Assembly: GCA_003153435.1 (NCBI GenBank)
Contig: PLYR01000077.1
Span: 62,942-97,135 of the forward strand
Direction: 5' to 3'
Source of the DNA: Bacteroidota bacterium
GTDB taxonomy: Bacteria > Bacteroidota > Bacteroidia > Palsa-965
Length of the DNA: 34,194 bases
Part shown: piece after piece, positions 1 to 34,194 of the stretch
How positions within the stretch are numbered: the first letter of the stretch is position 1
How the letters are laid out: each line of letters begins with the position of its first letter
Program-made: the position numbers and the translations under genes
Notes under the pieces: model-generated
What the model was told of the DNA's origin: nothing
Databases searched by the model: none
The model's input: only the letters and a program-made list of their open reading frames with translations

Positions 1-1431
<1,431 letters not shown>

Positions 1432-1439
1432 TTCCTAAT

Positions 1440-2561
1440 CTATTTCAAGGAATTCATAATTCTTAAAAAACGTTTCGCAACTGCTACCGGGCTATAGTGC
1501 TCGGAGACCCAGCTTCTACCCTTTTTCCCAATCTCGAGAATTTCCTGCCGGCTCAAAGCGAGAAGCTTAGTGGCACTCTGTTCAAATTCAAACCTTTTAA
1601 CTCCCCAATAGTGGACTCCTTCCAGAGGCATTTCAGGTAATACCCAGTTCCAGTCTTCGAAATTCATATGAATAGGGCAAGTGTTTGAGTACAAAGCCTC
1701 CCACCATCTCCAACTGTCAAATTGCGAAATCAAATAACAATCAGAAGTATCACGCCTCGTCTTTTCCAGAATGTTTTTTTTCAGTTCATAATAGATTTGC
1801 AACTGTCTGTTTATCCTGTTAGTAGCAAAAGGTTTGATATGGAGGAACCCTCCGAAAGCGTATGTAAGGAGCGATTCGTTTAACAATTCATAATACCGGG
1901 GGTCATGTCTTTTATTCGTCTGAGTCCAGAAAGACAAATCTCTTTTCGAAAATAATTCAAGGGCTTGCTCCGATGTATCCGTAGTATAATTGCAAATTTT
2001 ATATTTATTCTTCATTGGAGGAGTAAATTGTTCCAATGCGAGATCTCGTATGCTCTGATTCACACGGTAATTAATCAGGACTTGATCTTTCACCATAGAG
2101 TCTTGAGTTTTATCAATTTGATTCATTATCCGCTTTGACAAACCAAAGGCCCAGGGTTGAATATTGGGATGATAAGCAGAATATTTTATTTTTTTGTTAA
2201 AGTGGGATCTGAGAATTAAATTGAACCGACTATAAATATTCCTGCTACTATAAGCACTGTACAGCCCATCTTCTACATCAATCAATATGTTTATTAAAGA
2301 ATAATCTACCCGTGTGCTCTCTTCCGGAAAGTGAATGAGGTAGTACTGATTATAGATATGAATGTCAGCCTTGAAGTCATGCGGGGCTTTCTGAATCAGA
2401 TATTTACCAGTGTCCAGGTCAAACCAATACTCGTTTACCCCGTAAAATTCCACGCCTAGCTCCTGAAAACCTTCAGCCAGACAGATGCTTTCATGCTGAT
2501 ATTCTCCCTTGTAATAATTAGGAGGAATAATGAAAAATTTTACACGGGGTAGTTCCTTCAT
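1440..2561 (-). CDS. exostosin-like glycosyltransferase family protein
   Basis: This 373-residue protein has no signal peptide or membrane segment and is probably cytoplasmic. The clearest clue is near residues 280-330: SWRWWEALYSNTCPIHM followed by LPEMPLEGVHYWG. That matches the pattern in exostosin (GT47-like) and CgeB-like glycosyltransferases, where an Arg/Glu pair in an EAL-x2-G/N-C-P motif binds the sugar nucleotide. The C-terminus ends in a WVSEHYSPVAVAKRF helix, as is common in GT-B enzymes. It is the last gene of the minus-strand operon and starts 6 bases after the GT2 stop. The context suggests transfer of a sugar during surface polysaccharide synthesis. Donor and acceptor cannot be read from the sequence. 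It could instead be a non-catalytic relative, because the N-terminal half has no motif I recognise. Confidence 0.6.
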   Translation of the reverse strand: MKELPRVKFFIIPPNYYKGEYQHESICLAEGFQELGVEFYGVNEYWFDLDTGKYLIQKAPHDFKADIHIYNQYYLIHFPEESTRVDYSLINILIDVEDGLYSAYSSRNIYSRFNLILRSHFNKKIKYSAYHPNIQPWAFGLSKRIMNQIDKTQDSMVKDQVLINYRVNQSIRDLALEQFTPPMKNKYKICNYTTDTSEQALELFSKRDLSFWTQTNKRHDPRYYELLNESLLTYAFGGFLHIKPFATNRINRQLQIYYELKKNILEKTRRDTSDCYLISQFDSWRWWEALYSNTCPIHMNFEDWNWVLPEMPLEGVHYWGVKRFEFEQSATKLLALSRQEILEIGKKGRSWVSEHYSPVAVAKRFLRIMNSLK

Positions 2562-2567
2562 CTGAAA

Positions 2568-3617
2568 TCATACTGGTTCGCCCAACGCAGGCGAAAGATG
2601 TTTTTTCTTAATTTTCCACTCATAGGCTCGGTAAAGACGGAAATGGAGCCAGCTTTTACCCCTTACATATTTATTCAAGAAAATGAGATGAGCTTTTTCC
2701 TCTTCTTCCAATTTAATCCCCTCTTCACTAATTTCAGCAAGAAAAATCTTTGCGAATTTAAAATCTGACTTCTTATATATCATACCTGATTTACGAAGGC
2801 AAAACCAGAACAGAAGATGATTCACCACCTCATTTTCAACTTCCAACAGGCAATCTGAAGGAAACTCAATTTCCAATGATTCACGTTTAAGATCAAGTAC
2901 ATGGAGGTATTTTGTCATTCCTTTCAATTTCGCAATTGAGTACAACAAGGCCGAATCTTCTGATGTAAACTTATCAATGGTGGTAATCGTTTTTGAGTGA
3001 GGATGTAATCGGTAATTTGCTATCACTTGATCATTTTCCTCAAAAATCCGTTCTATACCGAAAAGAAAAAGGAACCTCAATAGCCAGTCGACATCCATTA
3101 CATAATGAAGCTTTTCATTTAGCGGTCCCATCTTAACCAGGGCCTCGTGCCCATAAAAGATAGAGGGCTGTTTGATGACCCGCTTTCGAAGGGTATTCTC
3201 AAGAGTTCCCTGCAACAAGGGCTCGTAAAATTCCAGCGTTTCTTTACCCTCAAACTTTCTAAGTCCGCCCGAATAACAAAGTAATCCCGGATGGTCTTTG
3301 AATGCATTCCCAACCCTTTCAAGGCTGCCTGGCGCTAAAGTATCGTCACTGCATAACCAGTTGAAGACTTCCCCTGAACTCTTTGAAAGTCCTTTATTAA
3401 TGGCATGACTTTGCCCTTTATCCGTTTCACTTACCCAGTATTTGAGTTGCTTCTCGTATTTTTTGATTATTTCAACGGAATTATCCTTACTCCCACCATC
3501 AATAATTATCAGTTCAAGATTCCGGTAGCCTTGATTCAATACTGAAAGAATCGTTTCCTCCAAAAATGCTCCTTGATTAAAACTGGGTATTACGATAGTT
3601 ATCTTAGGCAATTCCAT
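2568..3617 (-). CDS. family 2 glycosyltransferase
   Basis: A 349-residue GT-A enzyme. The N-terminus has the classic GT2 start, ITIVIPSFNQGAFLEETI, then LELIIIDGGSKDNS at about residues 35-48. The SDD metal/nucleotide-sugar motif lies in NWLCSDDTLAPGS near residue 90. A later VMDVDWLLRF segment fits the acceptor/catalytic region. GT2 enzymes move a sugar from a nucleotide-sugar to a growing glycan on the cytoplasmic face of the inner membrane. The C-terminal 130 residues are charged and lack membrane helices, so it is not a processive synthase. Its start codon shares one base with the stop of the upstream GT4 gene (TGATG), which indicates translational coupling. The sugar specificity is unknown. 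Confidence 0.9.
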   Translation of the reverse strand: MELPKITIVIPSFNQGAFLEETILSVLNQGYRNLELIIIDGGSKDNSVEIIKKYEKQLKYWVSETDKGQSHAINKGLSKSSGEVFNWLCSDDTLAPGSLERVGNAFKDHPGLLCYSGGLRKFEGKETLEFYEPLLQGTLENTLRKRVIKQPSIFYGHEALVKMGPLNEKLHYVMDVDWLLRFLFLFGIERIFEENDQVIANYRLHPHSKTITTIDKFTSEDSALLYSIAKLKGMTKYLHVLDLKRESLEIEFPSDCLLEVENEVVNHLLFWFCLRKSGMIYKKSDFKFAKIFLAEISEEGIKLEEEEKAHLIFLNKYVRGKSWLHFRLYRAYEWKIKKKHLSPALGEPV

Positions 3618-4777
3618 CAGTTACAGGGAGTAGTATTAAGTATATCCAAAAAATCAGTCGCGAATTTTCTGATGTTAAGTTGATAATCACTCTTTTTCTT
3701 CTCTATCGGAATATTCCAGATTTCAACCATTCTTTGGGCAAGCTCTGTTTCCTTGTGAGGGTCGAAGAAAGAAACATTTTCAACCATTTGCTCCCGGTGA
3801 ACCGGTATATCCGAAAGGATCACATATTGATTCATGGCTTTGGCATCTTCTACCACCGTACTCCAACCTTCGAATAGAGAGGGTTGAATGACAGCTAAGG
3901 AGCCTTCCATAAGCTTAAGTTGCTCCTTTCTGTCAATGAAACCTAGAAACCGAATATTTGATTCAATACTTAACTCCGAAGCCATAGCCTTAAGCTGGGC
4001 AAAATATTCAGGATTCCGGGGATCATTCTCTTTTCCAGTAAAAACGACAAGCATGTTCATTCCTTTTCTCTTCAGCTCCCCTAAAGCTTTTAGGACAAGG
4101 ACTTGATTTTTATGAATCCAGAATTGATTCGGACAGAAAAAGTAAGAACCATCAATTCCAAACTTGGCATTTAACGTCTTTTTATCGAGGGATTGATAAT
4201 CAGGATGAGAAACCGCAAAACGCATCACATAGGTCTTTCTGTCTTTTTGATTTATCGGATAAAATTTATAGAAATCGTTCCGGGAATCATCACTGCTGAA
4301 TACAACCGGATAAGAGCTTTCCGCAATTTGCAGATTGTTCTGAATTCGAGCATCCTTTTCAGAGCTACTGAAAAATTGGGGGTAATAATTTACCTGAAAA
4401 TCTGGTATCCAATATAACCGCTTCGTGATGGAACTTATCGAGTAGGAATTGTAGAAAGGGAATACAAAATCAAACTGATCATCTTTGTATTTCTTGTTGA
4501 TCCAATTTTTCCCTGTGAGGGTCCTGGAAAATTTATTAATGATTCTATCTGTAAATGAATAATGCACAACCTCCTGCAACTGTTCCAGATAAGGGTATCC
4601 GGTTCCCTTCATCATCCCAAACTCTTCGGGTGTATTGGTGAGAATAATTAATACAGGTTGTTGATCATCTGGCAATGTACAAAGGGCAGATACCAGATTC
4701 AGCATATAGTAAGTACCCCCAATCCATTGGGGATTATTCCCAAATAATAGTCCTACCCTCCGCCGTTTTGTAACCAC
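3617..4777 (-). CDS. family 4 (GT-B) glycosyltransferase
   Basis: A 386-residue GT-B fold enzyme. The N-terminal Rossmann half opens with RRVGLLFGNNPQWIGGTYYM, the glycine-rich acceptor side of GT4 enzymes. The C-terminal donor half contains FFCPNQFWIHKNQ at about residue 213, then VVFTGKENDPRNP, IRFLGFIDRKEQL and SLFEGWSTVVEDAKAM. The last carries the EX7E motif that binds the nucleotide sugar. There is no signal peptide, so the enzyme is cytoplasmic or peripheral to the membrane. It overlaps the upstream epimerase gene by 25 bases and the downstream GT2 gene by 1 base, so the three are surely co-transcribed. It probably adds one sugar of a surface polysaccharide repeat unit. Which sugar cannot be told. 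Confidence 0.9.
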   Translation of the reverse strand: MVTKRRRVGLLFGNNPQWIGGTYYMLNLVSALCTLPDDQQPVLIILTNTPEEFGMMKGTGYPYLEQLQEVVHYSFTDRIINKFSRTLTGKNWINKKYKDDQFDFVFPFYNSYSISSITKRLYWIPDFQVNYYPQFFSSSEKDARIQNNLQIAESSYPVVFSSDDSRNDFYKFYPINQKDRKTYVMRFAVSHPDYQSLDKKTLNAKFGIDGSYFFCPNQFWIHKNQVLVLKALGELKRKGMNMLVVFTGKENDPRNPEYFAQLKAMASELSIESNIRFLGFIDRKEQLKLMEGSLAVIQPSLFEGWSTVVEDAKAMNQYVILSDIPVHREQMVENVSFFDPHKETELAQRMVEIWNIPIEKKKSDYQLNIRKFATDFLDILNTTPCN

Positions 4778-5655
4778 GATGTGTATTTTTTAATTCCTTC
4801 TTCAATCTTTACATTTGTTTGAAAACCGAATGATTTCAGGATCTCTATATTCGCTCTCCAGTGAATCGGATCCCCTTCTTTTGTCAATCCGTTAAAACTG
4901 ATTTTCTTATCAGGTGCAATCTGAGTCATAAATATCTGTGCAACCTCAGCTATGGTTTGTTCCACTCCTGAAGCTACGTTAATGCTTTCACCTCGGAAAT
5001 CTGCTTTCAAAAATATCGTTTCAATGGCATTACAGAGATCGGTGATGAAAATAAAGTCTCGGCTTTCCTTCCCCGTTCCAAATAAGACTACTTCTCCCGG
5101 AGCCAGTGATTTCTTGTATAGATCCCAAAATATTTGTTTTTTCAATCCCGGTCCGTAGGCGGAAAATATCCGGAGACTGGAAGTACTCAATCCATGCTGT
5201 TGATGATAAGACCTCAATAGTACTTCACTCTTCAATTTATTTTCTCCATAAGGAGAAAGAGGATTTAAAGTCGCGTTTTCAGAAACTGGGAGTTCCAAAG
5301 GGTTTCCATAAACAGCGGCACTAGAAAAATTAAGGAACCGGCAGGAGGGGCAACACAGAGCGATGGCCTCTAACATTCTTTCTACATTCTTTACATTCAG
5401 CTGAAAATCCAATGAGGGTTGAGCTAATGAAAACCCAACATTGGCAGAGCCAGAAGCATTTATGCAGGCATTAAATTTTGCAGACTTAAAAACACCTGTA
5501 TAATCAGGATTGATTGGGTCAAGCCGAATATAGGGTAGTTTAACTGAACAAGAAGGGTGAATGTCGGCACATGTAACTTCATACCCTGAGGCTGCGAAAT
5601 AAAGTGCACAATGCTTTCCGATAAATCCTTCTGACCCGAGAATGAGAATTTTCAT
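4753..5655 (-). CDS. NAD-dependent sugar epimerase/dehydratase (extended SDR)
   Basis: A 300-residue extended short-chain dehydrogenase/reductase. The N-terminal dinucleotide site is MKILILGSEGFIGKHCAL (GxxGxxG). The catalytic region has NFSSAAVYGNP followed by SPYGENKLKSE, giving the Tyr-x3-Lys pair. A later DFIFITDLCNAIETI segment is typical of GalE/RmlB-type enzymes acting on nucleotide sugars. It is the first gene of the four-gene polysaccharide operon and probably supplies an NDP-sugar for the GT4 and GT2 enzymes that follow. Whether it epimerises, dehydrates or reduces is not settled by the motifs. I found no good TAnnTTTG promoter on the minus strand in the 246 bases upstream. An imperfect hairpin lies 7 bases before the start codon. 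Confidence 0.88.
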   Translation of the reverse strand: MKILILGSEGFIGKHCALYFAASGYEVTCADIHPSCSVKLPYIRLDPINPDYTGVFKSAKFNACINASGSANVGFSLAQPSLDFQLNVKNVERMLEAIALCCPSCRFLNFSSAAVYGNPLELPVSENATLNPLSPYGENKLKSEVLLRSYHQQHGLSTSSLRIFSAYGPGLKKQIFWDLYKKSLAPGEVVLFGTGKESRDFIFITDLCNAIETIFLKADFRGESINVASGVEQTIAEVAQIFMTQIAPDKKISFNGLTKEGDPIHWRANIEILKSFGFQTNVKIEEGIKKYTSWLQNGGG

Positions 5656-5901
5656 GTCAGAAGGAAAAAGTTCCAGAGGACTTTTCCTGCCGGAGAGGAA
5701 CAGTTAACACGTGCCATTTATATATATATAAGTTCAATAACTTCAAAGCTTCGCCTCCTCAGTCACAAATGAGGGCTTTCTTTTATTGTCCAGCCAACCT
5801 CATGATAATGCTATTAATATCCTTATAGAGAGGTGGCTTCTGTTATCCTCTATGGAGTTCGATCAGTTTCCCCGCCAAGTTAGAAAGCCTAATTTCATTT
5901 T
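5656..5901. other. intergenic region between wzc-like gene and epimerase operon
   Basis: This stretch separates the end of the kinase gene from the start of the epimerase operon; both read leftward. I see no coding frame. It holds an imperfect hairpin at 5662-5688 (AGGAAAAAGT pairing with ACTTTTCCT with one bulged A), a short TA run at about 5719-5730, and a weak CCTCA/TGAGG inverted repeat near 5757-5774. None is a convincing terminator for the kinase gene, and no clear Bacteroidota -7 element is visible for the epimerase operon, so read-through from the kinase gene is possible. Confidence 0.5.
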
Positions 5902-8328
5902 TTACGAGTCTTTCTTTCCGTCCTTTTTACCATAGCTGCCATATCCTCCGTAGCTCCCATAACCTCCATAGCTTCCGTAACCACCATAACTTCCATAATT
6001 TCCATAACCGTATCCAGAACCATACGAGTAACGATTGTAATAGTATCTGGATTTTCTTCTTTGAACTCCATTGAGAATAAACCCGAAGTGACCTAATTTA
6101 TTCAAGGCAACAATCTCATGGGCATTGGCAATGGATTCCTTAAAGGGGAATTTAGTATTAATTACAAATAAAGTCACGTCGGCCGATTTCATTAAGATCA
6201 ATGCATCGGTAATTAATCCGACCGGGGGAGTATCAATGATCAAATACTCATAATGAGCCTTGCCATAAGCAATAATTGAATCCAGTTCTTTTGTTAATAT
6301 AATTTCAGAAGGATTCGGAGGAAGAGGGCCCGACAAGATTGCATCCAGGTTCTCAATGGTGGAGTGTTTGATACATTCTTCAATTGAACTCTTACCAATA
6401 ACAATTGTGCTGACCCCAATGTCTGCTTCAATGTTAAGCCCTCTTTGAACCCTCGGTTTATGAAGGTCCAACTCAAGCACCAGCACCTTCTTTCCAGCCT
6501 TTGCAAGAATTCCGGCGAGGTTAAGCGAACAAAATGTTTTCCCTTCTCCAGGGTTATTGGAAGTAACCAAGATTGTCCTACATCCCTCTTTATTAGACAT
6601 GTATTGCAGGTTTGTACGGATAGTCCTGAATGACTCTGCAACTGGAGATTTAGGCTCCGATTCGGCAGCAATTATCAATTCTTTTATAGTCGGGACAAAA
6701 ATCACCTCCCCAATAACCGGGAGATGCGTTTTAAGTTTGAGCTCATCCACACTTTCTATTCTGGAAAAGAATGTGTGCCTGACCAGAATAATAATGATAC
6801 TTAATCCGAGGCCAAAAAATATAAAACTTGTGATTACTTTTTTTCGGTCTGGCTTGACTATTCCAATAGAACGTGCCAATTCGATAACTTTTGACTCCGG
6901 TACGATCGACGCCCGTGCAATAACAGTATTCGATCTCTTTTGAAGGAGGAAAAGATACATTGTTTCATTGATATTCAATCTACGTTGAATATTAAGAAGG
7001 CCCCTCTGTTTCACAGGTAACCCTTTAATATCTCCAATATAGTTTTGGATCTCAATTTCAAAACCAGCTATTTTTTGTTTCAGGGCAACTCTTAAATTTC
7101 CAATGTACACTAACAGGTTTTTCCTGAGCTCATCAATCCGTTTATCTAATTCCTTTATGATCGGACTCCCTTCCTTTGCTGTAGAAAGTGCAGCATTTCT
7201 AGAGATTTGGAGCGTGTATAATTCATTCACAGCTTTTTGCAAAAAACCATCATCTTTAACAATGTAAACTGATGGAGGCAAAAACTCCGGATCCTTATCA
7301 GAAATGATATAATTCTCCAGATCGTCCAGAACAGAAATTTCCAGACCTACATTTACTTTTTGTTCATCAAACTTTCCTAGTTTATTGAAATACTCATTCC
7401 CCTCCTTATCAAGATCCAAGATAGAATGTTTTTCCTTATACCCTTGCATTGTATCTTCCATACTATTTAACTGACCTGTCACCTCGTTCATCTGGCGGTC
7501 AATGTACCTCATCGTGTTTGAATTAATCTCATAGCGAGACTTCATTGTATTTTCAATATATACTTTGGATAGCGTGTCAAGGAACACAACGGCCCGTTCC
7601 GGAATCACATCTTGCAATGTTACTTCCAATATATTCGTATAATCAGGATTTTTAACTTCCATATTATTCTGGAATGTATATACTCTCGAAGCTGGATTGT
7701 GGATCTGAACCAGGTAGTTCATTTGCTTTAATCCGGAAATAGAAGAACCCCGGAAATTACCTGATTTATTAATGACAAAGCGAAAATCTGCCTCGGTAAA
7801 TTCTTTATCAAAATATCCAATTCTGCTCTCTTCTTTCCCATACTTCAGGTAATTTATCCGGAAGGAGTTTTCATCCAGGATTTTAAATTTCATTTCCTGT
7901 TCAAACAAGGCTGGATTAATATTAAGAACTTTCACCCTGAAAGGCATCCCTGAAAAGACCTCCACGGTTTTTATCCGTCCGACAAGGAAATAGGATACGT
8001 TTAAATCAAGCCGGTCAAGAGCTGCCTTCACCAAGTCATAAGATCGGATGACTCTCGTTTCATTCGCATTATCAACATATGTCTGCGCGCCTCCATATGC
8101 CCCAAAACTTTCATTGATAATACTGGATGGGTTTACATCATTTTGAGATTTGATAAGAATTTGAGTCCTTGCAGCAAAGATATCAGTCAATTTATAGGCA
8201 TAGATATAACCAGCCCCGAAGAAAACAGCCATGGAAATAATAGGGATATACCAGTTTTTGGCGATGAGTCGCCAAATTCCTCGAATATCACTTAGGTTTA
8301 TTATTCCTGTGTTTTTTGAAGTGGCCAA
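5902..8328 (-). CDS. Wzc-like polysaccharide co-polymerase / BY-family tyrosine kinase
   Basis: This 808-residue inner-membrane protein combines a chain-length determinant with a bacterial tyrosine kinase, controlling polymerisation and export of surface polysaccharide. A first membrane helix lies at about residues 22-43, followed by a long periplasmic region with a coiled-coil/GNVR-type part, and a second helix at about 496-514. The cytoplasmic kinase domain has Walker A NNPGEGKTF (Lys597), Walker A' LELDLHKPR (about 616-624) and Walker B LIIDTPPVG (Asp699). The C-terminal 50 residues are the autophosphorylation tail, with 15 tyrosines in Gly/Ser/Tyr repeats. The gene lies between the glycosyltransferase operon and the divergent exosortase cassette. 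No Wza-type exporter, flippase or polymerase gene is in the window, so the rest of the pathway is elsewhere. Confidence 0.95.
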   Translation of the reverse strand: MATSKNTGIINLSDIRGIWRLIAKNWYIPIISMAVFFGAGYIYAYKLTDIFAARTQILIKSQNDVNPSSIINESFGAYGGAQTYVDNANETRVIRSYDLVKAALDRLDLNVSYFLVGRIKTVEVFSGMPFRVKVLNINPALFEQEMKFKILDENSFRINYLKYGKEESRIGYFDKEFTEADFRFVINKSGNFRGSSISGLKQMNYLVQIHNPASRVYTFQNNMEVKNPDYTNILEVTLQDVIPERAVVFLDTLSKVYIENTMKSRYEINSNTMRYIDRQMNEVTGQLNSMEDTMQGYKEKHSILDLDKEGNEYFNKLGKFDEQKVNVGLEISVLDDLENYIISDKDPEFLPPSVYIVKDDGFLQKAVNELYTLQISRNAALSTAKEGSPIIKELDKRIDELRKNLLVYIGNLRVALKQKIAGFEIEIQNYIGDIKGLPVKQRGLLNIQRRLNINETMYLFLLQKRSNTVIARASIVPESKVIELARSIGIVKPDRKKVITSFIFFGLGLSIIIILVRHTFFSRIESVDELKLKTHLPVIGEVIFVPTIKELIIAAESEPKSPVAESFRTIRTNLQYMSNKEGCRTILVTSNNPGEGKTFCSLNLAGILAKAGKKVLVLELDLHKPRVQRGLNIEADIGVSTIVIGKSSIEECIKHSTIENLDAILSGPLPPNPSEIILTKELDSIIAYGKAHYEYLIIDTPPVGLITDALILMKSADVTLFVINTKFPFKESIANAHEIVALNKLGHFGFILNGVQRRKSRYYYNRYSYGSGYGYGNYGSYGGYGSYGGYGSYGGYGSYGKKDGKKDS
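5929..6045 (-). repeat. Tyr/Gly repeat tail of the Wzc-like kinase
   Basis: The last residues of the kinase read as a tandem repeat of the unit GSYGGY (three full copies and a partial one), preceded by a looser YSYGSGYGYGNYG stretch and a YYY cluster. The unit is 18 bases, but the copies use different glycine and serine codons. The repeat is therefore conserved in protein rather than being a fresh DNA duplication. Tyrosine clusters at this position are the autophosphorylation sites of the kinase family; the regular glycine-rich form is unusual. Confidence 0.9.
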
Positions 8329-8358
8329 AATAAAGAGGTTTTAATTAAGAAAATCGAG

Positions 8359-8386
8359 CAAATTTATAAATTCATTCATTACCAAG
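8359..8386 (-). promoter_or_regulatory. candidate promoter of the Wzc-like gene
   Basis: On the minus strand the -7 element reads TAAATTTG (plus-strand 8359-8366), an exact match to the Bacteroidota TAnnTTTG consensus. A CTTG -33-like element lies 16 bases upstream at 8383-8386, shorter than the usual 19-base spacing. A transcript would start about 25 bases before the kinase ATG. Confidence 0.45.
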
Positions 8387-8463
8387 TCTAGATCATCAAT
8401 CTTTTAAGTAAAATACCGTCGGTTGACCAAATTTGTATTATTCAGCCAAAAATTAAAATTGTT

Positions 8464-8494
8464 TTTGGATTCATTTTATTAATACTTATCTTTG
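8464..8494 (+). promoter_or_regulatory. Bacteroidota-type promoter of the exosortase cassette
   Basis: TTTG at 8464-8467 is followed after exactly 19 bases by TATCTTTG at 8487-8494. This matches the Bacteroidota sigma-factor consensus (TTTG, N19, TAnnTTTG) in both elements and in spacing. The predicted transcript begins near 8500, about a dozen bases before the ATG at 8512, so the leader is very short. It is divergent from the kinase promoter in the same 183-base gap. Confidence 0.75.
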
Positions 8495-8511
8495 CTGTAA
8501 GAAATAACGGA

Positions 8512-8730
8512 ATGAAATACCTACAAAAAATCTACATTCTTATTTTCCTGCTTTTACTGTCACCAATTGATGTCATACTGGCTGCTGGCCCCCCTCCACC
8601 CCCACCAAATCCTGGGTGCTGGCCTCCTCCCTGTGCCCCTATTGACGGAGGTGTTTGTTTCCTGATCCTTGCTGGTCTTCTGCTGGGTGCATTTAAAATT
8701 TACACTTCTTTCAAGCGCAAAACAGTTTAA
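8512..8730 (+). CDS. 72-residue Pro-rich exosortase substrate with PID-type C-terminal sorting signal
   Basis: A tiny secreted protein, probably the dedicated substrate of the exosortase that follows 5 bases later. Residues 1-25 are a signal peptide (two Lys, an ILIFLLLL core, LAAG cleavage region). Residues 27-41 are proline-rich (six Pro, then PNPGCWPPPC). Residues 43-72 form a tripartite sorting tail: the motif PIDGG, a hydrophobic helix CFLILAGLLLGAF, and a basic end with KRK. This matches from memory the small Bacteroidota proteins called PID-CTERM. If both signals are removed, a mature piece of only about 20 residues remains, with Cys36 and Cys41. PID also occurs inside the signal peptide (residues 18-20). 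The start is supported by the promoter at 8464-8494; no Shine-Dalgarno is evident. Confidence 0.8.
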   Translation: MKYLQKIYILIFLLLLSPIDVILAAGPPPPPPNPGCWPPPCAPIDGGVCFLILAGLLLGAFKIYTSFKRKTV

Positions 8731-8735
8731 ATCTC

Positions 8736-9278
8736 GTGGGGATATCTGGCTTTCTGAAAAACCCACTCTTCAGGTTCCTTCTTTTATTTATTTTCCTCTA
8801 TTCTTCATGGTACGTTTTGTACGAATTGATTATTAATCCGAATGGAAAGCTTGATTCTTTCGTGATCAATGCCACTGTAGGCGTAACCGATCTTCTGCTG
8901 AAATTATTAGGATTTGTTACATTTACTACCCATTCAGAAACCATACGTACCATCGGTATTGATGGGACTCACGGTCTATGGATTGGGGATCCCTGTGACG
9001 GGATTACCCTGTTTGCACTCTTCACAGCCTTTATTGTCTCATTTCCGGGACCATGGAAGAAAAAGTGCTGGTTCATTCCGTTAGGGATTATTGGCATTTT
9101 CCTTATTAACGTTTTGAGAATCACCTGTTTATGCATAATTGTTAAATTCAAACCTTCCCTTCTTTCACTGAATCATGACTATATTTTCAAAATAATCGTC
9201 TATTCTTTCATTTTTGGATTATGGATCCTATGGGTAAATAGCTTTTCTTCAAACAATGCGTTAAAGTCGAAGAAATGA
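8736..9278 (+). CDS. exosortase family transpeptidase (XrtX-like)
   Basis: A 180-residue polytopic inner-membrane protein of the exosortase/archaeosortase family, which cleaves C-terminal sorting signals on the periplasmic side and joins the target to an acceptor. The three catalytic positions are visible: Cys87 in GDPCDGITLF, Arg128 in INVLRITCL and His147 in LNHDYIFK. Hydrophobic segments lie at about residues 10-30, 88-103, 113-136 and 150-168. The start is GTG, 5 bases after the substrate gene; no in-frame ATG precedes the first helix. The size and partner gene fit the Bacteroidota type I recall as XrtX better than the larger EpsH/XrtA enzymes, but the subtype is from memory. It lies beside a Wzc-like kinase, consistent with the known link between exosortases and exopolysaccharide. 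Confidence 0.85.
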   Translation: MGISGFLKNPLFRFLLLFIFLYSSWYVLYELIINPNGKLDSFVINATVGVTDLLLKLLGFVTFTTHSETIRTIGIDGTHGLWIGDPCDGITLFALFTAFIVSFPGPWKKKCWFIPLGIIGIFLINVLRITCLCIIVKFKPSLLSLNHDYIFKIIVYSFIFGLWILWVNSFSSNNALKSKK

Positions 9279-9754
9279 AAGGATTTCGAACCATTATTGC
9301 ACTCTTTCTAGTCATTTTATTTCTGGTCTTTGGCTTCGTCCGGGATTTCGTCTTCATAAACCTGAATGAACAAGCAAGCGTTACCTATTATCATTCCGTA
9401 GAGTCTCATGTCAGTGCTTCCTTCCATTTTCTTTCTGCCTATACATATCCACAACTTTTTGCTCTAAAATGGATACTCACCATTACGTTCGCCCTGTTTT
9501 TCATGGGCCTTACAATAGCCATTGTAAGATTAATTTATAAGGAAAAAACATTTCTGCACCTAACTCTGCTCGCCTACGGGGTCTTGTTTCTCCTGGCTGC
9601 TATTTTTTTTATTCTCGGACAGATTAAACCACTAAACTTAAATGGGTATGTCATTTCCCGTTTTTTCATGGGTATCGCTGAGGGCCCTGTCGTCCTGATG
9701 GTCTTACTACCTGCGTTTAAGCTTTCCATGTGGAGAAAGTCATTGCAGAAATAA
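9275..9754 (+). CDS. exosortase-associated four-helix membrane protein
   Basis: A 159-residue membrane protein with four predicted helices (about residues 5-24, 65-87, 93-115 and 128-149) and a periplasmic loop of about 40 residues between the first two. I see no catalytic motif. Its ATG overlaps the exosortase stop by four bases (ATGA), so the two are translationally coupled and probably act together. Small membrane proteins directly after the enzyme are known for Bacteroidota exosortase types F and X, and this gene occupies that position. It may hold the enzyme or its acceptor in place; that is inference. It is the last gene of the cassette, ending 57 bases before glyA, which has its own -7 element. 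Confidence 0.7.
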   Translation: MKGFRTIIALFLVILFLVFGFVRDFVFINLNEQASVTYYHSVESHVSASFHFLSAYTYPQLFALKWILTITFALFFMGLTIAIVRLIYKEKTFLHLTLLAYGVLFLLAAIFFILGQIKPLNLNGYVISRFFMGIAEGPVVLMVLLPAFKLSMWRKSLQK

Positions 9755-9780
9755 AACTCCATTTACTCTGAACAGTTTCA

Positions 9781-9788
9781 TACATTTG
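9781..9788 (+). promoter_or_regulatory. -7 element of the glyA promoter
   Basis: TACATTTG at 9781-9788 matches the TAnnTTTG consensus and lies 22 bases before the glyA ATG. No TTTG is found at the expected 19-base spacing upstream, so the -33 half is weak. Confidence 0.5.
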
Positions 9789-9810
9789 CGAGGCTTTTAA
9801 AACCAATCCT

Positions 9811-11088
9811 ATGAGCAAGAAAGACACAGTCATTTTTAATTTGATTAAAGAAGAACAACATCGCCAGCAGTTTGGGATCGAACTCATTGCTTCTGAAAAT
9901 TTTGTAAGCGATCAGGTTATGCAGGCGATGGGGTCTTGTCTGACAAATAAATATGCTGAAGGACTTCCAGGCAAACGATATTATGGAGGGTGTGAAGTAG
10001 TAGATAAAGTAGAACAATTAGCCATAGACAGAGCCAAAGTACTGTTCAATGCAGAATGGGTTAACGTGCAACCACATAGTGGGGCTCAGGCCAATTTTGC
10101 AGTAATGCTGGGCTGTCTAAAACCTGGCGATACTATATTAGGATTTGATCTAAGCCACGGAGGCCACCTGACTCATGGTTCTCCTGTCAATTTTAGCGGA
10201 AAACTTTACCATCCAACTTTTTATGGAGTAGACCAAAAGACTGGCAGGGTTGATATGAAGAAAGTCGAAGAAGTTGCGCTCAGGGAAAAACCAAAAATGA
10301 TTATTTGTGGTGCTTCCTCCTATTCAAGGGACTGGGACTATAAAGGATTTCGTAAAATTGCGGATAAGGTAGGAGCCTTGTTGCTGGCAGATATTTCACA
10401 TCCTGCTGGGCTGATTGCAAGGGGAATTCTGAACGATCCTCTTCCTCATTGTCACATTGTTACCACGACAACTCACAAAACACTCAGGGGACCTCGCGGA
10501 GGAATGATCATGATGGGGAAAGACTTCGTGAACCCATGGGGACAAACGACTCCTAAAGGTGAGCCTAAGATGATGTCTGCAGTTCTGGACGGAGCTGTAT
10601 TCCCTGGCACGCAAGGAGGGCCACTGGAACATGTAATTGCAGCCAAAGCTGTAGCATTCGGTGAGGCGCTCGAGGAAAGTTTCATGAAATATGTCATCCA
10701 GGTTCAAAAGAATGCCAAAGTAATGGCGGATTGCTTTATGAAAAAGGGTTATGAGGTCATCTCAGGAGGAACTGACAATCATTGTATGTTGATTGATCTT
10801 CGATCAAAGAATTTGTCTGGAAAATTCGCAGAAAACATTCTGGTTAAAGCTGACATTACAGTCAACAAAAACATGGTTCCTTTTGATGACAAATCCCCTT
10901 TTGTTACTTCAGGAATGAGGGTCGGTACTGCTGCAATCACCACCCGTGGAATGAAGGAAAAAAATATTCCAAAAATCGTTGACCTTATTGATCAGGTGCT
11001 TACCTGTGGGGAGGACGAAAAAGTGATAAACGATGTGAAGAAAAAAGTAAATGCAATGATGAAAACATTTAAGATTTTCGCATATTAA
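9811..11088 (+). CDS. glyA: serine hydroxymethyltransferase
   Basis: This PLP enzyme interconverts serine and glycine while loading tetrahydrofolate with a one-carbon unit, in the cytoplasm. At 425 residues it is of full family length. Family landmarks are [11 protein letters not shown] near the N-terminus, [15 protein letters not shown], the SGAQANFAV segment, and the PLP-binding lysine in [15 protein letters not shown] (Lys223). The C-terminal part has [12 protein letters not shown]. The start is the ATG 22 bases after a good -7 element, giving a very short leader. It is transcribed alone: the next gene is convergent and the gap between them holds two hairpins. The identification is firm. 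Confidence 0.97.
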
Positions 11089-11117
11089 TTTTCTGACCAA
11101 ACGCTTCATTAACTTCT

Positions 11118-11155
11118 ATACGGTCTGTCTTCCGTATCACTTAGAATATCTAAGT
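11118..11155. terminator. paired hairpins between convergent genes glyA and the spermidine synthase-like gene
   Basis: Two inverted repeats lie in the 93-base gap: ATACGG/CCGTAT (11118-11123 with 11132-11137, 8-base loop) and ACTTAGA/TCTAAGT (11139-11145 with 11149-11155, 3-base loop). Their position between two converging stop codons suggests a two-way terminator, but neither has a clear T-run. Confidence 0.35.
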
Positions 11156-11181
11156 TAAGAAGTCCTTATGTAAAATGATTT

Positions 11182-12753
11182 TCACCTAAATAGTGGCAAC
11201 ATTCTTCCCTCGTGCAATTCGTCTTCGAAAAAATTAATCGCGTTTCTTCGCCATATTTTATTAGCTATCAAATTCAACTGATCTAATACTGGTTTGTCAT
11301 CAACCATGCATTTATCGGCGGACCCAAGCACACTATTTCCGGAAATAATTTCTTCTCCCCTTTCCTTTGCCTCAACCAGAACCTTACTCACAGTCTGGCT
11401 TCCTTTTTTGCATGCATAAAAAAGCAGGTTTCTTCCACTCTCCCCTTCACCCGCAGGCATCAGGCAAAGATCAAAATCAGAATCCAGCAGAGTTCTGAAT
11501 ACCGCTCTCATTCCAGCCCCAGCCTCCCCGGTAATAAATCCAGGTCCATTAATAATTAGCAAACCATCCGGATTAAGCAGGGATTTGATTTCAGAAAACG
11601 CCTCCATTGTAAAACAATGACCTGGAGTTTCTTCTCCTTTGAAGAGATCCAGAATTACAAAATCGTATTTGCTCGTTGTGGTTCTGATAAAATGCCTGGC
11701 ATCATCAATGTGAACTGGAATAGAGGAATTCAGTCCAAAAAATGCATGCGAGACAAATACCATCCGTGCATCCAGTTCGCAAGCTTCAACCTGAAATCCT
11801 TCAGTTTGGAGTTCCTGAGCGAGTATACCTCCTCCAAGCCCACAAAGCAATACTTTTCGGTTCTGCCCGGCTCTTGGAATATGATGGAGGATTTGCGCTA
11901 TATAATTAAAGAGATGCACACTGTCCGGCTGAGTACTTTTACGGGTCTGCCAGATCCGGTTTGCAAATAAGACCCGGTCTTTACCGTTCATAGGAGAGCC
12001 CGTTTTTAACTGTTCAGGATAATCTGCTACAATTAATTGTCCCATCAATCCTTCACTTTGGTAAAGGATATGGATCTTTTCAGTCTTTTGACTTTTCCAT
12101 GTCTTACTCATAACAACTGTTAGCAGAAGAATCAATCCGATCAGGAAATAAAATCTGCTTTTTGCTTTTATTACCAACCAGCAAAGGGGAATAATAGAAA
12201 GTATCATTCCAAGGCAGATACAGGGAAGGCGCAGTCCAAATTCGGGTATCAGCCAAAACCCGGTTATTAAAGTTGAAAATATTCCGCCAATTGTAGATAC
12301 CGCGTAAACCGCCCCTGCCGCTTTCCCAGCTTGACCTTGCTCGGGTTCGAGCGCATGAATAATCAATGGTGCTACCATCCCCATCATAAGAACAGGAGGA
12401 AGCAAAAAAAATGTTGTACATAGGATCACAGAAGGAAGAAGTGCATGCTTACCTGAGAGGGAGAGGATCATCTCTGAGCTAACAGGCATTAACATGATAA
12501 ATAAAGCGGCTATAAGCACCACCACGTAAAGGGTCTTTGGGTTGTTTTTCCTTGATGATATCAGACCACCCAGAAAATAACCGGATGCAAGCCCACCAAG
12601 TGTGACAGCCATCACTGTTGACCAAACATAGAGAGATGAACCGAAATAGGGGGCAAGCATTTTAGCTCCAATCAGCTCCGCAGACATAACCGAAGCCCCT
12701 TCCAAGAGAGAAAGGAGATAAAGCAGGCCAATCTTCGGTTTTAAATCTCCCAA
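11182..12753 (-). CDS. fused membrane / spermidine synthase-like protein
   Basis: A 523-residue protein with a membrane N-terminal half (several helices through about residue 215, with MFS-like glycine and proline patterns) fused to a cytoplasmic spermidine synthase-type methyltransferase fold. The latter shows an S-adenosyl-nucleoside site (LLCGLGGGILAQEL at about 310), an acidic motif II (VEACELDARMV), IDDARHFI and the DLFKGEETPG segment in the polyamine synthase position. Proteins of this architecture are widespread and often called fused MFS/spermidine synthase; true aminopropyltransferase activity has rarely been shown for them. No S-adenosylmethionine decarboxylase gene is nearby, so polyamine synthesis cannot be inferred from context. 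It diverges from the small membrane gene at 12898. Confidence 0.8.
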   Translation of the reverse strand: MGDLKPKIGLLYLLSLLEGASVMSAELIGAKMLAPYFGSSLYVWSTVMAVTLGGLASGYFLGGLISSRKNNPKTLYVVVLIAALFIMLMPVSSEMILSLSGKHALLPSVILCTTFFLLPPVLMMGMVAPLIIHALEPEQGQAGKAAGAVYAVSTIGGIFSTLITGFWLIPEFGLRLPCICLGMILSIIPLCWLVIKAKSRFYFLIGLILLLTVVMSKTWKSQKTEKIHILYQSEGLMGQLIVADYPEQLKTGSPMNGKDRVLFANRIWQTRKSTQPDSVHLFNYIAQILHHIPRAGQNRKVLLCGLGGGILAQELQTEGFQVEACELDARMVFVSHAFFGLNSSIPVHIDDARHFIRTTTSKYDFVILDLFKGEETPGHCFTMEAFSEIKSLLNPDGLLIINGPGFITGEAGAGMRAVFRTLLDSDFDLCLMPAGEGESGRNLLFYACKKGSQTVSKVLVEAKERGEEIISGNSVLGSADKCMVDDKPVLDQLNLIANKIWRRNAINFFEDELHEGRMLPLFR

Positions 12754-12876
12754 AATAAATCAGAGGTATGTTCGGTTGCAAATTAAGAATTTTCGAGCCA
12801 ATACTTCAATCTCATCCTTCGGCTTATCTTGCATGGAGCCTTCTTTAGCTTTGAAGATTGTTTGTTACAAAATGAC

Positions 12877-12884
12877 TATTTTTG
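12877..12884 (+). promoter_or_regulatory. -7 element before the small membrane protein gene
   Basis: TATTTTTG at 12877-12884 is an exact TAnnTTTG match, with TTG-containing candidates for the -33 element at 12858-12864 and 12850-12853 at non-ideal spacing. It lies 13 bases before the ATG at 12898 and downstream of the in-frame ATG at 12829, so it argues for the shorter protein. Confidence 0.5.
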
Positions 12885-12897
12885 TCAAAAAATTTTC

Positions 12898-13284
12898 ATG
12901 CAGGCTACTACAAATCAGACATTTATGGAAGGGATTGGGCCAACAATCATTGCTACCGTACTTTTTCTTTTTCTTTCCTTTATTGCAGGGTATTTAGTCT
13001 GGACAGCGGGAAAATTTACCTTGGGCAGGAAGCCTCCCTCTGGTTTAATCCTTGTCCTCTTTTCAGTAGTTGGCGGTCTCATCGGCATTTCAATGCACAT
13101 TTATGCCTGCCACTATATGGGTGCAAGCTCAAACCAGGAAGGTTACAGCTTGCTCACTATGTTTACTATGTTTTCCTTCTTTGTTTTCATCAATATGCTT
13201 GCTTTTCCGATTCTATTTCTAATTATAAGGAGTAAAAATCTCAAAATAAGAGAACTGCAGGAGGAATTGAAGAAGAAAGGCTAA
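12898..13284 (+). CDS. small membrane protein of unknown function
   Basis: I do not recognise this 128-residue protein. It has three hydrophobic segments (about residues 14-39, 50-70 and 85-108), a short periplasmic or cytoplasmic loop with CHYMGASSNQEG between the second and third, and a charged C-terminal helix (KNLKIRELQEELKKKG) that looks like a short coiled coil in the cytoplasm. The start at 12898 was preferred over the in-frame ATG at 12829, because the -7 element at 12877-12884 lies between them and because the longer version adds a non-hydrophobic, Cys-rich leader before the first helix. It lies between the divergent spermidine synthase-like gene and fumarylacetoacetase, 81 bases before the latter. 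No function can be proposed. Confidence 0.65.
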   Translation: MQATTNQTFMEGIGPTIIATVLFLFLSFIAGYLVWTAGKFTLGRKPPSGLILVLFSVVGGLIGISMHIYACHYMGASSNQEGYSLLTMFTMFSFFVFINMLAFPILFLIIRSKNLKIRELQEELKKKG

Positions 13285-13315
13285 TTTTGCCGGTACTCCT
13301 GAAAGGACAACAAGG

Positions 13316-13333
13316 TGTTCAGTCAAGTGAACA
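13316..13333. promoter_or_regulatory. inverted repeat upstream of fumarylacetoacetase
   Basis: TGTTCA and TGAACA form a perfect 6-base inverted repeat with a 6-base spacer, ending 32 bases before the ATG at 13366. The spacing and symmetry would suit a dimeric repressor or activator site. There is no T-run, so a terminator for the gene before it is less likely. Confidence 0.3.
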
Positions 13334-13365
13334 GAACATACTCCTTTTAAAATTTATTTTACAGC

Positions 13366-14643
13366 ATGATTAAAGCAAACAACCCTGCACTTAAATCCTG
13401 GATTGAGATTGAGAAGGACTCCGATTTCCCGATTCAAAACCTTCCATTTGGTATTTTTAAGAGGGAGGGCAAGTTACCGAGGGTTGGAGTAGCTATCGGA
13501 GGATATGTACTTGACCTTGCAGAAGTAGCATTAGGAGGTTACCTCCGTGAACTCCATGTCAATCTCCAGATATTTGAAAACAATCATCTGAATCAGGTCA
13601 TTGCCATGGGGAAGGAAAAATGCAGGCAGTTGCGTCAAACACTTTCAGAGCTGTTGGAGGCTGGAAATCCTGAACTCCGAGATCATCCGGATAGGCAGAA
13701 AAGGATGCTTCATAAAATGAGTGATGTACAAATGCTCCTCCCTGTAAGAATCGGAGATTATACTGATTTTTATTCGAGCATCGATCACGCAACAAACATC
13801 GGGAAAATGCTTAGGGATCCTGCAAATGCGCTTCTTCCCAATTGGAAACATCTTCCTGTTGGATATCACGGGAGATCGTCTTCTATCTGCATTTCCGGGC
13901 ATAGCTTTCACCGCCCTAAAGGTCAGTCGAAGCCACCTGACAGCGATCAACCTGTATTTGGACCTACAAAAGCACTTGATTTTGAACTGGAAACAGCTTT
14001 TATAATAGGACAGTCAACAGCTATGGGAGAAAGCGTAACAACGGCACAAGCTGACCATTATATCTTTGGGATCGTTCTTTTCAATGACTGGAGTGCACGC
14101 GATCTTCAGGCCTGGGAATATGTACCGCTCGGTCCATTTCTCGCTAAAAATTTCGCATCCACTATTTCTCCATGGATCGTGACCCTGGATGCTCTGGAAC
14201 CATTCCGTGTGCCTGGTTATAAGCAGGAACCGGAGGTACTTCCTTATCTAAAATACACAGGTGATAAAAACCTTGACATTAAATTGGAAGTCTTAATCAA
14301 ACCGGAGCGTGGAGAACCTTGTGCCGTAACCCGATCTAACTACCGGTATATGTATTGGACCATGGAACAACAACTGGCCCATCACACCTGCAATGGCTGT
14401 AATATTAATGTCGGGGATATGATGGCCTCCGGAACAATCAGCGGACCAACACCGGATTCTTTTGGTTCTATGATGGAATTAACCTGGAGAGGAAGCAATC
14501 CGCTCAAACTTTCTGACGGAACAGAAAGGAAATACATTAATGATGGTGACACCGTAATTATAAAAGGTTATTCTGAAAAAAATGGAGTTAGAATAGGGTT
14601 TGGAGAATGCAAGGCGAAAGTTCTACCTGCGACCACAATCTAA
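13366..14643 (+). CDS. fahA: fumarylacetoacetase
   Basis: Fumarylacetoacetase hydrolyses fumarylacetoacetate to fumarate and acetoacetate, the last step of tyrosine (homogentisate) breakdown. The protein has 425 residues, full length for the two-domain enzyme. The C-terminal catalytic domain shows GYHGRSSSI (Tyr167, His168), the metal-binding acidic residues in DFELETAFIIG (Glu207, Glu209), Asp241 in FNDWSARD, and the QLAHHTCNGCNINVGDMM and ASGTISG segments close to the end. The other genes of tyrosine catabolism (hppD, hmgA) are not in the window. An inverted repeat at 13316-13333 may be an operator. The next gene begins 12 bases after its stop. Confidence 0.96.
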   Translation: MIKANNPALKSWIEIEKDSDFPIQNLPFGIFKREGKLPRVGVAIGGYVLDLAEVALGGYLRELHVNLQIFENNHLNQVIAMGKEKCRQLRQTLSELLEAGNPELRDHPDRQKRMLHKMSDVQMLLPVRIGDYTDFYSSIDHATNIGKMLRDPANALLPNWKHLPVGYHGRSSSICISGHSFHRPKGQSKPPDSDQPVFGPTKALDFELETAFIIGQSTAMGESVTTAQADHYIFGIVLFNDWSARDLQAWEYVPLGPFLAKNFASTISPWIVTLDALEPFRVPGYKQEPEVLPYLKYTGDKNLDIKLEVLIKPERGEPCAVTRSNYRYMYWTMEQQLAHHTCNGCNINVGDMMASGTISGPTPDSFGSMMELTWRGSNPLKLSDGTERKYINDGDTVIIKGYSEKNGVRIGFGECKAKVLPATTI

Positions 14644-14654
14644 ACTTTACAAAC

Positions 14655-15356
14655 GTGTATTCAAAAAAAACATTCACTCTCCTTGCTTTAGCCGTTCTAC
14701 TCCTGTCACAGATCCGGGCACAAGACATCGTTGTCTATGCGAATGGAACATTAGGAGTGAACAGAAGTTATGCTTCCATAGGAGGTAAATTTTATTACAA
14801 AAGAGCATCAATAATTAGTTTTGAATTCGGCGGAGGATTGATGGGCACTCAAAACGAAACGGCAGGTAATTCCCAGAACATTAGTGGGCAGAACGGGTTT
14901 GAAGCTTCAATTTCATCCAGCATGGTTATCGCCCCAGATCCTAATGTACCCGACCGCATGTATCTGGCAAAGATTACAACCCGCTTCACGGGTGAGTTCT
15001 TCAGAGGAAGCTATGAATGGAGATTCCCTTCCTCTAAAAGTGGATATTCCGGCAGGCCTAAAGGCCTTCACCTGGGGGTCGAATTCGCATACTTTGATAT
15101 GATCCAAAGACAAGCCGTGGAATTCAGGTCCGTTTCAGGCCAGGGAGCATACGATTTCAATGGAACAGCACGGGCGGTGGTAATTGCACCGGGATTACTT
15201 CTGGGCTATGATCTGGTTCTGTTTCAAAATCTTCTGGTTTCCCCTGAGGTTGCAACTCCTCTCTATATCCCGGTTGGAAACAAGTCTAAATCGAACGGCC
15301 CTTTTGCAAAAGAAGGTGTTGATTTCCGGCTTGGAATTGGCTGGTTTATACACTAA
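14655..15356 (+). CDS. secreted, probable outer-membrane beta-barrel protein
   Basis: I do not recognise a named family. From the GTG at 14655 the protein has 233 residues and begins with a clean signal peptide: MYSKK, a hydrophobic FTLLALAVLLLSQ core, and cleavage after IRAQ or IRA. The remainder alternates short hydrophobic and polar stretches rich in Gly, Phe and Tyr (for example GGKFYYKR and ISFEFGGGLMG), and ends in DFRLGIGWFIH, resembling the aromatic C-terminal strand of outer-membrane barrels. The in-frame ATG at 14607 lies inside fumarylacetoacetase and would add a non-hydrophobic leader, so it was rejected. The gene is 12 bases after fumarylacetoacetase and 7 bases before another secreted unknown, suggesting one transcript. 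Confidence 0.65.
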   Translation: MYSKKTFTLLALAVLLLSQIRAQDIVVYANGTLGVNRSYASIGGKFYYKRASIISFEFGGGLMGTQNETAGNSQNISGQNGFEASISSSMVIAPDPNVPDRMYLAKITTRFTGEFFRGSYEWRFPSSKSGYSGRPKGLHLGVEFAYFDMIQRQAVEFRSVSGQGAYDFNGTARAVVIAPGLLLGYDLVLFQNLLVSPEVATPLYIPVGNKSKSNGPFAKEGVDFRLGIGWFIH

Positions 15357-15363
15357 AAGGAAG

Positions 15364-15933
15364 ATGAAATTAAAAGCCCTCCTCTTATTCCTGATGCTAT
15401 CATTCATAGGTTACTCCCAGCCTTCTGAGGAGTCGGCAGCCGAAAAGATCGAGTCTCTAAAAAAGGGCTTTCTCCTGGTCAGACTTAAAACAGGGGATCT
15501 TCAGGCTAAAGCCCTTGAAAGAGCAGGTAGTAAGACAGAAGCAGCCCTATATCTTCAGAAAAGGAATGAGGAGAACAAAGTGATTGTCCAGGCTTTCACC
15601 AAGGATTTCCGATTTTGCCCGGTTTTCTTTTGCTACAGCTCCGCTTCAGATACAATCAAACGGGGATATTTCAAAGGTATATTACTGAATTCTTCCCTTC
15701 AGCCAGATACTAGTATTGTTCCCACTTCCTCCTATTTTCTTACTGTTGAATTTGGTTTCACAGATGTTCAGCAACGGGAAGGTTTGATTATGATGGATCG
15801 TAATTTCAATCAGTTAAAATCCCCATTCCCGTTTTTAGTGACTCGATATGAAGGAGTGGCCAAGAAAAGAACCCAGGAAGAGATGATCATCAAGTTGGAC
15901 CAGCAATTGATAACCTTCTACGAAAAAAAATAA
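15364..15933 (+). CDS. secreted protein of unknown function
   Basis: A 189-residue protein I cannot assign. The ATG at 15364 opens a standard signal peptide (MKLKALLLFLMLSFIGYSQ), and a purine-rich AAAGGAAG directly precedes it. Upstream in-frame starts from 15184 lie inside the previous gene and spoil the signal peptide. The mature part begins with an acidic/basic helix (SAAEKIESLKKGFLLVRLKT), followed by a mixed alpha/beta region with FCPVFFCYSSAS, and ends in a charged helix. No lipobox, membrane helix or catalytic motif is visible. It is probably periplasmic or outer-membrane associated, and co-transcribed with the gene before it, 7 bases upstream. Confidence 0.65.
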   Translation: MKLKALLLFLMLSFIGYSQPSEESAAEKIESLKKGFLLVRLKTGDLQAKALERAGSKTEAALYLQKRNEENKVIVQAFTKDFRFCPVFFCYSSASDTIKRGYFKGILLNSSLQPDTSIVPTSSYFLTVEFGFTDVQQREGLIMMDRNFNQLKSPFPFLVTRYEGVAKKRTQEEMIIKLDQQLITFYEKK

Positions 15934-15934
15934 G

Positions 15935-15942
15935 TAAATTTG
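15935..15942 (+). promoter_or_regulatory. -7 element before relA/spoT
   Basis: TAAATTTG matches TAnnTTTG and lies 35 bases before the ATG at 15978. The -33 half is poor (a TTG lies 25 bases upstream), so this is a moderate candidate. Confidence 0.4.
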
Positions 15943-15977
15943 TATAATTAATTGCACACATTCCCAGCTATTATTGA

Positions 15978-18200
15978 ATGGAGAAGAACCCGGCTATTGA
16001 CCTCGAAGCTGAAAAAAAAGAAATTCTAAAACGCTACAGGAGCCTTTTGCAAGCTTGCAGAAGGCGTCTGGAAAAAGGCGATAAAGAAATAATCCGTAAG
16101 GCTTTTGAAATTTCTCTGGAAGCGCATAAAGATATGCGCCGTAAATCAGGTGAGCCTTATATTTACCATCCGATCGCCGTCGCACATATCTGTGCTGAAG
16201 AAATCGGACTTGGAACAACTTCAGTGGTTTGCGCCCTGCTGCATGATGTGGTAGAGGACACAGATCTTACACTCGAAGATATCAGGGGGCTTTTCGGAGA
16301 TAAGGAAGCTAAAATTATCGATGGGCTTACCAAGATTGCCGGAGTTTTTGATCAAAGTAGTTCCCTTCAAGCGGAAAATTTCAGAAAGATGCTGCTTACT
16401 CTCTCTGATGATATCAGAGTAATTCTGATTAAGCTCGCAGACAGGCTTCACAATATGCGGACTCTGGAGTCCATGGCCAGAGACAAGCAGCTTAAAATAG
16501 CCTCTGAAACCCTTTACTTATATGCTCCCCTTGCTCACCGCTTAGGCCTCAATGCCATAAAATCAGAGCTGGAAGATCTGGGGCTCAAATTCACAGAGCC
16601 TGATGTATACCATGAAATTGAACAAAAATTACAGGAGTCTGAACCGGAGAGAAAAAAATTCATTCATAAATTTATTGTTCCCATCAAGGATACCCTCGAA
16701 GAAGGAGGTTTGAAATTTAAGATTCTTGGAAGACCTAAATCGATTTTTTCTATTTATCATAAAATAAAAAACAAAGGTGTTCCTTTTGAGGAAATTTATG
16801 ATCTGTTCGCAATCCGGATTATTATTGAATCTGAAGCCGACCGGGAGAAAGCTGATTGCTGGCGTGTATATTCAATTGTGACTGATTTTTATCACCCAAG
16901 CCCGGAGCGGCTTCGTGACTGGATTTCAACGCCAAAGGCAAACGGCTATGAATCCCTTCACACCACTGTAATGGGACCTGATGGGAAATGGGTGGAAGTG
17001 CAGATCAGGACCGTCAGAATGGATGAGCTCGCAGAAAAGGGTTATGCTGCTCACTGGAAGTATAAGGAGGATGGAGCTGAACGGGAGAGCCAGTTGGAAG
17101 AGTGGATTCGAAAAATAAGAGAGCTTCTCGAAAGTCCTGAACAGAATGCACTAGATTTCATAGACGATTTTAAGCTAAACCTTTTTGCAGAAGAAATTTT
17201 CGTTTTTACTCCCAAGGGAGAAATGCGAACTTTACCGGCGAATGCTACAGCTCTTGACTTCGCTTTTGACGTCCACACCAAAATAGGTGAGAAATGTATT
17301 GGCGCTAAAGTCAATCACAAGCTTGTTCCACTCAGTCACTCTTTAAAAAGTGGTGACCAGGTAGAAGTGATTACCTCAAGCAAGCAAACACCAAAGGAAG
17401 ACTGGCTCGGATATGTTGTTACGGCTAGGGCAAAAGCCAAAATAAAGAACGCTCTTAAGGAAGAAAAAAAGAAAAAAGCTGAAGAAGGAAGGGAAATTTT
17501 AGAGCGAAAATTTAATCATCAAAAGATAGAATTTACAGTTCAGAATATTAATAACTATGTAAACTATCTCCACCTTCCGAGTGCGCAGGAAATGTTCATA
17601 CGTGTTGCAATGAACATGCTGGATTTGAAAACCGTTAAGGCATTTGGCAGAGATAAAGACAAAAAGCCCGTTAAACAGGTTTCTAAACCAGAAACCCATG
17701 CTCCATCGCTGGAGCAAATGGTGACCAACGTTCGCGGTAAATCTGACGCACTCATCCTAGGAGAGAATCTTGACAAAATCGATTATAAACTCTCTCCCTG
17801 CTGTACACCCATTCCCGGGGATGATGTTTTCGGCTTTATTACTATTAATGAAGGAATTAAAATTCACAGGGTTAATTGCCCTAATGCAATTGCCCTAATG
17901 TCAAACTATGCCTATCGTATCGTTAAGGCAAAATGGATGAGCCAGGAATTACTGTCTTTCCTCGCCGGAATCAGGATTAATGGAATAGATGAAATGGGTA
18001 TCGTCAACAATATTACCAAGGTTATTTCAAACGAATTGAATGTAAATATGCGTTCTATCAGTTTCGACACAAATGATGGCACCTTTGAAGGAACAATTAT
18101 GGTATTTGTTCATGACACAAAACACCTTACAGGTCTGATTAATAAACTCAGAAAAGTGCCAGGGGTTCTTACCGTCAAACGAATCGACAGCAAAAACTAG
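15978..18200 (+). CDS. bifunctional (p)ppGpp synthetase/hydrolase, RelA/SpoT family
   Basis: A 740-residue RSH protein that makes and degrades the alarmone (p)ppGpp in the cytoplasm during starvation. The N-terminal HD hydrolase domain keeps its metal ligands in LLHDVVEDTD (His89, Asp90) and LADRLHNMRT (Asp155), so hydrolysis should be active. The synthetase domain has RPKSIFSIYHKIK, IYDLFAIRII, GYESLHTTV and the EVQIRT signature (Glu340 onward), so synthesis should be active too. A TGS domain starts at IFVFTPKGEMRTLP, a CC-type zinc-finger/helical region with LSPCCTPIPGDDVFGF follows, and a C-terminal ACT domain ends the protein. It follows two secreted unknowns and has its own candidate promoter. 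No hairpin with a T-run follows the stop. Confidence 0.95.
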   Translation: MEKNPAIDLEAEKKEILKRYRSLLQACRRRLEKGDKEIIRKAFEISLEAHKDMRRKSGEPYIYHPIAVAHICAEEIGLGTTSVVCALLHDVVEDTDLTLEDIRGLFGDKEAKIIDGLTKIAGVFDQSSSLQAENFRKMLLTLSDDIRVILIKLADRLHNMRTLESMARDKQLKIASETLYLYAPLAHRLGLNAIKSELEDLGLKFTEPDVYHEIEQKLQESEPERKKFIHKFIVPIKDTLEEGGLKFKILGRPKSIFSIYHKIKNKGVPFEEIYDLFAIRIIIESEADREKADCWRVYSIVTDFYHPSPERLRDWISTPKANGYESLHTTVMGPDGKWVEVQIRTVRMDELAEKGYAAHWKYKEDGAERESQLEEWIRKIRELLESPEQNALDFIDDFKLNLFAEEIFVFTPKGEMRTLPANATALDFAFDVHTKIGEKCIGAKVNHKLVPLSHSLKSGDQVEVITSSKQTPKEDWLGYVVTARAKAKIKNALKEEKKKKAEEGREILERKFNHQKIEFTVQNINNYVNYLHLPSAQEMFIRVAMNMLDLKTVKAFGRDKDKKPVKQVSKPETHAPSLEQMVTNVRGKSDALILGENLDKIDYKLSPCCTPIPGDDVFGFITINEGIKIHRVNCPNAIALMSNYAYRIVKAKWMSQELLSFLAGIRINGIDEMGIVNNITKVISNELNVNMRSISFDTNDGTFEGTIMVFVHDTKHLTGLINKLRKVPGVLTVKRIDSKN

Positions 18201-18286
18201 AGACTTGATCAGTCTGAGCCTTTCGGTTTCACCTCTATCATGTGGTATTAATTGCTATCTTTAATCCTGCTTTTTAAGCCTACCTC

Positions 18287-18781
18287 ATGTCTGAGATTGA
18301 AATAAAAGAAAAAGTCAAGTCCCTCTTTTCAGAATATCTGGAAAAAAAGAAACACCGGAAAACACCGGAACGATTTGCCATACTCAATGAAATATACAGT
18401 CGAAATGGTCACTTTGACATAGAAAACCTGTACATTCACATGAAAAACAAGAAGTATCGGGTGAGCCGTGCCACGCTATATAACACGATAGAATTATTGC
18501 TCGATTGCAACTTGGTAACTAAGCATCAGTTCGGAAAAAATCTGGCACAATTTGAAAAGGCTTTTGAATACAAGCAACACGACCACCTGATTTGTACTGA
18601 TTGTGAACTCGTTTTAGAATTCTGTGATCCCCGGATCCAGCAGATTCAAAAAATGACAGGAGATATTCTCCAGTTTAATATTACAAATCATTCATTGAAT
18701 TTTTATGGTCACTGTCGTGTATTGGAAAACACTGGCAAATGTGAACACATGAAAACTATTACTAAAAAGCAACTTACATGA
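18287..18781 (+). CDS. Fur-family metal/redox-responsive transcriptional regulator
   Basis: A 164-residue DNA-binding repressor of the Fur superfamily. The N-terminal winged helix contains [13 protein letters not shown] and the recognition helix region [15 protein letters not shown]. The dimerisation/metal domain has [17 protein letters not shown], giving the Cys103-x2-Cys106 half of the structural zinc site, and Cys143/Cys152 near the C-terminus in [16 protein letters not shown]. The second pair is spaced by 8 residues rather than the usual 2, so the site may be altered. Which metal or stress it senses (Fur, Zur or PerR) cannot be assigned. Its stop overlaps the STAS gene start by four bases, so the two are translationally coupled. 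Confidence 0.88.
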
Positions 18782-19122
18782 CTTTTTCTTACCAAGTAGA
18801 GCAACAGTCTAATCTTGAAATTATCCATCTTGCTGGTGAACTGATTGACAAGATGCAGGCTTCTGAACTTTCGACCAAAGTCGATGAATATATTTCTGAG
18901 AATAAAACAAAAATTATTTTTGACTTAAAAGAGCTTAAATACATTAACAGTTCAGGTTTAAATATTATGATAAACATTCTTTCACGGGTGCGTAAAGCGG
19001 GAGGTGAAATTGTCATCACCAATGTTTCCAGAAGAGTGAATGAGTTACTCATAATCACCAAATTGAATACAGTATTTACGGTTACGGAGAGCCTGGAGCT
19101 TGCCCTATCCAAATTCAAATAA
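18778..19122 (+). CDS. STAS-domain anti-sigma factor antagonist
   Basis: A 114-residue single STAS domain resembling SpoIIAA/RsbV. Such proteins bind an anti-sigma kinase when unphosphorylated and so free a sigma factor or other partner. The core reads [19 protein letters not shown], with the phosphorylatable serine in NSSG at Ser58/Ser59, where the family expects it. The C-terminal part ([20 protein letters not shown]) fits the fold. There is no anti-sigma kinase, sigma factor or PP2C phosphatase in the window, so its partner is encoded elsewhere. The ATG lies within the ATGA overlap with the Fur-family gene, and purA follows after 15 bases, so the three may form one operon. Confidence 0.9.
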
Positions 19123-19137
19123 TAATTTCAAGAAGAG

Positions 19138-20418
19138 ATGAAAGTTGATGTTTTATTAGGTCTCCAATGGGGAGATGAAGGAAAAGGAAAAATTGTCGAT
19201 GTACTGACACCTGGTTATGATATTATTGCCCGCTTTCAGGGAGGGCCAAATGCAGGACATACGCTTGAATTCAATGGCATCAAGCATGTTTTAAATACAA
19301 TTCCTTCGGGAATTTTCCATCCAACAGCTATCAACATTATAGGGAATGGGGTTGTTATTGATCCGGTTACTTTTAAGAAAGAGATAGATGCATTGGTAAA
19401 GATGGGAGTAGATGTAAAATCGAAACTTCGTATTGCAACACGAGCTCATCTTATACTCCCCACACACCGTCTTTTGGATGCGGCCTCAGAGGCGCATAAA
19501 GGGAAAGAAAAAATAGGATCTACTTTAAAAGGCATCGGTCCTACCTATATGGACAAAACAGGGAGGAATGGATTGAGAATTGGAGAAATAAAAAATCCCA
19601 ACTTCAAAGCTAAGTATGATCATCTGGTCGCAAAACATAAAGAAATTCTTTCAGCTTACAATTTCGAATACAATCTGAGTGAGCTTGAACCGGCATTCTT
19701 TGAAGGCATCGCCCTACTTAATACCCTGGAAACAATAAATTGTGAACAGTATATCAATACCGCTTTGATTGAAGGCAGGAAAATCCTCGCAGAAGGAGCC
19801 CAAGGCTCCCTTTTGGATATTGATTTCGGCTCCTACCCTTTCGTCACCTCATCCAGTACTATTTGTGCCGGAGCATGTACAGGTTTGGGTCTTGCCCCCG
19901 GAAGGATTGGCAAAGTATTTGGCATTTTCAAAGCATATTGTACACGGGTTGGAAGCGGACCTTTTCCTACAGAGCTTCATGATGATACCGGGGAGCGAAT
20001 CCGGAAGAGCGGAAATGAATTCGGTTCTGTGACGAAACGTCCACGCCGGACTGGCTGGCTTGATATTCCTGCATTGAAATTTGCGATTATGATTAACGGA
20101 GTTACAGAGCTCATCATGATGAAAGCGGATGTACTCAGTGAGTTTGACCAGATTATGGTTTGCACGCATTATATGCATAAAGGAGAAAAAATAGATTACC
20201 TCCCATATGATATCTCTCCTGAATTCGTCACTCCGATTTATTCAGAACTTAAAGGATGGAAGAAAGATCTCACAGGGCTGCACAGAGCAGAGGATATGCC
20301 GGAGGAGCTCTGTCATTATATCCGCTTTATTGAAGATAAAACGGGGGTTCCTATTCGGATTGTATCTGTAGGACCTGACCGTAAGCAAACACTACTCCGG
20401 GATAAAGTTACGGCCTGA
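19138..20418 (+). CDS. purA: adenylosuccinate synthase
   Basis: This cytoplasmic enzyme joins IMP and aspartate with GTP to give adenylosuccinate, the first step from IMP to AMP. At 426 residues it is of family length. The GTP/IMP site is at the N-terminus: LQWGDEGKGKIVD with Asp13, and NAGHTL with His41, both at the positions known in the family. Further signatures are GIGPTYMDKTGRNGLR and CTRVGSGPFPTEL, and the C-terminal SVGPDRKQTLL closes the protein. The ATG is preceded by AAGAAGAG. It follows the STAS gene by 15 bases and is followed by the OstA-like gene, whose ATG lies 21 bases after its stop. The identification is firm. Confidence 0.97.
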   Translation: MKVDVLLGLQWGDEGKGKIVDVLTPGYDIIARFQGGPNAGHTLEFNGIKHVLNTIPSGIFHPTAINIIGNGVVIDPVTFKKEIDALVKMGVDVKSKLRIATRAHLILPTHRLLDAASEAHKGKEKIGSTLKGIGPTYMDKTGRNGLRIGEIKNPNFKAKYDHLVAKHKEILSAYNFEYNLSELEPAFFEGIALLNTLETINCEQYINTALIEGRKILAEGAQGSLLDIDFGSYPFVTSSSTICAGACTGLGLAPGRIGKVFGIFKAYCTRVGSGPFPTELHDDTGERIRKSGNEFGSVTKRPRRTGWLDIPALKFAIMINGVTELIMMKADVLSEFDQIMVCTHYMHKGEKIDYLPYDISPEFVTPIYSELKGWKKDLTGLHRAEDMPEELCHYIRFIEDKTGVPIRIVSVGPDRKQTLLRDKVTA

Positions 20419-20439
20419 TCTTTGCCTACCCCTCTTAGA

Positions 20440-22047
20440 ATGATTACAGGATCCCGAAATTTCAATTTCAAATCTTGGCTTTGCCTGGGATTAATCCTGA
20501 CGTTGAGTATCGTATCGATAAGTGCTCAAGTTCAGAAAGACCGAAAAAAACTTAAATTTTCTGCCGATGTGATAGAAGGCAGCAAACCCATAGGTGGAAA
20601 AGAAACCCGTCGTTTGCTAGGTAATGTGGTCTTTACCCAGGATAGTGTAATCATGTATTGCGACAGCGCTCATCTTTATTCTGACAACTCATTGGATGCC
20701 TTCTCCAGAGTTCACATTAAACAGGGAGATTCCCTCAACCTATACGGTGATCTTCTCAAATATGACGGGAATAAACGATTTGCAAGGCTTGAAAAGAACA
20801 TCCGGTTAATTGATAAAGGAATGTTGCTTACTACAGAGCACATGACTTATGACGTCTCTAAAAAAACAGCCACTTATATTGAAGGAGGTATAATCCACTC
20901 CGAAGATAATGTCTTAACGAGCGAAACCGGTTACTATTATGCATCCGGACGAAAGCTTGCCTTCAAACGTAAGGTAGTTCTGACCAACCCCAAATACACC
21001 GTTAACTCAGATACTCTTCATTACAGCACTTCTTCAAAAATAGCCTGGTTTTTCGGTCCAACCTGGATAAGAAGCAAAACCAACTCCATATATTGTGAAA
21101 ATGGATTTTATGACACATTTCACGATTTTGCTCAATTTAAGCAGCATGCTTTTATTAATTCTGCTAAACAAACATTGAAAGGTGACAGTATCTTCTATGA
21201 TCGGAAAACCGGTTTCGGGAAAGCTTTAGGAAATGTGACTATCACTGATACAAGCCAGCATGTAGTTGTGACAGGAGATTATTCTACCCATAGTGAACTA
21301 ACAAACGTATCGTACGTAACCGGGCATGCTCTTCTCATGCAAATCAGTAAAACAGATACTTTGTTCCTCCATGCCGATTCCCTAAAGGCAACCGCAGTGA
21401 CTGATTCGGCAGCCCTTGCAAAGCTGAAAGAAAATAGGCTTACTAGAGGAGAAAAACAAGAGCTAAGCAGAGACAGCTTTCCAATGATCCGGACCATGTA
21501 TGCCTATCACAAAGTGAAATTTTATCAATCCCAGCTTCAGGGGCGATGTGATTCTCTTAAATATGCGTATAATGACTCAACGATGTACCTTTATCTTCAG
21601 CCGATTCTCTGGTCAAAAGAAAATCAGATGACTGGTGAGCGTATTGAAATAAAAAGCGGGAACGGTGTTTTGCAGATATTGAAAATGTATTCTTCCTCGT
21701 TTATTATTTCAAAAGAAGATAGCGCTCGTTTCAACCAGGTAAAAGGGAAAAACCTGACAGGTTACTTTAAGGACAATAAATTGAGGAAAGTATATGTTGA
21801 AGGAAATGGGCAAACCATTTATTATGCAAAGGAGAAAAACAAGCGGACAGGTGTCAATAAAGCAGATTGCAGCGATCTCCTGATCTACCTCAAGGACAAC
21901 CAGGTTGAAAGTATCACCCTGCTTAACAAACCCGACGGAACCATGTATCCGCCTCAGGAACTTGACCCCAGAGAACTTCGTTTAAAGGATTTCAAAGATT
22001 TGAGTAAGTACCGTCCTAATGGTGTTAATGATCTTTTTATCTGGTAA
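20440..22047 (+). CDS. OstA-like periplasmic protein (LptA-type domain)
   Basis: A 535-residue secreted protein built on the OstA/LptA fold, which carries lipopolysaccharide across the periplasm. Residues 1-32 are a signal peptide (a hydrophobic LCLGLILTLSIVSISAQ end). The mature N-terminal half shows repeated beta-strand units of the OstA type, including RRLLGNVVFTQDSVIMYCDS, ALGNVTITDTSQHVVVTGDY and SLNLYGDLLKYDG. The C-terminal half carries related strands and ends with a proline-rich LDPRELRLKDF segment. It is longer than E. coli LptA (185 residues) and lacks the beta-barrel of LptD, which is encoded separately at 28361. The ATG at 20440 is preferred over an in-frame TTG at 20422 because it gives a better signal peptide. 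The gene is likely in one transcript with purA. Confidence 0.82.
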   Translation: MITGSRNFNFKSWLCLGLILTLSIVSISAQVQKDRKKLKFSADVIEGSKPIGGKETRRLLGNVVFTQDSVIMYCDSAHLYSDNSLDAFSRVHIKQGDSLNLYGDLLKYDGNKRFARLEKNIRLIDKGMLLTTEHMTYDVSKKTATYIEGGIIHSEDNVLTSETGYYYASGRKLAFKRKVVLTNPKYTVNSDTLHYSTSSKIAWFFGPTWIRSKTNSIYCENGFYDTFHDFAQFKQHAFINSAKQTLKGDSIFYDRKTGFGKALGNVTITDTSQHVVVTGDYSTHSELTNVSYVTGHALLMQISKTDTLFLHADSLKATAVTDSAALAKLKENRLTRGEKQELSRDSFPMIRTMYAYHKVKFYQSQLQGRCDSLKYAYNDSTMYLYLQPILWSKENQMTGERIEIKSGNGVLQILKMYSSSFIISKEDSARFNQVKGKNLTGYFKDNKLRKVYVEGNGQTIYYAKEKNKRTGVNKADCSDLLIYLKDNQVESITLLNKPDGTMYPPQELDPRELRLKDFKDLSKYRPNGVNDLFIW

Positions 22048-22250
22048 CCCAAAGGATTTTCAAAAAGACCTACCACTATTCTTTTTCGTCCCTCCAACGC
22101 AGATTTCTTGCATACGAATGCGTGATTTTATCGCCTAAATTTTTTTTAGGGGACGGCTAAACTTATCCTCATATCCTTGAAATCATTATCTGACGCCTCT
22201 AATATATATGAACATTCATTATATGATCCCATAAATGAAATATTGTATGC

Positions 22251-22278
22251 TTGTAATTCAAAATCTTTCCTATATTTG
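22251..22278 (+). promoter_or_regulatory. Bacteroidota-type promoter of the small HTH gene
   Basis: TATATTTG at 22271-22278 is an exact -7 match, and a TTG at 22251-22253 stands 17 bases upstream as the -33 element. The predicted transcript starts near 22285 and carries a leader of about 70 bases. This is long compared with other genes in the window and contains a hairpin. Confidence 0.6.
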
Positions 22279-22322
22279 CGTCATAGTTCCAACAACATAA
22301 CCAAACCATTTACTCACACACA

Positions 22323-22339
22323 GTCATGCTTTGCGTGAC
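22323..22339 (+). promoter_or_regulatory. hairpin in the 5' leader of the HTH gene
   Basis: GTCATGC and GCGTGAC pair over seven positions (one G-T) around a TTT loop, ending 17 bases before the ATG. The position suits a role in translation or mRNA stability; there is no direct evidence for one. Confidence 0.3.
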
Positions 22340-22356
22340 AATTAACGCTATTTCTA

Positions 22357-22614
22357 ATGAAGAAGAAAGCCAAAACAGCTGTAAAATCAGGAAAGACAGT
22401 CGACCCACGTGTCGTTGCAATTGGAGAAAAATTAAAAAAACTTCGCATCAAAAAAGGCTACCCTGCCTATGATTACTTTGCCTTTGAGCATGACATTTCC
22501 CGCGTTCTCTACTGGAGAATGGAAAAAGGAACCAACTTCACAATCGGTTCTTTCCTGAAAGTTCTAAGAGCTCACGACATGAGCATGAAGGAATTTTTCA
22601 AAGACATTCGTTAA
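22357..22614 (+). CDS. small helix-turn-helix (Xre-like) DNA-binding protein
   Basis: An 85-residue basic protein. The first 17 residues are lysine-rich (MKKKAKTAVKSGKT). Residues 20-80 form an HTH_3-type domain: IGEKLKKLRIKKGY as helix 1, YDYFAFEHDISRVLYWRMEKG as the turn and recognition region, and IGSFLKVLRAHDMSMKEFF as the last helices. It probably binds DNA as a dimer, like Cro/CI-type regulators, but no partner domain is present. The gene stands alone with its own promoter, a roughly 70-base leader and a strong terminator, so it is an independent unit. There is no toxin gene next to it, which makes an antitoxin role unlikely. Its target genes are unknown. Confidence 0.85.
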   Translation: MKKKAKTAVKSGKTVDPRVVAIGEKLKKLRIKKGYPAYDYFAFEHDISRVLYWRMEKGTNFTIGSFLKVLRAHDMSMKEFFKDIR

Positions 22615-22655
22615 TCTTCCCGGGGTTCCCCGCTAAGTCAAATATTTGCAATTTG

Positions 22656-22685
22656 AAAAGGAGCATTTTAGTTAATGCTCCTTTT
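22656..22685. terminator. strong bidirectional intrinsic terminator
   Basis: AAAAGGAGCATT and AATGCTCCTTTT form a perfect 12-base stem with a 6-base loop. The stem supplies a T-run on either strand, so it can end both the HTH gene (plus strand) and the minus-strand operon whose last gene stops at 22728. Confidence 0.88.
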
Positions 22686-22727
22686 CCTGCTTCCTGTAAG
22701 TCTGTGATTTGTTCTAAGGAGTCTTAT

Positions 22728-23210
22728 TCAGGCTTTTAATAGTCGTGCATGCCAGCTCTGAGAAAGAGGCACGCGCCAGGATTGCTGGAGCTCAGCTTTT
22801 GTATTAACCAAATTATTAAAGACAATTGTTTCTTTACCTACTTTTCCTTCTTTCAGGTAGTTTTCAAAAGCAGAAAGTGAGGCCGACTTAAGTATTCCCT
22901 CCTCTTCCCAGGCAACCACTGTTCTATCGAGCAGTGTAATCCCGAGTTCACTTTCTAAAGTCTGAATAAACCGAAATGATTTGTCAATTCCACATCCACT
23001 TGCCGAAGCAGCAGCTTCATCAACTGCTATTATTACAAACCTGTTGTATACGACTTCGGCTGTTGCACGCATTTTAAATCCGTGAGATGACCAGTCATCT
23101 ATAAATACCGTAGCCAGTCTGTTGATTTGCGCTATCGAAGAAGAATCCAGCTCTTTATTTGCTTGATAAACCCATATTCGGGAATCAGGAGGCATTTCTG
23201 AGAGTTTCAT
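22728..23210 (-). CDS. conserved unknown protein (often labelled ABC transporter ATPase)
   Basis: A 160-residue soluble protein without signal peptide or membrane helix. It resembles from memory a family of about 160 residues common in Bacteroidota: VYQANKELDSSSIAQI near the start, FIDDWSSHGFKMRA, VVYNRFVIIAVDEAAASASGCGIDKS in the centre, and WEEEGILKSA after it. Databases often call such proteins ABC transporter ATPase, but I see no Walker A (GxxGxGK), LSGGQ or Walker B motif here, so that name is not supported. The conserved Asp-Glu and Ser-Gly-Cys-Gly-Ile-Asp cluster could form an active or binding site. It is the last gene of the operon with the Fe-S, HAD and MlaD proteins, 27 bases after the CCG-domain gene. 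Confidence 0.75.
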   Translation of the reverse strand: MKLSEMPPDSRIWVYQANKELDSSSIAQINRLATVFIDDWSSHGFKMRATAEVVYNRFVIIAVDEAAASASGCGIDKSFRFIQTLESELGITLLDRTVVAWEEEGILKSASLSAFENYLKEGKVGKETIVFNNLVNTKAELQQSWRVPLSQSWHARLLKA

Positions 23211-23237
23211 ATTGCAAAGATAGCAAGAAATAGGCGT

Positions 23238-24047
23238 TTAAAGTTCGTTTGCTTGGGCAATCAGCTCTGCAATATCCATAACCTTCGTCTGCTGTTCTTT
23301 GTTGAAATGCTTAACACCATCAGTCATCATGGTCATACAAAACGGACAGCCTGTGGCTATGATTTCAGGATTTAAGGCAAGTGCTTCTTCCGATCGCTCA
23401 ATATTAACTTCTTTATTTCCTTTCTCAGCATCCTTGAACATTTGGGCTCCTCCGGCTCCACAACAGAAACCTTTAGATCGGCTTCTTTTCATTTCCGCAA
23501 GTTCAGCATCCAATTTTTGAATGATCTCTCTTGGTGCTTCATAAACATCATTTCCCCGGCCCAGATAGCAAGGATCGTGAAAGGTTATTTTCTTTCCTTT
23601 AAATGCTCCTCCGGTAACTTTGAGCTTACCAGAGTCCAGCAATTGCTGAACCAGCTGGGTGTGGTGAATAACCTCGTAGTCACCTCCCAGAGCAGGGTAC
23701 TCATTCTTAATCGTATTGAAACAATGAGGGCATCCGGTGACTATCTTTTTCACGGAGTAAGCATTCATGACCGTGATTGCATTCATAGCCTGCATCTGAA
23801 ACAGAAACTCATTGCCAGCACGCTTGGCAGGGTCTCCGGTGCATGTCTCCTCCATACCCAGCACCGCGAATTTCATACCCACATGATTTAGGATGCGGAC
23901 AATAGCCTTAGTAATCTTTTTTGAACGGTCATCAAAGCTCCCGGAACATCCAACCCAGAACAAAATTTCGGGAACTTCACCCTTACTCTGGTAATCAGCC
24001 ATTGTTCTTACATTCAAAGGCTCAGATGTGTTCATTTGCTGGTTCAT
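23238..24047 (-). CDS. CCG-domain (Fe-S)-binding oxidoreductase subunit
   Basis: A 269-residue soluble protein with two cysteine-rich CCG domains, as in HdrB, GlpC and LutA, which bind iron-sulfur clusters and transfer electrons. Visible motifs are WVGCSGSFDD (Cys34), TGCPHCFNTIKNEYP, FHDPCYLGRGNDVYE, GFCCGAGGAQMFKD and ATGCPFCMTMMTDG. Together these provide the paired CX(n)CCGX(n)CX2C patterns. It is separated from the membrane Fe-S gene only by the HAD gene (19 bases on its near side), and the two probably form one electron-transfer complex at the inner membrane. The donor and acceptor are not shown by the sequence. The usual label in Bacteroidota is simply (Fe-S)-binding protein. Confidence 0.92.
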   Translation of the reverse strand: MNQQMNTSEPLNVRTMADYQSKGEVPEILFWVGCSGSFDDRSKKITKAIVRILNHVGMKFAVLGMEETCTGDPAKRAGNEFLFQMQAMNAITVMNAYSVKKIVTGCPHCFNTIKNEYPALGGDYEVIHHTQLVQQLLDSGKLKVTGGAFKGKKITFHDPCYLGRGNDVYEAPREIIQKLDAELAEMKRSRSKGFCCGAGGAQMFKDAEKGNKEVNIERSEEALALNPEIIATGCPFCMTMMTDGVKHFNKEQQTKVMDIAELIAQANEL

Positions 24048-24066
24048 TTCTTAAATCGATTAAGAT

Positions 24067-24492
24067 TTACTCTTCAAAAACCTGAATATTTGCATTCTTT
24101 TCAATCAGGTCCGTAAACTTTCCGGTAAACCGAGTTGCCCTGACCATATGGTTGTCTATCCAATGGTAGTTTCCTCCGCGAGGTTTCCCCATCAGCAGTC
24201 CATGATACTTAAATCCATTTTTAACAAGCCATTTCTCTGTAACTTCTCTATGGGCCTCAGTCCTGGAGGTGAAGAAAGTAATTACATGTCCTTGGTCGTA
24301 CCACTGATTCACTTTCTCTAGCGCATCCGGATAAATGGCTGCATCTACCATCCTTTCAGGCTCTTCATTGGGAATGTCGTCGCCTACTGTGCCATCTATA
24401 TCAATCAGAAAATTTTTGACATCAGCTGGCAGTACAGGACTTATTTTTTTTCCGTTTTCTTCTTTCTCTACAAGTTTGTTTTTAGATTCCAT
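24067..24492 (-). CDS. HAD-superfamily phosphatase-like protein
   Basis: A 141-residue soluble protein of the HAD superfamily. The nucleophile loop is NFLIDIDGTVGDD (Asp31 and Asp33), motif II is ITFFTSRTEA (Thr75/Ser76), and a Lys (Lys103, MGKPRGG) and an Asp (Asp113, WIDNH) fill motifs III and IV. All four catalytic positions are present, so it is probably an active phosphohydrolase. It has no cap domain, so it may act on a large substrate or a protein. Related proteins are often labelled phosphoheptose isomerase, which the sequence does not support because there is no SIS domain. It is embedded between two Fe-S genes, which is unusual and suggests a role in that complex or pathway. Confidence 0.85.
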   Translation of the reverse strand: MESKNKLVEKEENGKKISPVLPADVKNFLIDIDGTVGDDIPNEEPERMVDAAIYPDALEKVNQWYDQGHVITFFTSRTEAHREVTEKWLVKNGFKYHGLLMGKPRGGNYHWIDNHMVRATRFTGKFTDLIEKNANIQVFEE

Positions 24493-24531
24493 AATAATAT
24501 TTTGATTTTGTATTCAATCAGGTGTGGATCA

Positions 24532-25842
24532 TTAGTTCTCATTCGCCCAATTCAGGCGGTCTGCAGGTGAAAACTGCCAGGGGGCACCATTGTTCTCGAT
24601 ATTTGTAAACATAAGATTAAGACCTGTAGGAGCGGCACTTTGTTCCATTACCAGATACCGCCTCAGGTCAATAATAATACTGAGGGGGTCAATATTCACA
24701 GGACATTCCTGCACACATGCATTACAGGAAGTACAGGCCCAAAGCTCCTCTGCAGAAATATAATCACCAGACAAAGACTTTCCATCATCTTTAAATGTCC
24801 CATTCTGGTCTATGTTCTTTCCATACTCCGTAAGCCGGTCGCGGGTATCCATCATAATCTTTCGGGGTGACAAGAGTTTCCCAGTCTGATTGGCCGGGCA
24901 GGATGAAGTACACCTTCCACATTCCGTACAGGTGTATGCATCCAACAGTTGTTTCCAATTGAGATCAGACACATCCTTGGCACCAAAACGATGAGGCTTA
25001 GCAGGATCTGTTGGAGGAGGGACAAAGGAAGGATCCAGCATTGCTTTGACCTCCGTTGTAACAGAAGCCAAATTAGTAAATTGTCCTTTGGGGTCGAGGT
25101 TGGAATAAAACACATTCGGGAAAGCCAGAAGGATATGGAAGTGTTTGGATACAACCAGATAATTGAGGAAGAACAGAATACCAATCATATGAAACCACCA
25201 GCACGTTCTTTCCAGTCCGATCAGTCCTGCTTCGCTTATCCCTGAGAGCAATGGGACCAGGTGCGAGCTGATTGGAAAAGTTCCCGCTTTTAAGTAGTGA
25301 CTTATACCTCGGGCCTGGAGGGTCTGATCTGCTGCATTCATGAGAAAAAGCGCAGTCATCAACAGAATTTCGGTGCAGAGAATAATATTGGCATCTGTCC
25401 TTGGCCATCCATCGAGGTCTTTGCTAATGAACCGTTTCAACCTGATTATATTTCTCCTGATCAGGAATATGATACAACCAATCGTGACCAAAAAAGCGAG
25501 TACTTCAAAAAAGGAGATCAGAAAATTGTAGAATGGTCCGAGGAATGATAAGAAACGATGTGTCCCGAAAGAGCCATCCACCAACATCTCCACTACCTCT
25601 ATATTGATTAGAACGAACCCCACGTAAACAAACAAATGCAGGATAGCTGGAATCGGCCTAGTAAGCATTTTGCTCTGACCCAGGGCAACCATACACATAG
25701 TCCTCCATCTTTCTCCCGTCTTGTCGTTACGATTCAGGTCATTGCCAAGGAGTATATTCCGCCTGACTTTACGGATGTTAACCGTAAAAAGCCCTGCCGC
25801 CCCAAGTAGAACTGCAATAAATAGTATATTCTGAATTCCCAT
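24532..25842 (-). CDS. membrane-bound 4Fe-4S heterodisulfide reductase-like protein
   Basis: A 436-residue protein with a membrane N-terminal half and a soluble ferredoxin-type half. Hydrophobic segments include about residues 5-20, 65-85, 105-128, 150-166, 190-205 and 215-235; the N-terminal region resembles the cytochrome-b-like part of NarI/HdrE-type subunits, with histidines that could bind haem. After a linker, two 4Fe-4S motifs occur: CTECGRCTSSCPANQTG near residues 304-320 and CTSCNACVQECPVNIDP near residues 368-385. It probably carries electrons between a membrane quinone pool and the CCG-domain protein encoded two genes downstream. It lies 26 bases after mlaD. Confidence 0.9.
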   Translation of the reverse strand: MGIQNILFIAVLLGAAGLFTVNIRKVRRNILLGNDLNRNDKTGERWRTMCMVALGQSKMLTRPIPAILHLFVYVGFVLINIEVVEMLVDGSFGTHRFLSFLGPFYNFLISFFEVLAFLVTIGCIIFLIRRNIIRLKRFISKDLDGWPRTDANIILCTEILLMTALFLMNAADQTLQARGISHYLKAGTFPISSHLVPLLSGISEAGLIGLERTCWWFHMIGILFFLNYLVVSKHFHILLAFPNVFYSNLDPKGQFTNLASVTTEVKAMLDPSFVPPPTDPAKPHRFGAKDVSDLNWKQLLDAYTCTECGRCTSSCPANQTGKLLSPRKIMMDTRDRLTEYGKNIDQNGTFKDDGKSLSGDYISAEELWACTSCNACVQECPVNIDPLSIIIDLRRYLVMEQSAAPTGLNLMFTNIENNGAPWQFSPADRLNWANEN

Positions 25843-25868
25843 TAGCCTGGTTAAGAGTATAGTACCTC

Positions 25869-26897
25869 CTATTGTTTAGGAGGGCTTGTGGTTGATTTTT
25901 TCTTTTTATCCTTTCTTCCAAAAACCGATATATGAACATATCGGCCAGGGTGTTCATTCAAGTCTATGATTAGTTTGTCGAGATCAGCGGATGCAGAATC
26001 CAGATGATTATAAAGGCGCTTGTCGTTGACGAGCAGTCCAAGTGATCCTTCACCCTTGTTAATTTTATCCAAAACAGATGATGCGTGAGCCAATGCAGCA
26101 TCGGCATTATTGACAGCGGAAGTGATCCTTGCCTTTGCAAGGCTATCGGTCACATCATTCAGGTTTCGGATTATTTTTCCTAGCCTGTCAGAGTTTTCAG
26201 ACAATACGGTACTGATGTGATCAATATTTACGAAAATACTATGAATCCTGTATTTTTCAGCAATCACCAAAGTATCCAGACGCAAAGCTGTTTTTTCAAG
26301 GGAGGCAATAGCGACAGTGATATGCTGAAAGCTTTTACTAAGGTTCGTTCTGGCATCCTTATCGAGAATGACTTGCACAATCTCCATTACTGAATCCATT
26401 GAGTTCAGCAATTCTTTAGCTTTCGTCTGAAGAGGTGCCAAAGTACGAGTCACACCTTCTTTTATTCCCTCTTCCCTATCTCCCTGCAAGGTATCGTTGT
26501 CGATCATAAATTTGCCAGGATGATTTGCGTCCAGAGCAAGAGAATCACTCATTACGATTGCTACTGCTTTGGTGCCGAGCAAGTCGAGACTTACGATTTT
26601 GGCTCTTGCTCTTTTCGAAATTCTAAGATCACTCTCTGTAATGAGCATTTCAACTATTATACGTCCTGAATGATCTGGTTTCAGGTTGATATCTTTTACC
26701 TGACCAACTTTATAACCGTTGATTTGAACGGGGTTTGTTACGACCAAACCATCAATACCATGATAAACAGCATAAATCTTATAAGTACGGGAGAACAGGT
26801 TTCGTCCCTTGAGGATATTCAGGCCATAAATAAAAATAGCAATGGAAAGAAGGACAACAATTCCGGTTCTTACTTCTTTGGTAGTCTTAAAAGCCAC
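25869..26897 (-). CDS. MlaD/MCE-family lipid-transport protein
   Basis: A 342-residue protein of the MCE family, which binds lipid in the periplasm and shuttles it between inner and outer membranes with an ABC transporter. A single membrane anchor lies at about residues 12-30 (GIVVLLSIAIFIYGLNIL). The MCE domain follows: YKIYAVYHGIDGLVVTNPVQ, VQINGYKVGQVKDINL and KIVSLDLLGTKAVAIVM. A long helical C-terminal part follows, with regular heptad-like Leu/Ile spacing. The start is GTG. The gene has its own promoter (26919-26947) directly after a hairpin that ends the amidase transcript, and no MlaE or MlaF partner is nearby. The rest of the transporter must lie elsewhere. Confidence 0.93.
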   Translation of the reverse strand: MAFKTTKEVRTGIVVLLSIAIFIYGLNILKGRNLFSRTYKIYAVYHGIDGLVVTNPVQINGYKVGQVKDINLKPDHSGRIIVEMLITESDLRISKRARAKIVSLDLLGTKAVAIVMSDSLALDANHPGKFMIDNDTLQGDREEGIKEGVTRTLAPLQTKAKELLNSMDSVMEIVQVILDKDARTNLSKSFQHITVAIASLEKTALRLDTLVIAEKYRIHSIFVNIDHISTVLSENSDRLGKIIRNLNDVTDSLAKARITSAVNNADAALAHASSVLDKINKGEGSLGLLVNDKRLYNHLDSASADLDKLIIDLNEHPGRYVHISVFGRKDKKKKSTTSPPKQ

Positions 26898-26918
26898 GTT
26901 TCAGGAGTTAATGAGGGT

Positions 26919-26947
26919 CAAATTTAGCGTTTATAATCAGATACAAA
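26919..26947 (-). promoter_or_regulatory. promoter of the mlaD-to-unknown operon
   Basis: On the minus strand TTTG (plus-strand 26944-26947) is followed after 17 bases by TAAATTTG (26919-26926), an exact -7 match. It lies 22 bases before the GTG of mlaD, giving a very short leader. It probably drives the five genes down to 22728. Confidence 0.6.
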
Positions 26948-26948
26948 A

Positions 26949-26982
26949 CAGCAGGTCTATTTATTGAGGTGACAGCCTGCTG
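26949..26982 (-). terminator. hairpin terminator after the amidase gene
   Basis: On the minus strand CAGCAGG (26982-26976) pairs with CCTGCTG (26955-26949) around a 20-base loop, then TTTTG follows. It starts right after the amidase stop and abuts the -33 element of the next promoter. The long loop makes it a moderate candidate. Confidence 0.5.
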
Positions 26983-26983
26983 G

Positions 26984-28258
26984 TTATTTCACCCTCTTCC
27001 CGTACCGGAAGGAAGCCACAAAAGCATCTTTGAAACCCTTCTTTCGAAGTTCGGTCTGCAAATGAACTGCGTCACTTGTTTTGCTATAGGTCCCGGCAGT
27101 ATATTTAAACCGGCCCCCTTCTGAATACTTCTCTATGTTTTCAATTCCTTCAAACTTTTTATCTGCTGTATCCATCTCCTTTTCTGAAGAAAAAAACAGA
27201 ACCTTATAAACCAGATCACCCTCAGCAGGGATAGAATCCTTTTTGCTAGTGTTGGTACCAGGATAAGCGTGAATATCATACTTATCATCAGGTGTGGAAT
27301 CCTTTACAGGTTTTTCGGGATTGACGGTCTTTTCGGAATCATTACTCGGCTCTTTCACGATTATATTCGGCTTCGTCTCCTCCGAATCTTTTTCAGGCAC
27401 GTAAGGAGTTGCCTTCTCAAATTCATCATTATACTTTAGACTCAGCCCTTCCACTTCATTCTTGTACATGCGGAAAGCCCTGAAGATGGATGAGGCCATA
27501 TAATTCTGCCCTTTTTCTGAACCAAGAAATTTCTCTTCTTTGTGGTTGGTAAGGAAACCGATTTCAGTTAAGAGGCTCGGCATTGCTGTTCTCCAGAGTA
27601 CCAGAAAACCGGCCTGCTGAACTCCTTTATCGTTTCTCCCGGCTTTTTGCTTATAACAATCTTGGATTTTTGAAGCCAGACTCAAACTCTGAGTCTGGAA
27701 AATATTCTGATAGAAAGTGAAGATAATATTGGCTTCATCAGAATTTGGATCGAACCCATCATACTTCTTCTTGTAGTCATCCTCGAGCAATATGCTTTGA
27801 TTTTCCCGTTTAGCAACGGCTAGGTTTCCGGCATTCTTATTCACTCCCATTATATAGGTTTCCGACCCATGAGCCTCCTCGTTGCAAATATCCTTATGTG
27901 TTTTCTTATCATACACGCATGCAGAGTTGCAATGGACGCATATAAACAAATCGGCATTATTCCGGTTCGCAATGGCCGCACGTTCGTTAAGCTCCACGAA
28001 GACATCGGTCTTTCTTGTGAAAATTACTTTAACATCTTTAAAATTATCTTCTATGAATTTGCCAAGCTTCAGTGCAACCGCCAGAGCAATATCTTTCTCT
28101 TTATACAAAGCTCCATGGCAGCCCGGATCTTTACCTCCATGACCCGCATCAATGATAACCGTTTTAACTTTTAGAGAAGATGGCTTAATTTTTGGTACTG
28201 AGCCAGCCGACAAAAGGAAAACCGAGAGTAAAACAGGTAGTAGAAATGTGTTTTTCAC
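26984..28258 (-). CDS. N-acetylmuramoyl-L-alanine amidase with C-terminal SPOR-like domain
   Basis: A 424-residue secreted zinc amidase (Amidase_3) that cuts the bond between MurNAc and L-alanine in peptidoglycan during cell separation or turnover. A signal peptide occupies residues 1-20. Zinc ligands and catalytic residues are His40 in IDAGHGGKDPG, Glu54 in LYKEKDIALA, His109 in FICVHCNSA and Glu232 in LLTEIGFLTN, all present. A low-complexity linker rich in Glu, Lys, Ser and Pro spans about residues 280-350. The last 75 residues look like a SPOR-type peptidoglycan-binding domain (VYKVLFFSS through LRKKGFKDAFV). The start is GTG. It diverges from lptD; a possible minus-strand -7 element (TATTTTTG at 28336-28343) lies in the gap. 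Confidence 0.93.
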   Translation of the reverse strand: MKNTFLLPVLLSVFLLSAGSVPKIKPSSLKVKTVIIDAGHGGKDPGCHGALYKEKDIALAVALKLGKFIEDNFKDVKVIFTRKTDVFVELNERAAIANRNNADLFICVHCNSACVYDKKTHKDICNEEAHGSETYIMGVNKNAGNLAVAKRENQSILLEDDYKKKYDGFDPNSDEANIIFTFYQNIFQTQSLSLASKIQDCYKQKAGRNDKGVQQAGFLVLWRTAMPSLLTEIGFLTNHKEEKFLGSEKGQNYMASSIFRAFRMYKNEVEGLSLKYNDEFEKATPYVPEKDSEETKPNIIVKEPSNDSEKTVNPEKPVKDSTPDDKYDIHAYPGTNTSKKDSIPAEGDLVYKVLFFSSEKEMDTADKKFEGIENIEKYSEGGRFKYTAGTYSKTSDAVHLQTELRKKGFKDAFVASFRYGKRVK

Positions 28259-28360
28259 GGGGAGCTGTTCGATTAATTAAACGTAAAATGCCGGATTTTA
28301 TTTAGTTTTGAGGCGAAATCTATATGTTTTGTTAACAAAAATATCATCATTAGAGCAGGT

Positions 28361-31027
28361 TTGAGAGCCATCACCCGGTTTTTTTTCATCTTATCGCTGT
28401 TGATAACTGCATCTCTGGCGGTTGGAAGCTCTCTGCCATATCCTTCCAATGTTCCAATTGACAATAATCTAGCTTATTCTCGAAACCTAATTCAACCGAA
28501 TAATTTACCTAACATCCTCAAAGATACGACAATAGACGAGAATGCGATCAAAGCCAAGGTGCATTATACGGCCAAAGATTCCATACGCCTGGATCTGGCA
28601 TCGCAAAAAGTGTACCTCTATGGCGAAGCAGTAGTAGATTATGAAAAAACCACCATGAAGGCTGCTTATCTGGAGGTTGACTTCAAAACGCATGTGGTTC
28701 TGGCTGAGGGCCGGATGGACAGCACCCGGATGCTGATCGGGAAACCGGTGGTTAAGGATGGAGATAAATCTTTTACCGCCATGAAAATGAAATACAATTA
28801 TCTGACTAAAAAAGGTAAGATATATGAAATTACAACCCAGGAAGGGGACGGTAAAATCCTGGGAGAGGCCGTTAAGAAAGACTCTACGGATACCTATTAC
28901 ATTGAAGATGGACGATATTCTACCTGCATACTCGACGATCCTCATTTTGCGATTCATGCGTTAAAACTAAAGGTCATTGCAAACGATAAAATCGTGACAG
29001 GCCCAGCCCAGCTACAAGTTATGGGTCTCAATACCCCGCTAGCTGTCCCTTTCGGTTTGTTCCCTAATAAGAAAGGCCGGGCGTCCGGAATCATTATTCC
29101 TACCTATGGTGAATCCCAGAATCAAGGATTTTTTCTTCAGAACGGGGGGTATTATTTCGGCATCAGCGATCAGGTTGACCTCGCATTAAAAGGAGATATT
29201 TACTCTCACGGAAGCTATGGACTCAAAGCTTCAAGTGGATACAAAGTCAGATACCAATACTATGGAAATATCGATATTGCTTATGCAAAAAACCTTATCG
29301 AGAATACTACATCTTATAATGTTTCTCAGGATAATTATCGCATCAGTTGGACACATACCCAGGACTCCAAAGCCAATCCTTCTTCCAATTTTAGCGCTAA
29401 TGTTAATGCAGCCACCTCTAATTACAATAATTTAAATGCAACCAGACCTGCTGATTATCTGAGCAATACTCTTCAATCAAATATCTCATGGAGAAAAAGT
29501 TTCACCGGTACTCCTTTCAACCTCAGCGTCAATCTGAGACATAGCCAGAATAACATTAATAAAACTATTGATCTTTCGCTGCCTGACGTCGTGCTCTCTA
29601 TGAACAGAATCACTCCTTTCAAAAGATCGGAAGACGTAGGGGATAAATGGTATCAGAAAATTGGAGTCAGTGCCACAATGGAAGGCAGAAACGATCTTCA
29701 CACCATTGATTCTGCTTTGTTCAGAACAAAAACCCTGACAAAGTTTCAGAATGGAATCCATACCACTGTTCCGATAAGCCTGACCCTCCGCACTCATCTC
29801 AAAAGCAAGAGCAGGATTGTGAATAGCCTTAATTTTTTTAGTCTTACTCCGAACCTCACCATCAATGACAACTTGTATTCTTCCGTCACCCGGGAACGCT
29901 ACTTTCCAACTTCAAAAGACTCTGGCAAAGTTGTGATTGACACCGTACCTCATTTTCGAAACGCATTGGATTACACTGTTTCTGCCACTCTAGCAACAAA
30001 ATTTTACGGACTTTACACCTATAAACATTCGATTATCAAAGCTATTCACCATGTCATTACACCGACTGTTTCATTTGTATATAAACCCGATTTTGGTGAA
30101 ACCCGATATGGTTACTACCACACGGTTCAAACAACTGCTGCAGGAGCCACTCAAAACTATTCCGTTTTTTCAAATGGCATCTTCGGAGGACCTGTGTCAG
30201 GCTTGCAGGAATCCATGGTTTTTGGTCTTAACAATAACCTGGAAGCTAAGCTCAGGCCAAAATGCGATACTTGTACAGGTGACAGAAAAACAAGCCTGCT
30301 TGAAAATTTCAACATCAATACTGCTTACAATTATGCCGCACCTCATTTCAAATGGTCTCCACTTGCACTTACTGCACAAAGCTCTTTTTTCAAGAAGAAA
30401 GTAAACGTTTCAGCCTCCTCTTCTTTTGATCCTTATTTAATGGGACCTAGTGGAACTGACATTGAGAAATATGAGATAAATCACAATGAACGGCTGGCCC
30501 GCCTTACGAATGCCAATCTTTCGATTGGTACGAGTCTTCACAGCAAAGACAAGAATGCAGGAAAGCCCAGAGTAAGCACGAAGGGAAGCCCAGAAGAACT
30601 GGAACATATCAATAAAAATCCGGACCAGTATATTGATTTTAATATGAGGTGGTCTTTGTCCGTCAATTATATTCTGAATTATTCAAGATCAGGTACGGCG
30701 GATCTTACTTCTATTTCTCCCATTACTGATTTTCCTACCCGGGCTCTTCTTACAAATACGGTTACACAAACCTTGAAGTTTAATGGAGATGTAAACCTTA
30801 CCCCCAAATGGAAGATTGGATTTACCTCCGGGTATGACCTGGTAAAAAACGGCATATCGTATACAAATATAACCGTTCACCGTGACCTGCACTGCTGGGA
30901 AATGCTTTTCAACTGGATTCCTTATGGACCCAGACAAAGTTATAGCGTCGATATCAAGGTAAAGTCTACCGTGCTCCAGGACCTGAAACTTAGCCGACGC
31001 AGGGAATGGTATGATTATACCAATTGA
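28361..31027 (+). CDS. lptD: LPS-assembly protein LptD-like, outer membrane
   Basis: An 888-residue outer-membrane protein that inserts lipopolysaccharide into the outer leaflet. A signal peptide covers residues 1-22 (FFFILSLLITASLAVGS). Residues 60-170 form an OstA-type periplasmic domain: IRLDLASQKVYLYGEAVVDY and VVLAEGRMDSTRMLIG. The remainder is a large beta-barrel, with GRASGIIIPTYGESQNQGFF near its start, repeated amphipathic strands and a Tyr-rich C-terminal end (RREWYDYTN). The length fits other Bacteroidota LptD proteins. The start is taken as TTG at 28361, because no in-frame ATG or GTG precedes the signal peptide. It is divergent from the amidase gene and followed after 27 bases by the M28 peptidase. 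Confidence 0.88.
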   Translation: MRAITRFFFILSLLITASLAVGSSLPYPSNVPIDNNLAYSRNLIQPNNLPNILKDTTIDENAIKAKVHYTAKDSIRLDLASQKVYLYGEAVVDYEKTTMKAAYLEVDFKTHVVLAEGRMDSTRMLIGKPVVKDGDKSFTAMKMKYNYLTKKGKIYEITTQEGDGKILGEAVKKDSTDTYYIEDGRYSTCILDDPHFAIHALKLKVIANDKIVTGPAQLQVMGLNTPLAVPFGLFPNKKGRASGIIIPTYGESQNQGFFLQNGGYYFGISDQVDLALKGDIYSHGSYGLKASSGYKVRYQYYGNIDIAYAKNLIENTTSYNVSQDNYRISWTHTQDSKANPSSNFSANVNAATSNYNNLNATRPADYLSNTLQSNISWRKSFTGTPFNLSVNLRHSQNNINKTIDLSLPDVVLSMNRITPFKRSEDVGDKWYQKIGVSATMEGRNDLHTIDSALFRTKTLTKFQNGIHTTVPISLTLRTHLKSKSRIVNSLNFFSLTPNLTINDNLYSSVTRERYFPTSKDSGKVVIDTVPHFRNALDYTVSATLATKFYGLYTYKHSIIKAIHHVITPTVSFVYKPDFGETRYGYYHTVQTTAAGATQNYSVFSNGIFGGPVSGLQESMVFGLNNNLEAKLRPKCDTCTGDRKTSLLENFNINTAYNYAAPHFKWSPLALTAQSSFFKKKVNVSASSSFDPYLMGPSGTDIEKYEINHNERLARLTNANLSIGTSLHSKDKNAGKPRVSTKGSPEELEHINKNPDQYIDFNMRWSLSVNYILNYSRSGTADLTSISPITDFPTRALLTNTVTQTLKFNGDVNLTPKWKIGFTSGYDLVKNGISYTNITVHRDLHCWEMLFNWIPYGPRQSYSVDIKVKSTVLQDLKLSRRREWYDYTN

Positions 31028-31054
31028 TTCTCTGCCTATTTGTATCTTCGCAAT

Positions 31055-32446
31055 ATGTCTTCCAAAATGAATCTCATGATATCCAGAATTTTCTATGTAC
31101 TGTTTATAATCACCCCGTTGCTTTCCTTTTCGCAACAGAAAGATTCTGTGTTAATGAAACGGTTGTTTAACGAAGCCCTCACACATGGGGAAAGTTATAC
31201 GAATCTTGAATATCTGAGCAATAAGATTGGAGGACGTCTTGCCGGTTCACCTCAGGCCGCGAAAGCTGTTGAATATTGCTCAAAGCTTTTAAAAACACTG
31301 AATCCCGATACGGTTTATCTCCAGGAATGTATGGTTCCCCATTGGGTAAGGGGTGAGAAAGAGCGGGCTAAGATAATAGGAAGTAAATCAGCTGTGGAAG
31401 TGAAGATTTGTGCTCTTGGAGGTTCTGTGGCTACCCCTCCTTCCGGGATAAAAGCAGAGGTTGTGGAGGTCAAAAATTTTAATGAGTTGAATGCTCTTGG
31501 CAAAGCCGGAATTGAAGGCAAAATTGTATTTTTCAACAGAGCATTTGATCCAACAGCTATCTCCACCTTTGAAGCTTATGGAAAGTGTGTTGATCAGCGT
31601 TGGGCTGGTCCTTCCATGGCTGCTCGGTTGGGTGCCGTAGCAACTGTGTGTAGATCTATGACTCCCGATATCACCGATTACCCACATACCGGCAGCATGG
31701 GTTATAATGACAGCTTCCCTAAAATCCCCTGCTGCGCCATCAGTACAAAGGATGCAGAGCTCCTCAGTCATCAGCTGAAATCAGATCCTAAACTTAAATT
31801 CTGGTATCGTCAGACCTGTAAACTATTACCGGAAGAAAAATCGTTTAATGTAATTGCGGAAATCAGAGGAAGCGTAGCCCCGAATGAGATCATTACTTTT
31901 GGGGGGCATCTCGATTCCTGGGAAACAGGAGATGGAGCCAGTGATGATGGAACAGGTGTAGTACAGTCCATTGAGGTTATCCGTCTCTTCCGAGCCTGTG
32001 GTATAAAACCCAAACGAACCATCAGGGCCGTTCTCTTTATGAATGAAGAAAATGGAACCCGGGGTGGAAAAAAATATGCCACAGAAGCGAATGAGAAACA
32101 CGAAACACATATTCTTGCATTGGAAAGTGACCGGGGAGGTTTTTCTCCAAGGGGATTTTCCACTGACATGCCGGAAAATAAAAAACAGAAGGTGCTTTCC
32201 TGGAAAAGTCTCTTCCTCCCATATGGCATTTATGATTTCACGGAAACAGGAGGAGGATCCGATATTGAACCTCTCCGAAAGCTGATGAATGTTCCTTTGA
32301 TGGAGCTCATTCCTGACTGTCAGAGGTATTTTGATGTACACCATACACCACAGGATACGTTTTCAAGAGTCAGCAAGCGGGAACTTGAATTAGGAGGAGC
32401 TGCAATGGCCTCTATGATTTATCTGGTTAGTGAATATGGACTTTAA
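31055..32446 (+). CDS. secreted M28-family metallopeptidase
   Basis: A 463-residue secreted zinc aminopeptidase of the M28 family. The signal peptide ends near FSQQ (residues 25-28). A protease-associated insert spans about 130-230. The di-zinc site is intact: His285 and Asp287 in GGHLDSW, Asp297 in GASDDGTG, the catalytic Glu331 and ligand Glu332 in MNEENGTRGG, Asp359 in ALESDRGG and His430 in DVHHTPQDTF. It probably trims peptides in the periplasm or outside the cell. Three in-frame ATGs (31055, 31067, 31076) all give a signal peptide. A TATCTTCG element (one mismatch to the -7 consensus) at 31043-31050 makes 31067 nearly as likely. RidA follows after 31 bases. Confidence 0.9.
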   Translation: MSSKMNLMISRIFYVLFIITPLLSFSQQKDSVLMKRLFNEALTHGESYTNLEYLSNKIGGRLAGSPQAAKAVEYCSKLLKTLNPDTVYLQECMVPHWVRGEKERAKIIGSKSAVEVKICALGGSVATPPSGIKAEVVEVKNFNELNALGKAGIEGKIVFFNRAFDPTAISTFEAYGKCVDQRWAGPSMAARLGAVATVCRSMTPDITDYPHTGSMGYNDSFPKIPCCAISTKDAELLSHQLKSDPKLKFWYRQTCKLLPEEKSFNVIAEIRGSVAPNEIITFGGHLDSWETGDGASDDGTGVVQSIEVIRLFRACGIKPKRTIRAVLFMNEENGTRGGKKYATEANEKHETHILALESDRGGFSPRGFSTDMPENKKQKVLSWKSLFLPYGIYDFTETGGGSDIEPLRKLMNVPLMELIPDCQRYFDVHHTPQDTFSRVSKRELELGGAAMASMIYLVSEYGL

Positions 32447-32477
32447 TCAATTCCAAACAATCGACTAATAACGCACT

Positions 32478-32852
32478 ATGAAACAAATAATCACTTCAAA
32501 AAATGCCCCCAATCCGATTGGCCCCTACAGTCATGCGGTTCTTTCAGGGAGCACCATTTACGTCTCTGGACAGGTTGGCAAGAAAGCCACTGGGGAAATG
32601 ATGGTTCAGGATATTCGCTCTGAAACCACCCAGGTTATGGAGAATATAGGAGCAATCCTTAACGAAGCTGGAATGAACTTTGCTCAGATTGTGAAGACAA
32701 CAATTTTCCTGAAAAACATGGATGACTTCAGTGCTGTCAATGAAGTTTATGGATCTTATTTCACGAAGGATTTCCCTGCCCGTGAAACGGTTCAGGTTTC
32801 CAAACTTCCGCTGGACGTTAACGTTGAAATTTCGGTTATTGCAGTGAAATAA
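32478..32852 (+). CDS. ridA: RidA family reactive enamine/imine deaminase
   Basis: A 124-residue protein of full RidA length. It hydrolyses reactive enamines and imines released by PLP enzymes such as threonine dehydratase, sparing other PLP enzymes from damage, and works in the cytoplasm as a trimer. The key residues are present: Arg102 in FPARETVQVSKLP, which binds the substrate carboxylate, Tyr17 in PIGPYSHAV and Glu117 in VNVEISVIA. This arginine marks the RidA subfamily as against the Rid1-7 variants that lack it. It lies between the M28 peptidase and the asnB-like gene on the same strand, spaced 31 and 41 bases from them. Confidence 0.95.
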   Translation: MKQIITSKNAPNPIGPYSHAVLSGSTIYVSGQVGKKATGEMMVQDIRSETTQVMENIGAILNEAGMNFAQIVKTTIFLKNMDDFSAVNEVYGSYFTKDFPARETVQVSKLPLDVNVEISVIAVK

Positions 32853-32893
32853 ATACTATTTGTTGATTGTTTAATCAAGCTCCCCAATAGTTT

Positions 32894-34194
32894 ATGTGTG
32901 GCATTACCGGTATTCAGGTGTTTTCTGACAAATCCAGGGATCAGCTTTCCAGAGTCAGGGCTTCCATGAACCGTTTAAAAAAGAGAGGCCCGGATGATGA
33001 AGGGCTTTTTGAACATTCTTTAACCGCCCTCGGCCATCGAAGACTAAGCATTATCGATCTCAGCAAAGCAGGGGCCCAACCTTTCACCGACGATACCGGG
33101 AGATATACACTTGTGCTCAATGGGGAGTTTTTTAACTATAAAGAACATCGTGCCGAGCTGAAGGAAAAAGGAATTCACTTTAAATCGGAAAGCGATACAG
33201 AAGTCCTCCTTTACCTCTGGATCCGGGAAAAAGAAAAATGCCTGAATAAAATAAATGGGTTTTTCGCTTTTGCGGTCTATGACAAAATGGATGGTAGCCT
33301 TTGCCTCGTCCGCGACAGGTACGGAGTCAAGCCTTTATTTTATTCTATTGATGAGGACAGGATAATCTTCTCCTCTGAAATGAAAGCTTTACTCGAATAC
33401 GGAGTAAATCGCGAAATTGACAAAACATCACTGCAAACATATCTTCATCTTAACTATATCCCTGCACCTGATTCCATTTTTAAGGTTGTTAAAAAATTAG
33501 AACCCGGCTGCTATCTGAATGTTCAGTCTGGGAAATCAGAAAAGAAGGTCTATTATTCTATCAAGAATGAGCTTCAGGCTCCATCACCATCATATCAGGA
33601 AGCGGTAGAGAAGGTCAGGGAGCTCGTCGATGATGCAGTAAAGATAAGGCTGATAGCAGATGTAAAACTTGGCTCATTCTTGAGCGGAGGCGTAGATTCT
33701 TCTGTGATTGCCGGTGTTGCTTCCCGAAATTCAAGTAACCTCAAGACTTTTTCAGTAGGCTTTCCAGATGAGCCCTTTTTCGATGAAACAAAATATGCCG
33801 AACTGGTTGCAAGAAAGTTTAAGACCGACCACACTGCTTTTCAGATCAGTAACGAAGAACTTTTCGCCAATCTTCCTTCCATGCTCGATTATCTGGACGA
33901 GCCATTTGCTGATTCTTCTGCACTCATTTTGTATATCCTATGCAAACATACTTCTGAGCAGGTCACTGCCACTCTAAGTGGTGATGGGGCGGACGAACTA
34001 TTTACAGGGTATAACAAACATGCGGCTGAATACAGAATCAGGCACAAAGGATTCACTGAGCATGCTGTTTTTGCAGGCAGAAGACTTTGGGAAAGCCTGC
34101 CCAAATCAAGGAACTCATTCGTGGGAAATAAGATCAGGCAGCTAAATAAGTTCTCCCAAAACATGGAACTATCACCTGCTGATCGTTATTGGAG
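32894..34194 (+). CDS. asnB: asparagine synthase (glutamine-hydrolysing)-like, 3'-truncated by the window edge
   Basis: The frame is open from the ATG at 32894 to the end of the window (433 codons seen; the family has about 600). The N-terminal glutamine amidotransferase domain starts with the nucleophile Cys2 (MCGITGIQ) and contains RGPDDEGLF, HRRLSIIDLS and LNGEFFNYKEHR. The synthetase domain has the ATP pyrophosphatase P-loop FLSGGVDSS, the SVGFPDEPFFDE segment and SGDGADELFTGYNKH. It makes asparagine from aspartate, glutamine and ATP. Relatives in polysaccharide loci amidate sugar acids instead, and the fragment cannot separate the two. A 6-base hairpin before the start lacks a T-run. Confidence 0.85.
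   Translation, partial: MCGITGIQVFSDKSRDQLSRVRASMNRLKKRGPDDEGLFEHSLTALGHRRLSIIDLSKAGAQPFTDDTGRYTLVLNGEFFNYKEHRAELKEKGIHFKSESDTEVLLYLWIREKEKCLNKINGFFAFAVYDKMDGSLCLVRDRYGVKPLFYSIDEDRIIFSSEMKALLEYGVNREIDKTSLQTYLHLNYIPAPDSIFKVVKKLEPGCYLNVQSGKSEKKVYYSIKNELQAPSPSYQEAVEKVRELVDDAVKIRLIADVKLGSFLSGGVDSSVIAGVASRNSSNLKTFSVGFPDEPFFDETKYAELVARKFKTDHTAFQISNEELFANLPSMLDYLDEPFADSSALILYILCKHTSEQVTATLSGDGADELFTGYNKHAAEYRIRHKGFTEHAVFAGRRLWESLPKSRNSFVGNKIRQLNKFSQNMELSPADRYW

Follow-up and report, generated by a model that had tools for sequence, protein, structure and literature searches.

What does an exosortase produce when it is encoded in 1.3 kb together with one small candidate substrate and one membrane partner, and is such a one-enzyme, one-substrate arrangement peculiar to the genome in which it was seen? 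The question is raised by the window, a stretch of 34,194 nucleotides from a Bacteroidota bacterium, in which the genes of the three proteins follow each other closely (Table 1). The gap between the substrate gene and xrtX is 5 bases, while xrtX and the partner gene overlap by 4 bases (ATGA). These rechecked coordinates agree with the first-pass annotation, which had described a small protein with a PIDGG-helix-KRK tail, an exosortase and a membrane partner in 1.3 kb, with gaps of 5 and -4. The Cys87, Arg128 and His147 that it had assigned to the exosortase are found at those positions and are invariant in an alignment of 42 XrtX proteins. Its four-helix partner is borne out by a predicted model with four long helices, its strong promoter by an exact match to a predicted Bacteroidota-type pattern, and its divergent Wzc-like kinase by a gene on the opposite strand whose product is above the cut-off of TIGR01007 (154.8 bits; cut-off 108) and below that of the XrtA-associated model TIGR03018 (98.6 bits; cut-off 230.65). 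The annotation had also called the biochemical role of the short-substrate form undescribed; the form as such is not new, since NCBIfam models for the enzyme, the tail and the partner already exist. By its sequence matches, the trio is the catalogued NCBIfam set of PID_CTERM, exosortase X and XrtX-associated membrane protein, a set that is experimentally dark: the literature search found no paper on PID-CTERM, on XrtX in the NCBIfam sense or on CWPPPC, and no experiment on any XrtX system.

Table 1. Positions of the cassette and of the neighbouring polysaccharide genes in the window, with the basis of each assignment.
Feature	Position	Strand	Basis
Bacteroidota-type promoter (predicted)	8464..8494	+	TTTG 8464-8467, 19 bases, TATCTTTG 8487-8494; exact pattern match
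Substrate gene, 72 aa	8512..8730	+	signal peptide, Pro-rich core, CWPPPC, PIDGG, hydrophobic helix, KRK tail; NF046080 and family alignment
CWPPPC motif (residues 36-41), presumed mature peptide	8617..8634	+	43/72 substrates; alignment; DNA word enrichment
PIDGG sorting motif (residues 43-47), presumed cleavage region	8638..8652	+	sequence, NF046080, family alignment
Exosortase X (XrtX), 180 aa, GTG start	8736..9278	+	Cys87/Arg128/His147; NF046081; confident model
XrtX-associated membrane protein, 159 aa, four long helices	9275..9754	+	NF046082; homologue alignment; model
Wzz/Wzc-type polysaccharide chain-length protein and tyrosine autokinase, Tyr/Gly-rich tail	5902..8328	-	TIGR01007, PF02706, PF13614
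Polysaccharide genes by the kinase: two glycosyltransferases, NAD-dependent epimerase, one further gene	1440..5655	-	Pfam

The enzyme is a member of NF046081 (exosort_XrtX) by its score of 187.2 bits, which is above the cut-off of 170, and it matches the superfamily signature TIGR04178, while its score with the XrtF model TIGR04128 (84.4 bits) is below the cut-off of 90. Its AlphaFold model has a pLDDT of 91. A sequence search of the PDB found no relative of XrtX, and Foldseek searches with the models of XrtX and of the partner found no significant match to either. The model of the partner, which has a mean pLDDT of 95, places the helices at residues 2-39, 58-87, 91-117 and 139-158. The partner scores 52.7 bits with NF046082, for which the cut-off is 75, and the substrate scores 23.3 bits with NF046080 (PID_CTERM; cut-off 26) over residues 43-63. 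These sub-threshold scores need not count against homology, because the position of the substrate, the architecture of its tail and its alignment with members above the cut-off are consistent with PID_CTERM, because substrates at the same position in sister genomes exceed the PID_CTERM cut-off, and because among the 90 genomes of the class sample with NF046082 matches only 8 are above the cut-off and all 90 have XrtX. All 37 aligned partner homologues match NF046082, and 6 of these 37 also match the XrtF-associated protein model TIGR04127 (best E value 1e-5), so the partners of XrtX and XrtF look related.

The predicted promoter, which has the pattern TTTG-N19-TAnnTTTG, ends 17 bases 5' of the substrate ATG. 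The general pattern TTTG-N-TAnnTTTG has 4 matches in the whole window, compared with 1.16 expected. Of 72 substrate genes, 44 have the TAnnTTTG element in their upstream region, where shuffled sequences give an expectation of 6.3, and it lies most often about 25 bases before the start; the full two-part pattern precedes 6 of the 72 genes (0.17 expected). Scans for the sigma-70 consensus and for terminators gave matches at chance level only, an Rfam search of the window gave no match, and plasmid records contain no relative.

The host genome, which has 4.02 Mb in 149 contigs and is 98% complete, has one exosortase and one PID-CTERM site, the latter from a whole-genome profile search at E<=10, so that a search for other PIDGG-type tails, proposed with the first-pass annotation, returns this site only. 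The comparison with relatives was made by whole-genome searches in a class sample of 395 genomes, while a single-protein contig scan gave four loci only; a strong XrtX was defined as a match at E<=1e-40, which selects 123 genomes. PID-CTERM matches are found in 115 of these 123 genomes and in 68 of the 272 others. Some of these other genomes have weaker exosortase matches. The eight apparent cases of XrtX without a substrate resolve into four variant tails and four incomplete or contig-end settings. Two genomes (G037, G143) have PVNGG-tailed substrates directly upstream of xrtX and two others (G168 and G234) have PINNG and PLNNG substrates away from xrtX, all of which the PID-CTERM model misses. 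The remaining four, with XrtX and no substrate seen (G122, G153, G148, G340), are of low completeness or have xrtX near a contig end. After variant tails are counted, a small substrate is present in 119 of the 123 genomes, which answers the proposed check for genomes that keep XrtX without the small gene.

Exactly one PID-CTERM site is found in about 145 of the 183 PID-CTERM genomes, and the rest have 2-5, nearly all in short frames. Judged from these genome sequences, XrtX systems usually pair one enzyme with one small substrate, an arrangement that is not peculiar to the window. The claim of a one-enzyme, one-substrate system thus stands for this genome, and as a rule for the class it must be softened: the one-to-one relation is typical and not universal, since about one fifth of the PID-CTERM genomes have 2-5 matches. 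Five genomes (G058, G188, G240, G385 and G110) have 4-5 PID-CTERM sites each. In the substrates of G058 and G188 that were inspected, a Cys pair is absent, which suggests a second, multi-substrate form of the system. In G188, one PID-CTERM match (C1:2167132-2167203) lies inside an open frame of 995 residues, which is a possible large-protein substrate.

The substrate has, by inspection, an N-terminal signal peptide and a tail made of the PID motif, a hydrophobic helix and a basic end. It has no match to PEP-CTERM and none to TIGR04183, the Por secretion C-terminal domain, and the absence of this domain excludes the substrate as cargo of the T9SS. For comparison, 72 substrates were extracted by their tail pattern, by which their length range of 59-97 residues is partly imposed. 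The family alignment shows a conserved core formed by a Pro/Gly run, CWPPPC, one residue and P(I/V)(D/N)GG; this CWPPPC core lies outside the PID_CTERM model, which spans 25 tail positions. Both cysteines are present at 90% or more in substrate alignment A3. Among all 72 substrates, 43 have CWPPPC, 15 have another close Cys pair and 14 have no Cys pair, so the Cys loop is not essential everywhere. The codons of CWPPPC vary freely between genomes by synonymous changes, which points to selection on the peptide. A degenerate DNA word encoding CWPPPC occurs in 76 of the 123 XrtX genomes against 16 of the 272 others, and in 62 genomes it precedes xrtX, in the same orientation, by no more than 350 bases. 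Since the sample genomes are mutually related, the Fisher values of these genome comparisons overstate significance; the enrichment of the word is in itself large. What is new here, as read from the aligned sequences, is that conservation extends into the mature part of the substrate, and so XrtX probably yields one specific peptide of about 20 residues, a length given by a predicted signal peptidase cut near residue 25 and a predicted XrtX cut near PIDGG.

The neighbourhood of the cassette was compared in 42 XrtX loci, which were picked among the strong XrtX matches of many families and so do not form a random set. Gene order in related genomes, a check proposed with the first-pass annotation, widely follows the scheme wzc<>[T9SS cargo]>substrate>xrtX>partner>(glyA), and the unit stays together across the class. 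The partner gene is directly downstream of xrtX in 37 of the 42 loci and a Wzc homologue is divergently upstream, within about 9 kb, in 32; at some XrtX loci wzc is missing or elsewhere, and the trio is kept without it. In 28 loci, the substrate gene is directly preceded by a large gene of the same orientation, and five representatives of this gene have a T9SS type A sorting domain above its cut-off. The window locus has no such cargo gene, and wzc and the substrate gene are divergent there across a shared intergenic stretch of 183 bases; the closest relative of the cargo gene in the host genome is a weak match on contig 124. Beyond wzc, many loci have epimerases and ABC transporter genes of Wzm/Wzt type, names that come from reading of the sequences. 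The glyA gene directly follows the partner gene in 19 of the 42 loci, and in the window it occupies the region 9811-11088; it is a housekeeping gene, and its steady linkage to xrtX is unexpected.

Some further features of the window concern the neighbouring genes. The tail of the kinase, encoded at 5929-6009, has Gly/Ser/Tyr repeats with YGSYGG units, which in the DNA form arrays of period 9, 18 and 27, and it is a repetitive form of the usual tyrosine cluster. In the polysaccharide cluster, a 373-aa protein (1440-2561, minus strand) matched neither Pfam nor NCBIfam at the thresholds applied and is possibly an unrecognised glycosyltransferase. A 523-aa protein (11182-12753, minus strand) resembles a membrane protein in its N-terminal half and has a spermidine synthase domain at residues 289-401.

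With moderate confidence, we read the cassette as an XrtX/PID-CTERM sorting unit for a single short substrate, whose peptide would be joined to a lipid or glycan and would serve surface polysaccharide and biofilm. The 72-residue precursor would cross the inner membrane by its signal peptide and be held there by its C-terminal helix, and XrtX and the membrane partner would cut it at or near PIDGG. Cys87 would be the nucleophile, assisted by Arg128 and His147, and the new C-terminus of the substrate, as a thioester, would be passed to a lipid or glycan that offers an amine or hydroxyl group. The product would be a Pro/Gly-rich peptide of about 20 residues with CWPPPC, which may form a disulfide loop. 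The peptide would then be carried to the cell surface, where it may act for the neighbouring Wzc-linked polysaccharide system, or help surface material to attach to it, with a role in biofilm and adhesion as the outcome. The cleavage site, the acceptor, the disulfide and the surface or biofilm role are all inferred, and the glycan or lipid link is drawn from the neighbourhood and the enzyme family. By analogy with archaeosortase A and XrtF, conjugation of the CWPPPC peptide to a lipid or glycan, at a surface served by Wzc, appears the most likely activity of XrtX.

Alternatively, XrtX cleavage could set the peptide free, unattached to any glycan or lipid, and it would then act as a secreted signal or have a structural role. 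Shortness, conservation and a Cys pair, which the mature part shows, are frequent in secreted peptides, and the XrtX neighbourhood has no constant receptor or acceptor gene; however, the well-studied relative archaeosortase A is linked to lipid attachment (PMC7157517) and the conserved neighbours are polysaccharide genes, so free release is unlikely. In a second alternative, the peptide remains in the inner membrane or periplasm and acts there on the Wzc kinase and on polysaccharide export, as a small regulator or an assembly factor that XrtX cleavage switches. The frequent divergent position of wzc and the intergenic region that it shares with the substrate gene in the window are consistent with this role, but a T9SS cargo gene often lies between wzc and the substrate, and the loci with no wzc nearby keep the trio, which makes a regulator of Wzc improbable to a similar degree.

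The cargo gene suggests another function: the conjugate made by XrtX could be an acceptor or anchor for proteins that the T9SS brings to the surface, for example the large cargo whose gene adjoins that of the substrate in many relatives. The host genome has at least 150 T9SS C-terminal domains, and links between T9SS sugar genes and exosortase loci have been noted (PMC7468200). Against such an anchor speaks that the cargo gene is absent from the window locus, its best relative in the host genome being a weak match on another contig. The T9SS also has a sortase of its own, PorU, and we regard the anchor as distinctly improbable. Another explanation concerns the number of substrates: the host genome could encode further XrtX substrates that the tail model misses, so that the short protein is one of several. 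Some genomes do have 2-5 PID-CTERM sites, PVNGG, PINNG and PLNNG tails escape the model, and the assembly is divided into 149 contigs; the single site at E<=10 in a genome that is 98% complete, and the single site of most PID-CTERM genomes of the class, make further substrates very unlikely.

A wider form of the conjugation reading, which we consider doubtful, is that XrtX is a peptide-conjugating machine and not a general sorter. Its sole product, across much of the class, would be a conserved peptide of about 20 residues, made of the Pro/Gly run and CWPPPC and joined by its C-terminus to a glycan or glycolipid, as a cap, primer or cross-linker of the Wzc-dependent polysaccharide and the neighbouring T9SS proteins. 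If true, such a conjugate of glycan or lipid with a ribosomally synthesised peptide would be of an undescribed kind. The acceptor of exosortases has been described as an unidentified compound (PMC7468200). Here the enzyme, the partner and the only known substrate are all found in 1.3 kb. The predicted product, of about 20 residues and fixed sequence, could be read whole by mass spectrometry with its adduct included. The conserved features of the substrate also give a search rule, namely a signal peptide, a P/G run, CWPPPC, P[IVL][DN]xG, a helix and KK, which may help to find substrates of the close relative XrtF.

Among known systems, the NCBIfam set NF046081, NF046080 and NF046082 has the same three families in the same order, with the exosortase of the window above its cut-off, but the substrate and the partner are below the curated cut-offs and the tail model does not include the CWPPPC core. 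The XrtF system (TIGR04128, TIGR04127; Fjoh_1448, Fjoh_1449) has a homologous enzyme, and its partner model is detectable in 6 of the 37 partner homologues, whereas the enzyme of the window is below the XrtF cut-off. In F. johnsoniae, deletions of XrtF and of the adjacent partner reduce colonisation and affect biofilm (PMC10936215; also PMC12188702), and the XrtF substrates were predicted to be unlike PEP-CTERM (PMC10936215). Archaeosortase A, which acts on PGF-CTERM proteins in Haloferax, is of the same superfamily and shares the model of a Cys nucleophile and C-terminal lipid attachment, although it is archaeal, has large substrates that include the S-layer glycoprotein and has a lipid acceptor known in outline. 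A speculative model for this enzyme has a thioester at the active-site Cys, from which the new C-terminus of the substrate is handed to lipid (PMC7157517). The PEP-CTERM/EpsH (XrtA) system shares the tripartite C-terminal tail, the membrane exosortase and the exopolysaccharide neighbourhood, while the system of the window differs from it by its enzyme of 180 aa, by PID in place of PEP and by one short substrate in place of many. The T9SS type A domain and PorU likewise serve to sort proteins to the surface by a C-terminal signal, in the same organisms, with a cargo gene adjacent to the cassette in many relatives; the enzyme is nevertheless a different one, and the signal is a folded domain, whereas the substrate of the window has a membrane-helix tail.
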